Assembly (NCBI RefSeq): GCF_900100865.1
Contig: NZ_LT627734.1
Coordinates: 186,001-250,000 of the forward strand
Origin: Candidatus Aquiluna sp. UB-MaderosW2red
Lineage (GTDB): Bacteria > Actinomycetota > Actinomycetes > Actinomycetales > Microbacteriaceae
Direction: 5' to 3'
DNA: 64,000 nt
Shown here: positions 1-64,000 of the stretch, piece by piece
Layout of the letters: each line of letters starts with the position of its first letter
Numbering within the stretch: position 1 is the stretch's first letter
Notes under the pieces: generated by a model
Databases searched by the model: none
What the model was told of the DNA's origin: nothing
What the model saw: only the letters and a program-made list of their open reading frames with translations
Translations under genes and position numbers: made by a program

Positions 1-1
1 C

Positions 2-343
2 AGGGCGCTGGCTCTTGAACCCAAGCTTGTGATTGCCGATGAACCGACCAGCGCGCTGGATGTCTCGGTGCAGGCAAAAGTGTTGGAGCTCTTTGCCCAG
101 TTGCAACAGGAGCTAGGGTTTGCAGCGCTATTCATTACCCATGACCTAGCGGTGGTAAGCCAGGTTGCTGAGCGAGTCCTTGTGATGCATCAGGGCAACC
201 TAGTTGAATCAGGATCTGCGGTAAGGGTGCTAACCAACCCAACTGCCGATTACACGAAGCGACTTTTGGCCTCTCACCCGGTTCCTGACCCTGATCTCCA
301 GCGCGAACACCGCGAACTACTGAGGTCCTTGCGGAACAACTAG
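2..343 (+). CDS. Oligopeptide/dipeptide ABC transporter ATPase, C-terminal part
   Basis: The reading frame is open from the window edge, so only the last 113 residues are seen. They hold the Walker B and D-loop (VIADEPTSALDVS, about residues 10-22) and the switch histidine in FITHDLAVVS, followed by a C-terminal tail typical of DppF/OppF (LTNPTADYTKRLLAS). ATPases of this family drive import of peptides, and sometimes nickel or other solutes, with two permeases and a binding protein. Walker A and the LSGGQ signature lie to the left of the window. It converges with the unknown gene at 340-981, overlapping it by 4 bp. The substrate cannot be told from this part. Confidence 0.88.
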   Translation, partial: RALALEPKLVIADEPTSALDVSVQAKVLELFAQLQQELGFAALFITHDLAVVSQVAERVLVMHQGNLVESGSAVRVLTNPTADYTKRLLASHPVPDPDLQREHRELLRSLRNN

Positions 344-981
344 TTCCAGATGGTTCGAAGCGGGAACCTGAGGTACTCAGCTTTGGCCTCTAGGTTTGGG
401 TTTCTCCAAGCCAAATCATCAGCCAACTCGGCAAGAGATGCCCAAAAGAAAACGGTTATTAAATCCACGCTCAAATAACTAATGGTGTCTCCTGGAAACG
501 CCTTAGCTAGAAACCTTCTTAGTAGCGGTGGGATGTCCCCCAGGCCATGCTCATGAAGTTGAGCTCTAACCTCAAGCTCTAGGTGCCGGGCTCGCTTTGG
601 ATTCCAAATAAGAGCTGGGGATGGGTAGTGCAGCATCTCGCTGAGCTGCAGCGCCTCTCGATACCTCACATCCTCCAGTCGATCAAAGAGCGGAACGAAG
701 CGCTCCATCTCATAGCCGGCTTTGCGCAAATCTAAAATATCTGGGAACGCCACGAAGCGGTAGAAGGGAACGTGGGGTCTTACCGGCTGATAGGGCAAGG
801 ATGTGAAGCTCGCGGCCAAGGGGTCAATCCCCACCGAAGCCGCTCCCCAGGTATTAAAAGCCTCATCCGGGTAGGGGATCTTCTCCAGCTCTTCTGGGGT
901 GGGAATTGAATCGGTCACGTCTAATTGTCTGTCACTCGAGGTAGCTTTTGTTGTGAAAAGAGGGGGAATTGTGGAATTCAT
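340..981 (-). CDS. Conserved-looking hypothetical protein
   Basis: Product of 213 residues that I do not recognise. It has no signal peptide or membrane segment. It is rich in Pro, Leu and aromatic residues (PYPDEAFNTWG, RPHVPFYRFVAFPD), and a charged central part (residues 100-140) looks helical. Starting at the ATG at 981, its first codons overlap the divergent HIRAN gene by 11 bp. A GTG at about 921 (VTDSIPTPEELEK) would remove the overlap and 20 poorly structured residues, so the start is uncertain. Codon use resembles the neighbours. No function can be proposed. Confidence 0.6.
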   Translation of the reverse strand: MNSTIPPLFTTKATSSDRQLDVTDSIPTPEELEKIPYPDEAFNTWGAASVGIDPLAASFTSLPYQPVRPHVPFYRFVAFPDILDLRKAGYEMERFVPLFDRLEDVRYREALQLSEMLHYPSPALIWNPKRARHLELEVRAQLHEHGLGDIPPLLRRFLAKAFPGDTISYLSVDLITVFFWASLAELADDLAWRNPNLEAKAEYLRFPLRTIWN

Positions 982-1474
982 TATCTTTGGACTTCTGCTG
1001 TGGTTCTTTATCTCCAGAAGCCAGAAAAAGAAGCTGAAAAAGGCTGGCCAAAAAGCATCCAGGTCGATTGCTCAAGAACAAGCTCGCTACGACAAATACG
1101 TGAATAGTCTTCCCACTCTTAGGGGTGATGGAAGTTACTCTCAAGAGGTCAGAGGTGAGTTTGCCTATAAAGAGATGCTCGATAACTTTGGTGGCTGGCT
1201 CAGAGACAAACATCCTGGTAAGGATGAGATATGGGTGATTCTTGAAACCGAACCCAACAACATCCACGACCCAAATGCGGTGCGCATCGAAACCGGTCAG
1301 GCCACAGTGGGCTACATACCGCGCGAAGAGGCTCATGGCTTTGGCAAAGAGCTCGAGCAATTCAATGGTCGCGCTAGGTGCAGCGCAAGGTTTTACTGGG
1401 ATGAGTTTGGTAGCAAAAGCTCACTAACACTTGATGTGATTAGGCCGCTCACGAGAGATAAATTGGTTCTCTGA
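971..1474 (+). CDS. Membrane-anchored HIRAN-domain protein
   Basis: I place the start at the GTG at 971 because a strong Shine-Dalgarno (AGAGGGGG) lies just before it. The longer frame from 899 adds residues with no family character. The 167-residue product has an N-terminal hydrophobic helix (FIIFGLLLWFFI, residues 3-14) followed by Ser/Arg/Lys-rich residues, which suggests a cytoplasmic protein tethered to the membrane. The C-terminal half is a HIRAN domain, with ETEPNNIHDPNAVRI and VGYIPREEAHGF. In HLTF-like enzymes HIRAN binds 3' DNA ends. Stand-alone bacterial HIRAN proteins have no settled function. Its 5' end overlaps the divergent gene 340-981. Confidence 0.72.
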   Translation: MEFIIFGLLLWFFISRSQKKKLKKAGQKASRSIAQEQARYDKYVNSLPTLRGDGSYSQEVRGEFAYKEMLDNFGGWLRDKHPGKDEIWVILETEPNNIHDPNAVRIETGQATVGYIPREEAHGFGKELEQFNGRARCSARFYWDEFGSKSSLTLDVIRPLTRDKLVL

Positions 1475-1513
1475 TTTGCGATTCTTGCGAATTTCGTTTC
1501 TTGCGATTATTAT

Positions 1514-1966
1514 GTGCACATGCGCCTAAAACTTAGTTCAAACCCCAACCTCAAACTAACCCCCGCACTTCGAATAAGCAGCTCTTCCAATTTAGGCATC
1601 ACTCTTGACGGCGAAGTCCTAGATCTTGGGGAAGCTTTCAATTCAGCGCTTTTGAAAATTGCCCAGGAGGTCATTGCTGGAAATGAAATCACTGTCACTT
1701 CAGAGACCGCCCTTCTAACTTCGCAACAGGCAGCCGAATTTATTGGAGTATCCCGCCCAACATTAATAAAACTGCTTGAGGAATTCCAAACGCCCATTAA
1801 GTCGACCGGGAGCCACAGGCGAATTCGCTTCTCTGATTTATTGGTACTTGAGGACCAATTGAGAGACAAGAGGGAAGTGGCGTTCAAGCAACTAATCGAA
1901 ATCAGTGAAAAGGCTGGACTTTACGACCTTACAAATGATGGGTTCAACCCACTACTGAAGTCCTGA
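1514..1966 (+). CDS. Excisionase/antitoxin-type helix-turn-helix protein
   Basis: Product of 150 residues. Residues about 69-115 form a MerR-like helix-turn-helix of the excisionase family (TSQQAAEFIGVSRPTLIKLL), followed by the recognition wing GSHRRIRFSDL. The C-terminal 35 residues are helical. In Actinobacteria this architecture is typical of antitoxins encoded just upstream of a PIN-domain toxin. Here the next gene is purA on the opposite strand, only 21 bp away, so no partner follows. The start is the GTG at 1514 or the in-frame ATG at 1520; no clear ribosome site decides between them. It may be an orphan antitoxin or a stand-alone regulator. Confidence 0.7.
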   Translation: MHMRLKLSSNPNLKLTPALRISSSSNLGITLDGEVLDLGEAFNSALLKIAQEVIAGNEITVTSETALLTSQQAAEFIGVSRPTLIKLLEEFQTPIKSTGSHRRIRFSDLLVLEDQLRDKREVAFKQLIEISEKAGLYDLTNDGFNPLLKS

Positions 1967-1987
1967 CAAAAAACCTAGACCCTGAGA

Positions 1988-3310
<1,323 letters not shown>

Positions 3311-3329
3311 CTAACGGCCCTTTTAGAGT

Positions 3330-3995
3330 CTACCCAAAAACGTGCTGCATAACCCAGGTGTGCATGGTTATTGCAGCGGCTGCCGAGGCATTAATTGATC
3401 TTGTAGAACCAAACTGCGTAATCTCCAAAACCATATCCGCAGCATCTAGAGCCTCTTGAGAAAGTCCGGGGCCTTCTTGACCAAATAGGAAAACGCATTC
3501 TTTGGGTAGTTCCACGTTTTCAATTTGCTTGCAGCCCGGCACGTTGTCGATTGCGATTATTGGAAGTTTGCCACCATCGGCTGCTCCGGTCTTTGCCCAC
3601 TGCACAAAATCCTCAATTGTGGGGATGTGCCTCACGTGCTGATAGCGATCGGTGACCATTGCACCGCGTCGATTCCAGCGCCTGTTGCCGACGATGTGGA
3701 CCTCCTTGGACAAAAAGGCATTGGCAGTTCGCACTATCGAACCGATGTTCAAATCGTGTTGCCAGTTCTCAATTGCCACGTGATAAGGGTGGCGGTGAGT
3801 ATCAAGCTCGGCGACGATTGCAGCCATGGACCAATAGCGATAATGGTCAATCACGTTTCTGGTGTCCCCGTTCGCCAAAAGTTCGGGGTCGAACTTCTCA
3901 AAATCGGGGTGGGAGGAATCAGGCAGTTCACCCTGCCACGGGCCGACCCCCCAGGTTGATTGCTCATGGGTACCGGTTGGATTCTCTTCACTCAC
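3330..3995 (-). CDS. TrmH/SpoU-family RNA 2'-O-methyltransferase
   Basis: Product of 221 residues with the SPOUT fold signatures in order: NIGSIVRTANAF (motif 1, with the conserved Asn and Arg), VFLFGQEGPGLSQEAL (motif 2) and SINASAAAAITMHTW (motif 3, forming the knot). It should transfer methyl from S-adenosylmethionine to a ribose 2'-OH of tRNA or rRNA; the exact nucleotide cannot be read from sequence. The N-terminal 60 residues are acidic and Pro-rich. It is encoded upstream of purA on the same strand. Its start codon lies next to a perfect palindrome shared with the divergent phosphatase gene. Confidence 0.9.
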   Translation of the reverse strand: MSEENPTGTHEQSTWGVGPWQGELPDSSHPDFEKFDPELLANGDTRNVIDHYRYWSMAAIVAELDTHRHPYHVAIENWQHDLNIGSIVRTANAFLSKEVHIVGNRRWNRRGAMVTDRYQHVRHIPTIEDFVQWAKTGAADGGKLPIIAIDNVPGCKQIENVELPKECVFLFGQEGPGLSQEALDAADMVLEITQFGSTRSINASAAAAITMHTWVMQHVFG

Positions 3996-3998
3996 TCT

Positions 3999-4022
3999 CC
4001 AAAGCCTAGAGCTAGGCTTTGG
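3999..4022. promoter_or_regulatory. Perfect 11-bp inverted repeat in a 29-bp divergent gap
   Basis: Arms CCAAAGCCTAG and CTAGGCTTTGG are separated by 2 bp and fill almost all of the space between the start codons at 3995 (minus strand) and 4025 (plus strand). It has the shape of a dimeric regulator's operator and could occlude both start regions. A stem-loop in either mRNA leader is the alternative. Confidence 0.5.
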
Positions 4023-4024
4023 GT

Positions 4025-4795
4025 ATGACTGACCGATCTCATATTCTCAGCTGGCTCACCGACATGGACGGGGTGCTTTGGCACGAAGGTAGAGCGATTC
4101 CTGGCGCCCCAGAATTGATTCAAAAGTGGACTCAAGAGGGCACTCCTTTTCTGGTACTAACCAATAACTCGATCTACACCCCAAGGGACCTAGCCGCAAG
4201 GCTGCAAGCCGGTGGCCTCGATGTTCCTGAGGAGCGCATCTACACTTCAGCACTAGCAACCGCGGATTTCATTAAGAGCCAAAAACCCAATGGCAGTGCT
4301 TTTGTGATTGGCGAGTCTGGTCTAACTACTGCGATGCATGAAATCGGTTATGTGATGACCGAAGTGAACCCCGACTACATGGTTTTGGGTGAAACCAGAA
4401 ACCTCAGCTTTGACTCTCTCACCAAGGCAGTCCGACTGATCAATAAAGGTGCGAGATTCATCGCCACCAACCCCGATGTGACCGGGCCTTCCGCTGATGG
4501 ACCAATTCCAGCCACCGGTTCGGTGGCAGCGTTGATAACTGCAGCCACCGGCAAAGCTCCATATATTGTTGGCAAACCAAACCCGATGATGTTCCGCTCT
4601 GCGATGCGCAAGATCGATGCCCACTCCAAGTCCACCGGAATGATAGGTGACCGCATGGATACTGACGTGGTGGCGGGGATCGAAGCGGGCCTTTACACGA
4701 TTCTGGTTAGAACCGGTATCTCAGATGATGCGGAAATCGCCAAGTACCCCTTTAGACCCACGGAGATTATGGATTCGGTGGCGAACCTAATCTAA
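4025..4795 (+). CDS. HAD-superfamily IIA sugar/nucleotide phosphatase (NagD-like)
   Basis: Product of 256 residues from the ATG at 4025; the frame also opens at a TTG two codons earlier. HAD motif I is TDMDGVLW (nucleophile Asp13, acid/base Asp15). Motif II is in LVLTNNS, the motif III lysine in YIVGKPNPMMF, and motif IV is MIGDRMDTDVVAG. The C2-type cap between motifs II and III places it in the NagD/AraL/4-nitrophenylphosphatase group, which dephosphorylates small phosphorylated metabolites. The natural substrate is unknown. It is divergent from the SPOUT methyltransferase gene and converges with the VapC gene, overlapping it by 4 bp. Confidence 0.9.
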   Translation: MTDRSHILSWLTDMDGVLWHEGRAIPGAPELIQKWTQEGTPFLVLTNNSIYTPRDLAARLQAGGLDVPEERIYTSALATADFIKSQKPNGSAFVIGESGLTTAMHEIGYVMTEVNPDYMVLGETRNLSFDSLTKAVRLINKGARFIATNPDVTGPSADGPIPATGSVAALITAATGKAPYIVGKPNPMMFRSAMRKIDAHSKSTGMIGDRMDTDVVAGIEAGLYTILVRTGISDDAEIAKYPFRPTEIMDSVANLI

Positions 4796-5193
4796 AAGCG
4801 CACCTTAAGGCCCGGGAGTGACTCAAAGCCGGCTTTTTGATCCAATGTCAAAAGCTCTGCATCAAGAAAAATGCTGGTTGCAGCTATCCACAAATCATTA
4901 GCACCTCGCGGTTTTCCAGAGCGTCGGCAAAAAAGAGCCAACTCTGCGTAAATCTCGCCTATTTTTTGGTTGATTGGCACAAACTCAGCCAGTCCCAATA
5001 CGGCTGTCGAAAAATCTCGCGTGAATTGTCTTTGCTCTAGGCTTCTGGAGCTATCCAGGGCCGGCGTTATTATCTCCGCATAGACCACGGCTGGCAAATA
5101 ATAATCATCTGCTTCATTGATGTCGATGAGACTTACTAGGCCCTGGCGATTCAGGCTTATCCAAACAGAGCTATCCGGAACTACTCTGCCCAT
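4792..5193 (-). CDS. vapC: PIN-domain ribonuclease toxin (VapC family)
   Basis: Product of 133 residues with all four acidic PIN residues: Asp7 (VVPDSSVWI), Glu40 (VYAEI), Asp100 (GANDLWIAAT) and Asp118 (LTLDQK). These coordinate Mg2+ for single-strand RNA cleavage; characterised VapC toxins cut tRNA or rRNA sites and stop translation. It is encoded downstream of its antitoxin with a 13-bp overlap, so translation is coupled. The intact catalytic set suggests a working toxin. Confidence 0.92.
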   Translation of the reverse strand: MGRVVPDSSVWISLNRQGLVSLIDINEADDYYLPAVVYAEIITPALDSSRSLEQRQFTRDFSTAVLGLAEFVPINQKIGEIYAELALFCRRSGKPRGANDLWIAATSIFLDAELLTLDQKAGFESLPGLKVRF

Positions 5194-5477
5194 GGGTCTT
5201 TGTGCTCCGGGTCACCAATTAGGTTATGAGGCGCACGTCTTTCGGCCAATATCTCTTGGTAAAGCGCATAGGTTTCGTCATCCATCGGCTCGTGCTCAGC
5301 CTGCCATTTATTCATAAAGGCCAGCAGGGCTGCTCCGTTTGGAACCTTTTTCTCCGGAGTGATTCTGGCGATCACCTTTTTACCCCGAGTAATTTCAATT
5401 TCAGCACCAGCCTCAACCGAATCGAGCACGGCACTGAAATTCCTTGCCACCTCGGTGGCAGACATTTCCTTTTTCAT
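5181..5477 (-). CDS. Phd/YefM-family antitoxin
   Basis: From the ATG at 5477 the product has 98 residues. The frame is open further upstream, but the family match starts at MSATEVARNFSAVLDSVE, the usual Phd/YefM N-terminal DNA-binding segment, followed by GAEIEITRGKKVIARITP. The C-terminal half (residues 55-98, acidic, ending DPEHKDPWAE) should wrap and neutralise the PIN toxin. A palindrome lies over the -10 element, and the promoter spacing puts the transcription start at the ATG, so the mRNA is probably leaderless and self-repressed. This toxin-antitoxin pair sits between the phosphatase gene and an MFS exporter. Confidence 0.9.
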   Translation of the reverse strand: MKKEMSATEVARNFSAVLDSVEAGAEIEITRGKKVIARITPEKKVPNGAALLAFMNKWQAEHEPMDDETYALYQEILAERRAPHNLIGDPEHKDPWAE

Positions 5478-5481
5478 ATGT

Positions 5482-5513
5482 ATCAGATTATCTGATTTAT
5501 TCTGTTCAATCAA
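5482..5513 (-). promoter_or_regulatory. Toxin-antitoxin promoter with overlapping operator
   Basis: On the minus strand, a -35 TTGATT (5508-5513) and a -10 TAATCT (5485-5490) are separated by exactly 17 bp. The palindrome ATCAGAT-T-ATCTGAT (5482-5496) covers the -10. Transcription should begin at or next to the antitoxin ATG at 5477. The palindrome is the likely autoregulatory operator. Confidence 0.65.
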
Positions 5514-5561
5514 TAACATGACCAAATGATGAACGAATTTGAACCCTTTCGGGAGTTGAAA

Positions 5562-6785
5562 TCAAGAGCTGTGGATAACCTCGGAATCCAGCTGCTTGAT
5601 GTATTTATTACTTGAAACTAGTGCCGCGGAAATCAGCACGCAGACGCCCAAGACGAAATAGACCGCCTTCACGCCAAAAGCGTCGGCTGCCACCCCGACA
5701 ATCGCCATCGAAATCATCGGCCCACCGGACCAAATCGCCATCTCTAGGGCGAACACTCGACCGCGCTTATTAGCCGGGATCTGTTTTTGAATAACGGTAT
5801 TGAGAAGAGGTAATAGCGGCCCCCATGCCCCTCCAAGCAAGATTCCAAAGCCAATCATCCAAGGCAAACTAGGCAGTTGACTCATTGGGATCATCGCGAT
5901 TGCTACGCCGAGAATTCCGATTCGCAATATGTTGCCGTAGCTGACGCGCTTATGGATTTGCTCGAAGAACAGTGCTCCGAATACCGCAGCCCCGGCCATT
6001 GCCGAAATTATTATGCCGAGCGCTGTGGGGTCTTCAAGTTTTGTGTAGGCCGCTGGCAATAGCACCATCTCGGTTGGCAGGTAAATCAAAGCCAGAGTGA
6101 GAATCGCACTCATTAGAAGAAGGACTGCCGGGGTTGCAAAAAGAATCTTGATGCCCTGCATCGCGTAAATATGGAACGGCTCGTCTTCACCCGAATCGTT
6201 TGGCTCGTGCTGCTCTACCACCCTAATAAACGAGGCAAAGATGGCTGATAGAAAGCCGAAGCCCGCCACCACCCAAAAGGTATTTGCCGAACCAATAAAG
6301 GCGATGCAGAAAGAGGCGAGCGCCGGCCCGATTGCAAACCCAGATGCAAAGACGGCCTCGTGGATTGAGTTTGCTCGATCCAGAGTCATCTTGCCCGCAG
6401 CCGCCACATCTGGAACTATCGACTTCCGAGCGGTTGAGGCGCCAGGGTGAACCATCGCGCGCAAAATGCCAACCACTATCAAGATCGGCAGCGATAGCTC
6501 CCAGAAACCAGCGGCAATGGGAATCATGATTGATGTTAGAAACGTCAGCAGTTCGGCCCAAATGGCCATTCTTTTTCTGCCGAACTTATCGATAATTGAG
6601 CCGAGCACTGGTGCAAATAGCAAGCCGGGTATAGCGCTAACCGCCACCACCAGCCCCGCCAAACCAGCTGAGCCGGTGATTTCAAGAGCAATCCAAGGGA
6701 TTGCAATGAACACCATTGCTCCAGAGATAACGCTCGATACTGAAGCTAACTGGGTGAATATAAAGGGCGCTAACCTGCGCTGCAC
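5562..6785 (-). CDS. MFS transporter, MFS_3 (EntS-like) type
   Basis: Product of 407 residues with about 12 hydrophobic segments. A typical MFS loop 2-3 motif is present (GSIIDKFGRKRMAIWAE, residues about 61-77), and a charged central loop (EQHEPNDSGEDEPFH) separates the halves. The closest family type is the drug or siderophore exporters of MFS_3. The start is the GTG at 6785, with AGAGG five bases before it. It lies 11 bp downstream of pyrE, so the two probably share a transcript, though no functional link is evident. The substrate is unknown. A perfect DnaA-box 9-mer happens to lie at the very 3' end (5570-5578). Confidence 0.85.
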   Translation of the reverse strand: MQRRLAPFIFTQLASVSSVISGAMVFIAIPWIALEITGSAGLAGLVVAVSAIPGLLFAPVLGSIIDKFGRKRMAIWAELLTFLTSIMIPIAAGFWELSLPILIVVGILRAMVHPGASTARKSIVPDVAAAGKMTLDRANSIHEAVFASGFAIGPALASFCIAFIGSANTFWVVAGFGFLSAIFASFIRVVEQHEPNDSGEDEPFHIYAMQGIKILFATPAVLLLMSAILTLALIYLPTEMVLLPAAYTKLEDPTALGIIISAMAGAAVFGALFFEQIHKRVSYGNILRIGILGVAIAMIPMSQLPSLPWMIGFGILLGGAWGPLLPLLNTVIQKQIPANKRGRVFALEMAIWSGGPMISMAIVGVAADAFGVKAVYFVLGVCVLISAALVSSNKYIKQLDSEVIHSS

Positions 6786-6796
6786 TTTTACCTCTT

Positions 6797-7357
6797 CTAT
6801 AACCCCAGGTCACCCAAAGTGATCGCTGTGAGATAAGGATAACCAGCATTTTCAATTGCCTGCCTTGCCCCGGTGTCACGATCAACCACCGTTGCAATTG
6901 CGACCACGGTTGCACCAGCTTGAACCAGCGCTTCGGCTGCGGTTAGCGGTGATCCCCCGGTGGTTGAGGTGTCCTCCAAAACCACTACCTTTTTGCCCGA
7001 AACACTTGGACCTTCAACCTGGCGACCCATACCGTGGGCCTTGGCTTGCTTGCGAACCACAAATGCATCAAGTGCTAGACCTCGGGCGGCGCCCTGGTGC
7101 AGCATCGCGGTTGCCACCGGGTCTGCGCCCATGGTCAGGCCTCCAACGCATTCCACATTACTCAAGCCGTTTTGCTCAAGTAAATCAAGCATCACATTGC
7201 CAATCAGAGGAGCCGCTTCGTGGTGCAGGGTGGCCCTGCGCAAATCAACGTAATAGTCGGCTTCAAGACCAGAAGATAAGGTCACCTTGCCGTGCACTAC
7301 GGCAAGGTCCTTTATTAGCTCTAAAAGACGCGGTTTAGATTCGGATGCAAAAGTCAT
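6797..7357 (-). CDS. pyrE: Orotate phosphoribosyltransferase
   Basis: Product of 186 residues, the normal length. It converts orotate and PRPP to orotidine 5'-phosphate in pyrimidine synthesis. The PRPP-binding motif VVVLEDTSTTGGSP is at residues 124-137, with LSSGLEADYYVDLR near the N-terminus and the flexible loop RKQAKAHGMGRQVEG at about 102-116. The ATG at 7357 is only 15 bp from the divergent xth start codon, so the promoters of the two genes must interleave. The MFS gene follows closely downstream. Confidence 0.96.
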   Translation of the reverse strand: MTFASESKPRLLELIKDLAVVHGKVTLSSGLEADYYVDLRRATLHHEAAPLIGNVMLDLLEQNGLSNVECVGGLTMGADPVATAMLHQGAARGLALDAFVVRKQAKAHGMGRQVEGPSVSGKKVVVLEDTSTTGGSPLTAAEALVQAGATVVAIATVVDRDTGARQAIENAGYPYLTAITLGDLGL

Positions 7358-7372
7358 GGTTAGAGTTTAGGG

Positions 7373-8152
7373 ATGCTGATTGCCACCTGGAACGTGAACT
7401 CGATAAGAGCAAGAGTCAACCGAGTAGTTGCCTTTTTGGAGCGCACCGGCGTTGATGTCTTGGGCATGCAGGAAATCAAGTGCAAGCCGGAGCAATTCCC
7501 CTACGCCGAGTTCGAGGCGATTGGCTATAAAGTCATTGCTCACGGTCTAAACCAGTGGAACGGGGTGGCATTTGCGTATAAGGCTCACCTTGACCCACAA
7601 GACATCGAAATGGAATTCGCTCAACAGCCGAGCTTCAAGGACGTGGTTGAAGCTAGGGCCATTGGTGCAACCTTTAACGGCGTGAGAATATGGTCGGTCT
7701 ATGTGCCAAACGGCAGAGCACTGGATGACCCCCACATGCAATATAAGTTGGAGTTTCTGGACCGACTAGCTGCCACCACGGCTGAACAGCTCGAAATGGA
7801 TCCCGATTTAGAAATCACGTTACTAGGGGATTTCAACGTGGCACCCTTGGACAGCGATGTCTACGACCTTTCGATGTTTGAAACCCACATTTCTGAGCCG
7901 GAGCGCCAAGCATTCGAGGCCTTTGAGCAGATTGGCCTCACCGATAAGGTCCGCGAATTACTCCCCGGCTCCTATACCTACTGGGACTATAAAGAGCTCT
8001 GCTTCCCCAAAAACAACGGCATGAGGATCGACTTTGTGCTCACCTCAGAAACTCTCACAAATCGAATTCAAAGTGCCTCAATTGAGCGCGAAGAGCGAAA
8101 AGGAGAAGGTCCAAGCGACCATGTTCCAGTGGTTATCGAGCTTTCCGACTAA
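7373..8152 (+). CDS. xth: Exodeoxyribonuclease III / AP endonuclease
   Basis: Product of 259 residues of the exonuclease-endonuclease-phosphatase fold. Motifs run in order: ATWNVNSIRAR (residues 4-14), MQEIKCK with the metal-binding Glu, SVYVPNG, GDFNVAP (catalytic Asp/Asn), and the C-terminal IDFVLTS and SDHVPVV carrying the catalytic histidine. The enzyme incises abasic sites and removes 3' blocking groups in base-excision repair. It starts 15 bp from pyrE. A TAGAGT sequence 6 bp before the ATG could be a -10 giving a leaderless mRNA. It converges on clpB with a 10-bp gap. Confidence 0.95.
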   Translation: MLIATWNVNSIRARVNRVVAFLERTGVDVLGMQEIKCKPEQFPYAEFEAIGYKVIAHGLNQWNGVAFAYKAHLDPQDIEMEFAQQPSFKDVVEARAIGATFNGVRIWSVYVPNGRALDDPHMQYKLEFLDRLAATTAEQLEMDPDLEITLLGDFNVAPLDSDVYDLSMFETHISEPERQAFEAFEQIGLTDKVRELLPGSYTYWDYKELCFPKNNGMRIDFVLTSETLTNRIQSASIEREERKGEGPSDHVPVVIELSD

Positions 8153-8162
8153 GACAGCCCAA

Positions 8163-10298
8163 TCATTGCGCGCTTACTGCAAGGTGCTCGCCCGAAGAAT
8201 CGACATCTACCTTCACGACGCTCCCATCGATTGCTGAGCCCGATAGCAAAAGGTTTGCCAACCTGTCATCAATCTCGCGTTGCATGAGTCGGCGTAATGG
8301 CCTTGCTCCATAGATTGGGTCATAACCGTGCTCAGCTAACCAGCGCCTTGCGGCCGGGGTAACACCCAGTGATAGTCGCTTTGGCTCTAGCCGCTCCACG
8401 AGCTTGTCAACACTCAGATCAACGATGAACCCGAGCTGCTCGATAGTCAGTGAGTCAAAGATGACAATGTCATCGAGGCGATTCAAAAACTCCGGCTTGA
8501 AGGCGCTTCTCACCGTGCTCATTACCGCCTGGCGTTTTTGAACTTGGCTTAGTTCTTGATCAATCAAGAACTGCGACCCTAGGTTCGAGGTCATGATCAG
8601 AATTACGTTTCTAAAGTCAACAGTCCTTCCTTGGCCATCTGTGAGTCGGCCATCATCCAGCACCTGCAATAGAACATCAAAGACCTCCGGGTGAGCCTTT
8701 TCGACCTCGTCGAATAGCACAACCGAATAGGGCCTGCGCCTAACAGCTTCGGTGAGCTGACCGCCTTCGCCATAACCGACATAGCCCGGAGGGGCACCAA
8801 TTAGTCGGCTGACGCTGTGTTTTTCGCCGTATTCGCTCATGTCAATGCGAACCATCGATTTTTCATCGTCAAATAAAAAATGCGCCAAGCTCTTTGCCAA
8901 CTCGGTCTTGCCGACACCGGTGGGGCCCAAAAATAGGAAAGACCCGGTTGGTCTATCGGGGTCCGAGATGCCGGCCTTGGTTCGGCGCACCGCATCACTT
9001 ACGGTTTTCACAGCCGCCTCCTGGCCAATTAGTCGTTTGCCCAACTCACGCTCTAAGTGCAGAAGCTTTTGACTCTCGCCAGCCAGTAACCTGCCGGTTG
9101 GAATACCGGTCCATGCAGAAACTACGGCCGCTATCTCATCCTCGGAAACCTGATCACCGACCATTCGGTCTTCCGACTTGGTTTCATTTTCGGCACGCTC
9201 CGCCTCAAAGAGCTGCTTCTCTAAACCTGGAATCTCGCCATAGAGCAGCTTTGAAGCCTGCTCTAGGTTTCCCTCGCGCTGAGCCTTCTCAGCTGCGATT
9301 CGTAAAGCATCGAGCTTCGTTTTTAGATCGCCGATTTTGTTGAGTTCGGCACGTTCTTTTTCCCAGCGAGCGTTTAGGTCGTTGAGTCTTTCTTGTTTTT
9401 CGGCGAGGTCCTCTTGAAGTTTCTCGAGTCTTTGCTTGGAAGCTTCGTCTTTCTCTTTTTTCAAGGCCAATTCTTCTAGCTTGAGCCGGTCGACCTGGCG
9501 CCTGAGCTCGTCTATTTCAACCGGCGCAGAGTCAATCTCCATTCGAAGCCTGGAGGCTGCTTCATCCATCAGGTCGATTGCCTTATCGGGCAATTGCCTG
9601 CCGGTGATGTAGCGGTTGGAAAGCTGGGCTGCTGCAATCAGTGCACTGTCGGCAATGGTTACTTTGTGGTGGGCTTCATAGCGCTCTTTTAGGCCACGAA
9701 GAATCGCCACCGTGTCATCAACCGTTGGTTCCCCAACGAACACCTGCTGGAAGCGACGTTCCAGGGCGCTGTCTTTTTCAATTCTGGTTCGATACTCATC
9801 CAGAGTCGTTGCTCCAATCAGCCGAAGCTCACCCCTTGCGAGCATCGGCTTGAGCATGTTTGAGGCGTCCATTGCACCATCTGCAGCGCCTGCACCAACC
9901 AGATTATGCAACTCGTCGATAAAGGTAATTATTTGGCCTTGGGCGTCTTGAATCTCTTTCAAAACGGCCTTTAGTCGCTCTTCAAACTCGCCGCGAAACT
10001 TAGAGCCGGCGACCATGGCACCTAAATCCAAGCTAATTAGAGTCTTGCCCTTGAGGCTCTCTGGAACATCTCCCGCCACAATTCGCTGCGCCAGACCCTC
10101 CACCACAGCGGTCTTACCCACTCCGGGCTCACCAATCAAAACCGGGTTGTTCTTGGTTCTGCGAGAAAGCACTTGGCTCACGCGGCGAATCTCAGCGTCG
10201 CGGCCAATCACCGGGTCGAGCTTGCCCGATCTTGCTATTGCAGTCAGGTCTACTCCAAAGCTTTCGAGGGCGGTTTTTTGTTCTTGTTGTTCAGGCAT
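8163..10298 (-). CDS. clpB: ClpB disaggregase lacking the N-terminal domain
   Basis: Product of 711 residues from the ATG at 10298, which has a GGAGGAG ribosome site; the upstream in-frame TTG lies before that site. It begins directly at the first AAA+ domain ([20 protein letters not shown]), so the roughly 140-residue Clp_N domain of full-length ClpB (about 860 residues) is absent. Walker A1 is GEPGVGKT (56-63). A coiled-coil M-domain runs from about 270 to 390, followed by Walker A2 GPTGVGKT and the Walker B motif [12 protein letters not shown]. With DnaK it should extract proteins from aggregates by threading. It is the last gene of the dnaK operon; its ATG overlaps the hspR stop by one base. 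Confidence 0.96.
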
Positions 10299-10708
10299 TA
10301 TTTTCTCCTCCAAAGCACGATCGACCCGGAGCGCTCTGGGCGCTGGCCGGGGTTGAGCCTTATTACCCCTTGATCGCCAGCGGCAAACACCCTCTTGCCT
10401 GGCTGGCTCATAATTTGATCGGCGAGCTCACGCTCTAGGTCTCGAACTCTCTGATTGAGTTCGGAATTTTCATTGACTAACTCCAGAACCCTGCGGATTC
10501 CCTCAAGAGACACCCCCTCTTGGGATAGCCGGGCAATCTCACGGAGCCTTGCAACGTCACGCATCGTGTAGCGACGCGATTTACCCTCGGTTCGGGTGGG
10601 ACAAACCAAACCAAGCCGGTCATATTGCCTGAGGGTCTGGGGATGCATCTGGGCCAGCTCCGCGGCAACCGAAATCACAAAAAGCGGAGTGGTTTCACTG
10701 AGCTCCAT
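10298..10708 (-). CDS. hspR: HspR heat-shock repressor (MerR family)
   Basis: Product of 136 residues. A MerR helix-turn-helix occupies residues 10-50 ([20 protein letters not shown]), followed by the wing [15 protein letters not shown] and a leucine-rich dimerisation helix ([20 protein letters not shown]). HspR binds HAIR operators upstream of dnaK and needs DnaK as co-repressor in Streptomyces. Two HAIR-like repeats stand upstream of this operon, at 14129 and 14192, so autoregulation is likely. The ribosome site AAAGGA precedes the ATG. Its stop codon overlaps the clpB start (TAATG). Confidence 0.95.
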
Positions 10709-10748
10709 GATGGTTCCTTTCGTTTAGAGCGCTCAATTGGCTTTCTGT

Positions 10749-11672
10749 TTAGAGCAGGCCTGCCCTGGTGATTAAATCCGTCCTTGGGTTTTCTTGAGGC
10801 AGTTCGGCTTCGAACTGCTCTAGAAAACCTTTTGCTTTTTCTGAAATATGCGCGGGCACAGCTATATCCACCGTGGCCAATAAATCCCCCTGGTGATTCG
10901 CTAGTTGAACACCCTTGCCTTTGACCCTCAAGGTTCGGCCATTTGGAGTGCCGGGGGTAACCTTAAGTTTTACCGGCTCGCCCCCCAGGGTTGGCACCTG
11001 AATAGTTGCCCCTAGAACTGCCTCGGAAAATGTAACCGGGACTGTGACCCTCAGGTTATCGCCGTCTCTGATGAATACCGGATGAGCTTTCACGCGAATC
11101 GTTACAACCAAATCTCCGGCAGCACCACCATTTGGTGACTGCTGACCCTTGCCCTTGAGCTTTAGTTTTTGATTATCCAAAATTCCAGCAGGAACTTTCA
11201 GGGTAATCGGATCGCTCCCGATTCTGAGCTTCACGGTGGAGCCGTGAATCGAATCGATGAAATCGATGGTTTGGGTTGTGGTTAGGTCTGCTCCGCGCTG
11301 GGGTCCGCCAAAGCCACCAAAACCACCTGGAAAGCCGCCTTGGGAAAAACCGCCGCCACCGCCAAATAGATTGCCAAAGACATCCTCAAAGCCGCCGCCT
11401 TGGCCGCCGCGGCCGCCGGCTTGGAAGCGAGCGCCGCCACCCATGGCTCGGACCGCATCGTATTCCTTGCGCTCCGAAGCGTCTGAAAGAACATCAAACG
11501 CCTCGGAGATGTCTTTAAACCGAGCTTCTGCCTTCGCATCCCCCGGGTGCAAGTCGGGGTGGTTTTCTTTGGCTAACTTGCGATAGGCCTTTTTCAGATC
11601 AGTAGCCGAGACGTCCTTAGACACTCCGAGAATCTTGTAGAAATTTTTTTCAATCCAGTCTTGTGACGCCAC
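10749..11672 (-). CDS. dnaJ: DnaJ-type co-chaperone without zinc finger
   Basis: Product of 307 residues. The J-domain (residues 9-75) has the HPD motif at 38-40. A Gly/Phe-rich linker runs from about 76 to 128, and the two C-terminal substrate-binding beta domains follow, ending with a short dimerisation helix. The four CxxCxGxG zinc repeats that actinobacterial DnaJ1 carries between linker and C-domain are missing: the protein has no cysteine there and goes straight from SIHGSTVKLRI to DPITLKVPAGI. It stimulates DnaK ATPase and delivers clients. The start is the GTG at 11672, after a GAGGG sequence. It is encoded between grpE and hspR. Confidence 0.94.
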   Translation of the reverse strand: MASQDWIEKNFYKILGVSKDVSATDLKKAYRKLAKENHPDLHPGDAKAEARFKDISEAFDVLSDASERKEYDAVRAMGGGARFQAGGRGGQGGGFEDVFGNLFGGGGGFSQGGFPGGFGGFGGPQRGADLTTTQTIDFIDSIHGSTVKLRIGSDPITLKVPAGILDNQKLKLKGKGQQSPNGGAAGDLVVTIRVKAHPVFIRDGDNLRVTVPVTFSEAVLGATIQVPTLGGEPVKLKVTPGTPNGRTLRVKGKGVQLANHQGDLLATVDIAVPAHISEKAKGFLEQFEAELPQENPRTDLITRAGLL

Positions 11673-11693
11673 TTAGCTCACCCTCTTAGGAAA

Positions 11694-12233
11694 TTATTCG
11701 CTTACGAACACTGCGACCTTAGCTGGGCGAATCATGCGCTCGCCCAACAGGTAGCCGTGTTCAATCACGTCTGCAATTGTTGGTTCTGAAACTTCGGAGT
11801 TGGGGGTTTGGATCAATGCATCGTGGCGTTCCGGGTCAAACTTCTCGCCCTTCTCTCCAAAACGCTTTAAGCCAAACTTATCGCCAGCTGTTTTTAGCTT
11901 TTGGAAAATGGCTGCCATTGGGCTGCCTTCAACTAAATCGCCGTGAGTTTCGGCTCGAGTCAAATCATCGAAGGCGGGCAAGAAGGCCCTGATTGCTTCG
12001 GCCACTGCCGCCTGACGCTCAACTCCACGGTCACGCTCCACGCGTGTGCGATAGTTCACAAAGTCGGCCTGTAGGCGTTGCATATCCTGGAATATTTCTA
12101 GCTCTCGGTCAACGGCGTCTTTTTGAGTGTCGAATAATTCGGTCGAGGGCTCGACTGGCGAGCCCTCTTCCTTCATTTCTTCGTTTGGATCGCCCTGGTT
12201 GTGCTGAGGATCGTTGATGTTTTCCTGGGACAT
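11694..12233 (-). CDS. grpE: GrpE nucleotide-exchange factor of DnaK
   Basis: Product of 179 residues. The N-terminal 45 residues are acidic and disordered. A long helix follows (LEIFQDMQRLQADFVNYRTRVERD) and then the beta domain, with FDPERHDALIQTP and the family C-terminal signature DVIEHGYLLGERMIRPAKVAV. GrpE dimers release ADP from DnaK and act as a thermosensor. Its ATG overlaps the dnaK stop by one base (TAATG), which indicates translational coupling. It is the second gene of the heat-shock operon. Confidence 0.97.
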   Translation of the reverse strand: MSQENINDPQHNQGDPNEEMKEEGSPVEPSTELFDTQKDAVDRELEIFQDMQRLQADFVNYRTRVERDRGVERQAAVAEAIRAFLPAFDDLTRAETHGDLVEGSPMAAIFQKLKTAGDKFGLKRFGEKGEKFDPERHDALIQTPNSEVSEPTIADVIEHGYLLGERMIRPAKVAVFVSE

Positions 12234-14089
12234 TATTTCTTGTCCTTGGTGTCGTCTTCAGACTCATCTTCGTCGACCACTTCGGCGTCAACGACATCTT
12301 CCTCTTGGGCTGCCTCGGATTCTGGTTCGCCTTCGGCCGGCTGTGCGGCATAGATTGCCTCACCTAGCTTTTGCTGAGAGATAACCAGTTTGTCGTGAGC
12401 GGCCTTCACTGAAGCGAAGTCATCGCCGGCGAGCGCTGTCTTAAGCTCATCGACATCGGCCTGAACCTCGGTCTTGACCTCTTCTGGCAGCTTGTCCTGG
12501 TTGTCCTTGATTAGCTTCTCGGTTGAGTAAACCAGTTGTTCGGCTTGGTTGCGGGTCTCTGCCTCTTCACGACGCACCTTGTCTTCGGCTGCGTTTTCTT
12601 CAGCATCCTTCACCATGCGCTCAATCTCTTCTTTGGATAGCGAAGAGCCGCCGGTGATGGTCATTGACTGCTCTTTGCCGGTGCCCTTATCCTTCGCGGA
12701 CACGTGCACAATTCCGTTGGCATCGATGTCGAAAGTGACCTCAACCTGCGGGACACCCCTCGGTGCTGGAGCAATGCCGGTTAGTTCGAAGTTTCCTAGT
12801 GACTTGTTATCCCGAGTGAACTCGCGCTCGCCCTGGAATACCTGAATCGAAACACTGGCCTGATTATCGTCTGCGGTTGTGAAGGTCTCTGACCGCTTGG
12901 TTGGAATCGCAGTGTTTCTGTCGATCAACTTGGTCATGATGCCACCCTTGGTTTCAATGCCAAGTGCTAGTGGGGTCACATCGATCAGCAGTACGTCCTT
13001 GCGCTCACCACGAATTACTCCGGCCTGCAGTGCTGCACCCACCGAAACCACCTCGTCGGGGTTCACACCCTGGTTCGGGCTCTTGCCGCCAAGCAAGCTG
13101 GTCACCAATGCGGTGACAGCTGGCATGCGGGTAGAGCCACCGACCATTACCACGTGGGCGATGTCGGCGACTTTGACGCCGGCCTCCTTGATTACATCCA
13201 AGAATGGCTTGCGGGTGCGCTCCAATAGATCGGCGGTCAATGCCTCAAACTGCGCGCGAGTGATGTTTTCGTCTAGGTTCGCTGGGCCCGACTCGGTTAG
13301 CGAAAGATATGGCAGCTGAATCGAAGCTGAGGTTGACTGACTCAGTTCCTTCTTCGCCTGCTCGGATGCCTCTTTGAGGCGCTGCAGAGCAATCTTGTCT
13401 TTAGAGACATCGACACCGGTGGTCTCCTTGAACTTTTTGACCAGGTGGTCAACCAGTCTCTGGTCCCAGTCATCGCCACCGAGGCGGTTGTCTCCGGAGG
13501 TTGAACGGACCTGAATGGTTGAGAAGTCATCGTCTTTACCAACTTCGAGAAGCGAAACATCGAATGTTCCACCACCTAGGTCAAACACCAAAATCAGCTC
13601 GTCTTCTTTGCCCTTATCGAGCCCATAGGAAAGAGCAGCTGCGGTTGGCTCGTTGATGATGCGAAGAACATTCAGGCCGGCGATCTCGCCGGCCTCTTTG
13701 GTTGCTTGGCGCTCAGCGTCATTGAAGTAGGCCGGAACGGTAATAACCGCGTCGGTCACGCTCTCCCCAAGATATGTCTCGGCATCGCGCTTTAGCTTCA
13801 TCAAAATCCGCGCTGAGATTTCCTGCGGGGTGTAATTCTTGTCTTCGACCTTGAACTTCCAGTCGGTGCCCATGTGGCGCTTGACTGAAGAAACGGTGCG
13901 GTCAACGTTGGTCACGGCCTGGCGCTTGGCGGTCTCGCCGACCAAGATGTTGCCGTCTTTAGTGAATGCCACAACCGATGGTGTGGTTCTGAAGCCCTCT
14001 GCGTTTGAAATAACCTTTGGTTCGCCGGCCTCAAGCACTGTAACCGCGCTGTTGGTGGTCCCTAGGTCAATGCCCACTGCTCTGCCCAT
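12233..14089 (-). CDS. dnaK: Hsp70 chaperone DnaK
   Basis: Product of 618 residues. The nucleotide-binding domain shows the phosphate-1 motif [11 protein letters not shown] (6-16), phosphate-2 [13 protein letters not shown] (about 170) and the adenosine motif [13 protein letters not shown] (about 309). The substrate-binding beta domain and a helical lid follow, ending in an acidic tail ([12 protein letters not shown], then [10 protein letters not shown]). ATP-driven binding and release of unfolded segments is assisted by DnaJ and GrpE. The ribosome site AGAAGGAG precedes the ATG at 14089. Upstream are a TTGACA-TAAGAC promoter and two HspR operators. It also serves as the HspR co-repressor in related organisms. 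Confidence 0.99.
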
Positions 14090-14128
14090 TTGGATCTCCT
14101 TCTAATTTATAAATGAATTGCGACCTAA

Positions 14129-14149
14129 GTTGAGTCACCTGCGCTCAAG
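14129..14149. promoter_or_regulatory. HAIR operator 1 (HspR site), proximal to dnaK
   Basis: The sequence is GTTGAGT-N7-GCTCAAG, against the HAIR consensus CTTGAGT-N7-ACTCAAG. It abuts the dnaK -10 element (14149-14154) on its downstream side and lies 40 bp before the dnaK ATG, a position suited to blocking transcription initiation. Confidence 0.85.
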
Positions 14150-14176
14150 TCTTATGTAGTAAAACCAAGTTGTCAA
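14149..14176 (-). promoter_or_regulatory. dnaK operon promoter
   Basis: On the minus strand, a perfect -35 TTGACA (14171-14176) and a -10 TAAGAC (14149-14154) are separated by 16 bp. The predicted transcription start lies inside HAIR 1. A second, SigH-like arrangement (GGAAT, 17 bp, GTT at 14163-14187) overlaps it. Confidence 0.65.
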
Positions 14177-14191
14177 GTTTTCATTCCCAAA

Positions 14192-14212
14192 CTTGAGTCA
14201 CCTAGGCTCAAG
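14192..14212. promoter_or_regulatory. HAIR operator 2 (HspR site), distal
   Basis: The sequence is CTTGAGT-N7-GCTCAAG, a better match to the HAIR consensus than site 1. It lies 63 bp from site 1, upstream of the dnaK promoter and 25 bp before the asparaginase ATG on the other strand. It could help HspR loop or stack at dnaK, and may also put the divergent asparaginase gene under HspR. Confidence 0.85.
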
Positions 14213-14237
14213 TTTTTTAGGCGCTAGGGTTCTAGCC

Positions 14238-15176
14238 ATGGCCCAACTCGAATTCGAAGACCTTGCACCGCTAGCCCGACTAGCCCGGGCCGGACTGAAC
14301 GAATCCTTCCACCTGGGGGTGGCCGCACTGGTTGATAAAACAGGCAAGCTAATTGATTCTTTGGGGGATGTTTCAAAACCCATCTACCCAAGATCCGCAA
14401 TCAAACCAATTCAGGCCTTTGTGATGCAAGAGCTTGGCCTGAGGCTAACGGGCGAGGAACTAGTAATCACGATGGCCTCGCATGCTGGAACCGAGGCCCA
14501 TGTTGATCTGGTGAATAGTGTTTTAGTTCGAGCCGGCATGGATGAATCCAGCCTTTTATGCCCGGTGGCATTTCCAGGAAACCCGGAGGCAAGATCCCGA
14601 GTTGTCAAAAAGACCAGGTCACAAATGAACTGCTCGGGCAAGCACGCAGGTTTTTTAGCAACGGCACAGCTAAGCGGCTGGAGCACCCATGACTATCTCG
14701 AGCTTGATCACCCGCTTCAGCAGCAGATTCTTCACAAGCTGGAACTTTGGGCCGGAGAAAAGGTTTCGGTTTCTACTCAAGACGGTTGTGGGGCGCCGTT
14801 ATTCGCAATCTCCACCCATGGCTTGGCCAAAGCAATGGCCAACTTTGCCCAAGCCGACCTGGTGCTGATGAATGCTGCAAAGTCAAACCCCTGGGTAATT
14901 GGCGATTATGAGTCTCCGGACGCCGTCTTTTTAGAGCACGGCATTATGGCCAAGATCGGCGCTGAGGGCGTGTTCATAGCTATCACCGATTCGGGCCACA
15001 GTGTCGCGGTGAAGATAGCCGATGGTTCACACAGGGCGGCCCCCGCTGTCGCCGCCAAGCTCTTGGTAAACCGAAAGCTGATCTCCGCATCCGTGTTTCA
15101 GGATATCTTCGAAAAAACAGCGCCCAAGGTAATGGGTGGGGATTCAAAAACCGGCGGCCTGGTTCTTGACCTTTAG
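14238..15176 (+). CDS. Asparaginase II family protein
   Basis: Product of 312 residues from the ATG at 14238. The frame opens earlier at 14193, but that stretch is the HspR operator. The protein matches the Asparaginase_II (PF06089, R. etli AnsA-like) family: SKPIYPRSAIKPIQAF, the SHAGTEAHVDLV segment, the MNCSGKHAGFLA motif and the GCGAPLF segment. These Ser/Lys-dependent enzymes, unrelated to E. coli AnsB, hydrolyse asparagine to aspartate and ammonia. There is no signal peptide, so it is cytoplasmic. It is divergent from dnaK, with HAIR 2 just upstream. A UMF1 transporter follows 27 bp later. Confidence 0.85.
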   Translation: MAQLEFEDLAPLARLARAGLNESFHLGVAALVDKTGKLIDSLGDVSKPIYPRSAIKPIQAFVMQELGLRLTGEELVITMASHAGTEAHVDLVNSVLVRAGMDESSLLCPVAFPGNPEARSRVVKKTRSQMNCSGKHAGFLATAQLSGWSTHDYLELDHPLQQQILHKLELWAGEKVSVSTQDGCGAPLFAISTHGLAKAMANFAQADLVLMNAAKSNPWVIGDYESPDAVFLEHGIMAKIGAEGVFIAITDSGHSVAVKIADGSHRAAPAVAAKLLVNRKLISASVFQDIFEKTAPKVMGGDSKTGGLVLDL

Positions 15177-15202
15177 CACCGCTTGCTCCCTAAACTATTT
15201 GC

Positions 15203-16528
15203 ATGATCAACGCCGATGTTGCTGTTCCTAAGTCAAAACGCAAGGGCACCTTTGCCTGGGCCTTATGGGACTGGGCGGAGCAGCCCTTCCCGACAATTTT
15301 CTCCACCTTCATCTTTCCGATCTACATCACCTCAACCGCGTTTGGTTCCCCCGAAGATACCTCTCGGGCTTTAGGGCTGGCCACCACCATAGCCGGGGTT
15401 ATGGTTGCACTCGCTGCACCGGTATTTGGCAGAAGATCCGATGAAGCTGGCAGGCGCAAGTTTTGGCTCATGATGAACACCTTCATTCTTGCTGGCGTCA
15501 TGGCCTTGTTGTTCTTTATTACCCCAACACCCTCAATGCTTTGGATTGGCTTGGCAATCTTCGCCTTTGGCGGCTTTATTCAAGAAATCGCCTTCATCAA
15601 CTACTACGCAATGCTCAGACAGGTCTCCACCGAAAAGAACATTGGCCGGGTCTCGGGTTTTGCTTGGGGACTGGGCTATCTCGGCGGCATCGTGCTGTTG
15701 GTAATTTCGTTGGTTGGTTTTATTCAAACCGAGAATCCCTGGTTTGGAATTCCGTTGACAGACTCGACAAACATTCGTGCCGTATTCCTGTTCAGCGCTA
15801 TTTGGCTGCTGGTGTTCTCCATTCCGCTGTTTGTGAGTGTGAAAGAAGTCAAGGCAAAGGAAAACCGAACCAAAGAAAGCATTATCGATAGCTACTTCAA
15901 GCTCTGGAGTCAGCTGAAATCCCTGAGGCGCCAAGCCCCCGAGACCTTTAAGTTCCTTATTTCCAGCGCCATCTATCGAGACGGTTTAGCCGGAGTATTT
16001 GCTTTTGGTGGAGCACTTGGGGCTTTGGCATTCGGATTTGAGCTTGCCGAAGTGATTATCTTCGGCATCGGAGCGAACATAATGGCCGGAATCGGCGCCA
16101 TGATTGGCGGGATCATGGATGACAAGATTGGTGCTAAACGAACAATCATGATCTCGCTCATCGGCTTGATCACCTTCGGCTTTGGGGTATTCGTGTTCGC
16201 CGACCTTGGCCCCATCACCTATTGGGTTGGCGGCTTAGCGCTCACGCTGTTTGTTGGGCCCGCACAAGCCGCCTCAAGGTCTTTCGTGGCCCGATTTACG
16301 CCAGAGGGTCGAGAGGGTGAGGTCTTTGGCCTCTACATGACCACAGGTCGTGCGGTGAGCTTCTTGAGTCCGCTGCTCTGGACCACCTCGATATCAGCAG
16401 CCTTAGCGTTGGGGATCGCTAACGCTCAAGCCACCGTCTATGGAATCCTGGGCCTGATGTTGGTTTTAGTGGTTGGCACAATCTTGATGTCCAGAGTGAG
16501 CCCCACCCCACAAATCATCAGTGACTAG
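15203..16528 (+). CDS. UMF1-family MFS transporter
   Basis: Product of 441 residues with 12 hydrophobic segments. The N-terminal AWALWDWAEQPFPTIFSTFIF segment is typical of UMF1/Atg22-like transporters (ALYDWANSAF in most members). The loop FGRRSDEAGRRKFW lies after the second helix, and a second VARFTPEGREGEVFGLY signature follows late in the protein. Relatives are proposed to export amino acids or small solutes; the yeast relative Atg22 exports amino acids from the vacuole. Its position just after an asparaginase gene makes an amino-acid role plausible, but that is inference. Confidence 0.82.
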   Translation: MINADVAVPKSKRKGTFAWALWDWAEQPFPTIFSTFIFPIYITSTAFGSPEDTSRALGLATTIAGVMVALAAPVFGRRSDEAGRRKFWLMMNTFILAGVMALLFFITPTPSMLWIGLAIFAFGGFIQEIAFINYYAMLRQVSTEKNIGRVSGFAWGLGYLGGIVLLVISLVGFIQTENPWFGIPLTDSTNIRAVFLFSAIWLLVFSIPLFVSVKEVKAKENRTKESIIDSYFKLWSQLKSLRRQAPETFKFLISSAIYRDGLAGVFAFGGALGALAFGFELAEVIIFGIGANIMAGIGAMIGGIMDDKIGAKRTIMISLIGLITFGFGVFVFADLGPITYWVGGLALTLFVGPAQAASRSFVARFTPEGREGEVFGLYMTTGRAVSFLSPLLWTTSISAALALGIANAQATVYGILGLMLVLVVGTILMSRVSPTPQIISD

Positions 16529-16584
16529 CTAAAAAGCGACGAGGGCTTTGGGTCACGAAAACGCCTATGTTACAGAATCTGGCT

Positions 16585-16600
16585 CTACAAACTGTAGAAT
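16585..16600 (+). promoter_or_regulatory. BlaI/CopY-type operator over a -10 element
   Basis: The palindrome CTACA-AAC-TGTAG (16585-16597) contains the TACA...TGTA core used by BlaI/MecI/CopY repressors. It overlaps the -10 candidate TAGAAT (16595-16600), which lies 7 bp before the ATG at 16608. The mRNA would be leaderless and self-repressed. Confidence 0.6.
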
Positions 16601-16607
16601 TTGAGAC

Positions 16608-16961
16608 ATGTCCGATAAGCGCAAACAGGGTGAGCTGGAGAGCCAGATCATGGGGTGCCTGTGGGATAGGCCCGATGGTCTCAGCTCTCAACAAATCTTG
16701 GCGCTTATGGGCGATGATCAACTGGCAATCACAACAGTGTTGACGGTCTTGTCACGCTTGGGCGATAAGGGCATGGTCTTTAGAGAAAAGCTCACCGGCA
16801 GGACATTTGTCTTTAAAAGCGTGAAGTCGCGCGAAGAGCACACCGCAGCAATGCTGCTCGGCGCATTTGATCAAAGTGCTAACCCGGCCCTTGTTTTTTC
16901 CCACTTTGCCTCTGGCTTATCCCCAGCCCAAATTGCCTCACTCAAAAAGGCTCTCAACTAA
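16608..16961 (+). CDS. BlaI/MecI/CopY-family repressor
   Basis: Product of 117 residues. The winged helix covers residues 5-75 (LESQIMGCLWDRPDGLSSQQ, ITTVLTVLSRLGDKGMVFRE), with the family wing GRTFVFKSVKSREEHTAAM, and a C-terminal dimerisation helix that includes the usual SPAQIASLKKAL. Relatives repress beta-lactamase, PBP2a or copper genes and are inactivated by proteolysis or metal. The next gene, 15 bp downstream, encodes a membrane metallopeptidase, the usual BlaR1-like partner arrangement in Actinobacteria. The signal sensed is unknown. No beta-lactamase gene is nearby. Confidence 0.9.
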   Translation: MSDKRKQGELESQIMGCLWDRPDGLSSQQILALMGDDQLAITTVLTVLSRLGDKGMVFREKLTGRTFVFKSVKSREEHTAAMLLGAFDQSANPALVFSHFASGLSPAQIASLKKALN

Positions 16962-16976
16962 GGCTAATCTTCCTAA

Positions 16977-17687
16977 ATGGAGTCCAATTTTCTAATTCTG
17001 ATTCTTCTTATTGAGTTAGTCATGCTCGTCACGGTCTCCGCACCCCTATTTTTCGCAGGCAGGTTCGATTCTCACCCAGATATTGGTATGGCGTTGTGGT
17101 TCTTTTCTCTGATGGCAGCGATTTTGGCAACTGTTGGTGCGTTTGGGTTAGCAACTTGGTCGATTTTTGAGACCTGGCTTCGCCTGAGTGAATCGGCGGA
17201 CCTCGGCTTTACTATCATCGCAAGCTTCGCGCCATGGCTTTTATTAGCCTTAGCGGGTGTTCTTCTAGCGCTTGTGAATCAGAGACTTTCACCGATGTTT
17301 CGGGCGGCCAAGGACATTGACGTTCTTGCAAACCTGGTATCACGCGAAGTGATGACGCATCGCGGAATTCAGGTTATGGAGCTAGACATACCGGGGTATT
17401 TTGCAGTCTCAAGAAATAAAAAGATTTACCTTTCCAAGGCAGCATTTAGGCTGCCACAAAGACAGCTGGATGCGATATTGCGCCACGAGATGGGCCACAT
17501 CAAACTCAACCACGAGTCGGTAAAGCGGTTCGCCTATTTGATCTACAGCCTTTTGCCCTGGTTCGCAGCCTCCAGGGCCTTGAAGTTTGAGGTGGAGCGT
17601 TTGTGTGAGCTAAGCGCCGATAAGTACGCGCTTAAAAAGGTTTACTCAAGGGACCTTTACGAGGCCCGAGGGTTATTTACTAATTGA
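16977..17687 (+). CDS. Membrane M56/M48-type zinc metallopeptidase (BlaR1-like)
   Basis: Product of 236 residues. Three membrane segments (about 3-28, 38-62 and 78-100) precede a cytoplasmic gluzincin domain. The zinc motif is HEMGH (His170, Glu171, His174), with a third ligand in CELSADKYA (Glu211). Its pairing with the BlaI gene suggests that it cleaves or relieves the repressor. It lacks the extracellular penicillin-binding sensor domain of true BlaR1, so the stimulus differs or is sensed in the membrane. Its 3' end overlaps the convergent dcd gene by 8 bp. Confidence 0.87.
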
Positions 17688-18273
17688 GCGGCTCAGTGCC
17701 CACATCGGTGATATGGAAATTCAGATGGCTGCGCGAAGCCGTTGGCCCGCGCTGCCCCTGATACCGAGAGCCATATTTCGATGAACCGTAGGGGTTTTCG
17801 GTCGGACTAGAAAGCTGGAAAAAGCACAACTGCCCGATCTTCATTCCCGGCCAAAGCTTGATCGGCAAGGTTGCCGTGTTAGAAAGCTCGAGAGTCACGT
17901 GTCCGGTGAAACCGGGGTCCACAAAACCAGCGGTTGAGTGGGTTAGGAGCCCAAGTCTTCCGAGCGAACTCTTGCCCTCCAGTCGAGCTGCAATGTCATC
18001 CGGCAAAGTCACAAACTCAAAGGTAGATCCCAGTACAAATTCGCCTGGGTGCAAAATAAAGCACTCGTCTTTTTCCACCTGGACCAACCGGGTTAGGTCA
18101 TCTTGTTCTTCGCGAGGGTCGATAAAAGGGTATTTATGGTTATCGAACAACCTAAAGAATCGATCTAAGCGCACGTCCATGCTGCTTGGCTGAATTAGGT
18201 CCATGTCCAGTGGCTCAAGGCCGATTCGACCTTGCTCGATTTGGGCTTTGATGTCTCTATCGGATAGCAGCAT
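17680..18273 (-). CDS. dcd: dCTP deaminase
   Basis: Product of 197 residues. It deaminates dCTP to supply dUTP/dUMP for thymidylate synthesis. Motifs: [14 protein letters not shown] at the N-terminus, [14 protein letters not shown] (residues 28-41), [24 protein letters not shown] with the catalytic Glu, and a C-terminal [16 protein letters not shown] that closes over the triphosphate. Mycobacterial homologues are bifunctional and also remove pyrophosphate to give dUMP; whether this one does cannot be decided by reading. Its 3' end overlaps the metallopeptidase gene by 8 bp, tail to tail. Confidence 0.96.
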
Positions 18274-18334
18274 GGCTAAAAGGTTAGTCGCTCAGGGTTG
18301 GCTTTTGAGCTCTGGCTCATGGGATGATTCCTAG

Positions 18335-19441
18335 ATGCTAAAAAAATATACAATCCGCTTTCGCATCTACCTGGTCACCGCCATCCTGGGGCTCATCACA
18401 GCCTGGGTTCTCAATGGCATCGCCTCGGTGGGCGGCCAGAACTACATCACCGCTTGGTTTGGTTCCGCGGTGGATTGGGTATTGTCAATCGACTTACTTT
18501 TGGTTGGCGTAGCAGTGGTGACATTCATGCTGGTCGAGGCCAAAAGACTCGGCATGAAAAGGGTTTGGATTTATCTGGTTTTATCGGGAGTGACAGCCAT
18601 GGCCTTCACATTCCCTTTATTTATGGCATTCAGAGAAAAAAGGCTTCTGGAACTGAGGCTTGCCAAGGGCAAGTTGGAGCGATTCGAGTTTGATGAACAC
18701 AGGGTAGATATCTGGGTTCCAAGGGACCTAAACCCCGAGACTCCGGTATTAATAATGCACGATGGCCGAAATGTTTTTGATGAAAAAGACTCTTATAACG
18801 GCAAAACCTGGGAGGTTTTGAGCGCAATCAAAGACGAACTAGAGGGCCCACAACCGCTTGTTATCTCGGTCTGGGGCCTGAGTGATGAGACTCGAATCAG
18901 AGAGCTCTCCCCACAATCAATCTCTGATAATCACCAGGATATTTGGGATACCTACCCCGATGAATACAAGACCACCGGAACCCAAAGCTTTGGAGACGCC
19001 TACGTCTCGCTGGTTTCAGACGCGATATTGCCTTTTGCGCTGGATAAATACGGAATCAGCCACAACCCCAAGCGAACCGCCATCATGGGAGCTTCAATGG
19101 GCGGACTAATTTCCCTCTACGCCATGGCACACCGGCCAAATCTCTACGGCACCGCAATCTGCTTTTCAACCCACTGGCTATTTGGCGGCCAAACTGCCGT
19201 CAAGGAACTAATTGGAATGCTGCCCGAGGGCACCAACCACCGCGTTTGGACCGATCGCGGTACCTTGGATCTAGACGCCAATTACGGACCTTTTCACGAA
19301 TCCGCAACCAAAGCACTCGAGGCCAAGGGTTTTGAGGCGCCAGGTAGCCTAGTTTCCGCCACCTACCCGAACACGGGACACCACGAAAAGTACTGGTCTA
19401 AAAGGGTTGGCGATGCTTTGAACTGGTGGCTAGCTAGCTAG
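18335..19441 (+). CDS. DUF2834 membrane domain fused to an esterase-D-like hydrolase
   Basis: Product of 368 residues. Residues 9-101 match the DUF2834 pattern: a first helix, then SIDLLLVGVAVVTFMLVEAK with an Asp in the membrane segment, RLGMKRVWIY, and FPLFMAFREKR. This family normally occurs as a small stand-alone membrane protein. Residues 115-368 are an alpha/beta hydrolase of the esterase-D/Fes type, with MHDGRNVFD (141-149), the nucleophile elbow GASMGG (Ser254), and a likely Asp312 or Asp314 and His349 or His350. The catalytic part follows the third membrane segment, so its side of the membrane is uncertain. The substrate is unknown. Its stop region is shared with the convergent nagB gene. 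Confidence 0.82.
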   Translation: MLKKYTIRFRIYLVTAILGLITAWVLNGIASVGGQNYITAWFGSAVDWVLSIDLLLVGVAVVTFMLVEAKRLGMKRVWIYLVLSGVTAMAFTFPLFMAFREKRLLELRLAKGKLERFEFDEHRVDIWVPRDLNPETPVLIMHDGRNVFDEKDSYNGKTWEVLSAIKDELEGPQPLVISVWGLSDETRIRELSPQSISDNHQDIWDTYPDEYKTTGTQSFGDAYVSLVSDAILPFALDKYGISHNPKRTAIMGASMGGLISLYAMAHRPNLYGTAICFSTHWLFGGQTAVKELIGMLPEGTNHRVWTDRGTLDLDANYGPFHESATKALEAKGFEAPGSLVSATYPNTGHHEKYWSKRVGDALNWWLAS

Positions 19442-20123
19442 CTGCAGCCTTATCGGCAAAGACAACTAGGTCGGGGTGGTTTGCGAGGTAGGTCACCGGG
19501 TATTCGGAGTTTTCAACTCCAGCCAGCAGCATCGAAAGCGCGTGAGCCTTGGATGCTCCGGTGGCGATCAAAACCAGCTTCTTGGCTCTAAAAATGGTGG
19601 CTATTCCCTGACTGATTGCAGCCTCCGGAGCCAGGTCTCCAAAGTCTGCCTTATTGGCTACTCGGGTTTCTTGACTCAGCTTTACCACCCTGGTCTTTGA
19701 TAAGGGGTCTGAGCCCGGCTCATTAAAGGCAATGTGACCGTTTGTTCCAACACCCAGAATCTGCAAATCAACCTGCTCTTTTAGGATCTCTGATTCGAAT
19801 GCAGTAGCTTCTTTTTCAAGATCCACCGCTATGCCAAGCGGAACCCGAATGGTGCCAGCTGCAAAAGCAAGTGGCTCTTGGACCAGTTTCACCAAGTAGC
19901 TATAAAAAGACCTCGGGTCATCCTGGGATAGGCCAACATACTCATCCAGAGCAAAGGCCTTTTTGACACTCAATGGGGGCCTTTTGGCAAGTTCTTGGTA
20001 GAGCGGCACCTGGGTGCCACCAGTGGCAACACCCAGGACTCCATTTTGTGGAAAATTCTCAGATATGTAGTCAGCTGCTGCCGAACAGGCCTCTTGGGCC
20101 GTGTCTAAAGTCTCGAGTTTCAT
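19434..20123 (-). CDS. nagB: Glucosamine-6-phosphate deaminase
   Basis: Product of 229 residues, slightly shorter than the usual 240-265. It converts glucosamine-6-phosphate to fructose-6-phosphate and ammonia. Conserved parts are GVATGGTQVPLY (31-42, phosphate loop), ALDEYVGL (58-65), and GVGTNGHIAFNEPG (125-138) with the ring-opening histidine His130. Asn128 stands where E. coli has a catalytic Asp; many family members have Asn there. A 6-phosphogluconolactonase-like relative is the alternative, but the FNEPG signature favours NagB. The gene overlaps the esterase gene tail to tail by 8 bp. Confidence 0.9.
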   Translation of the reverse strand: MKLETLDTAQEACSAAADYISENFPQNGVLGVATGGTQVPLYQELAKRPPLSVKKAFALDEYVGLSQDDPRSFYSYLVKLVQEPLAFAAGTIRVPLGIAVDLEKEATAFESEILKEQVDLQILGVGTNGHIAFNEPGSDPLSKTRVVKLSQETRVANKADFGDLAPEAAISQGIATIFRAKKLVLIATGASKAHALSMLLAGVENSEYPVTYLANHPDLVVFADKAAAS

Positions 20124-20281
20124 GCCCTAAATGCTCCATTCGGTGCCCTGGAAAGCCATTTGGCATTTCACGAACCTAAACCACCAACCCTGATTCAATA
20201 ATTAGGTCCAGTGACATAGGTAGCCTAGCAAACTGGCTTCCTGGCTCACCCAAGTGGTCTACCTGATTAGTGGGCGATTAG

Positions 20282-21661
20282 TTAGAACGGCGGCAGTAAC
20301 TCTGAGCTAAAAGCATCTGGCATCGAACCGGACATAAACCGAATAACATCCTGATCAACCAGCACGTCTCTGATCTCAATGGCTCGATTGAGATATAGCC
20401 CTTCTAGCGAGCGAACCCGCGACAGGGCAACATAGGTCTGGCCCGGAGAAAATGCGCCACGGCCCATATCGATCTGGACCTCATCGTAGGTTTGGCCCTG
20501 GGACTTGTGGATGGTTACAGCCCAGGCAAGCCGTAGTGGTATCTGCTTGAACTCTGCCAGGGTGATTGGCACGAGGGTTTCCTTGACCTTGCCCGAGGCC
20601 TCGTCGAACTTCTCCTCAATTTCGTAGCGAACCTTTTCCCAGGTAGCGGGACCAACCTCTAGGTTCTCGCCATCAACCTCGACTAAAACCGTGCCGATTT
20701 TGGTCAGCGCGACCACCTTGCCGATTGTGCCATTCACCCAGCGCCTAACCGAGCCACCGGTTGGGGTCTTCATTCCAGAAGAATCATCGTTTTTGATGAA
20801 CATCACCTGGGCTCCAACCTTGAGCTCGAGCTCGGTTTCGGCTGGGAGTGCGCGGCCAAATATCTTTGCGGCATCTGCGGTGAAGGTGGCCTTGAATTTC
20901 TTGGGCTCGGAACCAATCAGACTCATGCGTTGTCGGTTCACGGAGTCGACCGTGGCGTTGATTGTCGCAAGCCTGATCACATCCGGGTGATTTGGGAAGC
21001 GATTACCGGCCTCGTTGAGCCTCGAGAGCATCTCGTGGGTCACTGATCCGTCTCGAATTGCGTTCAGAATCTCCTTGAACGAGTCGTCCGATTGCCTAAA
21101 GATTTCACCCAACTCGAAGCGCTCAAGATCTGATTCGCGCCAAACGTGGGCATCAAAAAACCAACCGGATTGGTAGTTCTCTGCCATGTAGCCGCGCTCA
21201 ACCGGGTCGTTTGGCGGCACTGGTGCTAGCTGATAGGGGTCACCAAACATCACCACCTGAGCACCGCCAAAGGCCTCTTTGCGCTTGCCTCTGGCAATTC
21301 TCAGAGACCGGTCAATCGCATCCATCATGTCCGCGGAGACCATTGAAATCTCATCAATCACGAGCATGTCCAAGGCCTTTAGGACCTCTCTTGTGCGCTT
21401 TGACATGTGTCGCCCAAGATCTACCTCACCCAATAATCCAAAAGGAAAAGTGAAGAGCGAGTGAATGGTCACTCCGCCAACATTTAGGGCAGCGACTCCG
21501 GTCGGAGCGCAGACGGCGAAGGACTTTTTCGTGTTTGAGGTTAGGTGCGATAAGAGGGTAGATTTCCCAGTGCCAGCCTTACCGGTGACAAATACCTGGC
21601 TCCGGGAGTCCTCGATGTATTCAAAAAGCGCGCGCTGCTCATCGCTTAGTTCGATGATCAT
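20282..21661 (-). CDS. PIF1-like superfamily 1B DNA helicase
   Basis: Product of 459 residues. Walker A is GKAGTGKST (27-35), followed by APTGVAALNVGGVTIHSLF (motif Ia, the PIF1 signature region), LVIDEISMVSADM (Walker B) and FGDPYQLAPVPP (motif III). The late motifs are WAVTIHKSQGQTYDEV and YVALSRVRSLEGLYL. PIF1 enzymes move 5' to 3' and remove G-quadruplexes or R-loops. This is a compact bacterial form with no extra domain. It ends the operon ICMT-like / copD-ctaG / helicase, with 4-bp overlaps at both junctions; a functional link is not obvious. Confidence 0.92.
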   Translation of the reverse strand: MIIELSDEQRALFEYIEDSRSQVFVTGKAGTGKSTLLSHLTSNTKKSFAVCAPTGVAALNVGGVTIHSLFTFPFGLLGEVDLGRHMSKRTREVLKALDMLVIDEISMVSADMMDAIDRSLRIARGKRKEAFGGAQVVMFGDPYQLAPVPPNDPVERGYMAENYQSGWFFDAHVWRESDLERFELGEIFRQSDDSFKEILNAIRDGSVTHEMLSRLNEAGNRFPNHPDVIRLATINATVDSVNRQRMSLIGSEPKKFKATFTADAAKIFGRALPAETELELKVGAQVMFIKNDDSSGMKTPTGGSVRRWVNGTIGKVVALTKIGTVLVEVDGENLEVGPATWEKVRYEIEEKFDEASGKVKETLVPITLAEFKQIPLRLAWAVTIHKSQGQTYDEVQIDMGRGAFSPGQTYVALSRVRSLEGLYLNRAIEIRDVLVDQDVIRFMSGSMPDAFSSELLPPF

Positions 21662-23619
21662 TTTCTACGATCCTCAATTTTGTTCAACTTCTCAAACATG
21701 TCGTTGTAGTCGGTGACATCCTGGTTGCCGGTGCGGTCTGATGCGCGATCCAGCCGCTTACGCTCTCTGGCATCCGATTTGGACCATTGAGTTACGGCAA
21801 TCAGGGTAATGATGATGGTTGGAATCTCTCCCACCCCCCAAGCGAAAGCCCCACCAATTGCTTGATCAGCAAGCGGGTCCGGTCCCCATGGTCTGCCCAT
21901 TGCCCCAAACCAATCGGCAAGTAGCAGACTCTGCTCATTCATAAGCCCGAGTCCAAAAAAGGCATGGAAAGCCATTGTGCCAATCAACACCATCAGCTTC
22001 ACTGGAAAATTGGTCTTGTGCGGCTGCGGGTCAACCCCGATTATGGCCTGCACGAACAAGTAACCGGTGATCAAAAAGTGCACCAGCATCCACTGGTGAC
22101 CGATGTGCTCCTCGGTTGACCACCGAAATAAGGGCGTGTAATAGAAAATAACCAGAGACAGTGCAAAATTTAGCGCCGCAAATATCGGATTAGATACAAA
22201 CCAGGCAAAAGGAGTATGAACCGCCCAAAGCACCCATTCACGCAAACCCCTGGTGTCATCGGTCCTAGGTTTTTGAGCTCTTGCTAATAGCGTCACAGGC
22301 GCCCCGGGCACCAACAAAACCGGCACCAGCATTGATAGAACCATGTGGCCAACCATGTGAACGCTGAATAGGTATTCCTGATATGCATTTGGGGCGCCGT
22401 TGGTGACATAGAACAGCACCAACATCCCGCCTATCCACGAACCTGTGCGCCCAATCGACCAGGAGTCGCCTCGAGCTCTAAGAATTCTGACCCCATTGAG
22501 GTAGACCAAGATTCCAAGCACGCTAATGGTTGCCCATAAGACGTCGATATCCCAAACCGTGAACCAACTCATTTGAGTCAGTTCGGTTGGCAGCGGGTCA
22601 CCACTTAGCAATTCGGCGGGAGTCGGTGGCACAAATTCGACCCCGCTCACCGGAGGGGCGGTCTTGGCGAGTGCCGTCCCTAACCCAATTGCAAGGCCCA
22701 TAATAAAGATTTCAAAGCTTGCGAGTCTTATAAAGCCAGAACCATTAGACATCTTGTCAATCAGAGACTTGCGATGCAAAGCGCCCATGACTCCAAGGAC
22801 AATCAACAAGCCAGCTTTGCCCATGAGCAAAAGGCCATAGTTTGAAAACAAGTCTGCAAAGCTGTAAAGCCTGATAAACCCCGATGTGAGGCCCGAAATA
22901 GAGACCACTATGAAGGCGAATAGTGCCAAAGTCGAGTAGCGACTTGTCAAAACCTTCGCTCGCTTGGCATCGTCCCCAAACACGGCAAATAACGCCACCA
23001 AACCGCCCACCCAGACCGATATACCAACCAGGTGCATCAACATCGAGTTCACAGCCAGAGCGTGCCCTGCATCAGCAGAAGCGTGCCCCGACTCTGCCAG
23101 AGGATAAAGACCCGCAAGAGCTATGGCCGCATTTATTGCACCGCCAAGCTGGGATTTAAAGGCCAAGGCGGAGAGGCTTAGCAACAGCGCAAACCCCAGA
23201 TTGAGCGCCAATAAAGTGCCAAGCTCAATCTGGGTAGCAAAAAGCCAGAGGCTGTCGGAGAATTCCGACCCAAAAGAAAGTTCGCTGCCGGAAGCCGATA
23301 GAAAGGTGAAGACAAAGTTCACTGCCCCGGAGCCCAACCAGATAGCTGCCGACCAGGCTGCGAGTTCCGCCAATCGAGCTCTTTCGAGCGCGTTGCCGGC
23401 AAAGGCCGAAAGAACCAGTGAACCAACCGCAGTAGCCATCGAAAGGTTCATAATCAACTTCGCAACCGGTGCCCCGAATCGAACCACTGGGCCAGGGTCA
23501 GAGAAAATCAGCGGGCTCGCCCCGCCGCCAATAATCAAGCCAATGACTAATGCAAAGATTGCGCCAATGGCAAGGGTTGTTACCGACCTGAGGATGCGCT
23601 TGGTGGTTTTTGCTGTCAC
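21658..23619 (-). CDS. CopD-CtaG fusion: copper import / cytochrome oxidase assembly membrane protein
   Basis: Product of 653 residues with about 15 hydrophobic segments. Residues about 1-310 are a CopD-type copper permease (SGHASADAGHALAVNSMLMH, GGLVALFAVFG). Residues about 340-620 are a CtaG/caa3 assembly domain, with MVGHMVLSMLVPVLLVPGAPVT, FLITGYLFVQAIIGVDPQPH and AFHAFFGLGLM. This fusion is common in Actinobacteria and is thought to supply copper for aa3 oxidase assembly. The histidine-rich membrane segments fit copper handling. It overlaps the ICMT-like gene by 4 bp upstream and the helicase gene by 4 bp downstream. Confidence 0.9.
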   Translation of the reverse strand: MTAKTTKRILRSVTTLAIGAIFALVIGLIIGGGASPLIFSDPGPVVRFGAPVAKLIMNLSMATAVGSLVLSAFAGNALERARLAELAAWSAAIWLGSGAVNFVFTFLSASGSELSFGSEFSDSLWLFATQIELGTLLALNLGFALLLSLSALAFKSQLGGAINAAIALAGLYPLAESGHASADAGHALAVNSMLMHLVGISVWVGGLVALFAVFGDDAKRAKVLTSRYSTLALFAFIVVSISGLTSGFIRLYSFADLFSNYGLLLMGKAGLLIVLGVMGALHRKSLIDKMSNGSGFIRLASFEIFIMGLAIGLGTALAKTAPPVSGVEFVPPTPAELLSGDPLPTELTQMSWFTVWDIDVLWATISVLGILVYLNGVRILRARGDSWSIGRTGSWIGGMLVLFYVTNGAPNAYQEYLFSVHMVGHMVLSMLVPVLLVPGAPVTLLARAQKPRTDDTRGLREWVLWAVHTPFAWFVSNPIFAALNFALSLVIFYYTPLFRWSTEEHIGHQWMLVHFLITGYLFVQAIIGVDPQPHKTNFPVKLMVLIGTMAFHAFFGLGLMNEQSLLLADWFGAMGRPWGPDPLADQAIGGAFAWGVGEIPTIIITLIAVTQWSKSDARERKRLDRASDRTGNQDVTDYNDMFEKLNKIEDRRK

Positions 23620-24080
23620 CTGGTTAGCCTCGGGAAGAATCTCGGGGTCTTTTGGGCGTAAGCCTTATAGCCTCGGTATTTTCTGCTCAAAAGAGTTTCC
23701 TCAAACTCAGTCTTGATTCGCAAGAGCGTGTAGAGCATCACAACGACTATTAACTGAGGCCACCATCCAGCATCAAGCACCACACCCATGCTCAAGACCA
23801 GCAGCGCGAAATATATCGGGTGTCTGACTCGGGCGTATAAACCCGTGGTTACCAACTCACCATCGTTTTTAGGAATTGGAGAAGCGGTCAGCGAGCGACC
23901 CAGCCGCAAAAAACTAATCAACAACAAAGCCGCACCGATGACAAAAAAGATTAACCCGATGACAGACAGAACCGGACTGAGGGCCCCGTAGGGCTGATCC
24001 ATGCGAGGAGCAAGAAACAATAGGGCGATCAGGACAAACTGCAGCAAAACATAAAAGTTTGCTCTATAGCGATCGGTCAT
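23616..24080 (-). CDS. Isoprenylcysteine-carboxyl-methyltransferase-like membrane protein
   Basis: Product of 154 residues with four to five membrane segments. It carries the ICMT/PEMT family signature: LVTTGLYARVRHPIYFALL (residues about 77-95) and a C-terminal EFEETLLSRKYRGYKAYAQK with the conserved paired glutamates. Bacterial members methylate small lipophilic substrates with S-adenosylmethionine, but the targets are mostly unknown. It is the first gene of a three-gene operon with the CopD-CtaG protein and the PIF1 helicase. A role in membrane or quinone chemistry near oxidase assembly is possible but unproven. Confidence 0.85.
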   Translation of the reverse strand: MTDRYRANFYVLLQFVLIALLFLAPRMDQPYGALSPVLSVIGLIFFVIGAALLLISFLRLGRSLTASPIPKNDGELVTTGLYARVRHPIYFALLVLSMGVVLDAGWWPQLIVVVMLYTLLRIKTEFEETLLSRKYRGYKAYAQKTPRFFPRLTR

Positions 24081-24154
24081 CCCTTAACTTTAGCTTCTGA
24101 TTAAACCAAAAACGGCGCTGGTTGCCCAGTCGCCGTCTTCGAGTTTTGTTTGAG

Positions 24155-24427
24155 TTACTTAACTACAGCCTTTAGCTTGCTGCCTGCAGATACCTTGACG
24201 GTTGCAGCTGCTGCAATCTGGATGGTGGCGCCGGTCTGTGGGTTGCGGCCGGTGCGCGCTGCACGGTGGCCCTTTGACACGGTTAGGTAACCAGGAATGG
24301 TGACCTTGTCATCAGCTTTGATGGCTGCACCGATGGTGTCAAACATCGCGTCGATAACGCGACCGACGGCGGCCTGTGACTCGCCAGTGTGCTTTGCAAC
24401 GGCTGCTACGAGCTCGCTCTTGTTCAT
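24155..24427 (-). CDS. hup: HU nucleoid protein
   Basis: Product of 90 residues from the ATG at 24427, chosen for the strong CAGGAGGAC ribosome site; the longer frame to 24463 is spurious. The HU fold is complete: MNKSELVAAVAKHTG at the N-terminus, the DKVTIPGYLTV beta strand, and the DNA-binding arm GRNPQTGATIQIAAAA with the intercalating proline. Unlike mycobacterial HU it has no long Lys/Ala-rich tail, ending GSKLKAVVK. It compacts and bends DNA. The roughly 200 bp upstream, shared with the rpsN terminator, holds its promoter region. Confidence 0.96.
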   Translation of the reverse strand: MNKSELVAAVAKHTGESQAAVGRVIDAMFDTIGAAIKADDKVTIPGYLTVSKGHRAARTGRNPQTGATIQIAAAATVKVSAGSKLKAVVK

Positions 24428-24629
24428 AATGTCCTCCTGGACGTCTAAAGACAGTGTTGTCATAATTAACTTATAGCCCTCAGGTGCGATGGATGAGTAA
24501 CGGCTCGGCGTGTTGAAAGTGATTTTTTAGGTACCTATCCCTTTATTCATAGGGCTGTTGGGGACTTTTAGGCTTTTCGAATTGCTCGTAGGGCCCAAAA
24601 TTCTACCCAAGCTTCAAAAAGGTCTAGTT

Positions 24630-24683
24630 AAAAACTAACCCCCGCCCATCAAGGCCTCAGGGCCTTTGCTGCGCGGGGGTTAG
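24630..24683 (-). terminator. Rho-independent terminator after rpsN
   Basis: Arms CTAACCCCCGC (24635-24645) and GCGGGGGTTAG (24673-24683) form an 11-bp stem. Inside it is a second small hairpin (AAGGCC...GGCCTT). Read on the minus strand, the stem is followed by TTTTT. It ends the rpmB-rpmG-rpsN transcript. Confidence 0.88.
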
Positions 24684-24694
24684 ATAAAACTTAT

Positions 24695-25000
24695 TTACCA
24701 GCTGGATTTAGTGATGCCCGGCAATTCACCTTCGTGAGCCATCTTGCGAAAGCGCACACGGCTGATGCCAAACTTAGAAAGCACTCCACGTGGTCGGCCG
24801 TCAATCATGTCGCGGCTGCGAACTCTAACTGGAGAGGCGTCGCGAGGCAGCTTCTGCAATCCCAAACGGGCTGCTTCTCTTTGCTCAACGGTGGAAGTTG
24901 GATCGACTAAAGCCTTCTTTAGCTCGAGGCGCTGAACGGCGTAGCGCTCGACGATTACCTTGCGCTGCTCGTTACGAGCAATCTTGGATTTCTTAGCCAT
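24695..25000 (-). CDS. rpsN: 30S ribosomal protein S14, zinc-free type
   Basis: Product of 101 residues, the long S14 form without any cysteine (the 61-residue form binds zinc through CxxC pairs). Conserved parts are [27 protein letters not shown] and the C-terminal [20 protein letters not shown]. It binds the head of the 30S subunit. It is the last gene of rpmB-rpmG-rpsN, lies 2 bp after rpmG, and is followed by a strong terminator. The absence of cysteine in S14 and L33, next to the Zur/zinc-import genes, recalls the zinc-sparing sets of other Actinobacteria. Confidence 0.97.
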
Positions 25001-25002
25001 CT

Positions 25003-25170
25003 CTAGCGCTCCTCACGGAATTCAACGTGCTTGCGCACAACTGGGTCGTATTTTTTCAAAGTGATGCGATCTGGGTCGTTGCGGCGGTTCTTTTTGGTTA
25101 CATATGTGTAACCGGTCCCGGCAGTTGACTTCAACTTAATGATTGGACGAATGTCCTTATCCTTGGCCAT
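25003..25170 (-). CDS. rpmG: 50S ribosomal protein L33, cysteine-free type
   Basis: Short gene of 55 residues beginning [18 protein letters not shown] and ending [10 protein letters not shown], with the family core [18 protein letters not shown]. The two CxxC pairs of zinc-binding L33 are absent, so this is the C-minus form. It is encoded 10 bp after rpmB and 2 bp before rpsN, in one operon. L33 sits near the E site of the 50S subunit. Confidence 0.96.
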
Positions 25171-25180
25171 CTTGGTCTTC

Positions 25181-25417
25181 CTAGATCTTTTCGCCGCGAG
25201 CTAGAAGCTCGGAGATAACGGAATCAATTCCACGAACATCAATTATCTTGATGCCACGGGCTGATAGTTGCAAAGTAACCTTGCGGCCCAGCGATGGGAC
25301 GAAGTAGGTCTTTTTTTGAATGTTCGGGTCAAATCGACGCTTAGTTTTGTTCTGAGCGTGCGAAACCTTGTGACCGAACTGCGGCGTGGTCTGTGTGACC
25401 TGGCAGTAAGCAGCCAT
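25181..25417 (-). CDS. rpmB: 50S ribosomal protein L28
   Basis: Product of 78 residues from the ATG at 25417, chosen for the ribosome site TAGGAGG; the frame extends upstream to 25489 but that part is leader. It begins [20 protein letters not shown] and ends [11 protein letters not shown]. It has a single cysteine and no CxxC pair, so it is not zinc-binding. It is the first gene of the three-gene ribosomal operon and has its own promoter about 75 bp upstream of the start codon. The leader contains a GGGGC-AAA-GCCCC hairpin (25465-25477). Confidence 0.96.
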
Positions 25418-25490
25418 TTTTCCTCCTAGGGCGCGTTTGCCCGAAGCATAAGTTGGGGATTGATGGGGCAAAGCCCCTAACAACTCCACT

Positions 25491-25520
25491 ATTTTAGGAG
25501 GTTTGTAGGTTCAATAGCAA
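25491..25520 (-). promoter_or_regulatory. rpmB-rpmG-rpsN promoter
   Basis: On the minus strand, -35 TTGCTA (25515-25520), an 18-bp spacer and -10 TAAAAT (25491-25496). I see no copy of the TGAAAATGATT Zur-like box here, so the ribosomal operon is probably not directly under Zur. Confidence 0.6.
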
Positions 25521-25537
25521 GTCTTGATTGAGAAAAA

Positions 25538-25930
25538 TCAACCAGCCACGCCACAGTTGCCACAAATCCCAAATAGTTCAATGCTGTGGCTCACGTCTTT
25601 GAAGCCGTGAGACCCAGCGATTCGCTCGGTTGCGAGTTCAAAATCAGGTAATTCAAACTCTTCGGTGTGCCCGCATTTTCGACAAATCAGATGGTGGTGG
25701 TGCTTGGGCGTGCAATTGCGATATTTGGTTTCGCCATCCTCGGCATTGAGCGCATCCGCCTCTCCACCTAAAACCAGCTCGGTCAAGGCGCGGTAGACCG
25801 TTGTTAGGCCCAACTTCTTGCCATTGTTCAGAATCTCTTGGTGCAACTCTTGGGCGGAGACAAAGCCTCCGAATAAATCCAACTGCTCTTTCACCGCGGT
25901 TTTTTGCCAAGTGGCTCGCTTTAGAGTCAA
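25538..25930 (-). CDS. zur: Fur-family zinc uptake regulator
   Basis: Product of 130 residues. A winged helix-turn-helix (residues 8-60, FVSAQELHQEI, LGLTTVYRALTEL) precedes a metal-binding dimerisation domain. It carries the Fur-family HHHH cluster (77-80) and the structural zinc pairs Cys83/Cys86 and Cys123/Cys126. Its gene is the last of a zinc ABC import operon and overlaps the permease gene by 4 bp, which favours Zur over Fur. With zinc bound it should repress the two Zur-like boxes at 28534 and 29564. Confidence 0.92.
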   Translation of the reverse strand: MTLKRATWQKTAVKEQLDLFGGFVSAQELHQEILNNGKKLGLTTVYRALTELVLGGEADALNAEDGETKYRNCTPKHHHHLICRKCGHTEEFELPDFELATERIAGSHGFKDVSHSIELFGICGNCGVAG

Positions 25931-26772
25931 GCTGACACCCGCCTTTTTGACTTAATAACTCCCAATCCCCTAGATATCAGGTAGATCGTGAACGATATCG
26001 TGGTGACATAAGGGCTGATTGGCAATCCAGCGCCCAGCGCTAAGAAGATACCCCCGAGCATTGAGATTGCTGCGAAACCAACGCTCAAAACTGGAACCCA
26101 GATCTGGCTCGAACTCAACCTCAACGCAGCCGCTGCTGGTGTGACCAAAATTGCCAGTACCAATAGAGCTCCAACAATCTGAACCGCAGCCGCGACCGCA
26201 AGGCCCAGCAACATAACAAATCCAATGCCCAGCAGTTTGACGTTAATCCCCCTCGCCGCGGCCACCTCAACATCCAAAGACGCAAAGGTCAGTGGGCGCC
26301 AAATCACAAGTAGCGTCACAACCACCGCGGTTGCAATTCCAGCCATCCAAAAAAGCTTTGGGTCATCGACTGCGACGATTTGGCCAGTTAGCAATCCAAA
26401 CTTATTTGCGGATCGGCCAGGGTAAAGCGATAAGGCCAAAATACCAATCCCGAGCCCAAATGGCATCAGCACCGCAACTATCGAGTTGCGGTCTTTAGCC
26501 TTATCGCCTAAAAAGGCGAGGATTGCCGCTGCCGCCAAAGAGCCAACTATTGAGCCGGTCACCACATCGAGCCCAATTAGCAAAAAGATTGCCGCCCCGG
26601 CAAAGGACAACTCGGATATTCCGTGAACCGCGAAGGAAAGCTCCCGGGTCATTACAAAAACCCCAACTAAACCGCCAATCAGAGCCAAAAGCGCTCCGGC
26701 AATTAGAGAGTTTGTGACTAGCGGCAATAACCGGTCGTAGTCATTGAAGTCAAAGAGGATTGGAAAATCCAT
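25927..26772 (-). CDS. znuB: Zinc ABC transporter permease (ZnuB-like)
   Basis: Product of 281 residues with eight or nine hydrophobic segments of the ABC-3 (ZnuB/TroC) family. Typical parts are GLVGVFVMTRELSFAVHGISELSFAGAA near the N-terminus and GLDVVTGSIVG. A cytoplasmic coupling region is AARGINVKLLGIGFVMLLGLAVA. It should form the membrane channel for Zn2+ (or Mn2+). It directly follows znuC with no gap and overlaps zur by 4 bp, so one transcript carries binding protein, ATPase, permease and repressor. Confidence 0.93.
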   Translation of the reverse strand: MDFPILFDFNDYDRLLPLVTNSLIAGALLALIGGLVGVFVMTRELSFAVHGISELSFAGAAIFLLIGLDVVTGSIVGSLAAAAILAFLGDKAKDRNSIVAVLMPFGLGIGILALSLYPGRSANKFGLLTGQIVAVDDPKLFWMAGIATAVVVTLLVIWRPLTFASLDVEVAAARGINVKLLGIGFVMLLGLAVAAAVQIVGALLVLAILVTPAAAALRLSSSQIWVPVLSVGFAAISMLGGIFLALGAGLPISPYVTTISFTIYLISRGLGVIKSKRRVSA

Positions 26773-27567
26773 TTAGGTCCACTCCTCATCCTCGTGGTGG
26801 TTATGGTCATGGGCTCCAAGCACCACGACTCGGCCCTGGTTTCTAACCACATCGATCTCGGTGCCATAGAGCTCTGATAGGACATCTGATTGCAAAACCT
26901 CATCCGGAGTTCCAATTGAATAGCGGCCTTGCGCTAGATACAAAACCCGATCTACATAATCGATAATCGGATTCACGTCGTGAGTGACAAATAAAACGGC
27001 AGCCCCGTGCTCCTTGCGCTTTTTATCAATTAGCGCACTAACAATCTCCTGGTGATTTAAATCCAGCGCACTCAGCGGCTCATCGGCCAGAATGAGTTTT
27101 GGCCCAGAGATGATTGCCTGGGCGACCCTGACTCGCTGCATTTCGCCCCCTGAAAGAAGGCCAACCGGACTTTCGGCCAAGTGGCTGGCCTCAACAGCTC
27201 TTAGGGCTTTGAGTGCGAGTTCTCTTTTTTGCTTTGAGGGCAGCGGTAACCCGAAGACGTGACCATCTAAACCAAATCGAACCGCATCCACCACCTTGAG
27301 AGGCAGACCGGAGTCCACCACCCTGTGCTGCGGGATGTAGCCGATCTGAGTATTGCCATGGCCTGAGGGCTTGCCCAAAAACTTTACGCTGCCACTGGTG
27401 AGTTGCTGCTGGCCCAGGATGGCCTTCAAGAGCATCGACTTACCGGAGCCGTTAGCACCGATCACCGCTATGAATTCACCCTGCTTTACATCCAAACTCA
27501 AGTGATTCCAAATCGATCTTTCGCCAAATTTCAAACCAGCATCTTTGATTTCTAGAATATTGGCCAT
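26773..27567 (-). CDS. znuC: Zinc ABC transporter ATP-binding protein (ZnuC-like)
   Basis: Product of 264 residues with all ABC motifs: Walker A GANGSGKSM, signature LLSGGEMQRVRVAQA, Walker B LILADEPLSALD and switch LFVTHDVNPII. It has a DHNHHEDEEWT tail, a histidine-containing C-terminus common in zinc-handling ATPases. It powers the ZnuB channel. The gene abuts znuA1 upstream and znuB downstream without intergenic bases. Confidence 0.95.
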   Translation of the reverse strand: MANILEIKDAGLKFGERSIWNHLSLDVKQGEFIAVIGANGSGKSMLLKAILGQQQLTSGSVKFLGKPSGHGNTQIGYIPQHRVVDSGLPLKVVDAVRFGLDGHVFGLPLPSKQKRELALKALRAVEASHLAESPVGLLSGGEMQRVRVAQAIISGPKLILADEPLSALDLNHQEIVSALIDKKRKEHGAAVLFVTHDVNPIIDYVDRVLYLAQGRYSIGTPDEVLQSDVLSELYGTEIDVVRNQGRVVVLGAHDHNHHEDEEWT

Positions 27568-28512
27568 TTAGTAGATTGCCTCTTGAAGTTGGTCGATGAC
27601 CTGAGCCATCCAGTCCAAATAATCCAAATCCACAGGCAGCAACTCACTAAAATCAACAACCGAGGCGCCCGATGCCTGTGCCACCTGGCTCAGCTCTTTA
27701 GAAATCTGGTCCGATACTTGGGAGTTGGTGACCAAAAGTATGGCCACTTTGCCCTCGAGGAGTTCCTTACTTTCGCTAAGCGCGGTTAATGGAACCTCGC
27801 GCTCTTCCTCAACGGCCCTTGCCAACGCCACAGGAGTCATGTTTATGAACCCAGCATTTTGCAGCATTCGGTTTGCCACGCCCTCGGGGGCGATTACACC
27901 AAGCCCTAGGGCCCTATCCCGCAGGGCTTCAACCCTGATCTCCAGGTTTGACAGCTCCCTGACAAAAAAGTCATAGTTCGTATTTATTTGGGCAAATGCC
28001 TCTGGTCGAAGTTCGGTTATCACGGCAGCCAAATCTTCAGCCGCTTTCTCCACTCTCCCAAGGTCGTACCAAATGTGTTCGTTGTCCGATTCATTCGAAT
28101 CAGCCGGATCAATCAGAGGCAGAACCGTCTTGGTTTCCGGGGCGGCAGAAATCAAAGTCAACATGAAATCGTCGTAACCGCCTCCGTTATAGACCACAAG
28201 CTCCGCATCGTTGATAGCCAGCTGATCTCTTGCAGAAGCCTCGTAGGAGTGGGGGTCTTTTGCTACCGAATCAATAATCGTGGTGACCTCAACCCATTCG
28301 CCCCCAACAAGCTCGATGATGTTGGCCCAAACGTTGGTCGAGGCGACAACCTTGATAACGCCGGTGTCGCCGTCCCTAGTCAAAGTCGGGCTCGGTGACG
28401 GGTTGGTGGTCGCCGAAGGGGAGTCTCTGCTAAAAATAACCGGGCCAAGGGTCAGTCCTGCAATTAGTGCAACAAAAATTCCAACGGCCGTTAATACTTG
28501 CCAACGCTTCAT
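27568..28512 (-). CDS. znuA: Zinc ABC transporter substrate-binding protein 1 (ZnuA-like, membrane-anchored)
   Basis: Product of 314 residues. The N-terminal segment (VLTAVGIFVALIAGLTLGPVIF) has no lipobox cysteine, so it is a signal-anchor or a cleavable signal, followed by a Ser/Pro/Thr linker (residues 32-45). The cluster A-I fold shows DPHSYEASARDQLAI with a metal-ligand His and EHIWYDLGRV with another. The usual third histidine region near ANRMLQNAGF lacks an obvious His, so ligand geometry may differ from paralogue 2. It is the first gene of the znuA1-znuC-znuB-zur operon. A Zur-like box and an AAGGAG site lie upstream. Confidence 0.85.
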   Translation of the reverse strand: MKRWQVLTAVGIFVALIAGLTLGPVIFSRDSPSATTNPSPSPTLTRDGDTGVIKVVASTNVWANIIELVGGEWVEVTTIIDSVAKDPHSYEASARDQLAINDAELVVYNGGGYDDFMLTLISAAPETKTVLPLIDPADSNESDNEHIWYDLGRVEKAAEDLAAVITELRPEAFAQINTNYDFFVRELSNLEIRVEALRDRALGLGVIAPEGVANRMLQNAGFINMTPVALARAVEEEREVPLTALSESKELLEGKVAILLVTNSQVSDQISKELSQVAQASGASVVDFSELLPVDLDYLDWMAQVIDQLQEAIY

Positions 28513-28533
28513 TGACTAGACATTACTCCTTAT

Positions 28534-28548
28534 TGAAAATGATTATCT
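28534..28548. promoter_or_regulatory. Zur-like box upstream of znuA1
   Basis: TGAAAAT-G-ATTATCT, an imperfect inverted repeat about 20 bp before the znuA1 start, just upstream of the ribosome site. It shares TGAAAATGATT exactly with the box before the second znuA. Both resemble actinobacterial Zur boxes. Confidence 0.72.
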
Positions 28549-28558
28549 AAAAGAAGCA

Positions 28559-28606
28559 GTCGGCCATCCGCTTTTGGCGGTGGCCGACCAAAAAACCCTC
28601 TTGGGT
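28559..28606 (-). terminator. Tandem hairpins between the two znuA genes
   Basis: Read on the minus strand, a small hairpin AACCC-AAGA-GGGTT followed by T6 (28590-28606) is a compact terminator right after the znuA2 stop. Next comes a longer stem, GTCGGCCA/TGGCCGAC extended by CCGC/GCGG with one bulge (28559-28588). Together they separate the znuA2 transcript from the znuA1 operon. Confidence 0.7.
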
Positions 28607-28608
28607 TA

Positions 28609-29544
28609 TTAGATCCCAGCGATTGAGTCCAAGATGCTTCCCATCCACTGCTGGTAGGTGGAACCTTCAGGCAGGAGTTCATCGAATTCCAACACTGGCA
28701 CGCCGGATTCTGCAGCCAGCTGTTTCAAGGCATCAAGAGTTGGCGATGTGGCTTGCTCGTTCACGGCCAAAAACTGAATATCCCCCGAAGCAATTAGCTC
28801 CCTGGAATCCGCAAGAACCCTTGCCGATGGCTCGAGACCGGCTTCTTCAGTCTCGGCGAAGCCCTCCGGGGTCAAATTCTTAAATCCGAGATCTTTGAAT
28901 AACAAAGCCGCAAGCGGGTGAGCTTCAAAATAGTGAACCTCGGAGCTAGTCAAAGCGTCTCTCTTGACCTCAAGAAGCTCAATTTCAGCTCCAAAGGCCT
29001 CTGCGTTTGCACTAAAAATCGCAGCATTTTCGGGTTGCAATTCGCCGAGCTTGATTGCGATCATCCCTGAGACGTATTCAACAAGATGCAGGTCATACCA
29101 GGTGTGGTCTGAGCCATCGTGATCGCCATGGGCTGCATGAGTTTCGCCTTCGGCATGAGTTTCACCCGAATCGGAACCCTCTTGGGCCTCGTGAATCTCA
29201 TAGGCATTGAATACCTCGGTGCCGGCACTACTGGCCAAGACCTCTGCAAACTCGTCATAGCCTCCGCCATTAATGACAAAGAGCTCTGCCTCTTTGATTG
29301 CTAGCTGATCTCTGGCACTGGCCTCATAAGAGTGCGGATCAATAGCCGGGTCTGATATTAATGCGGTCACATCGAAGAAGTCGCCGGCTATCTGACTTGT
29401 GATATCAGCCCAAATGTTAGTGGTGGCAACAATGCTCGGCTTAGCATCAACAACCTCCTCACTCTGGGGAGCACAACCGGAAAGAGCGAGTGCGGTGCTG
29501 GCGGCAATAAATGCGCCCAGGAACCTAAAAGTATTTTTATTCAT
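28609..29544 (-). CDS. znuA: Zinc-binding lipoprotein 2 (ZnuA-like, His-rich loop)
   Basis: Product of 311 residues. A lipoprotein signal ends in LALSGCAPQ (lipidated Cys about residue 24). The fold matches cluster A-I metal-binding proteins: DPHSYEASARDQLAI with a ligand His, then a His/Asp/Glu-rich loop ETHAEGETHAAHGDHDGSDH typical of zinc ZnuA proteins, then VHYFEAHPLAALLFKD with a third His, and a late Asp/Glu (LEFDELLPEG). It has its own promoter and Zur-like box and a terminator after it, so it is a separate unit from the znuA1-C-B-zur operon. It probably delivers zinc to the same ZnuBC. Confidence 0.92.
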   Translation of the reverse strand: MNKNTFRFLGAFIAASTALALSGCAPQSEEVVDAKPSIVATTNIWADITSQIAGDFFDVTALISDPAIDPHSYEASARDQLAIKEAELFVINGGGYDEFAEVLASSAGTEVFNAYEIHEAQEGSDSGETHAEGETHAAHGDHDGSDHTWYDLHLVEYVSGMIAIKLGELQPENAAIFSANAEAFGAEIELLEVKRDALTSSEVHYFEAHPLAALLFKDLGFKNLTPEGFAETEEAGLEPSARVLADSRELIASGDIQFLAVNEQATSPTLDALKQLAAESGVPVLEFDELLPEGSTYQQWMGSILDSIAGI

Positions 29545-29550
29545 AACGAA

Positions 29551-29579
29551 AAGTTAGCACTAATGAAAATGATTGTCAA
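29551..29579 (-). promoter_or_regulatory. znuA2 promoter with embedded Zur-like box
   Basis: On the minus strand, a perfect -35 TTGACA (29574-29579) and a -10 TAACTT (29551-29556) are 17 bp apart. The -10 ends 6 bp before the ATG at 29544, so the transcript should be leaderless. The box TGAAAAT-G-ATTGTCA (29564-29578) covers the -35 and most of the spacer, a good position for zinc-dependent repression. Confidence 0.75.
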
Positions 29580-29584
29580 TTGCA

Positions 29585-30931
29585 TTAGTCAAGCAATAGG
29601 GCTGGTTCCTCTATTACGCTCGCGATGTCTTGAACAAACCTCGATGCCACGTCTCCATCGACCACGCGGTGATCAAAGGTTGCTCCAATAGTGGTGATCT
29701 GTCGAACGACAATCTCATCGTCCACGACCCAGGGCTTCTTTCGAATAGAACCCAGGGCGATAATTCCGACTTCACCGGGATTCAGAATCGGGGTGCCGGT
29801 GTCAACACCAAAGACACCGATGTTAGTGATTGTGATTGTTCCCTCACGCATGTCTTCCGGGGTGGTCTTGCCCTCGCGTGCAGTTGTGGCGAGCTGTTCG
29901 ATTGCCTGGGCAAGCTGAATCATGCTCATGGCATCGGCGTCTTTAATGTTCGGAACAATCAGACCCCTGGGCGTCGCCGCAGCGATCCCCAGGTTCACAA
30001 AATAGTGCACGATGATTTCCTCATCGGTCCAAGTAGAGTTCACCATCTGGTTGCGCCTCACGGCCCAGATGATCGCCTTGGCCATAATCAAAAGTGGGGT
30101 CACCTTGATGCCCGCAAAGTCGACCGAGTTTTTCAGCCGGCGAACATATTCCATTGTCCTGGTGGCATCAACATCAACGAAGATGCTCACGTGCGGGGCG
30201 GTGAAAGCCGAACGCACCATGGCGGTGGCAATTGCCTTACGAACACCCTTGACCGGGATCCGCTCCTCGCGCTGGCTTGGCTGATTCGGGGTGGTTAGAT
30301 TCTTAAAGACACCTGCCTGGCTAGCAGATCCCACGATATCTTCACGAGTCACCTCACCGCGCAAACCGGTTCCGGTAACCAAGGAGATATCCACCCCGAG
30401 TTCTTTAGCAAGCTTTCTAATTGGAGGCTTAGCCATAACCGAATCGCTGGTCGCGATTTGACTCACCATCGCCACCGGGGTTGCCGTAGCAATCGGGGGT
30501 AATCCCCTAACCGCTCTAGAACGCCTCGAACTAACCTCGCCCGGGTCGCCATAGCCCACCAGGTTTGGGAGCTGATACTCCGCGCCGGTATTTGCAGTTG
30601 GAGTATCCAACACTTGGCTATTCACTACTGGGCTATTCACTACTGGGTTATTGCCTTCTGGCTCGTCGACACCAGGGATGACAGAACCTGCAGCCACTCG
30701 CACCGCAATAATTGGGTTCCCAACCTCAACGGTCTCGCCCTCCTGAACTAATAGCTCAGTGACTTCGCCCGCAAAAGGGCAGGGTAATTCGACAATCGAC
30801 TTGGCAGTCTCAATCTCGCAAATCGTTTGGTTCACGGTGACTATGTCACCGACCTGAACCTTCCAGGACACCAGTTCGGCCTCGGTTAGACCCTCACCGA
30901 CATCGGGAAGTGGGAATTTTGCAATGCTCAT
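29585..30931 (-). CDS. 2-oxoacid dehydrogenase E2 (dihydrolipoamide acyltransferase)
   Basis: Product of 448 residues. The lipoyl domain (2-78) has the lipoylated Lys44 in [12 protein letters not shown] low-complexity linker carries repeated PVVNS units. The peripheral-subunit-binding domain (about 165-200, [21 protein letters not shown]) is followed by the catalytic domain ending in [17 protein letters not shown] with the active-site His. It transfers acyl groups from E1 to CoA. It is encoded last in E1alpha-E1beta-E2, with no E3 gene here. The set could be the branched-chain 2-oxoacid or the pyruvate dehydrogenase type; the sequence alone does not separate these. Confidence 0.93.
30616..30645. 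repeat. Perfect tandem 15-bp duplication in the E2 linker
   Basis: The unit GGCTATTCACTACTG occurs twice in direct succession. On the coding (minus) strand it encodes repeated VVNSP-type units in the flexible linker between the lipoyl and subunit-binding domains. It keeps the frame, so copy number could vary without inactivating the protein. Confidence 0.85.
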
Positions 30932-30940
30932 TCGATCTCC

Positions 30941-31924
30941 CTAGTAAGCCAGAACCCTATCAACAGCTTCTAGAATCCGGTCTGCATCTGGCAGGTAGGC
31001 CTCTTCTAGTTTGGCTGGTGGGTAGGGGGTGTCGAAACTACCAACTCGAATTACTGGAGCCTCGAGGTGGTAGAAAGCATTCTCCTGGATGCGCGCTGCA
31101 ACCTCAGCAGAAACGCTGATGTTGGTCGGCGCCTCGGCGGCAATGATTGCTCTGCCGGTCTTTTGCACCGAGGCCAAAATGGTTGGGTAGTCAATCGGAC
31201 TCAGCGACCTCAGATCAATAACCTCGAGGCTAATACCCTCCTGGGCTGCCAACTCAGCGGCTTGAATCGCGGTTGGAACCATCGGGCCGTAACTCAAAAG
31301 CGTCACCTGGTTGCCCTCACGCAAAATTCGGGCGCTGTGCATAGACATTGGAGGCGTGTCTAAGTTGACGGGACCCTTTTGCCAATACCTGCGTTTGGGT
31401 TCAAAAACAATCACCGGGTCGTTAGATTCGATTGCCTGTTGAATCATCCAGTAGGCATCGTTTGAATTCGAAGGGGTGATTACCCTGAGGCCTGCGGTGT
31501 GAGCAAAATAAGCCTCCGGGCTCTCCGAGTGGTGTTCTACTGCGCCAATGCCCCCACCGTAAGGAATTCGAATGACCACCGGCATCTTTAGAAAGCCCTC
31601 CGATCTAGAGGTGAGCTTCGCCAGCTGGCTGGTGATCTGATTAAAGGCCGGGAACACAAAGCCATCAAACTGAATCTCAGTGACCGGCCGATAACCTCGC
31701 ATTGCAAGACCAATGGCGGTTCCAACGATGCCGGATTCGGCAATCGGAGAGTTGAATATTCTCGAAGAGCCAAAGTCTTTGAGCAGCCCCTCGGTAACCC
31801 TAAAAACCCCGCCCAACTGGGCGACGTCTTGGCCAAACATCAATACTTTTTCATCCTTCGCCATGGCGGCGTGAATGCCCGCATTTAAAGCCTTGGCAAT
31901 TGGCATGTCCTGATAGCTACTCAT
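30941..31924 (-). CDS. 2-oxoacid dehydrogenase E1 beta subunit
   Basis: Product of 327 residues from the ATG at 31924 (MSSYQDMPIAKALN). The longer frame to 32020 runs back into E1alpha in another frame and is spurious. Typical E1beta parts are VLMFGQDVAQLGGVFRVTEGL, IAESGIVGTAIGLAMRGYRPV, GGIGAVEHHSESPEAYFAHT and SFDTPYPPAKLEEAYLPD. It forms the alpha2beta2 thiamine-diphosphate decarboxylase with E1alpha. Its start overlaps the E1alpha stop by 8 bp (ATGAGTAG), which couples translation and supports equal subunit amounts. Confidence 0.94.
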   Translation of the reverse strand: MSSYQDMPIAKALNAGIHAAMAKDEKVLMFGQDVAQLGGVFRVTEGLLKDFGSSRIFNSPIAESGIVGTAIGLAMRGYRPVTEIQFDGFVFPAFNQITSQLAKLTSRSEGFLKMPVVIRIPYGGGIGAVEHHSESPEAYFAHTAGLRVITPSNSNDAYWMIQQAIESNDPVIVFEPKRRYWQKGPVNLDTPPMSMHSARILREGNQVTLLSYGPMVPTAIQAAELAAQEGISLEVIDLRSLSPIDYPTILASVQKTGRAIIAAEAPTNISVSAEVAARIQENAFYHLEAPVIRVGSFDTPYPPAKLEEAYLPDADRILEAVDRVLAY

Positions 31925-33035
31925 GGGCACCCATCTGCTTCTCGTAGGCCAAAAGCCAGGCTTTTTGGCGATCAATCTCGGGGTGTGGTTCTGTGTAAAC
32001 GTGGTCAAAGATATTCTCAAGACCGGGGGTTTTAAGAGCGAAGGTCTGAGACCTGATGTCTGCCGCTAGCTCGTCACCGGCCCTAACTACCTCTTCAAAA
32101 AAATCATCGCCAATCCCCTGGCGGCGAAGGAATATCTCAAAACGAGCAAGCGGGTCTTTAGCTCGCCAGCTCTCCACCTCTAGTTCATCGCGATACTTGG
32201 TGGGATCATCGCTTGTGGTGTGGGCACCAATTCGATAAGTCATTGCTTCAATCAAAAAGGGGCCCTTGCCGCCTCTGGCGTTATCCATGTGAATCTTGGT
32301 CGCGGCATAACAGGCCAACACATCGTTGCCGTCCACCTGCATCCCCTCAACTCCAAAACCCACGCCACGCTTATAAAGCGGCACTCTGGTTTGGTCGGCA
32401 ACATTTGAAGAAATGGCCCACTGGTTATTTTGAATGAAGAAAATTATTGGAGCATCGTTGATTGCTGCAAATAGCAAAGATTCCGAGACATCGCCCTCAG
32501 CGGTTGCGCCATCACCAAAATATGAAATGACCGCTAGGTCATTCTCGGGATCATCACTGCCCACCTTGCCGTCAAGCTTTATGCCCATGGCATACCCCAC
32601 GGCATGCAATACCTGCGAGCCCAGCACAATTGCGTATTGGTGGAAACGAGTCTCTTCAGGATCCCAACCACCATGATTCACTCCTCGCATGAGCTTCAGA
32701 ATCGACATCAACTCAACCCCGTGAGTTATTGCCACCCCGTGCTCGCGATAGCTTGGAAAAATGTGGTCGTTTTTAGCTAAGGCATATCCGGAACCAATTT
32801 GAGCCGCCTCTTGGCCAATCGCCGGCACCCAGAGCCCGAGCTGCCCCTGGCGCTGCAGAGCCGTTGCCTCGGTGTCGAACCTCCGCATCCTTGCCATATC
32901 GCGGTAAAGGCGAGTTAGCTCAAATTCGGAGAGGTTTGCGATAATTTCGCCATATTCGGCGTATTCCTGTGGCACGCCATAAGTGCCATCCGGTGCTAAA
33001 AGCTGGAGCATTGGTTGAGAGTTCTCATGAGTCAC
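31917..33035 (-). CDS. 2-oxoacid dehydrogenase E1 alpha subunit
   Basis: Product of 372 residues. The thiamine-diphosphate motif is GDGATAEGDVSESLLFAAI through IFFIQNNQWAIS. The phosphorylation-loop region YRIGAHTTSDDPTKYRD and GQEAAQIGSGYAL near the N-terminus match E1alpha of branched-chain or pyruvate complexes. It decarboxylates the 2-oxoacid and passes the acyl group to E2 lipoate. The start is the GTG at 33035, close behind an AGGTGG sequence; MLQLLAPDG at about 33011 is an alternative. It is the first gene of the operon. Confidence 0.94.
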   Translation of the reverse strand: MTHENSQPMLQLLAPDGTYGVPQEYAEYGEIIANLSEFELTRLYRDMARMRRFDTEATALQRQGQLGLWVPAIGQEAAQIGSGYALAKNDHIFPSYREHGVAITHGVELMSILKLMRGVNHGGWDPEETRFHQYAIVLGSQVLHAVGYAMGIKLDGKVGSDDPENDLAVISYFGDGATAEGDVSESLLFAAINDAPIIFFIQNNQWAISSNVADQTRVPLYKRGVGFGVEGMQVDGNDVLACYAATKIHMDNARGGKGPFLIEAMTYRIGAHTTSDDPTKYRDELEVESWRAKDPLARFEIFLRRQGIGDDFFEEVVRAGDELAADIRSQTFALKTPGLENIFDHVYTEPHPEIDRQKAWLLAYEKQMGAHE

Positions 33036-33072
33036 CCACCTAATTTAGCCCGATACTGAGAGAATTTTGACT

Positions 33073-33498
33073 ATGTTGCGTTTTCTGGTTAGCACGATTG
33101 TCAATGCCTTGGGTCTTTGGGCCGCCACACAACTGGTCCCGGCCATCACACTCACCCCCTATGGCGGGGATGGTTTGTGGAACACGATTGCATCTTTCTT
33201 AGCAATCGGCGCGATTTTTGGTTTAGTCAACGCAATCATCGCCCCGGTAATCAAGGTTCTGGCATTCCCTTTGTACATCATTACCTTTGGGCTAATCGCC
33301 TTTGTAATAAATGGGGCCTTGCTTTTATTCGTAGCTTGGCTGAGCACATTATTTGCCCAAGAAATCTTCACTATCGAAGGTTTCACATCTGAGGGTTTAG
33401 AGATTGCATCACTCGGCTGGGCCATCTTGGCAGCCATCGTGATGTCAATTGCGAGCTTTATCGCTCGGGCGCTACTCAAGTTGGTAAACATTCGCTAA
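33073..33498 (+). CDS. Phage-holin-4_2-family small membrane protein
   Basis: Product of 141 residues from the ATG at 33073; an in-frame TTG lies two codons upstream. Four membrane helices match PF04020: LVSTIVNALGLWAATQLVPAI, IASFLAIGAIFGLVNAII, VLAFPLYIITFGLIAFVINGALLLFVAWL and AILAAIVMSIASFI. Despite the family name, these proteins are chromosomal housekeeping membrane proteins of unknown function in most bacteria. No lysis genes are nearby. Its 3' end overlaps the convergent lipase-fold gene by 4 bp. Confidence 0.85.
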   Translation: MLRFLVSTIVNALGLWAATQLVPAITLTPYGGDGLWNTIASFLAIGAIFGLVNAIIAPVIKVLAFPLYIITFGLIAFVINGALLLFVAWLSTLFAQEIFTIEGFTSEGLEIASLGWAILAAIVMSIASFIARALLKLVNIR

Positions 33499-34733
33499 TC
33501 TCTCTTGACTCCATAGACGTACTCTGTTCCAGAACCCTTTGAATCGGGCCAAAGGGCGTTCTTCACGCGATTCAAGCCAATGTCTTGGCTCTGATCTAAT
33601 TCGGTTGCGGTTGCTATGTAGCCATCAAGTCGGTGGGCAGCAATTAAATCCTCGAATTCAGCGCTCGAGCTAGCAGTCACCCAGTTTTGAGTCAGCGGAT
33701 TCGCCCTTCCACTCAATAGCGGAACCGGATCGGCAGAGTGCTGAATGGCGATCACCGGCACATCGAGCTTTAGGTGCCCGATCGGCCCGGCGAAAGACAC
33801 CAGGCCTGAGACCTCGAACTCCTGGGGGCTGCTCGCGATATTTCCAGCGATTAGCGCGCCCTGAGAGTGACCGACCAGTAAAACCCTGTCCCCGCTGCCA
33901 GCTCCAGCCTTGGCAATGGCGTCTTTGACAGCCTGTTCGCTCGGAGCCTCAAAAACCCCGCCCATCGCGGTGAAGTTGGATCGAATGTTTAGTGGATTAG
34001 TGCCGCCCAACAAAAGAGATTGGGTACCTGGGACATAAACCACGAATTGCTTGCCACTAGAAAGCGGGTAACTCTCAATCCTGATTGCCGAGCTCGGGCT
34101 GGAATATGAGTTGTGCAATCTGGTCGCCAAATCGGCCAGATTGCGGGGCGGCAAAGCAACTGCAGTGCGAAGCAAGGTTGCACTACCAGTCGCATCCACC
34201 GGAATTCCAAGACTCTTGACGCCTAGCTGGCCGCCCGCCAAAAAAGACTGCACCGTCGGGCGCGCAGCCATTAACGGTGCTAACTGAATGGCCCCGCCGA
34301 GCAAACTACTGGAACCGATTGAGGGGCCGGCCAAAAGCCCAACCACGGCCATCGCCCCAACTAATGGCGCAACCTGGTCGGTGAACATGTTCGTTATTGG
34401 GCTTTGAATCGAGAGAACAGGTGTCAGTAGGCGCAGCGGGTCTATTAGATCCTGAAAGATGTGGCTGACCCTGGCCTCGGTAGAAAAGTAGTTCTCCGCA
34501 ACGATGTCGCAGTTACTGGCAAGCGATTCAAGCTCCGAACAAATCCTCGGGGCACTGATAGCCAGTTGGATGTTTGGCACCGGGTTTGGCAGAAAACCTA
34601 GGAGCATGTCTGGCGGAGAGAAAATCGCAGCGTTGAGCTCGCTGGCGCTATTTCTAAGGGCCATTGCAATTCGAAATAATTCCTCTCGGGTCGCCACGAC
34701 CCTCGGGTCCCCGCCATATATTTCTAAAGCCAT
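33495..34733 (-). CDS. Putative lipase-fold protein with WXG-like N-terminal helices
   Basis: Product of 412 residues. Residues 1-110 are helical (EELFRIAMALRNSASELNAA, then a second helix pair) and resemble actinobacterial WXG100/PPE-type leaders. Residues 125-165 are Gly/Ala/Leu-rich and could enter a membrane. The C-terminal half is an alpha/beta hydrolase with the elbow GHSQGA, a likely acid in HSADPVPLL and a candidate His in AAHRLDGY. Whether it is secreted is unknown. A small helical-hairpin ORF lies immediately upstream, its stop overlapping this start by 10 bp. The substrate is unknown. Confidence 0.75.
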   Translation of the reverse strand: MALEIYGGDPRVVATREELFRIAMALRNSASELNAAIFSPPDMLLGFLPNPVPNIQLAISAPRICSELESLASNCDIVAENYFSTEARVSHIFQDLIDPLRLLTPVLSIQSPITNMFTDQVAPLVGAMAVVGLLAGPSIGSSSLLGGAIQLAPLMAARPTVQSFLAGGQLGVKSLGIPVDATGSATLLRTAVALPPRNLADLATRLHNSYSSPSSAIRIESYPLSSGKQFVVYVPGTQSLLLGGTNPLNIRSNFTAMGGVFEAPSEQAVKDAIAKAGAGSGDRVLLVGHSQGALIAGNIASSPQEFEVSGLVSFAGPIGHLKLDVPVIAIQHSADPVPLLSGRANPLTQNWVTASSSAEFEDLIAAHRLDGYIATATELDQSQDIGLNRVKNALWPDSKGSGTEYVYGVKRD

Positions 34734-34882
34734 AGGTCGGACTTCAGATTCAGGACTTCACCACGCAAAACGCTTAGTCGAAGTTCCAACTGCCTGGCTG
34801 CGTCTCCCGAAAAAAACTTCGGGTCTGGCTGGGCGGTGTTCAAAAGTTGCAGCGAATTTTCAAGATGAAAGAGCAATTGCAT
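34724..34882 (-). CDS. Small WXG-like helical protein, probable partner of the lipase-fold protein
   Basis: Frame of 52 residues from the ATG at 34882; it stays open upstream to 35008, inside purB, so the start is uncertain. It forms one helical hairpin: helix MQLLFHLENSLQLLNTA, a turn with FFSGDAARQ (resembling the W-x-G turn followed by AA), and helix LELRLSVLRGEVLNLKSDL. It ends 10 bp inside the lipase-fold gene, which suggests coupling. It could also be chance, since no convincing ribosome site is seen. At half the usual WXG100 length, it would need to dimerise or pair. Confidence 0.45.
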   Translation of the reverse strand: MQLLFHLENSLQLLNTAQPDPKFFSGDAARQLELRLSVLRGEVLNLKSDLWL

Positions 34883-34983
34883 TCCGCTACCAAACCAGAG
34901 AGCAGGGGCGGGATTAGAGCCAAAACTAATAGTTGTGGAGATCCTATGATCAAAAAAGGCTGTGGATAGGGCAAAATGGGGTG

Positions 34984-36375
34984 GTGAGCAATCTTTCAGC
35001 CCAACCAATCAGCCCGCTTGACGGCCGCTACCAAAGCCAGGTCAAGGATCTCGGGAATCACCTAAGCGAAGCCGGACTAAACCGTGCCCGACTTGAAGTC
35101 GAGATTGAGTGGCTGCTTTGGCTCGCAAGCCGCAACCTTCTCGGTTCAGGCAGCGAAATTTCAACTAAAGAGGCCTTCGCTCTAAGGGCCATTGCCGGTG
35201 CTGAATTTGGCGATACCTCAATTGCCAAACTGGCAGAGCTTGAAGCGGTAACCCGGCACGACGTGAAAGCGGTGGAGTACTTCATTCGCGAGCAACTCAA
35301 AGACATGCAACGCCAGGACCTGAGTGAGCTCGTTCACTTTGCTTGCACCTCGGAAGACATTAACAATCTGGCCTATGCAATTACCGTCAAATCAGCGATT
35401 AATGAGGTTTGGCTACCCAAGGCGAACGTTCTGGTAGAAAAACTCACCAAACTCGCCCTAAGCCATGCAGGTGTCCCGATGCTCTCAAGAACTCATGGGC
35501 AACCCGCAACCCCCACCACCATGGGCAAAGAGATTGCCGTTTTTGTTTCAAGGCTGAATCGGCAGCTAAAGCGTATTTCTCAACAGGAATACCTGGGCAA
35601 ATTTTCCGGAGCCACCGGGACCTTTGCCGCTCACATCGCTGCTGCTCCAGATGTTGAGTGGTTGGAAGAATCTCAGGGTTTTGTCGAGAGTCTTGGCCTG
35701 AGCTGGAACCCGCTCACCACCCAAATCGAATCTCACGACTGGCAGGCTGAGCTTTACGGAACAATGGCCCATTTCAACCGCATCCTGCACAATCTGGCAA
35801 CTGACTTTTGGACCTACATTTCGCTGAACTATTTCAAGCAGATTCCGGTGGCCGGTGCCACTGGGTCCTCCACCATGCCGCATAAGGTCAATCCGATTCG
35901 CTTTGAGAACGCCGAGGCCAACCTGGAGATTTCCAACGCGATTCTGGATTCGCTATCGGCAACGCTAGTCACCTCGCGGTTGCAGCGCGACCTGACAGAT
36001 TCCAGCGCTCAGCGAAACATCGGTGTTGGATTCGGGCATTCACTGTTGGCCTTGGACAACCTGGACCGCGGTTTGGATGAATTGGCCCTGAATGAGGCGG
36101 TCCTTCTTGGTGATCTTTTAGAGAACTGGGAAGTTCTCGGTGAAGCAATCCAGACCGCAATCAGGGCGGATGTGGCTCGTGGTGAGAGTGATATCTCCGA
36201 CCCTTACGCGCTTCTAAAAGAGCTCACCAGAGGCAAAAAAGTCGGTGAAGAAGAGTTGTTGGTATTTGTGAACTCGTTAGCCGTCTCCCAAGAGACCAAG
36301 GAAAGATTGTTGGTTTTGCGGCCAGAGCGCTATGTCGGCTTGGCCGAAGAGCTCACGAAAAGAATTCGAAGCTAA
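34984..36375 (+). CDS. purB: Adenylosuccinate lyase
   Basis: Product of 463 residues from the GTG at 34984 (SNLSAQPISPLDGRY, matching the family N-terminus); a GTG one codon earlier is equally possible and the longer frame to 34933 is spurious. It splits SAICAR and adenylosuccinate, releasing fumarate. Signature GSSTMPHKVNPIRFENAEAN carries the flexible catalytic serine loop, and SRTHGQPATPTTMGKE holds an active-site His. It belongs to the long E. coli-like PurB type. It converges with a small membrane-protein gene, overlapping it by 4 bp. Confidence 0.97.
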   Translation: MSNLSAQPISPLDGRYQSQVKDLGNHLSEAGLNRARLEVEIEWLLWLASRNLLGSGSEISTKEAFALRAIAGAEFGDTSIAKLAELEAVTRHDVKAVEYFIREQLKDMQRQDLSELVHFACTSEDINNLAYAITVKSAINEVWLPKANVLVEKLTKLALSHAGVPMLSRTHGQPATPTTMGKEIAVFVSRLNRQLKRISQQEYLGKFSGATGTFAAHIAAAPDVEWLEESQGFVESLGLSWNPLTTQIESHDWQAELYGTMAHFNRILHNLATDFWTYISLNYFKQIPVAGATGSSTMPHKVNPIRFENAEANLEISNAILDSLSATLVTSRLQRDLTDSSAQRNIGVGFGHSLLALDNLDRGLDELALNEAVLLGDLLENWEVLGEAIQTAIRADVARGESDISDPYALLKELTRGKKVGEEELLVFVNSLAVSQETKERLLVLRPERYVGLAEELTKRIRS

Positions 36376-36590
36376 CTAAGCTTCGGCTTATTTGGGTCAC
36401 TGTCATCGGGCTTAAAAGTAAGATCTAAAGTGGCTACTAGGATCAGGCTGAAAATAAAAGTCGCTAGGCCCCAGATTATTGCGGTCTCTACAAACCGAGT
36501 TCCAAAAAGAACAATTAGGCCCACGAATACCCCGGCTATTGCCGATAGAGCCATGTAGGCCTTTAGATTTGCAAAACGCTTCACCTTCAA
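36372..36590 (-). CDS. Small two-helix membrane protein
   Basis: Product of 72 residues with two hydrophobic helices (about 10-30 and 35-57), a basic N-terminus (MKVKRFANLK) and a short acidic C-terminal tail (KPDDSDPNKPKLS). I do not recognise a family. It is encoded 3 bp downstream of the six-helix membrane protein 36594-37109 on the same strand, so the two are co-transcribed and may work together. Confidence 0.65.
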   Translation of the reverse strand: MKVKRFANLKAYMALSAIAGVFVGLIVLFGTRFVETAIIWGLATFIFSLILVATLDLTFKPDDSDPNKPKLS

Positions 36591-36593
36591 AGC

Positions 36594-37109
36594 CTACTTC
36601 GCTTTATCGGGAGCAAAAGCCGAGATGCCAAGGTGAACTCCGCTGAGAGTTAGATACGCGCCAAAGAAACCCACGGCGCTGACCACATCGAGTTCCACCG
36701 ATAGAAACAGTGCACCGAGCAGCAACGCAAAAATCGCACTGATGAAAGCCTCGTTACCTTTTGGGGTCTTGAATCCGAGCCTTCTTGTTTGATAAAGCTC
36801 GAAAGCGCCAGAGATGAGACCCCAAGCTGTGACCAGCGAAATAAAAGCCGGGTAGGCGGCCTCCTCATTGAGGCTCGCGAGCAGTGCGAATAACCCAATC
36901 AGAGTTGCCAACACGGCCATCGGTAACTCTTGCAGCGGGTTGAGGCCGCTTCTTTTGAACATTGCGATCACTGCGCCAACGATACCCAGCGCTAAGCCAT
37001 AGCCTGCAAGTGCTGCTAGGCCAATCTGAGCGGAGTGGGATTGGCTAAACGTAATAAAAATTCCTAAGGCGAAGCTCAGGAATGACCTAAAGAGTTGTTG
37101 ATTGCGCAC
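36594..37109 (-). CDS. Six-helix membrane protein, DUF308/HdeD-like
   Basis: Product of 171 residues with six hydrophobic helices in three pairs, separated by short loops (KRSGLNPLQELP, YQTRRLGFKTPKGNE). The size, helix count and spacing resemble HdeD/DUF308 proteins, an acid-stress-associated family in enterobacteria. The match is by shape rather than by a diagnostic motif. It lies 5 bp downstream of dnaB on the same strand, with a small membrane protein gene following, so it may be transcribed with dnaB. Confidence 0.6.
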   Translation of the reverse strand: MRNQQLFRSFLSFALGIFITFSQSHSAQIGLAALAGYGLALGIVGAVIAMFKRSGLNPLQELPMAVLATLIGLFALLASLNEEAAYPAFISLVTAWGLISGAFELYQTRRLGFKTPKGNEAFISAIFALLLGALFLSVELDVVSAVGFFGAYLTLSGVHLGISAFAPDKAK

Positions 37110-37114
37110 GATTC

Positions 37115-38458
37115 CTAGCTTGGCATATTTACGAAGCGAGAGTACTGACCGTGGAAAGCAACCGTTACAGTTCCAGTCGGGCCATTTCGCTGTTTGGCAA
37201 GTATAAGGTCCGCTTCGCCAGCTCGCGGGTGATCTTTTTCATAGATTCCCTCTCGGTGCAAAAGAATCACGACATCGGCGTCCTGCTCCAAAGAACCGGA
37301 TTCCCTAAGGTGAGATAGTTCTGGGCGCTTATCTTTGGCCTGCTCTGCCTGGCGATTGAGCTGTGAGAGCGCAACAACCGGCAATCCGAGCTCCTTAGCC
37401 AAAAGCTTGAGGGCTCTTGAGAACTCAGAAACCTCTTGCTGCCTTGATTCGACTTTTTTGCCCGAGGACATTAGCTGAATGTAATCGATGACCACCATCT
37501 TCAGATCCACCTGCTGGGCCAGCCTTCGGCACTTAGCGCGGATCTCAACCAATGACATGTTTGGACTGTCATCGATGTAAAGCGGCGCATCGTTTATTCT
37601 GCCGCGGACTGCGGCAAGTTTGGTCCAGTCTCCTTCGGAGACCGTTCCCTTGCGCATGTATTGCAGATAAATCGAAGACTCGGCGCTGAGCATGCGCATC
37701 GCAATTTCGGCGCGGCCCATCTCCAAAGAAAAGAAGATCGTGGCCTGATTGTGCTTAATGGCCGCGTTACGGGCCACATCCAGAGCAAAAGTAGATTTAC
37801 CGACCGCTGGCCTGGCAGCAACAATCACAAGCTGCCCCGGGTGCAGGCCGTGGGTATAGGCATCCAGATCAGTAAAGCCGGTTGGAACACCGGTCATTTC
37901 GCCACCGCGTTTTTGGGCAGTCTCAATTTCCCGAATGGCAGCTTCGATGGAATCACTCAGACCCACGTAGTCCTCGCGAGAGGAAAGGCTTGAAACTTTA
38001 TAGACCTCGGCCTGGGCTTGGTTCACAAGATCTTCAACCTCGCCCTGGCTCTCGTAGCCGGACTGCGCGATTCTGGTTCCAGCATCGATTAGCCGGCGAA
38101 GAATTGCCTTATCGGAAACGATCTTGGCGTAGTAGCTGGCGTTTGCCGCGGTCGGAACATAGCTTGTGAGTGAGTGAAGGTAGTCGGCTCCGCCGGCTTT
38201 CACCAGCCCACCGGACTTATTGAGTTCGTCAGTTACCGCAATCACATCGGTTGGTTCACCTTTGCCAAACAGGCTCAGAACTGCGTTGTAGATTAATTCA
38301 TGCTTTGGAGCGTAGAAGTCCGCCCCCGAGACTACCTCGAAGACTTCGGCTACCGCTTCTTGGCTCAAAAGCATGCCGCCCAAAGTGGACTGCTCCGCTT
38401 CTAAGTTGTGCGGTGCGACTCTTGGATCAGAGGCTGGGACCGGTGAAAGCATCGCCAC
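37115..38458 (-). CDS. dnaB: Replicative DNA helicase DnaB
   Basis: Product of 447 residues without an intein. The N-terminal domain (PHNLEAEQSTLGGMLLS) is followed by a linker and the RecA-like domain with Walker A ARPAVGKST, Walker B LKMVVIDYIQLM, and the late HLRESGSLEQDADVVILLHRE. The hexamer unwinds the fork 5' to 3'. I choose the GTG at 38458 because GAAGGAG stands 6-7 bp before it; an ATG follows two codons later. Upstream lies an array of five perfect DnaA boxes. The helicase loader gene (DciA family) is at 57.3 kb. Confidence 0.98.
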   Translation of the reverse strand: MAMLSPVPASDPRVAPHNLEAEQSTLGGMLLSQEAVAEVFEVVSGADFYAPKHELIYNAVLSLFGKGEPTDVIAVTDELNKSGGLVKAGGADYLHSLTSYVPTAANASYYAKIVSDKAILRRLIDAGTRIAQSGYESQGEVEDLVNQAQAEVYKVSSLSSREDYVGLSDSIEAAIREIETAQKRGGEMTGVPTGFTDLDAYTHGLHPGQLVIVAARPAVGKSTFALDVARNAAIKHNQATIFFSLEMGRAEIAMRMLSAESSIYLQYMRKGTVSEGDWTKLAAVRGRINDAPLYIDDSPNMSLVEIRAKCRRLAQQVDLKMVVIDYIQLMSSGKKVESRQQEVSEFSRALKLLAKELGLPVVALSQLNRQAEQAKDKRPELSHLRESGSLEQDADVVILLHREGIYEKDHPRAGEADLILAKQRNGPTGTVTVAFHGQYSRFVNMPS

Positions 38459-38536
38459 TTTGGACTCCTTCGATTCGACAAGACTTGTATAGCTTGGGGT
38501 ACTTACATTGATGTATCAACTCGCACTTTTCGAGCC

Positions 38537-38701
38537 TGTGGATAACCCTGTGGAAACACGCCGATGTAAAGTGGAAAAAGATGTGGATAACCTGTTAGTC
38601 CCTGTGGATAACTTTTCCTAAAGTGCCGCATTGACGGGTGTTTTGCCTGTGGATAAAAAAATGTAGAAAACTCTAAACCTAAACCTTAGGGTTGTGGATA
38701 A
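38537..38701. promoter_or_regulatory. Array of five perfect DnaA boxes in the dnaB upstream region
   Basis: The 309-bp gap between dnaB (38458) and rplI (38768) contains TGTGGATAA, the complement of TTATCCACA, at 38537, 38582, 38603, 38648 and 38693. All point the same way; spacings are 45, 21, 45 and 45 bp. A degenerate copy, TGTGGAAAC, is at 38549. The oriC cluster at 54.7 kb has six. The array could control dnaB transcription, titrate DnaA, or act as a DnaA-reactivation site. The rest of the gap holds the rplI terminator. Confidence 0.85.
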
Positions 38702-38716
38702 CCGAAGGTTTTTTGC

Positions 38717-38754
38717 CAAAAAAGTAACGGCCCGCCTCTAGGCGAGCCGTTACT
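38717..38754 (-). terminator. Rho-independent terminator after rplI
   Basis: A 15-bp stem (AGTAACGGC... paired with ...GCCGTTACT, one mismatch, 38723-38754) is followed on the minus strand by a run of T, 14 bp beyond the rplI stop. It ends the rpsF-ssb-rpsR-rplI operon and separates it from the DnaA-box array. Confidence 0.85.
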
Positions 38755-38767
38755 TTAATGAATCAAC

Positions 38768-39220
38768 TTACTTTGCAGCAACAACCAAAAGCTTGACTCG
38801 AGCAACTATTTCGGCGGTCAAGCGAACCGACGCCTCGTAGTCACCCAAGTTGCGGATTGCACTGGTGAATTCAACCTTGCGCTTATCGATTGCACCGATG
38901 CCGGCAAGGGCAACCGCGTCAACCAAATCGGTGGTCTTCACGGTGCCGAACAGGCGACCGCCCGTTCCAGCGTTTGCAAGGATGCGAATTGGATTTTCCT
39001 CAAGCTTTGCCTTGAGCTCCTTCGCTTCGTCTTCGGATGCGATTGCGCGTGCATCGCGTGCCGAACGAATCGATGTGATCTGCTTCTCGCCACCCTTGCT
39101 CCAAGAAACCGCGAGGCCGTTTGGAATCAAAAAGTTGCGAGCGTAGCCATTTTTAACTTCTACAACATCGCCTGCGGAACCAAGTCCGGAGACCTCATTG
39201 GTCAGAATTAGCTTTGACAT
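38768..39220 (-). CDS. rplI: 50S ribosomal protein L9
   Basis: Product of 150 residues. The N-terminal rRNA-binding domain begins MSKLILTNEVSGLGSAGDVVEVKNGYARNFLIPNG, followed by a long connecting helix (ASEDEAKELKAKLEEN) and the C-terminal domain. L9 binds 23S rRNA near the L1 stalk and helps keep the reading frame. It is the last gene of rpsF-ssb-rpsR-rplI, 12 bp after rpsR, with a terminator following. Confidence 0.97.
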   Translation of the reverse strand: MSKLILTNEVSGLGSAGDVVEVKNGYARNFLIPNGLAVSWSKGGEKQITSIRSARDARAIASEDEAKELKAKLEENPIRILANAGTGGRLFGTVKTTDLVDAVALAGIGAIDKRKVEFTSAIRNLGDYEASVRLTAEIVARVKLLVVAAK

Positions 39221-39232
39221 GGGGGTTTCTCC

Positions 39233-39490
39233 TTAGCGCCCAGAGCCGGAGTATGGCAAAAGCGCCATCTCACGTGCATTTTTAATAGCCAAGGCAATCT
39301 TGCGCTGGTCTTGCACCGTAGCACCGGTGATTCGACGGGCGCGGATCTTGCCGCGGTCGGAAACGAACTTACGCAGCGTAGCCACGTCTTTGTAATCGAT
39401 GACCTCAATTTTGATGGTCTTAGCCGGGGCTAGCTTGGCGAATTTTGAGTTAATCCGCGGCTTGCGAGCGTCTGCTGACTTTCCTGCCAT
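39233..39490 (-). CDS. rpsR: 30S ribosomal protein S18
   Basis: Product of 85 residues with the S18 core [53 protein letters not shown]. No CxxC or CxxxC pair is present, so it is of the zinc-free type, like the S14 and L33 in this window. It pairs with S6 on the 30S platform. The GGCGCTAAGGAGAAA sequence after it serves rplI. It lies between ssb and rplI. Confidence 0.97.
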
Positions 39491-39512
39491 TTTTTTCTCT
39501 TTCCTTTAATCT

Positions 39513-40007
39513 TTAGAACGGGGCTTCGTCAGCTGCAGCGTCGACTGGGTTTGCCCAGGCGTCTGCGCCATTGGAAGATTTCGTTACTGCTGGAGCCGAC
39601 TGGCCACCCCAAGGGGAGTCCACGGCAGCGCTGCCCTCGCGGGCACGACGGGTTACAGCTGCGGTTGCGTAGCGAAGCGAAGCGCCGATCTCTTCAATCT
39701 CGAGTTCGAGCGATGCCCTAGCTTCACCCTGAGCGGTCTGATAGGCAGATGGTGGCTTGAGCCGACCAGTGACAACCACGCGGGTTCCCTTAGCCAAGCT
39801 CTGAGCGACGTTTTCTGCAACCTCGCGCCAAGCGGTGCAGCGAACCCATACGGTTTCGCCGTCCACCCATTCGTTGGTGGCTTTATTGAATGTGCGCGGG
39901 GTCGAACCGACGCGAACTGAAACAACGGCTATTCCCCCCTGGGTGTAGCGAAGCTCCGGGTCGTCGGCTAGGTTACCGACGATGGTTACGCTAACCTCGC
40001 CTGCCAT
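39513..40007 (-). CDS. ssb: Single-stranded DNA-binding protein
   Basis: Product of 164 residues. The OB fold covers residues 1-110 (VSVTIVGNLADDPELRYTQGGIAVVSVRVG, WVRCTAWREVAENVAQSLAKGTRVVVTGRL). A short disordered Ala/Ser/Asn linker follows, then the acidic tip DEAPF that recruits repair and replication partners. It coats single-stranded DNA as a tetramer. Its ATG overlaps the rpsF stop by one base, the classic S6-SSB-S18 arrangement. Confidence 0.97.
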   Translation of the reverse strand: MAGEVSVTIVGNLADDPELRYTQGGIAVVSVRVGSTPRTFNKATNEWVDGETVWVRCTAWREVAENVAQSLAKGTRVVVTGRLKPPSAYQTAQGEARASLELEIEEIGASLRYATAAVTRRAREGSAAVDSPWGGQSAPAVTKSSNGADAWANPVDAAADEAPF

Positions 40008-40402
40008 TAGCTTCTAGGGCCTGAGGGACGCTTGCCGCCGGAGCGAGGACCGCCACGAGGTGGACGCTTTTCCTTCTCTTCTGGCACAAACTCAATTGGG
40101 TTGATGCTGAATACTGCATCTTCGATCCTGAGCACCTTGGTGCGAAGCACTGCTTCGTTCAGCCTTAGCTGACGCTCGAGCTCCTTCACAGCAGCTGAGT
40201 CAGCGGTCACGTTGATAACAACGTAGATGCCTTCGGCGTGCTTCTGAATTGGATATGTCATGCGACGGCGTCCCCAGATATCAACCTTGTCCACAGTGCC
40301 TTTACTTGTTGTAATGACATTGAGGAACTTGTCGATGCTTGGGGCAACTGTTCGCTCATCTAGTTGAGGGTCCAGAATGACCATCAGCTCGTAATTATGC
40401 AT
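40007..40402 (-). CDS. rpsF: 30S ribosomal protein S6
   Basis: Product of 131 residues, about 30 longer than E. coli S6 without its Glu tail. The ferredoxin-like core ([47 protein letters not shown]) is followed by a basic Pro/Gly/Arg tail ([19 protein letters not shown]). It binds 16S rRNA with S18. The leader before the ATG contains CCG directly before an AAGGAGG site, which may belong to the known S6:S18 autoregulatory leader; that is only a suggestion. It is the first gene of its operon. Confidence 0.97.
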
Positions 40403-40495
40403 AGTTAACCCACCTCCTTCGGTCTAAAACGGTCATGGTATTTCCATAACAGGAGGGTAATTGCATAGAGCATTGCCTAGGGCAACCTCACTACC

Positions 40496-41914
40496 TTACT
40501 GGCTTTGTTGCCAGACCAGCAAGCGTTTTTTAGCTTCATCAAAGCCCAGAGAGCCTTCATCCAGCCGAAGCTCCATTAAAAAGTTGTAGGCCTTGCCGAC
40601 ATCGGGGCCAGGCCCGATGTTAAGAATCTGCATGATCTGAGCACCGTCGAGATCTGGCCGCATCGCATCGAGTTGCTCCTGCTGAGCCAAAACCTTGATG
40701 CGCTCCTCTAAATCGTCATAGGCGTGCGCTAGGCGATCTGACTTTTTTTGATTGCGGGTGGTGACATCTGCGCGGGTCAGTGCGTGCAGCTGTAAAAGCT
40801 CCTGGCCGGCATCCCTGACGTATCTTCTAACCGCCGAGTCGCTCCACTGCTGGTCGCTATAGCCAAAGAACCTTAGGTGCAGTTCGACCAGTCTCGCGAC
40901 TGCCTTGATGGTGTCGTTATCGAAGCGCAAATCAGTCAAACGCTTTTTGGCAAGCTTGGCCCCCACCACATCGTGATGGTAGAAGGTCACAGCACCGCCT
41001 AGCTCAAGCCTTCTGGTGGCCGGCTTTCCGATATCGTGAAACAGGGCGGCCAAACGCAGCACCAGGTTCTTCTCCAGCCCATAGTCCTTTTCATAATCAA
41101 TGGCCTGCGATAACACGGTCAGGGTGTGCTGGTAAACGTCCTTATGGTGGTGGTGCTCATCCATTTCAAGTTTTAGAGCCGGCAGCTCCGGCAGAACCAG
41201 TTCCGCTAATCCAGTATCGACCAGGGCCTCTAGCCCCGGGGTTGGATTCTCCGACAGCAAGAGCTTGGTCAGCTCATCCCTGATGCGCTCCTTAGAAATG
41301 ATGCTGATGCGATCTTTCATCTGACACATCGCCTCGAATGTCAAAGGCTCAATCTCAAATCCCAGTTGCGAGGTGAAGCGAGCTCCGCGCATCATGCGCA
41401 ATGGGTCATCGGAGAATGATATTTCCGGGGCGGTCGGAGTCCTGAGAGTCTTGCCCAATAGGTCCCTCAGACCCTGGTGTGGATCCACAAAGGTCATTGC
41501 CGGCAGCCTCAACGCCATGGCATTCACCGTGAAGTCCCGCCTAATTAGGTCATCTTCTAGGTTGTCGCCAAATTCAACGGTTGGCTTGCGAGATTCTTTA
41601 TCGTAGCTGTCGGCCCGATAGCTAGTAATCTCCACCTGTTCGCCCTGAATCTGGGCCGCGATCGTGCCAAATTCTCGACCGATATCCCAGGTTGCCTGAG
41701 ATATCGGCTTTAGCAGGGTAAGTATTTGGTCTGGGCTCGCGCTGGTGGTGAAATCTAGATCGGGCGCGGCTCTGCCAAGGATGGCATCCCTAACGGGGCC
41801 CCCCACGAGGGCAATTTCGTGGCCAGCCCGGGTGAATAGTTCGCCGAGCTGACTCAACAGTGGGTGCGCCGTATTGCGCTTTAGGTTCTCAAGCGCCTGG
41901 GCTACGGATTGCAT
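40496..41914 (-). CDS. cca: CCA-adding tRNA nucleotidyltransferase with HD domain
   Basis: Product of 472 residues from the ATG at 41914; the frame opens at a TTG two codons earlier. The class II nucleotidyltransferase motif is IALVGGPVRDAILG, then DLDFTTSA with the catalytic aspartates, and DLIRRDFTVNAMALR. After the neck/body domains an HD phosphohydrolase domain carries HHHHKDVYQHTLTVL and AALFHDIGKPATR. It restores the 3' CCA end; this is needed because the two tRNA genes at 62.8-63 kb do not encode CCA. Divergent from the NUDIX gene. Confidence 0.95.
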   Translation of the reverse strand: MQSVAQALENLKRNTAHPLLSQLGELFTRAGHEIALVGGPVRDAILGRAAPDLDFTTSASPDQILTLLKPISQATWDIGREFGTIAAQIQGEQVEITSYRADSYDKESRKPTVEFGDNLEDDLIRRDFTVNAMALRLPAMTFVDPHQGLRDLLGKTLRTPTAPEISFSDDPLRMMRGARFTSQLGFEIEPLTFEAMCQMKDRISIISKERIRDELTKLLLSENPTPGLEALVDTGLAELVLPELPALKLEMDEHHHHKDVYQHTLTVLSQAIDYEKDYGLEKNLVLRLAALFHDIGKPATRRLELGGAVTFYHHDVVGAKLAKKRLTDLRFDNDTIKAVARLVELHLRFFGYSDQQWSDSAVRRYVRDAGQELLQLHALTRADVTTRNQKKSDRLAHAYDDLEERIKVLAQQEQLDAMRPDLDGAQIMQILNIGPGPDVGKAYNFLMELRLDEGSLGFDEAKKRLLVWQQSQ

Positions 41915-41967
41915 GCGCAATAGCTTGCCATAGTAAAGAAACTTGGTAGCCCTTATAGAGTTGTGGA

Positions 41968-42414
41968 ATGAAAATCGTCCGCCCCTTTACAGTGACCGAG
42001 GTGTCAGCTGGCGGATTGGTTATTTCGGGCCACGATTCGAACTTGGTAGCCCTGATTTCCCACAGAAATAGGGGCGGCGGTGCAGACTGGTGTCTTCCCA
42101 AGGGACATATTGAGCGCGGTGAAAAAACAGCTGAAACCGCCGTGCGTGAGGTTTACGAAGAAACCGGCTTGGAGGCCGAGGTGATTTCCAAGATCGGTGA
42201 AATCAAATACTCGTTTCGTTTGGGACCAAAAAGAATTCGCAAAACCGTTCACCACTATTTGATGAAGCAGGTGGGAGGGGACCTAAACCACCAAGGCGAT
42301 CCCACCGGCGAGGTGCTGGCGGTCAAGTGGTTTGCAATGCATGAATTGCACGATGTTTTGGCTCATGAAAATGAGAAAAAGATGGTGACTCTGGCCTGGG
42401 AGATTCTGGGTTGA
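41968..42414 (+). CDS. NUDIX hydrolase
   Basis: Product of 148 residues. The Nudix box GHIERGEKTAETAVREVYEETGL follows WCLPK at about residues 47-70, with all catalytic glutamates (GX5EX7REUXEEXGU). It resembles the small MutT-like proteins encoded next to cca and murJ in many Actinobacteria. The substrate is a nucleoside diphosphate linked to an unknown group. It is the first of NUDIX, mini-DUF6049, murJ, overlapping the next gene by 4 bp. A TATAGA sequence 9 bp before the ATG is a candidate -10. Confidence 0.93.
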   Translation: MKIVRPFTVTEVSAGGLVISGHDSNLVALISHRNRGGGADWCLPKGHIERGEKTAETAVREVYEETGLEAEVISKIGEIKYSFRLGPKRIRKTVHHYLMKQVGGDLNHQGDPTGEVLAVKWFAMHELHDVLAHENEKKMVTLAWEILG

Positions 42415-42884
42415 GGCGAATCATCGCATTATTGGCCACGCTCTTGGTGCTTGGGCCAGCAGCCCAGGCCGAGGATGCTGCGCCTCAAATTGTGCCGGGT
42501 TCAACCATCAACCTGGTGGCTAGAGACGGCAGAATCCCGGTAACCATTGAAAATCCAACAGACCAAGACCTGGAGCTCACCCTCCAGGGGCGTTCCGGTT
42601 CGTTTCGCTTGGAAGTGGTGGAGGGCCAGTCATTTACCGTTGCCGCCAACAGCTCCCAGTTGGCGGAGCTGAGCGTTCGAGCAATCGCCAATGGTCCGGT
42701 TGAAATCACAATCTGGCTTGAGCAATCCGGGCTTCGAGTCGGGCAATCTCAGCTCTTGAACGTAAATGTAAATTACGACATCGAACTATTTTTGCTTGTG
42801 ACCCTGGGGGTGGGGATTGTCGCCCTGATTTCGGTGGGTGCAATCCGCACGATTGTGAAGCTTCGAAGAGCAAAGAATGAGTGA
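42411..42884 (+). CDS. Mini DUF6049-like secreted/membrane protein
   Basis: Product of 157 residues: a signal peptide (IIALLATLLVLGPAAQAEDA), a beta-rich domain (residues 30-120) and a C-terminal membrane helix (LFLLVTLGVGIVALISVGAI) with a basic tail. Gene position between the NUDIX gene and murJ is where Actinobacteria encode the large (600-800 residue) DUF6049 protein. The beta domain plus C-terminal helix match that protein's C-terminal portion in pattern (VTIENPTDQDLELTL, GPVEITIWLEQSGLRVG). It appears to be a natural reduced form, with a coupled TTG start at the NUDIX stop. Confidence 0.68.
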   Translation: MRRIIALLATLLVLGPAAQAEDAAPQIVPGSTINLVARDGRIPVTIENPTDQDLELTLQGRSGSFRLEVVEGQSFTVAANSSQLAELSVRAIANGPVEITIWLEQSGLRVGQSQLLNVNVNYDIELFLLVTLGVGIVALISVGAIRTIVKLRRAKNE

Positions 42885-44523
42885 TCTGAACCCCTCGGTG
42901 ACCCGAAGCTCCCTGGTGATGGCCTCTGGCACCATTGTGTCGCGAATTCTCGGCTTTCTAAGAGCGGTCCTGTTGGCTGCTGCGATCGGTGTAACAACCG
43001 ATGCCGCAGATGCCTTCGGAGTAGCTAACCAGCTTCCGAATAACGTTTACGCGATTATCGTCGGTGGAGTTTTGAACGCTGTTTTGGTGCCACAGCTAGT
43101 CAGGGCCCGATCCCAGGCCGATGGTGGCAAGGGGTACGTTGATCGCTTTGTGACCCTGGCAATCACGGTTTTCTTTGCAGTAACGGTTATCTTCACCCTC
43201 GCAGCACCGCTTTTGGTTCAGCTCTACACCTCGGGTTGGACCCAAGATCAACTAGCACTGGCAACTGCCTTCGCCTACTGGTGTTTGCCGCAGTTATTTT
43301 TTTATGGCTTGTATTCCATTCTTGGCGAAGTGCTCAACTCGAGAAGCGCCTTTGGTCCATTTATGTGGGCACCGGTTCTTAATAACCTGGTTTCAATAGC
43401 CGGCCTCGTGGCCTTCATATTGATCTTTGGGGCCGATCCAACGGGCCAGCGGATGGCTCAACTGTGGGGTGCCGACAGAATTTCACTCTTGGCAGGCAGC
43501 GCTACGGTGGGAGTAGCCGCTCAAGCTTTGATTTTGCTGTTTTTCTGGAAGCGAATTGGGCTGACCCTGCGGCTGAATTTTAAGTGGCGCGGTTTTGGCT
43601 TGGGCCCAGCCATGAAGGCAGCATCTTGGTCGCTAGCGATGGTCTTGGTTACTCAAATCGGCGGCGTGGTTCAGACGATGGTGGCTTCCACAGCGGTAGC
43701 CGGAAGGTCTCCGGGGGCTCCCGCAGTGGCATCGGTCGCAGCTGCGGCAATAGCCTGGTTGATTTTTATGTTGCCGCACTCGGTGGTGACCGTCTCTATT
43801 GCAACGGCCTACTTCACTCGAATGTCTCAGCATGCCGCCGCTGGACGCCTGGAAGAATTTAAGAAGGATTTGACCACCGGTCTAAGGGTCATTGCTTTGG
43901 TGAGCGTTATTTCATCGGCAATCCTGATCTTGGTGGCCTACCCGGTAGCAAGGGTGTTTGTGGGAGAGTACCCAGCCACGGTTGCGCTTGGCAATGTGAT
44001 TATGGCTTTGATGATTGGGCTGGTGCCATTTAGTTTTGTTTACATGATGCAGCGGGCGTTTTTTGCCCTGGAAGACACGAGAACGCCCTTCATTTTCACT
44101 TCTATTCAAATTTCCATCCACATTGCGGGCTCTTTGACCCTCGGAAGCTTGGTCGAGAAAGAGTGGCTGGTCGTGTCGATATCGCTATTGACCGCGGGAA
44201 CAATAGTTATCCAAGGCGTGATCGCCTATGCGCTTTTGAAAAAACGAATCGGTGGCCTAGCCGGCCTCGGTGTTGGCAAGGCACTGGGTGGTTTTGTGCT
44301 TGCCATGATTCCAGCAGCGGGGTTGGGGTATTTGACCCTTCAGTGGATTGGTGGAGCGGGCGCAAGGTCCTTCGCGCTGGACTCGGTTTTAAGTTCTGTT
44401 GCCTCCAGCGCCCTGGTTTCAGGAGTCACGCTGCTGAGCTATTTAGTTTTGCTGTGGGTATTCCGAGTTTCTGAATTGCGTGAGCTACAAGCGCAGTTGA
44501 GAAGTAGGTTAAAGCGGGGCTAA
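42877..44523 (+). CDS. murJ: Lipid II flippase MurJ
   Basis: Product of 548 residues with 14 hydrophobic helices of the MVF/MATE fold. N-terminal part: ASGTIVSRILGFLRAVLLAAAIG, followed by DAFGVANQLPNNVYAIIVGGVLNAVLVPQLVRA, the MurJ signature including the central cavity Arg/Asp residues. It should flip the peptidoglycan precursor lipid II outward. Mycobacterial MurJ has an extra kinase-like domain that is absent here. The ATG overlaps the previous gene by 8 bp. Confidence 0.94.
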   Translation: MSDLNPSVTRSSLVMASGTIVSRILGFLRAVLLAAAIGVTTDAADAFGVANQLPNNVYAIIVGGVLNAVLVPQLVRARSQADGGKGYVDRFVTLAITVFFAVTVIFTLAAPLLVQLYTSGWTQDQLALATAFAYWCLPQLFFYGLYSILGEVLNSRSAFGPFMWAPVLNNLVSIAGLVAFILIFGADPTGQRMAQLWGADRISLLAGSATVGVAAQALILLFFWKRIGLTLRLNFKWRGFGLGPAMKAASWSLAMVLVTQIGGVVQTMVASTAVAGRSPGAPAVASVAAAAIAWLIFMLPHSVVTVSIATAYFTRMSQHAAAGRLEEFKKDLTTGLRVIALVSVISSAILILVAYPVARVFVGEYPATVALGNVIMALMIGLVPFSFVYMMQRAFFALEDTRTPFIFTSIQISIHIAGSLTLGSLVEKEWLVVSISLLTAGTIVIQGVIAYALLKKRIGGLAGLGVGKALGGFVLAMIPAAGLGYLTLQWIGGAGARSFALDSVLSSVASSALVSGVTLLSYLVLLWVFRVSELRELQAQLRSRLKRG

Positions 44524-44555
44524 ACACAAAAACACCGCCCCAGAGAAAAAGCTTG

Positions 44556-44581
44556 GGAATTCATAGATGAGCATCTATGTT
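44556..44581 (+). promoter_or_regulatory. SigR/SigH-type promoter of trxB-trxA with palindromic spacer
   Basis: GGGAAT (core GGAAT at 44556-44560), exactly 18 bp, then GTT (44579-44581): the consensus of oxidative-stress ECF sigma factors (Streptomyces SigR, mycobacterial SigH), whose regulons include thioredoxin genes. The spacer is a perfect palindrome, CATAGATGAGCATCTATG (44562-44579), possibly a second operator. It lies 28 bp before the trxB ATG. Confidence 0.72.
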
Positions 44582-44608
44582 TGAACCCTTTGAAGATTGG
44601 ATTTAATA

Positions 44609-45526
44609 ATGCGCGAAGTCATCATTATCGGTTCCGGCCCGGCCGGCTACACCGCAGCCATATACGCAAGCCGAGCGCTGCTGAAGCCCCTCATGATCGC
44701 CTCGAGCGTTGAGCCTGGTGGCGAGCTAATGAAGACCACGGATGTGGATAACTACCCCGGTTTTCCCAATGGATTATTGGGGCCAGACCTAATGGCGGCC
44801 TTCCAAGCCCAAGCGGAGCGCTTCGGCACTGAAATTCTCTTTGACGACGTAATTGAAGTAGATCTAACCGGTGACATCAAAATAGTAAAGACCGGCAATG
44901 GCGAGACCCACCAGGCCAAGGCGGTCATTATTTCAACCGGGGCCGCCTACCGTGAGCTTGGATTGCCGAAGGAAAAGGAGCTCAGCGGGCACGGGGTTTC
45001 CTGGTGTGCCACTTGCGATGGCTTCTTCTTTAGGGATAAGACGATCGCAGTTGTTGGTGGTGGCGACTCAGCCATCGAAGAAGCCACCTTTCTCACAAAG
45101 TTTGCCTCCAAGGTCTACATGATTCACCGTCGTGATAGCTTTCGAGCCTCCAAGATCATGCAAGAAAAAGCCTTCAACAACCCAAAAATCGAAGTTATTT
45201 GGAACTCGGCAATCTCAGAGCTCAAGGGTGAGGGTTCTCTGAACGGAGTGGTTTTGGAAAACACCGAGACCGGCGCCAAGACCGACTTAGCTATCGACGG
45301 GTTATTTATTGCCATCGGAAGCGATCCACGGGTTGGCCTGATTGAAAACCAGCTAGAACTCTCTGAAGATCGCTTCATCAAGGTTGAGGGTCGCACCTCG
45401 AAAACTTCACTGCCCGGTGTCTTTGCCGCCGGCGACGTGATTGACCCGACCTATCGCCAAGCCATCACCGCAGCCGGTTCCGGCTGCGTTGCCGCCTTGG
45501 ATGCCGAGCACTACCTCTCAAACTAA
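44609..45526 (+). CDS. trxB: Thioredoxin-disulfide reductase
   Basis: Product of 305 residues from the ATG at 44609; the frame opens four codons earlier at a TTG. The FAD motif is IIGSGPAGYTAAIYASRAL (7-25), the redox pair is WCATCDG (Cys133, Cys136), the NADPH motif is VVGGGDSAIEEATFL and the late FAD contact is GVFAAGDVIDPTYRQAITAAGSGC. It reduces thioredoxin using NADPH. It is followed by trxA 15 bp later and preceded by a SigR-type promoter, so the pair should respond to disulfide stress. Confidence 0.97.
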   Translation: MREVIIIGSGPAGYTAAIYASRALLKPLMIASSVEPGGELMKTTDVDNYPGFPNGLLGPDLMAAFQAQAERFGTEILFDDVIEVDLTGDIKIVKTGNGETHQAKAVIISTGAAYRELGLPKEKELSGHGVSWCATCDGFFFRDKTIAVVGGGDSAIEEATFLTKFASKVYMIHRRDSFRASKIMQEKAFNNPKIEVIWNSAISELKGEGSLNGVVLENTETGAKTDLAIDGLFIAIGSDPRVGLIENQLELSEDRFIKVEGRTSKTSLPGVFAAGDVIDPTYRQAITAAGSGCVAALDAEHYLSN

Positions 45527-45541
45527 TTAAAGGAGCCTCAA

Positions 45542-45865
45542 ATGTCAGCAGTAGACGCAACCAGCGCAACCTTCAAGGCAGAGGTCTTGGAATCAAACCG
45601 ACCAGTAATCGTAGATTTTTGGGCACCGTGGTGTGGCCCATGCAAGATGGTCTCTCCCATCTTGGATGAAATCGCAGGCGAGTATCTGACAAAAATCAAG
45701 GTAGTCAAAGTAAACGTTGACGAAGAACCAGATCTTGCCATGGAATATAAAGTCACCGGAATTCCATTACTTGGGGTCTTCCACGAGGGTAAATTGGTGA
45801 AGCAGCTTGTCGGTGCAAGGCCCAAAGCGGCAATTATTTCAGAACTCAGTGAATTTCTGGGCTAA
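45542..45865 (+). CDS. trxA: Thioredoxin
   Basis: Product of 107 residues with the canonical active site WAPWCGPCKMVSP (Cys31, Cys34) and the cis-proline segment VTGIPLLGVFHEGK. It is a general cytoplasmic disulfide reductant for ribonucleotide reductase and peroxiredoxins. It is encoded 15 bp after its reductase trxB, with a ribosome site AAAGGAG. A GGGCTAAAGCCC hairpin overlaps its stop codon and may act in termination or mRNA stability. Confidence 0.97.
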   Translation: MSAVDATSATFKAEVLESNRPVIVDFWAPWCGPCKMVSPILDEIAGEYLTKIKVVKVNVDEEPDLAMEYKVTGIPLLGVFHEGKLVKQLVGARPKAAIISELSEFLG

Positions 45866-45932
45866 AGCCCTGCAACATTGGGCTCTAGTCCCTTCAGCCA
45901 AGTAAACTTACGAAAAAACTTGGAGATTGCAA

Positions 45933-47192
45933 ATGCCACAGACGCGTTCGGGAAGTGTTACTAACTTCGATGCATGGAAACATGCCTACGCATCTCGAGC
46001 GGCAAATCTTTCAGTTTCCGAGGTGAGGGCACTCTTTGCTGTCGTTTCCAGACCAGAGGTAGTTTCTCTTGCCGGCGGGATGCCGGATGTGTCGGCGCTA
46101 GACAGTGACCTCATCGAAAAAGCCTTCCTCTCAATGATGGCTTCCAAAAAGAACTATGCCCTGCAGTATGGCGGGGGGCAGGGTGATCTTCGGCTTCGCG
46201 AGCAAATCCAGGAGATTATGGCCTTGGACGGGGTTCATGGTTCAGTGGAGGACATAACTATCACAACGGGCTCTCAGCACGGTTTAGAGCTAGTAGCAGA
46301 CCTTTTCCTAGATGCTGGTGACGTAGTTCTAGTTGAAGCCCCCTCCTATGTTGGTGCAGTGGGAATATTCCGGCATAAAGAAGCCCACATTGAGCATGTT
46401 TTTACCGATGAGCAAGGAATTTCGCCGGAGGCTTTGGTCGAAGCCGCCGATCGGCTCAGGGCCGAGGGTAAAAAAATCAAGCTGCTCTATGTGGTGCCAA
46501 ACTTTGCCAACCCATCCGGAGTAACACTTTCTGCTGAACGCCGAGCCAGAGTGCTGGAAATCTGCAAAGAGCGCGGGATTTTGATTGTGGAAGATAATCC
46601 CTACGGACTTTTGTACTTTGACCAAAAACCCCCGGCCGCCATCGCATCGCTTGATAGTGAAAATGTGGTTTACCTAGGGAGCTTCTCGAAAATCTTGTCG
46701 CCGGGACTCAGGGTTGGCTACGTGCTAGCCCCGCCAGCGATTCGGGAAAAGCTAGTGCTAGCAAATGAGTCGGCCATTCTGTCACCCGCCAGCTTCGCCC
46801 AGATGTTAGTGAGCGAGTATCTTTCGATTTCGGACTGGCAGGGGCAAATTGAAACTTTTCGCCAGCTTTATAAAACCAAGCGCGATGCAGCGCTAGAAGC
46901 ATTAACGCAGTATTTGCCTCGCATAGAAACCACGGTGCCAGCCGGTGGATTCTTTTTGTGGCTCACGCTGCCCGAAGGGCTAAACAGCAAAGAAATGCTT
47001 CCATTGGCGGTGAATGAGCTTGTTGCGTACACCCCGGGCACGGCCTTTTATGGGGACGGCCGGGGAGCAAACAATATCAGGGTCTGCTTCAGCCACCCGA
47101 GCGCCGAGAATGTTAAAGTTGGCATCAAAAGACTCTCGAATGTTGTGAACTTGCAGTTGGATCTGCTCGATACCTTCAGTTCAAAGGACTAA
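45933..47192 (+). CDS. PLP-dependent aminotransferase, 2-aminoadipate/LysN type
   Basis: Product of 419 residues from the ATG at 45933, with GGAGA 6 bp before it. Fold-type I class I/II aminotransferase: SLAGGMPDVSAL, TTGSQHGLELVADLF, YVVPNFANPSGVTLS, DNPYGLLYFD and the PLP lysine in LGSFSKILSPGLRVGYV. The segment after the N-terminus (AANLSVSEVRALFAVVSRPEVVSLAGG) is typical of LysN and MocR-type catalytic domains but there is no DNA-binding domain. It transfers amino groups between amino and 2-oxo acids; the physiological pair is unknown. It is followed 2 bp later by ddl. Confidence 0.9.
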   Translation: MPQTRSGSVTNFDAWKHAYASRAANLSVSEVRALFAVVSRPEVVSLAGGMPDVSALDSDLIEKAFLSMMASKKNYALQYGGGQGDLRLREQIQEIMALDGVHGSVEDITITTGSQHGLELVADLFLDAGDVVLVEAPSYVGAVGIFRHKEAHIEHVFTDEQGISPEALVEAADRLRAEGKKIKLLYVVPNFANPSGVTLSAERRARVLEICKERGILIVEDNPYGLLYFDQKPPAAIASLDSENVVYLGSFSKILSPGLRVGYVLAPPAIREKLVLANESAILSPASFAQMLVSEYLSISDWQGQIETFRQLYKTKRDAALEALTQYLPRIETTVPAGGFFLWLTLPEGLNSKEMLPLAVNELVAYTPGTAFYGDGRGANNIRVCFSHPSAENVKVGIKRLSNVVNLQLDLLDTFSSKD

Positions 47193-47194
47193 CT

Positions 47195-48136
47195 ATGGTT
47201 CCTCATGTTTTAGTGCTTGCCGGAGGCATCTCCCACGAGCGTGACGTTTCGATGAAATCTGGTCGCCGGGTCGCCGATGCCCTTATCGATGCGGGCGCCC
47301 GCGTGGAACTGCGTGAGCCAGATGCCGAGCTAATCGGACACCTAATGGCGGATCGGCCAGATTTGGTTTGGTCAACACTGCACGGGACAGTGGGTGAAGA
47401 CGGCTCACTGCAAGACCTCTTGCACCTAGCAAATATCCCCTTCATCGGCTCTTCCGCAGAATCAGCCCGACTCGCTTGGAATAAGCCAATTGCGAAGACG
47501 TTGGTCAAAAGACGGGGAATCGAGACCCCGCAATCAATTACTCTGCCAAAATCGACTTTTAGAGAGCTCAACGCGGAGGCAGTTTTGGCCCTGGTGGCAA
47601 CCGAATTGAGGTTTCCCCTAATAGTCAAACCGGCCCAGGGTGGTTCTGCCCAGGGAGTGACCAAGGTAACAAAAGCTTCGGATTTTGCCAAGGCAATGGT
47701 GGACGCTTTTGTTTACTGCGATGAGGTCCTCATTGAAAGTTTCGTAGCGGGAACGGAGCTTGCAATCAGCGTGGTTGATTTAGGGCAAGGACCCAGAGCC
47801 CTTCCAGCGATTGAGGTGGAGCCGCTAAGCGGTGAGTTTGGATATAGTGAGCGGTATACCCCAGGGGAGAGCAACTATTACGTTCCCGCAAGGCTCAGCC
47901 AACTCGAGTTACAAAAAGCCGGTGAGGCTGCCGTTGCCGCCTTTGAAGCGTTGGGACTTAGAAACCTTAGTCGAGTGGATTTTATAGTTGATAAGTCTGG
48001 AACCCCTTGGTTCCTAGAGGCCAATGTCACCCCGGGCATGACCGAGACTTCACTTTTCCCACAAGCCATAATCGCCGATGGGCAAAAGCTCTCGGATGCC
48101 TATTTGGCCCTAGCACTAAGCGCTATTAGTCCCTAG
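47195..48136 (+). CDS. ddl: D-alanine--D-alanine ligase
   Basis: Product of 313 residues, short for the family. ATP-grasp fold: VLAGGISHERDVSMKSG at the N-terminus with the conserved Glu, STLHGTVGEDGSLQDLL, FPLIVKPAQGGSAQGV (phosphate loop), and the metal site FLEANVTPGMTETS. It makes the D-Ala-D-Ala dipeptide of peptidoglycan. It is encoded directly after an aminotransferase gene, which could supply or recycle alanine, although that is inference. Its 3' end overlaps the convergent parB by 11 bp. Confidence 0.94.
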   Translation: MVPHVLVLAGGISHERDVSMKSGRRVADALIDAGARVELREPDAELIGHLMADRPDLVWSTLHGTVGEDGSLQDLLHLANIPFIGSSAESARLAWNKPIAKTLVKRRGIETPQSITLPKSTFRELNAEAVLALVATELRFPLIVKPAQGGSAQGVTKVTKASDFAKAMVDAFVYCDEVLIESFVAGTELAISVVDLGQGPRALPAIEVEPLSGEFGYSERYTPGESNYYVPARLSQLELQKAGEAAVAAFEALGLRNLSRVDFIVDKSGTPWFLEANVTPGMTETSLFPQAIIADGQKLSDAYLALALSAISP

Positions 48137-49061
48137 CTGCGCCTTTTTGGATATCTTCAACAATCCTTCGAAGATCGGCAATGTTGCCAAATTCAATCAC
48201 CAGCTGACCCTTTTTGCGACCAATCTGAATCTTCACAACCGTGTTCAGGGTTTCCGAGAGGCCTTCTGCCATCTCCTTGAGCATGTCGGTGCGGCCGCCC
48301 GGGATGATTTTGCCCCGCTTAGGGATTATTTTTACCCCTCCCACTAGTTCCTCTAGCCCGCGCACCGAAATGCCCTCACGGACCGTCCTGTCGGCTAAGA
48401 GGCGCATCGTCGCCTCATCGGGGGCTCCCAGCAAGGCCCTGGCATGACCGGCGCTCAGAACACCGGCGGCTACTTTGGATTGCACATCAAGTGGCAACCT
48501 CAAAAGCCGCAATGTGTTTGTGATCTGCGGTCTTGATCTTCCAAGTCGATCTGCTAGTTGCTCCTGAGTGGACCCAAAGTCTTCCAAAAGTTGCTTATAA
48601 GCGGAAGCCTCTTCTAGCGGGTTTAGGTTCGCCCTGTGCAAGTTCTCCAGCAGTGCGTCTCGCAGCATGTTCTCATCGGCTGTGTCGCGCACAACCGCCG
48701 GAATGGTCGCGAGCCCGGCCTCGATTGACGCCCTGAGCCGACGCTCACCCATGATTAGCTCGAAAGCATCACCCTTGGGTCGAACCACGATTGGCTGCAA
48801 TACACCAAATTCTTTGATTGAGTGCACCAACTCGGCAAAGGCCTCAGATTCAAAAATGCTCCGGGGTTGTTGAGGGTTGGGAGAAATGGTCTTGGGATCT
48901 AGCTGGGCTAGCCTGGCCCCCGGCACTTCGACCAAGGCTGGTGCGGCAGATGCAACAGTGGAGCTAAAAAATACGTCTACGGCGTCACGATCTCCGCCTG
49001 GGATCAGGGAGCCGATACCTCGACCCAAGCCACCTCGACGCTCCGCTTTTTTTTCACTCAT
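48126..49061 (-). CDS. parB: Chromosome partitioning protein ParB
   Basis: Product of 311 residues. The N-terminal ERRGGLGRGIGSLIPG is the ParA-interacting segment. The CTPase/ParB domain carries ERRLRASIEAGLATIPAVVRD (GERRxR motif). The central helix-turn-helix (TQEQLADRLGRSRPQITNTLRLLRLP) binds parS, and the C-terminal dimerisation domain ends IADLRRIVEDIQKG. Two perfect parS sites lie 0.9 and 1.7 kb upstream. Its ATG overlaps the parA stop by 4 bp. Confidence 0.97.
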   Translation of the reverse strand: MSEKKAERRGGLGRGIGSLIPGGDRDAVDVFFSSTVASAAPALVEVPGARLAQLDPKTISPNPQQPRSIFESEAFAELVHSIKEFGVLQPIVVRPKGDAFELIMGERRLRASIEAGLATIPAVVRDTADENMLRDALLENLHRANLNPLEEASAYKQLLEDFGSTQEQLADRLGRSRPQITNTLRLLRLPLDVQSKVAAGVLSAGHARALLGAPDEATMRLLADRTVREGISVRGLEELVGGVKIIPKRGKIIPGGRTDMLKEMAEGLSETLNTVVKIQIGRKKGQLVIEFGNIADLRRIVEDIQKGAARD

Positions 49062-49942
49062 TCTTCGCTACCTCGCTGCGCTAATTCGATTGCGGCCTCT
49101 TGATAGGCGAGAGAGCCGATGTTCTTTGGGTCATAACTTATTGCAGTTTGGCCAAAACTCGGTGCTTCCGAAAGCCGCACCGATCTTGGGATTGTGGCAT
49201 TTAGGGTTTCTGCTGGGAAAAATTTACGGACCTCAGCTGCCACATCGGTGCTCAGGTTGGTTCGATTATCAAACATAGTTAGCAAGATGCCCCCCACCAT
49301 AAGAGTCGGGTTCAGGGCTCTTTTCACGCGCTCGATGTTCGACATCAGCTGGGTTACACCCTCAAGCGCGTAGTACTCGCATTGAATTGGAACTAACACC
49401 TCGGTGGCAGCACACAGCGCGTTTATGGTGAGAAGCCCAAGGCTTGGCGGCGAATCGATAAAAACAAAGTCCAACCTTGGGTTCTGCGAATCTAAATATT
49501 CTTGAAGCTTAAGCTTCAAAACCTGCTCGCGATTATCAAACGAAACCATCTCGATCTCAGCGCCGGCAAGATTTATGGTGGCAGGCAGGCAGAAGAGGTT
49601 TTGGTGCTCCGGGCTTTGAACCACCGCCTCCGCCATCTCGATACCGTCTACCAAAACTTCAAAGCTGCCCCGAACCGAGTTGTGGTGCTCAACACCCAGT
49701 GCTGTTGAGGCATTGCCCTGTGGGTCAAGATCGATTACCAGGACTCGCATACCCTTTCTCGCCAAAGCAGATGCCAGGTTCACCGCGCTGGTTGTTTTAC
49801 CGACGCCACCCTTTTGGTTTGAAATGGTGATCACCCTAGTTTTGGCCGGTGCAAAAAGCTCAGTCTCAGCTACACGCTTAGCTCGCTCGATGGTCTGGGT
49901 CATCTCTCGCAACAGCGGAGTGTTCGGCATGTTATTCATCAT
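49058..49942 (-). CDS. parA: Chromosome partitioning ATPase ParA
   Basis: Product of 294 residues from the ATG at 49942, which overlaps the stop of the small upstream frame (TGATG); ATG codons at 49939 and 49930 are alternatives. Deviant Walker A ISNQKGGVGKTTSAVN, the A' motif in LVIDLDPQGNAST and Walker B in VFIDSPPSLGLLTINAL identify a Soj-type ParA. The N-terminal 35 residues precede the fold and may be DNA- or membrane-associated. It binds nucleoid DNA in the ATP form and pulls ParB-parS complexes. Confidence 0.96.
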   Translation of the reverse strand: MMNNMPNTPLLREMTQTIERAKRVAETELFAPAKTRVITISNQKGGVGKTTSAVNLASALARKGMRVLVIDLDPQGNASTALGVEHHNSVRGSFEVLVDGIEMAEAVVQSPEHQNLFCLPATINLAGAEIEMVSFDNREQVLKLKLQEYLDSQNPRLDFVFIDSPPSLGLLTINALCAATEVLVPIQCEYYALEGVTQLMSNIERVKRALNPTLMVGGILLTMFDNRTNLSTDVAAEVRKFFPAETLNATIPRSVRLSEAPSFGQTAISYDPKNIGSLAYQEAAIELAQRGSEE

Positions 49943-50130
49943 CAAGCGTTGGCTCCGGACAATGTTTCACGTGAAACATTCACGATATTTTTACTATCTA
50001 AGCCCTGCCACCCAGTCGGAGTAGGGCTTTGCTCTAGGCGATTATTCGGGAACCCAAGGGTGGGTGAAACACTCTTCGAAACCTGCGCCGTGTTTTCAGC
50101 TGATTGATCAGTCACATTTTCTCCAATCAT
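49942..50130 (-). CDS. Small frame coupled between rsmG and parA, containing a parS site
   Basis: Possible 62-residue protein, Ser/Thr/Asn/Pro-rich with no recognisable fold. Its ATG overlaps the rsmG stop and its stop overlaps the parA ATG (TGATG), so coupling exists at both ends. The first parS (49963-49978) lies inside it and is translated as part of NVSRET. It may be a real linker peptide, or a frame left open by chance that simply carries ribosomes into parA. Low-complexity composition weakens the coding case. Confidence 0.35.
   Translation of the reverse strand: MIGENVTDQSAENTAQVSKSVSPTLGFPNNRLEQSPTPTGWQGLDSKNIVNVSRETLSGANA
49963..49978. promoter_or_regulatory. parS centromere site 1
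   Basis: Perfect 16-bp palindrome TGTTTCACGTGAAACA, the universal ParB binding site, 20 bp upstream of the parA start and 4.7 kb from the dnaA-dnaN origin. ParB loads here and spreads to form the partition complex. Confidence 0.97.
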
Positions 50131-50768
50131 TGCAACCTAAGTCTTACTACCGTGGCGGTTTCGGGTGCTCTACCAAGGCCAAGCGTAATGATTTCTGGCT
50201 CGCCATAACCAAGTTTTTTGAGTCCTGGTGTGGCTTCCTCAATTTCAACCAAAGCCCTAGAGCCCTTCATGGCCAAGACGGTTTTGAGCTCAGAACCCCT
50301 TAGGAGTGGGGTCAAAAGCTTTAGCAACTTGTCCAAAGCAGCTACCGCTCTGGCGGTGACGATGTCAAAATCCGTCCTCTCCACATCTTCAGCGCGCATC
50401 CGAACCACATCGATATTGCTCAGGCCCAAGTCTCGAACCACATCGATTAGCCAGTTGGCCCTGCGCTCCATGGGCTCAATAAGGGTGAAGTGAGAGTTTG
50501 GACTGGCTATGGCCATGGGAATACCGGGCAGCCCCGCACCAGAACCTACATCAGCGACTGTTGCGCCCTCCGGAACGAGCTCGGCTAACAGAGCGCCGTT
50601 GATTACGTGCCGGCTCCAAATCTTGGCCAGCTCGCGAGGACCCAAAAGGCCAAAAGTGTCAGAGTCTTGAGCGAGGCGCTCCGTATAAGCCCGGGCTAAA
50701 TCGATTCGGTCTTCAAAAAGGACGGCGGCGAAGATTGGCTCAATCTCAAATTGCTCGTCATCTGACAT
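50127..50768 (-). CDS. rsmG: 16S rRNA (guanine-527-N7)-methyltransferase RsmG
   Basis: Product of 213 residues. The S-adenosylmethionine motif is VADVGSGAGLPGIPMAIASP, preceded by the family-specific LAKIWSRHVINGALL and followed by LIEPMERRANWL and ARAVAALDKLLKLLTPLL. It methylates G527 of 16S rRNA; loss gives low-level streptomycin resistance in other bacteria. It sits between the two parS sites in the standard jag-rsmG-parA order. Confidence 0.96.
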   Translation of the reverse strand: MSDDEQFEIEPIFAAVLFEDRIDLARAYTERLAQDSDTFGLLGPRELAKIWSRHVINGALLAELVPEGATVADVGSGAGLPGIPMAIASPNSHFTLIEPMERRANWLIDVVRDLGLSNIDVVRMRAEDVERTDFDIVTARAVAALDKLLKLLTPLLRGSELKTVLAMKGSRALVEIEEATPGLKKLGYGEPEIITLGLGRAPETATVVRLRLQ

Positions 50769-50782
50769 TTTGTGGCCCCTAA

Positions 50783-50798
50783 TGTTTCACGTGAAACA
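50783..50798. promoter_or_regulatory. parS centromere site 2
   Basis: Second perfect TGTTTCACGTGAAACA, in the 30-bp gap between jag and rsmG, 820 bp from site 1. The two sites are identical, including flanking AA and TT. Confidence 0.97.
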
Positions 50799-51266
50799 TT
50801 AGGCCTTTCGAACGACTATGTGACGTTCCTTGCCAGCGCCCTCAGATTCCGAGATGAATCCCGCCTCGGACACCATATCGTGCACGAGCTTGCGATCGTA
50901 GGAGGACATTGGCTTGAGGTGCTGTTCCTTATCGGACTCTTCAAGCTTTGCGATGGTGCGGTCTACCAGCTGCTTGAGTTGTTCGGTCTTTTTTGCCCTA
51001 GACCCGCCAACATCAAGAATTAGTCGACTCATTTGACCAGTTTTGGTTTGGACCGCAATTCTGGTGAGTTCTTGAAGCGCATCTACCGTGTTGGGGTCGG
51101 AGATTCTGCTCAGATTCGAATCTCCTTCGCTCGAAACGCTCAGGTAAACGCGCTCCTGCCTAAACTCAATCTCCAGGTCACCATCGAGGTCTGCAGAATC
51201 CAGAAACTCTTCAATGAAATCAGCGGCGATTTCGCCCTCTTGCTCTAGTTCTTGCTCAGTTGTCAT
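50799..51266 (-). CDS. jag: Jag/KhpB RNA-binding protein (KH and R3H domains)
   Basis: Product of 155 residues. The KH domain (about 15-85) is followed by an R3H domain (MSRLILDVGGSRAKKTEQLK, MSSYDRKLVHDMVSEAG, ending SEGAGKERHIVVRKA). The N-terminal Jag-N domain of Firmicutes is absent, as usual in Actinobacteria. KhpB binds small RNAs and mRNAs and affects cell division in streptococci. It is encoded directly after yidC with no intergenic bases. Confidence 0.95.
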   Translation of the reverse strand: MTTEQELEQEGEIAADFIEEFLDSADLDGDLEIEFRQERVYLSVSSEGDSNLSRISDPNTVDALQELTRIAVQTKTGQMSRLILDVGGSRAKKTEQLKQLVDRTIAKLEESDKEQHLKPMSSYDRKLVHDMVSEAGFISESEGAGKERHIVVRKA

Positions 51267-52199
51267 CTACTTCTTCTTTTTCTTGGCTCGGTTTTTGGAG
51301 ACTGGTTGGACTCGCTGTGGTGGCTTTTCTTCTTCTGCTTCGCCGGCCGCTTCAAGTGCTTTGGGCTCTTCGCGAGTTATCTTGCCCTTTTTGATCAGCC
51401 GATCCTGGCGTGCGTCATGGGCTGGAGAACCAGGGGTTGGCATGTTTCTTATCACTACAAACTGCTGACCCATGGTCCAGAAGTTTGAAACTAACCAGTA
51501 GGTCATAACACCCAGCGGGAAGGTCAGCCCCGAGAACAAAAAGACCAGCGGAAGTGCGTAAAGCATTATCTTCTGGGTTTGCATGAACTGGCTGTTCTGG
51601 GTGGCAGGATTCTGGTTCTTGGCCATAATCTGCTTTTGAGTGATGAACTGCGATGCAGACATCAGGACGATCATGATTCCCGCAATAATTTTTACATTTA
51701 GTTCATCGCTACCAAAAAAAGTGGCCGAGAGTTTGGCACCAAAAATTTCAGCCTGAGAAAATGAGTTCGCGAGATTCTTGGTCATAAGCCCGACACCGGC
51801 AAGATCCCGCTGGGCATTATTCAATACCGAAAATAGGCTAAAAAAGATGGGCATTTGAAGCAAAAGGGGCAAGCAGGAGCTCAGGGGGTTCGACCCCGTG
51901 CGCTTATAAAGTGCCATCTGCTCTTTTGCGAAACGCTCTTTTGACTCTCTGTCGGTTTTGCCTTTGTACTTCTTTTGAAGTTTTTGAAGCTCTGGCTGGA
52001 CCAGCATCATGTTGCGCTGGCTCTTAATCTGCTTCACAAAAATTGGTATTAGAGCGGCCCGGACCACTAGCACAAGACCGACGATGGCCAACACCCATGA
52101 GATTCCAGAGGCAGAAGCAATACCAACTCCCACAAAAAGGTTGTGGAAGGTGACGAGAATTAACTCGATTACCCATTTAATTGGCCATAACAGATCCAA
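51267..52199 (-). CDS. yidC: Membrane protein insertase YidC
   Basis: Product of 310 residues with five membrane helices of the Oxa1/YidC core: WPIKWVIELILVTFHNLFVG, the hydrophilic-groove helix with Arg (VRAALIPIFVKQIKSQRNMMLVQPELQKLQKKYKGK), LPLLLQMPIFFSLFSVL and later helices. The basic tail (KPPQRVQPVSKNRAKKKKK) contacts the ribosome. It inserts small membrane proteins alone or with SecYEG. The downstream neighbour is jag, the upstream one yidD. Confidence 0.96.
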   Translation of the reverse strand: MDLLWPIKWVIELILVTFHNLFVGVGIASASGISWVLAIVGLVLVVRAALIPIFVKQIKSQRNMMLVQPELQKLQKKYKGKTDRESKERFAKEQMALYKRTGSNPLSSCLPLLLQMPIFFSLFSVLNNAQRDLAGVGLMTKNLANSFSQAEIFGAKLSATFFGSDELNVKIIAGIMIVLMSASQFITQKQIMAKNQNPATQNSQFMQTQKIMLYALPLVFLFSGLTFPLGVMTYWLVSNFWTMGQQFVVIRNMPTPGSPAHDARQDRLIKKGKITREEPKALEAAGEAEEEKPPQRVQPVSKNRAKKKKK

Positions 52200-52202
52200 T
52201 GC

Positions 52203-52511
52203 CTACCTCGATCTTTCTTGCATGTTGAGACTCACAAATCCTAGCTTGCTTACCAAAAGGTAGTTAGGTCCGGGTTTCACTTCATCGACACCGCCCGCTG
52301 ACCACGGATTACACCGCATAACCCTCCAGATGGTGAGAAGAGTGCCTATAACCGCACCTTTTTGCTGCACCGAGTGGAGCCCGTAACCCGAACAACTCGG
52401 ATAATAGCGACACACATCACCGTAGAGCGGCGATATAAATTTTCGATACATGCCGATTAGAGCGGCTAGCAAGTTCCTAGGCAAAAACCAAATAAAACCC
52501 GCGTATTTCAC
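52203..52511 (-). CDS. yidD: YidD membrane insertion efficiency factor
   Basis: Product of 102 residues. The family core is [31 protein letters not shown], with the conserved cysteines, and [16 protein letters not shown]. It is a small amphipathic membrane-associated protein that assists YidC. It overlaps rnpA by 4 bp and lies 3 bp before yidC. Confidence 0.96.
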
Positions 52512-52834
52512 TGAGTCGCCTTTTTGATTAGAGCGGAGATCGAGGTTAGGAATTCTGCGTAAGAGGCCTTTGCCGACCCAGGCCTCAGCCGAAGCACCGC
52601 GTTCAGGCCTACCGGTTGAACACTCATTATTTCAAATATGGCAGATCGAGCTCGGCGTTTGAGTAGGTTTCTTTGAACTGCCCCACCAACGGCCCTGGAG
52701 ACGACAATGGCGAATTTAGGCTGCTCCGAAATCATATAGTGAAGAGTCAAGTGCTGATTTGAGGTTCTCAAACCGAGTTTGACAACCTCGCGAATCTCAT
52801 CGCCTCCGGTGAGGCGGAAGCCTCGAGACAACAA
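52508..52834 (-). CDS. rnpA: Ribonuclease P protein component
   Basis: Product of 108 residues. The RNR signature is in [18 protein letters not shown], with [16 protein letters not shown] before it. It binds the RNase P RNA and pre-tRNA 5' leaders. The start is a TTG at 52834 or the TTG after it; no ATG is available near the N-terminus ([10 protein letters not shown]). It follows rpmH by 10 bp, and the order rpmH-rnpA-yidD-yidC is the common bacterial arrangement. Confidence 0.95.
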
Positions 52835-52844
52835 GTTATTTGAC

Positions 52845-52982
52845 CTAGGCGCTCAGTTCTGAGCGGCCCTTACGACGGCGAGCTGCCAAAATGGCGCGGC
52901 CAGCTCTAGTGTGCATGCGGGCACGGAAGCCGTGCTTCTTCGCACGGCGGCGGTTATTCGGTTGAAAAGTGCGCTTACTCAC
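52845..52982 (-). CDS. rpmH: 50S ribosomal protein L34
   Basis: Short gene of 45 residues: begins [18 protein letters not shown], followed by [20 protein letters not shown] and a short SELSA tail. The start is the GTG at 52982, with AGGGAGA nine bases before it. It is the first gene of the leftward rpmH-rnpA-yidD-yidC operon facing away from dnaA. It has a well-formed promoter 55-84 bp upstream. Confidence 0.97.
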
Positions 52983-53036
52983 GTTAGAAATCTCCCTGAA
53001 TCAATTGGACCAAAAGGTGTCCAAGACAACTCCAGT

Positions 53037-53066
53037 AATTTACGCCATATCCGCTCAGCTAGTCAA
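53037..53066 (-). promoter_or_regulatory. rpmH operon promoter
   Basis: On the minus strand, -35 TTGACT (53061-53066), 18 bp, -10 TAAATT (53037-53042). It drives rpmH and probably the genes through parB. The 312-bp rpmH-dnaA gap (52983-53294) also contains the dnaA leader and the DnaA boxes described separately. Confidence 0.65.
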
Positions 53067-53211
53067 GCTACTTGAAAGAAAATTAGGGATAAAAAATCTC
53101 TTCTCACATAACAGAGAAAATATTGCGACCGACACGCCGATTGGATTTGCATTTAGACCTAGATATTCACCATGATGAGAGCTAAGGAGGAAATAGGTCG
53201 ATTTATAAGAC

Positions 53212-53274
53212 TTATGCACAGAATTTACAATACTTATCCACAACCCCAAAACATGTGCAAACATCTGTGGATAA
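53212..53274. promoter_or_regulatory. DnaA boxes upstream of dnaA
   Basis: TTATCCACA at 53234-53242, its inverse TGTGGATAA at 53266-53274, and a one-mismatch TTATGCACA at 53212-53220. They stand 20-80 bp before the dnaA ATG, the usual place for autoregulation of dnaA and possibly part of a bipartite origin. Confidence 0.85.
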
Positions 53275-53294
53275 CTTTATTTTAGGGAGAAACG

Positions 53295-54677
53295 ATGGAT
53301 CCGACTCTGGCCGCCAACTGGCGCTCCTTAGTCGACAAAATCGCTTCGGATCCCAGAGTAACCCCCCACCTCCGGGGGCACCTGGAGCTGGCGGTACCAA
53401 AAGGAGTTTTGGACGACACTCTTTACATTGAGGTTCCAAACGAAACAACGCGCCTGATGCTCCAGCAAAGACTTCGGGAACTACTTATGGACGCGCTTGG
53501 GGAACTAGCCGAGCTGGGGGGCCCGTCTAGCTATCTTGTGATTACCAACGAGGAACTGCAGACGCCGGTGAAGATGGAAGTCTTCCAAGAACCTCAAGTG
53601 CTGGTGGATAGAGATCCCTCAACGGGTCCATTTACAACTTTCAAGGATTCCCGACTGAATCCGAAATACAGCTTCGATAATTTTGTGACGGGCGGGTCCA
53701 ACCGTTTTGCGCACGCGGCATCCTTCGCGGTGGCCGAGGCGCCTGCAGAAGCCTATAACCCGCTTTTTATCTATGGCTCAAGCGGTCTTGGAAAAACTCA
53801 TCTGCTGCACGCCATTGGTCACTACGCGATGCACCTAAAACCTAGGACCAAGGTCCGATATGTTTCTAGCGAAGAATTCACAAACGACTTTATTAATGCC
53901 ATCCAAACCAATAAAAATGCAGAGTTTCAAGCCGCATACCGAGACATAGACATTCTTCTGGTAGACGATATTCAATTTTTGCAAGGCAAAGACCAAACCC
54001 AAGAGGCCTTCTTCCACACGTTCAACACCCTGCACGATCACAATAAGCAGGTGGTAATCACGTCTGACCTTCGCCCCAAACAATTAAATGGCTTCGAAGA
54101 AAGAATGCTCTCAAGGTTCGAGTGGGGTTTGATCACCGACATTCAAGCCCCCGAGTTCGAGACTAGGGTCGCGATCCTAAGGAAAAAAGCTTCTACTGAG
54201 AGAATTGTCATACCCAGTGAGGTAATCGAGTACATGGCTTCGAGGATTTCCTCGAACATAAGGGAACTTGAGGGCACACTGATTAGGGTCACTGCTTTTG
54301 CCAACCTCAACCGCCAGCCGATCGACATGGATCTAATCCAACTAGTTCTAAAAGACTCTTATGCATCCGATCCTGGAACCCAGATCTCTCCACTTTCGAT
54401 AATTTCTGCAACAGCCTCCTATTACAAAATATCCGTAGAGGAACTGACTGGCTCCGGAAGGCAACAAGCAGTCGCGCTAGCAAGACAAATTGCGATGCAC
54501 ATTTGCAGGGAACTTACAAACATGTCGCTTCCAAAAATCGGGACTCAATTTGGAAACAGAGACCACACGACTGTCATGTATGCAACTAAGAAGATTAGCT
54601 CGGAGATGAGAGAAAAAAGGTACATCTACAACCAGGTGTCCGAAATCATCCAAAAAATCAAAGACGACCACAAATAG
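53295..54677 (+). CDS. dnaA: Chromosomal replication initiator DnaA
   Basis: Product of 460 residues. Domain I (1-85) contacts partner proteins. The linker is short, unlike the long one of Streptomyces. The AAA+ domain has NPLFIYGSSGLGKTHLLHAIG (Walker A at about 156-163) and ILLVDDIQFLQGK (Walker B). Domain IV has the DnaA signature IGTQFGNRDHTTVMYATKKI and binds 9-mer boxes. It starts at an ATG with AGGGAG upstream. The origin follows downstream. Confidence 0.99.
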   Translation: MDPTLAANWRSLVDKIASDPRVTPHLRGHLELAVPKGVLDDTLYIEVPNETTRLMLQQRLRELLMDALGELAELGGPSSYLVITNEELQTPVKMEVFQEPQVLVDRDPSTGPFTTFKDSRLNPKYSFDNFVTGGSNRFAHAASFAVAEAPAEAYNPLFIYGSSGLGKTHLLHAIGHYAMHLKPRTKVRYVSSEEFTNDFINAIQTNKNAEFQAAYRDIDILLVDDIQFLQGKDQTQEAFFHTFNTLHDHNKQVVITSDLRPKQLNGFEERMLSRFEWGLITDIQAPEFETRVAILRKKASTERIVIPSEVIEYMASRISSNIRELEGTLIRVTAFANLNRQPIDMDLIQLVLKDSYASDPGTQISPLSIISATASYYKISVEELTGSGRQQAVALARQIAMHICRELTNMSLPKIGTQFGNRDHTTVMYATKKISSEMREKRYIYNQVSEIIQKIKDDHK

Positions 54678-54691
54678 TTTTCAAATTTTCC

Positions 54692-54935
54692 TGTGGATAA
54701 CCCAGGGAATATTGTGGATAACCCGAAAATTTCTGTTCAGAAAATTCCAATTTATGTGCGCTGCCAGATTCTTATCCACAGACTGACTACTTATCCACAG
54801 ACTTATCCACAACTGTGTAAACAAGTTACAGCCGTGTAGTTCCCATAGAAACAATGGGTAAATTCAAGTTATCCACAGTTTCTACAGTGCTTATTATTGT
54901 GATTATCTAGATTTAAATAGAAGGGGATATTTACG
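54692..54935. other. Probable replication origin oriC
   Basis: The 326-bp dnaA-dnaN gap holds six perfect DnaA boxes: TGTGGATAA at 54692 and 54713, TTATCCACA at 54772, 54791, 54803 and 54869. The two groups face each other. An AT-rich tract follows at about 54890-54935 (TTATTATTGTGATTATCTAG, then ATTTAAATAG), a likely unwinding element. The gene strands switch from minus to plus around here, as expected for a bidirectional origin. The last 60 bp before dnaN hold its leader. Confidence 0.92.
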
Positions 54936-55003
54936 ATTCGCATTTCGCCTTTGCCCTTTTCGATCAGTGTGCCAAGATAAAACCCCAATTGAGGAAAGAT
55001 TTT

Positions 55004-56134
55004 ATGAAATTTCAAGCAGACCGTGAAGTATTCAGTGACGCAATTTCATTTGTTGTAAGGCTTGTATCGCCCAAACCCCAGCTTCCTCAGCTTTCGGGGG
55101 TAATGATCGTTGCAGAGGGTAACCAGGTAACACTTTCAATTTTTGATTATGAAGTCTCAGCAAAGGTAGTTTTCGCTGCAGCTATTGACCTGCCGGGAAA
55201 AGTTTTGGTGCAGGCAAGATTGTTGTCCGAGATTGTGTCAAAGCTACCTGGAGATTCGATTTCCCTCTCCATGCAAGAAGCTCGGTTGCAAGTTGTGTCA
55301 GGAGCGAGCAAGTTTGCCCTTTCATCAATGTCTACGTCTGACTATCCAGAAATTCCAGCAATGCCAAGCCCAACCGGAAAAGTCTCTGCCTCTGATTTTG
55401 CCCATTCAGTTGCCCAGGTGGCGATTGCTGCATCTAGAGAAGAAGTTACCCCAGTACTCACATCCGTCATGGTTTCGGCATCTTCCAAGGAACTAACTCT
55501 CGTCGCTACAGACAGGTTTCGTGTTGCTGTGAAGCATTTACCCTGGGAGGGATCAGCAACTCAAAAAGATCTTCTTATTCCAGCTCGAGTTCTTCAGGAA
55601 ATAGCGAAGACATTTGCTTCGCAGGGAGATCTAGAAATCGCCTTCGGAGAGGGCGATAAAGAGGTAGTTGGGTTTTCAGCGGGCAATAAGTCAGTTTCGA
55701 GTGCAACCATTAAGGGTAAATATCCTGCCGTTCTCGGACTCTTCCCCGATAACGTGGAAAACCACGCGGTTTTAGCCACCCACGACCTATTGGACGCAAC
55801 CAAGAGGGTTGCCCTGGTAGTAGATAGAGAAAAACCCCTTCGATATAGCTTCACTGACAAAGAGTTGGTATTGGAATCGATTGGCTCGGATGTTGCTGAA
55901 GCAACCGAGCAGGTACCTTGCTCCCTTACGGGAGACGAAGTTGTGGTCTCGCTAAGACCTCAGTTTTTATCCGATGCACTGAGTGGGATTTCTGATGCAA
56001 ATGTGAAAATTTCCTTCACAACAAATCCCAATAACCCAAATAAACCGGGACCAGTATTGATCTCTGCCGCTTCTTCTAAAACCGAAAAGCCCGACTTTAG
56101 GTATTTACTACAACCCAATCTCCTGGTCTCATAA
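55004..56134 (+). CDS. dnaN: DNA polymerase III sliding clamp (beta subunit)
   Basis: Product of 376 residues from the ATG at 55004, with GAGGAAAG just before it; the frame opens at a TTG five codons earlier. Three repeated clamp domains: MKFQADREVFSDAISFVVRL, then VSASDFAHSVAQVAIAASRE and the C-terminal domain ending ISAASSKTEKPDFRYLLQPN. The conserved C-terminal tail is slightly extended (LLVS) compared with the usual MP(M/V)R(L) ending. It encircles DNA and tethers the polymerase. Confidence 0.98.
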   Translation: MKFQADREVFSDAISFVVRLVSPKPQLPQLSGVMIVAEGNQVTLSIFDYEVSAKVVFAAAIDLPGKVLVQARLLSEIVSKLPGDSISLSMQEARLQVVSGASKFALSSMSTSDYPEIPAMPSPTGKVSASDFAHSVAQVAIAASREEVTPVLTSVMVSASSKELTLVATDRFRVAVKHLPWEGSATQKDLLIPARVLQEIAKTFASQGDLEIAFGEGDKEVVGFSAGNKSVSSATIKGKYPAVLGLFPDNVENHAVLATHDLLDATKRVALVVDREKPLRYSFTDKELVLESIGSDVAEATEQVPCSLTGDEVVVSLRPQFLSDALSGISDANVKISFTTNPNNPNKPGPVLISAASSKTEKPDFRYLLQPNLLVS

Positions 56135-56153
56135 GTGAAATTGGAATTCTGTC

Positions 56154-57293
56154 TTGTGGATTAGCTCCATAACCCTCGAGAACTTCCGAAACTACGAGCA
56201 TCTTGACCTAGTCCTGTCCCCGGGAATAACGCTTTTCCACGGGGAGAACGGCGAGGGAAAAACCAATCTGATCGAAGCAGTTGGATTTCTTTCTTCACTT
56301 TCCTCACACCGGGTTTCTGGTTATCAATCCCTTATATCAAACAATAAAGAGACCAGCCAGTTCTCCTTGAGATTGCACCATGAAAAACGCGCTCTTCTAA
56401 TTGCTGCCGAACTAAATAGAACCGGCTCTAATCGCTATTTTGTAAATGGAAACCATAAGAAACGCACATCTGAAATCATTGGAACCCTAAAGACGGTTGT
56501 CTTTGCGCCAGAAGATCTGGATATCGTTCGACGCGACCCCCAAGACCGCAGATCCTTTATGGACAACGCTATGACCCAACTAAAGCCAAGGCTGGCTGGT
56601 GTCAAATCTGATTTTGAAAGGGTTCTAAAGCAAAGAAACGCTCTTCTAAAATCGGCCAGGAACACAAAGAACCCAGACCTAAGCACTTTAGATATTTGGG
56701 ATGACCAACTGGTTGGGTTTGGGGCAGATTTAATATTTTCAAGAATCCAGCTGGTTGCAAGTCTGGCACCGTTACTGAATTCTTTTTACCAAGAACTATC
56801 TGCTAAAAACGACCTGGTGACTCTTGGTGTTCAATCGAGCATCCTTGGTCAAGACCCCGAGGACAACTTAATAGACCTAAGCCAATTAACCCTTCAAGAG
56901 ATCCGGGACTTGTTCTACGATCAACTTCTTAAACTCAGAGGCCTAGAACTCGAAAGAGGACTTACTCTTGTGGGTCCCCACAGAGACGAGATGAGGATTG
57001 ATCTCGGGGGGCTGACGGCTAGATCTCACGCCTCACAGGGCGAGGCGTGGTCTCTGGCGCTGGGCCTGAAGCTCGCGCAGGCCGAACTGATTCGTCTTGA
57101 CTCTCAGCAAGGTGACCCAGTTTTGATTCTCGATGATGTTTATTCGGTCTTGGATGCCGGTAGGCGCGAGAGGCTTACCAAGTTCGTGGCCAAAAACGAA
57201 CAGGTCCTAATTACCTCGGCGGATTTATCGGTTGCACCCGATCTAAAGTGGAGTGCGATACACAGGGTACTCGGGGGTGAAATCGTTGCCTAG
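56154..57293 (+). CDS. recF: DNA repair/recombination ATPase RecF
   Basis: Product of 379 residues. It begins at a TTG (WISSITLENFRNYEHLDL, matching the family N-terminus). Walker A is FHGENGEGKTNLIEAVGFLS. The signature is in SHASQGEAWSLALGLKLAQAEL and Walker B is PVLILDDVYSVLDAGRRERL. It is an SMC-like ATPase lacking the long coiled coil, and loads RecA at gaps with RecO and RecR. It follows dnaN by 19 bp and overlaps the DciA gene. Confidence 0.96.
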   Translation: MWISSITLENFRNYEHLDLVLSPGITLFHGENGEGKTNLIEAVGFLSSLSSHRVSGYQSLISNNKETSQFSLRLHHEKRALLIAAELNRTGSNRYFVNGNHKKRTSEIIGTLKTVVFAPEDLDIVRRDPQDRRSFMDNAMTQLKPRLAGVKSDFERVLKQRNALLKSARNTKNPDLSTLDIWDDQLVGFGADLIFSRIQLVASLAPLLNSFYQELSAKNDLVTLGVQSSILGQDPEDNLIDLSQLTLQEIRDLFYDQLLKLRGLELERGLTLVGPHRDEMRIDLGGLTARSHASQGEAWSLALGLKLAQAELIRLDSQQGDPVLILDDVYSVLDAGRRERLTKFVAKNEQVLITSADLSVAPDLKWSAIHRVLGGEIVA

Positions 57294-57774
57294 GTTGAAC
57301 TTTGAATTTGCCGATCGGTTTTTTAGCTCATATCTAAAAGGCTCGGTGGGTTTTAAATCCCGCGATGCCAAAAGACGAGAGAAGAACAGTAGCCGTGGAT
57401 CCCAGCCCTTTGATAAAGGCCGGGACTTTGTCCTGGCTGCTGAGTCTTTGGATGAGCTGGTGGATCAGTTCCACTGGAATTCCCGACTTGACCAGGCAGC
57501 CCTTTTTGCAAACTGGGTGAATGTAGTTGGTAAAGACTCAGCGGGAGCATCCGAACCCGAAGAACTTATCAACGGGGTGCTCACCGTGCGTTGTCGATCA
57601 ACTGCCTGGGCAACACAGCTAAGACTTTTACAGCCCAAGATATTCGAAAAATTGGTTGATCTTCATCCCAAGCTTCAGATAACTGATATTCGCTTTATCG
57701 GGCCCACTGCGCCGAGCTGGAAAAAAGGCCCACGCTCGGTTCCAGGACGCGGTCCACGCGACACATATGGCTAA
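57277..57774 (+). CDS. dciA: DciA-family (DUF721) helicase-loading protein
   Basis: Product of 165 residues from the GTG at 57277, overlapping recF by 17 bp; the frame opens upstream at 57253. The C-terminal KH-like DUF721 domain (about 75-145) contains FANWVNVVGKDSAGASEP, then GVLTVRCRSTAWATQLRLLQPKIFEKL. The N-terminal part is basic and disordered. DciA delivers DnaB in bacteria without DnaC/DnaI; dnaB in this window is of the matching type. The start is uncertain by a few codons. Confidence 0.92.
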   Translation: MKSLPRLNFEFADRFFSSYLKGSVGFKSRDAKRREKNSSRGSQPFDKGRDFVLAAESLDELVDQFHWNSRLDQAALFANWVNVVGKDSAGASEPEELINGVLTVRCRSTAWATQLRLLQPKIFEKLVDLHPKLQITDIRFIGPTAPSWKKGPRSVPGRGPRDTYG

Positions 57775-57889
57775 AGACCACACACAGTTAGTTTTCGGGC
57801 TTCTAAGGTAGGATAAGAAGGTTAGTAAACCCGAATCTAAGTCGGTCCTAGGGCTGCATTTACGTGGAACTAACCGAATCAGAAAGTAA

Positions 57890-59833
<1,944 letters not shown>

Positions 59834-59839
59834 GAGTAG

Positions 59840-62356
59840 ATGATGACTGAAAACCAGATGGACAAGATCGAGCAAGTCGATATTCAAGTTGAAATGCAGC
59901 GGAGCTACCTCGACTACGCAATGAGCGTTATCGTCGGACGCGCCCTACCTGATGTTCGAGATGGGCTAAAGCCTGTGCACCGCAGGGTTTTGTATGCAAT
60001 GTACGACGGTGGCTACCGGCCGGACAAGCAGTTCTCCAAGTGCTCGCGCGTAGTTGGCGATGTTATGGGGCAGTACCACCCGCATGGTGATACCGCAATC
60101 TATGACACCCTGGTGCGCCTAGTTCAAGATTGGAACCTTCGCTACCCATTGGTGTCTGGTCAGGGAAACTTTGGTTCCCCGGGAAACGACCCGGCTGCAG
60201 CACCTAGATACACCGAGTGCAAGATGGCACCATTGGCGATGGAGATGGTGCGGGACATTGACGAGGAAACCGTTGATTTCCAGGACAATTACGATGGCCG
60301 CACCCAGGAACCAACAATTTTGCCCTCGAGGTTTCCAAATCTTTTAGTCAACGGATCTATCGGTATCGCCGTGGGAATGGCGACAAACATCCCGCCCCAC
60401 AACCTGCGAGAGGTCTCTGCCGCCGCTCAGTTCGTGCTCAAAAACCCAGAAATTGTTGGCGAAGAGCTAATTGAAGAGCTAATCAAGATCGTAAAGGGCC
60501 CCGATTTCCCAACCGGCGCCCAGATTCTTGGTCGCCGAGGCATTGAAGATGCGTATCGCACTGGCCGAGGCTCAATCACCATGCGCGCAGTGGTAAGTGT
60601 GGAAGAAATCCACAACCGCACCTGCTTGGTGGTAACTGAATTGCCTTATCAGGTGAACCCTGACAACTTGGCTCTGAAGATTGCCGAGCTAGTCAAAGAG
60701 GGCAAGCTCACCGGCATCGCGGATATTCGCGACGAAACCTCCGGTCGAACCGGCCAACGCTTGGTCATTGTTCTAAAGCGCGACGCGGTCGCACGGGTTG
60801 TTCTGAATAATCTCTATAAGTTCACCCAGTTGCAAGACAACTTCGGTGCCAACATGTTGGCGCTGGTTGACGGCATCCCAAGGACACTTTCAATCGATGG
60901 TTTTATTACCCACTGGGTTACCCACCAAATTGAAGTAATTGTTCGCCGCACCCAGTATCGATTGCGCAAGGCGGAAGAGCGTGCCCACATTTTGCGCGGC
61001 TACCTCAAGGCCCTGGACAACCTAGACGACGTAATTGCCCTGATTCGAAAGAGCGCCACCGTTGAGGAGGCTCGTGAGGGACTAATCGCAATGCTAAAGA
61101 TTGACGAGCTGCAAGCTCGTGCAATCTTGAACATGCAGCTGCGCCAACTCGCAGCCCTAGAGCGTCAAAAGATTATCGATGAGGCAGCCGAGCTTGAGAG
61201 ACAAATACTTGAGTTCCTGCGCATCATCGGCGATGCCGATGTGCAGCGCGAGATTGTCTCCGAGGAATTGGCCGAGATTGTGTCTCGTTATGGTGACGAT
61301 CGTCGCAGCGAGATCATGATGGGCTTTGATTCCGATGTTTCTATGGAGGATCTGATTCCTGAGGAGGAGATGGTAGTTACCCTGACTTCCGGTGGCTATA
61401 TCAAGCGCACCAGAAGCGACAACTACCGCGTGCAGCACCGCGGTGGTCGTGGCGTGAAGGGCGCAAACCTGCGGGCGGATGATGTAGTTCAGAACTTTAT
61501 TGTGACCACCACTCACCACTGGTTGATGTTCTTCACCAACACCGGTCGGGTCTATCGCTCCAAGGTCTACGAAGTGCAGGAATCCGGGCGAGACGCCAAG
61601 GGTCAGCACGTTGCGAACCTGCTGGCCTTGCAGCCAGACGAGCGAGTGGTTGAGGTCTTGGACCTCAGGGATTACCAGGTCGAGCCTTATCTGGTGCTGG
61701 CCACTAAGTCGGGTCTTGTGAAAAAGACCTCCCTGGAGCTTTATGACACCCCGAGAACTGGTGGCATCATCGCTATCAAGCTGCGCGATGGCGATGAGCT
61801 AGTAAACGCGATGCTTGTGAGCGAGGAAAACGACCTGCTCTTGGTTTCTAAAAAGGGTATGTCGATTCGCTTTAGCGCCGGCAATGATTCGATGCGGCCC
61901 ATGGGTCGTGACACTTCTGGTGTGATTGGCATGGCTTTTCGCAAGGAGGATCAATTGTTGTCGGCATCTGTGATCGGCGAAGCCGGCTTTGTGTTTGTTG
62001 TAACAGAGGGCGGCTACGCCAAGCGCACAGCCGCCGATCAATACCGCGTTCAAAAACGTGGCGGTATTGGAATTAAAGTTGCCAAGCTGGATGAAAAGCG
62101 AGGCGATCTAATTGGTGCACTGATTGTTGAGGACACTGATGAGGTTTTGGTGGTGCTTGCTTCGGGCAAGGTAATCAGAACCAATGCCAGTGAGGTCCCG
62201 GCCAAAGGTAGAGACACAATGGGAGTAGTCTTTGCTCGATTCGAAGATTCTGATTCGGTTTTGTCACTTGCAAAAAATGCGGAGCGTAATCTAGAAGGCT
62301 CGGGAGATCCAGAAGGAGAGGGAGAAGCAGTTGACATCACTGTTCAACCGGAATAA
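59840..62356 (+). CDS. gyrA: DNA gyrase subunit A
   Basis: Product of 838 residues. The quinolone-resistance region is [20 protein letters not shown], with Thr85 at the position of E. coli Ser83 and Asp89 at Asp87. The catalytic tyrosine is in [14 protein letters not shown] (about Tyr124). The C-terminal DNA-wrapping domain has repeated blades ([21 protein letters not shown] is the GyrA box) and an acidic tail. Start at either of two tandem ATGs, after AGGAG. Confidence 0.99.
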
Positions 62357-62732
62357 AGGCCCCAAGGAGCAGACCAAGCAGGTCAGGCTAAAACTCCGCA
62401 GCATAGACATATGGTCCGCGGTAAAAGCCGGCTTCCTGGTGTCTATCGCCTTGGGTATTGCGACAATCATTGGTGCTTGGTTGATCTGGGCAGTTCTGGC
62501 CAACTCGGGCATCTTCTCCTCATTCGGTGATCTACTCGGGAGCATCTTGGGTGATGGCAGCACCTTGAACATCGAGGAACAGTTCTCTTTTGGCAGCGTT
62601 ATGTCTACCGCGCTCACCTTGGCACTTTTAAATATCGCGCTCACCACAGCCTTGGTGGCGATTTGGGCAGCACTTTTCAACCTAATTTCGAAGATTATTG
62701 GCGGGGTTTCGGTAACCTTTACAAACAACTAG
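62331..62732 (+). CDS. DUF3566 transmembrane protein
   Basis: Product of 133 residues with two membrane helices ([24 protein letters not shown] and [26 protein letters not shown]) and the DUF3566 pattern ([37 protein letters not shown]). It is encoded directly after gyrA in most Actinobacteria; its function is unknown. The TTG start at 62331 lies within gyrA (26-bp overlap) and has GGAGAGGGAG before it. The N-terminal tail of other members is long and Pro-rich; here it is short. Confidence 0.9.
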
Positions 62733-62784
62733 CAACTTTGGTTTGTTTAGTTGGCTTTTCTTTAGTAATGTTGCACTGCTCTAT

Positions 62785-62858
62785 GGGCCTATAGCTCAGG
62801 TGGTTAGAGCGCTTCACTGATAATGAAGAGGTCGGAGGTTCAAGTCCTCCTAGGCCCA
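62785..62858 (+). tRNA. tRNA-Ile (anticodon GAT)
   Basis: 74-nt cloverleaf: acceptor arms GGGCCTA and TAGGCCC pair fully, D-arm TAGCTCAGGTGGTTAGAGC, anticodon loop CTGATAA between CTTCA and TGAAG with anticodon GAT, and T-arm GGAGGTTCAAGTCCTCC. The 3' CCA is not encoded. It follows the gyrA-DUF3566 pair, as in other Actinobacteria. Confidence 0.98.
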
Positions 62859-62892
62859 CGGTGATGACTTTCCTAAAGGGAAGTCTCGCTTT

Positions 62893-62965
62893 GGGGACTT
62901 AGCTCAGTTGGTAGAGCACCTGCTTTGCAAGCAGGGGGTCAGGGGTTCGACCCCCCTAGTCTCCA
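62893..62965 (+). tRNA. tRNA-Ala (anticodon TGC)
   Basis: 73-nt cloverleaf: acceptor GGGGACT with AGTCTCC (one G-U pair), D-arm TAGCTCAGTTGGTAGAGC, anticodon loop TTTGCAA with anticodon TGC, and T-arm AGGGGTTCGACCCCCCT. No encoded CCA. It lies 34 bp after tRNA-Ile and is followed by a strong terminator; probably one transcript. Confidence 0.98.
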
Positions 62966-62973
62966 CAAAGTGA

Positions 62974-62999
62974 AAAACCCTCCCGGAAGGGAGGGTTTT
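62974..62999. terminator. Rho-independent terminator after the tRNA pair
   Basis: Stem AAAACCCTCCC / GGGAGGGTTTT of 11 bp with loop GGAA, followed by TCCTTTTTCC. It is symmetrical, so it can act on both strands. Confidence 0.93.
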
Positions 63000-63048
63000 T
63001 CCTTTTTCCTGAGGTTTCTAGCCAGAGAAATTTGAAAGGGTATTGAAA

Positions 63049-63093
63049 ATCCCACCGGCTCACCGTCTTTGAAAACGAGCAAACCGGTGGGAT
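63049..63093. repeat. 10-bp inverted repeat with 25-nt loop
   Basis: Arms ATCCCACCGG and CCGGTGGGAT enclose 25 nt. It lies in the 178-bp gap between the tRNA terminator and the DoxX gene end. Read on the minus strand it is followed by TTTTC, so it could terminate DoxX transcription. The remaining gap (63094-63182) has nothing I can assign. Confidence 0.6.
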
Positions 63094-63182
63094 ATTATTA
63101 AACGTTCTGGGTCACAGCCTCAAGCGCCTTGGCGTGAGGGGCATTTACTCGGTAATCTTCGTGTGTTACCGGGGAGTAGGAC

Positions 63183-63587
63183 CTAAAAGTTAGGCAGAAT
63201 CGCCCAGAGCACCGCCGCAATAACGGCGGGCACTAGAAGCTTAAGGTTCATTTTAAGGGTGAACTTGGCCTCGCCGCGGGCGCCGTGCACCCAAATTGCA
63301 CCAACCATAGTTAGCGCCAGGCCGGCGGCAGCTGCAACCGCTACCCAAATTGCCCACTCGAATCCTAAGAAGTATCCGATTGGTGCCAGAACAATTCCAA
63401 TCGCACCAAGGATCTCAAGCCAAGCAATCAGTCTTACCGCTGCAAAGGGTATTTTCTCAATCCAACCAAAGCCGGCTCCCAAAAGAGCTTCTTTGGACGA
63501 GGTGGCCTTGAACTTACCAGCTTTAAAAAAGCCAAAGGCAAGGAATACGGATATGACTGCGGCGACTACGCCAATTGCAATGTTCAT
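63183..63587 (-). CDS. DoxX-like membrane protein
   Basis: Product of 134 residues from the ATG at 63587, with GGAGA nine bases before it; the frame is open further upstream to 63644 but without a ribosome site. Four membrane helices with DoxX-family features: VFLAFGFFKAGKFKATSSKE near the N-terminus, RLIAWLEILGAIGIVLAPIGYF, and a fourth helix at the C-terminus. DoxX-like proteins are often linked to thiol or respiratory stress, but no role can be read here. It faces the partial gene at the window end. Confidence 0.85.
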   Translation of the reverse strand: MNIAIGVVAAVISVFLAFGFFKAGKFKATSSKEALLGAGFGWIEKIPFAAVRLIAWLEILGAIGIVLAPIGYFLGFEWAIWVAVAAAAGLALTMVGAIWVHGARGEAKFTLKMNLKLLVPAVIAAVLWAILPNF

Positions 63588-63687
63588 TAGAGTTCTCCAT
63601 AAGTAAAGTGGTACTAGACAAAGAATTTCTAGCACACTTGGCAAAAATTGTCTAGCCAGCCTGCGTTTGCCTTGGTATTCTTACTAA

Positions 63688-64000
63688 ATGGAAATTAAAG
63701 CTGAGTGTGAGCGCAAGGGTGGGGCCTGGAGGGTCCGAGTGCCCCAGCTAGATAACCTCTTAATTTCAACTAAGCGGCTGGATATTGCGACTGAGCAAAT
63801 CAAGGATTTAGTTCACGAGTTTCAAGGTGTAGATCGCTGCGATGTGATTGTTAAGGTCGAAACCTCGATGCCGGGAATCATTTGTGATCTCGAGAGCGCT
63901 CAGGTCAAGATGCGCGAAGCTAATCGCCTCCAGGAGGAGTCCTCCAGAGAAATTCGCTCAGTAGTTGCAAGATTGCGCGAAGAGGGTTTGAGCATGAGGG
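63688..64000 (+). CDS. HicB-like antitoxin-type protein, N-terminal part
   Basis: The frame starts at the ATG at 63688 and runs off the window; 104 residues are visible. The first 45 (IKAECERKGGAWRVRVPQLDN, TKRLDIATEQIKDLV) match the beta-strand plus helix of actinobacterial HicB-like or DUF1902 proteins. After about residue 70 the sequence is a charged helix (VKMREANRLQEESSREI) rather than a ribbon-helix-helix seen so far. A HicA-type toxin gene may follow outside the window. It is divergent from the DoxX gene. Confidence 0.7.
   Translation, partial: MEIKAECERKGGAWRVRVPQLDNLLISTKRLDIATEQIKDLVHEFQGVDRCDVIVKVETSMPGIICDLESAQVKMREANRLQEESSREIRSVVARLREEGLSMR

What the first reader, a model, noticed from the sequence alone, without database searches (positions are those of the whole stretch)
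38537..38701. Oriented, evenly spaced array of five perfect DnaA boxes upstream of dnaB, 16 kb from oriC
TGTGGATAA occurs five times in 165 bp, all in one direction, at 38537, 38582, 38603, 38648 and 38693, giving steps of 45, 21, 45 and 45 bp. The array fills the gap between the rplI terminator and dnaB. The origin itself has only six perfect boxes, in mixed orientation. By comparison with E. coli datA and DARS, such an off-origin cluster could titrate or recycle DnaA. Because it abuts dnaB, it could also make helicase synthesis respond to free DnaA, linking initiator and helicase levels. The regular step argues for a defined nucleoprotein structure.
Basis: partly seen in the sequence, partly recalled or inferred. 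Interest (0 to 1): 0.72.

Follow-up and report, generated by a model that had tools for sequence, protein, structure and literature searches.

The report
DnaA-site array upstream of helicase gene
In front of the gene for the replicative helicase this small bacterium carries a one-directional row of binding sites for the replication starter protein DnaA, a layout shared by many relatives in its bacterial class, which suggests that helicase supply is tied to the signal that starts chromosome copying.

Summary
In detail: five perfect DnaA boxes, one direction, at the stated coordinates, between the rplI terminator and dnaB, 16 kb from oriC. Besides oriC it is the only place in the 1.66 Mb genome with three or more perfect boxes close together. 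All 20 same-genus dnaB loci have 3-7 such boxes. Across class Actinomycetes 19 of 29 sampled families have perfect boxes upstream of dnaB; in other classes of the phylum 4 of 24 loci do. Boxes mostly point toward dnaB and sit on an ~11-bp lattice (period 11.05-11.1), the register of the oriented DnaA arrays of E. coli oriC. Where dnaB and rplI are unlinked, boxes are at dnaB in 8 of 9 genomes and at rplI in none. In the genus the array ends at a near-fixed distance from a PafBC-type promoter. DnaA binding upstream of dnaB is already published for mycobacteria (PMC7738170). So the dnaB-control reading is supported; the datA/DARS reading is not. I read it as a DnaA-controlled, probably activated, dnaB promoter. 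New here: class-wide extent, one-way 11-bp lattice, companion motif CGGCGT.

The parts
38537..38545 (-). perfect DnaA box, TTATCCACA read toward dnaB (nearest to dnaB)
38582..38590 (-). perfect DnaA box
38603..38611 (-). perfect DnaA box
38648..38656 (-). perfect DnaA box
38693..38701 (-). perfect DnaA box, distal end of the array; aligned with a conserved distal box in relatives
38549..38557 (-). weak box in register, 7 of 9 (GTTTCCACA); the TTTCCACA/TTTACACA core is kept in the 20-genome alignment
38570..38578 (-). weak box in register, 7 of 9
38555..38563 (-). companion motif CGGCGTGTT, invariant in the 20 aligned same-genus regions
38486..38507 (-). putative dnaB promoter TGTAAG-N10-TATACA: degenerate PafBC-type element; the -10 block AAGCTATACA is invariant in the genus alignment
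37115..38458 (-). dnaB, replicative helicase, GTG start
38721..38756 (-). rplI terminator hairpin (approximate ends)
38768..39220 (-). rplI, ribosomal protein L9

Best explanation
The array is the DnaA-responsive control region of the dnaB promoter. DnaA protomers bind the strong boxes and assemble cooperatively, all facing one way, on an 11-bp register that runs toward the promoter; weak boxes may fill some of the empty slots. In the genus the row ends just upstream of the conserved -10 region, so it could contact RNA polymerase without covering the -10. I expect DnaA to activate dnaB, so that helicase is made when active DnaA is high, at initiation. Shown here: sequence, orientation, register, conservation, linkage to dnaB, near-fixed distance to the promoter-like element in the genus. 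Shown by others in mycobacteria: DnaA binds upstream of dnaB, and a DnaA variant that binds less there also under-expresses dnaB. Inferred: cooperative oligomer, sign of regulation, response to DnaA-ATP, and that all this holds in this organism.
For: Conserved in 20 of 20 same-genus loci. Forward 362 against reverse 78 perfect boxes in 192 distinct regions, 61 against 19 in 59 mutually dissimilar regions. Register 11.05-11.1 bp. Where rplI and dnaB are 30 kb or more apart or on different contigs, boxes lie at dnaB in 8 of 9 genomes and at rplI in 0 of 9. Nearest box 28 or 38 bp from the TGTCRG element in the 11 of 20 genus regions where the scan found that element. Mycobacterial DnaA binding and reduced dnaB expression with the I282T variant (PMC7738170 section 9). 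Caulobacter dnaB has predicted boxes and is in the DnaA regulon (PMC8203912 passages).
Against: No binding or expression data in this organism. G405 and G396 have no box at dnaB; 30 of 192 regions have no perfect box. Farther out the box-promoter distance varies widely, 23 to 333 bp, so direct contact with polymerase cannot be general. The sign of regulation rests on one DnaA variant. In the window itself the in-register weak sites are not clearly better than off-register ones.
Confidence: 0.7

Rival explanations
1. DnaA represses dnaB through the array: high DnaA lowers helicase synthesis, as in dnaA autoregulation.
For: The same conservation and dnaB linkage; DnaA represses dnaA in several species (PMC8203912 passages).
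Against: In the window and genus the boxes lie upstream of the -10 region and do not cover it; the mycobacterial variant with weaker binding has less dnaB, not more.
Confidence: 0.15
2. A titration or reactivation locus for DnaA (datA- or DARS-like) that happens to lie near dnaB.
For: Five strong boxes near oriC. dnaB lies 15-85 kb from dnaA in 21 of 22 genomes where the distance could be computed; the exception, G405 (267 kb), has no boxes.
Against: The boxes stay with dnaB when rplI is elsewhere, point toward dnaB, and in the genus keep a near-fixed distance to its promoter-like element.
Confidence: 0.1
3. A second or accessory replication origin.
For: oriC-like oriented 11-bp register. At 4-kb resolution the cumulative GC-skew minimum lies within about 3 kb of the array rather than at dnaA in 3 of 3 genomes examined.
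Against: That minimum is confounded by gene direction; third-position skew cannot assign the 15-16 kb between array and dnaA to either side. Best 60-bp stretch is 68% AT against 75% at oriC. A usual origin with six boxes lies between dnaA and dnaN.
Confidence: 0.03

Closest known systems
DnaA-bound region upstream of dnaB (Rv0057) in M. tuberculosis and its M. smegmatis homologue (PMC7738170; section 9 read, other passages seen)
   Same: DnaA sites upstream of dnaB; binding shown in vitro and by ChIP-seq; a variant with weaker binding under-expresses dnaB.
   Different: In what I read, box direction, spacing and conservation outside mycobacteria are not described for dnaB; this array has more perfect boxes.
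Oriented low-affinity arrays of E. coli oriC (PMC4451416 passages)
   Same: Sites of one array face one way and neighbours are 2 bp apart, an 11-bp register.
   Different: Here the anchors are perfect boxes with empty or weak slots between them, and the site is a gene's upstream region, not the origin.
PafBC-type promoters (PMC8151990 passages)
   Same: TGTCRG-N10-TA is found upstream of dnaB in 87 of 192 regions; M. tuberculosis dnaB is described as partly PafBC-dependent; the genome has two adjacent WYL-domain genes, one with a near-cutoff match to the PafC HTH model.
   Different: The window's own element is degenerate (TGTAAG, TATACA). The link to a DnaA array is not described in the passages I read.
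datA and DARS of E. coli (recalled; not compared by any search)
   Same: Off-origin clusters of DnaA boxes.
   Different: Recalled as stand-alone sites that depend on other DNA-bending proteins; this array belongs to a promoter.
dnaB in the Caulobacter DnaA regulon (PMC8203912 passages)
   Same: Predicted DnaA boxes upstream of dnaB and DnaA-dependent expression.
   Different: Distant phylum; one-way lattice not examined here.

Membership tests
DnaA-regulated promoter | several consensus DnaA boxes upstream of a gene | tested here: met
DnaA-regulated promoter | boxes conserved with the gene rather than with its neighbour | tested here: met
   8 of 9 unlinked genomes keep boxes at dnaB, 0 of 9 at rplI
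DnaA-regulated promoter | DnaA binds the site | not testable with these tools
   published for mycobacteria only
DnaA-regulated promoter | expression depends on DnaA | not testable with these tools
   indirect: I282T variant in M. tuberculosis
E. coli oriC-type oriented array | all sites in one direction | tested here: met
   5 of 5 in the window; 3-7 forward and 0 reverse in each of 20 same-genus loci; reverse boxes do occur in other genera
E. coli oriC-type oriented array | 11-bp register | tested here: met
   period 11.05-11.1 across relatives
E. coli oriC-type oriented array | neighbouring sites exactly 2 bp apart, filled by weak sites | tested here: inconclusive
   window boxes skip slots; two 7-of-9 weak sites are in register, but the mean in-register score (4.3) is close to that of small offsets (4.0-4.2)
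replication origin | AT-rich unwinding element | tested here: inconclusive
   best 60 bp 68% AT against 75% at oriC; window mean 48%
replication origin | GC-skew switch | tested here: inconclusive
   cumulative minimum near the array but confounded by gene direction
PafBC promoter | TGTCRG-N10-TANNNT | tested here: not met
   window has TGTAAG-N10-TATACA; TGTCRG-N10-TA is met in 87 of 192 regions of relatives
datA | IHF-dependent DnaA-ATP hydrolysis or titration | not tested
   feature recalled
DARS | DnaA nucleotide exchange on a defined box trio | not tested
   feature recalled

The most novel reading that the evidence does not exclude
The dnaB promoter of class Actinomycetes carries an oriC-style DnaA assembly lattice: a one-way, 11-bp-register platform that senses active DnaA by cooperative filling, as the origin does, and releases a pulse of helicase synthesis at initiation. 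An origin-type nucleoprotein device reused as a transcription switch, combined in many species with a DNA-damage (PafBC-type) promoter and an unidentified CGGCGT-binding factor.
Probability: 0.35. Interest if true: 0.78.

Novelty: new variant of a known kind. Interest (0 to 1): 0.56.

Why it matters
How a cell matches helicase supply to initiator activity is, as far as I know, open in most bacteria. A conserved cis element that joins DnaA to dnaB across much of a large class, with a defined geometry, makes the question testable by promoter mutation. It would also show oriC-type spacing rules at work outside an origin, and would make the published mycobacterial DnaA peak at dnaB one case of a class-wide feature.

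Tried and rejected
Duplication artefact: rejected, no tandem repeat found and the spacers differ by eye. Structured RNA: seven Rfam matches up to E 1, all below gathering scores, most of them on or beside the terminator hairpin; dropped. Titration, repression and a second origin: see rivals. A 10.5-bp (B-DNA) register: R is 0.35 at 10.5 against 0.81 at 11.05 in the dissimilar set. Window-only weak-site test: in-register slots average 4.3 of 9 against 2.3-4.2 at other offsets; too few sites to claim. A PafBC name for the two WYL genes: no NCBIfam match at 1e-5; Pfam gives WYL for both and the PafC HTH for one at 31.4 bits, just under its cut-off of 32; so PafB/PafC-like only.

Prior art: ten literature searches, some with capped listings (one search showed 15 of 100, 12 of 37). 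Of the papers opened I saw one section and passages of PMC7738170, and passages of PMC8151990, PMC5656591, PMC4451416, PMC8203912 and PMC13270200; in these, only PMC7738170 and the Caulobacter work cited in PMC8203912 link DnaA to sites upstream of dnaB. Papers of subscription journals are mostly not held.

Limits of the counts: 12 of 204 regions were dropped as identical strings; some of the remaining 192 come from the same genome with different end points (for example L144 and L155). The loci are mostly best-scoring DnaB matches plus stretches that I picked over families (20, 40, out of 199 and 295 genomes searched), not a random sample. The 59 regions are dissimilar by blastn, not independent of ancestry. 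Outside the class, 8 of 24 scans covered 44 bp or less because the rplI-dnaB gap is that short. One-mismatch boxes are common enough that a single one means little; their direction is the informative part.

Full report
1. The observation. Five perfect copies of TGTGGATAA lie at 38537, 38582, 38603, 38648 and 38693, all in one direction. Read toward dnaB they are TTATCCACA. The window has 15 perfect copies against 0.40 expected in shuffles. The genome has 46, and only oriC (six) and this array (five) have three or more close together; the rest are single or in pairs. dnaB (37115-38458 -) and rplI (38768-39220 -) were identified with NCBIfam models; the rplI terminator hairpin folds at about 38721-38756, z -6.4.

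2. Close relatives. The window is G000:C1:186001-250000 of a 1.66 Mb single-contig genome. Among named loci the nearest DnaB (85-93% identity) are labelled Aquiluna, Microbacteriaceae or other actinobacterial names, so this is most likely an Aquiluna-type actinobacterium; that is inference. Of 22 same-genus genomes searched (own included), 20 gave a full-length dnaB. All 20 hold 3-7 forward and no reverse TTRTCCACA in the rplI-dnaB gap. Which slots are occupied changes between species while the register mostly stays: steps are 10-11, 21, 35, 44-46, 54-56, 89, 97-100, 110 and 146 bp. In G001, G009 and G203 the array holds 5 of 26, 4 of 20 and 4 of 22 genome-wide TTATCCACA; one of G203's four is reverse.

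3. Wider class. I scanned upstream of dnaB in 114 loci (L101-L214) from family-wide (199 genomes) and class-wide (295 genomes) searches and picked stretches. 85 of 114 have a perfect box and 101 of 114 have two or more forward perfect or one-mismatch boxes; direction is 132 forward to 17 reverse for perfect and 241 to 51 for one-mismatch boxes. By family, 19 of 29 have a perfect box, 22 of 29 two or more forward boxes in at least one locus, and 27 of 29 any box; two families (G405, G396; one locus each) have none. With the genus and sister loci, 192 distinct regions hold 362 forward and 78 reverse perfect boxes; permuted motifs average 0.95 and reach at most 29; 30 regions have none, 49 one, 34 two, 79 three or more. 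In 59 regions with no blastn similarity over 60 bp or more, 38 have a perfect box; forward to reverse is 61 to 19 (perfect, binomial p 3e-6) and 132 to 28 (one mismatch, p 2e-17). Outside the class but in the phylum, 24 loci hold 4 forward and 2 reverse perfect boxes, in 4 loci; 8 of these 24 scans covered 44 bp or less.

4. Register. Distances between forward boxes cluster at multiples of about 11: period 11.1, R 0.83, n 379, against a null maximum of 0.17 in 500 trials. For the dissimilar set 11.05, R 0.81, n 36, null maximum 0.66 in 2000 trials; distances from perfect to one-mismatch boxes give 11.05, R 0.62, n 124. Eleven bp is a 9-mer plus 2 bp, the spacing reported for the oriented arrays of E. 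coli oriC, whose sites face one way (PMC4451416 passages). The period differs from 10.5, so I read it as the pitch of adjacent DnaA protomers rather than of free DNA; this is inference.

5. Whose array is it? Of 51 loci without rplI found next to dnaB, I took 30 genomes and located rplI separately. 28 of 30 have a perfect or one-mismatch box within 700 bp upstream of dnaB; G405 and G396 have none. Within 700 bp downstream of rplI there is no perfect box except in G390 and G436, where rplI is in fact close and the boxes are the same ones; four others (G396, G307, G234, G252) have a single one-mismatch box. In the nine genomes with the genes 30 kb or more apart or on different contigs (G405, G479, G265, G385, G347, G354, G319, G404, G327) eight have boxes at dnaB (G265 and G354 one-mismatch only) and none has any at rplI. 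The array belongs to dnaB.

6. Promoter. Aligning the 20 same-genus regions shows an invariant AAGCTATACA, preceded by a mostly conserved TGTC, and an invariant CGGCGTGTTT followed by a proximal block of boxes at a near-constant distance. TGTCRG-N10-TA matches the PafBC consensus given for M. tuberculosis, where dnaB is called partly PafBC-dependent (PMC8151990 passages). It occurs in 87 of 192 regions at spacer 10, against 1-17 at other spacers from 6 to 14, 2 on the other strand, and 1.45 on average (at most 12) for permuted hexamers. The window's copy is degenerate (TGTAAG). In the 11 of 20 genus regions where the scan found the element the nearest perfect box starts 28 or 38 bp upstream; in sister genera often 28 or 40; farther out it varies from 23 to 333. 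The genome has two adjacent WYL-domain genes, PafB/PafC-like, one with a near-cutoff PafC HTH match.

7. Companion motif. CGGCGT lies within 45 bp upstream of a forward box in 97 of 192 regions, mostly at offsets 16, 18 or 28; the best permuted 6-mer that is not an overlapping shift reaches 8. In this genome CGGCGTGTY occurs 10 times, including at dnaB, upstream of dnaA, and 71 bp from a perfect DnaA box in front of recA. The reversed control motif occurs 20 times, so the motif is not rare as such; its fixed offset is the point.

8. Mechanism and prior art. In M. tuberculosis DnaA enriches five regions including Rv0057 upstream of dnaB, and M. smegmatis ChIP-seq finds homologues of the same five; [quoted passage not shown] Caulobacter dnaB has predicted boxes and belongs to its DnaA regulon (PMC8203912 passages). 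Activation is therefore the better guess. A DnaA domain I dimer conserved across Actinomycetes has been reported (PMC13270200 passages); whether it helps assembly here is unknown.

9. Against. Binding, sign and DnaA-ATP dependence are unproven in this organism. Some genomes lack the array. dnaB lies 15-85 kb from dnaA in 21 of 22 genomes where I could compute it (26 searched; exact contig length was not at hand for four), and the exception, G405 at 267 kb, lacks boxes, so a near-origin role is not excluded. At 4-kb resolution the cumulative-skew minimum falls within about 3 kb of the array in three of three genomes, but gene direction confounds it and the third-position test is indecisive.

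10. Verdict. A real and conserved element, very likely functional. DnaA binding at this place is known in mycobacteria; the class-wide one-way lattice, its link to dnaB rather than rplI, and the companion motif are what I add.

Noticed in passing
window 38555-38563 (-) and 53131-53139 (-); L275 1485-1493: CGGCGTGTT/C recurs at dnaB, upstream of dnaA and upstream of recA; at dnaB it keeps fixed offsets to the boxes in 97 of 192 regions. Binding factor unknown.
   Followed up: partly
L275 1414-1422: A single perfect DnaA box lies upstream of recA.
   Followed up: partly
L276 about 1041-1073 (G000:C1:1383540-1383572): Two perfect DnaA boxes in opposite directions 24 bp apart, about 50 bp upstream of an ogt-like DNA-methyltransferase-repair gene.
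   Followed up: partly
window 53212-53274: Upstream of dnaA: TTATGCACA at 53212 and perfect boxes at 53234 (-) and 53266 (+), consistent with dnaA autoregulation.
   Followed up: no
window 38657-38692: Next to the distal box a conserved stretch that is not a DnaA box (around CCTTTAGGTTGAGGTTTAGAGTTTTC in relatives) is kept in much of the genus alignment; function unknown.
   Followed up: no
L013-L070, about -280 to -325 from dnaB: 42 of 58 sister loci also have a perfect box in the opposite direction, usually at the rplI end of the gap, facing the forward array.
   Followed up: no
L279, L284 and window around 38.5 kb: Cumulative GC skew reaches its local minimum near the dnaB array rather than at dnaA in three genomes; probably a gene-direction effect but not settled.
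   Followed up: partly
L177 (G405), L176 (G396): Two genomes without any box at dnaB; in G405 dnaB lies 267 kb from dnaA and 294 kb from rplI.
   Followed up: partly
window 5570-5578 and 44743-44751: Single perfect boxes inside an MFS efflux-like ORF and a thioredoxin reductase gene; probably chance.
   Followed up: no
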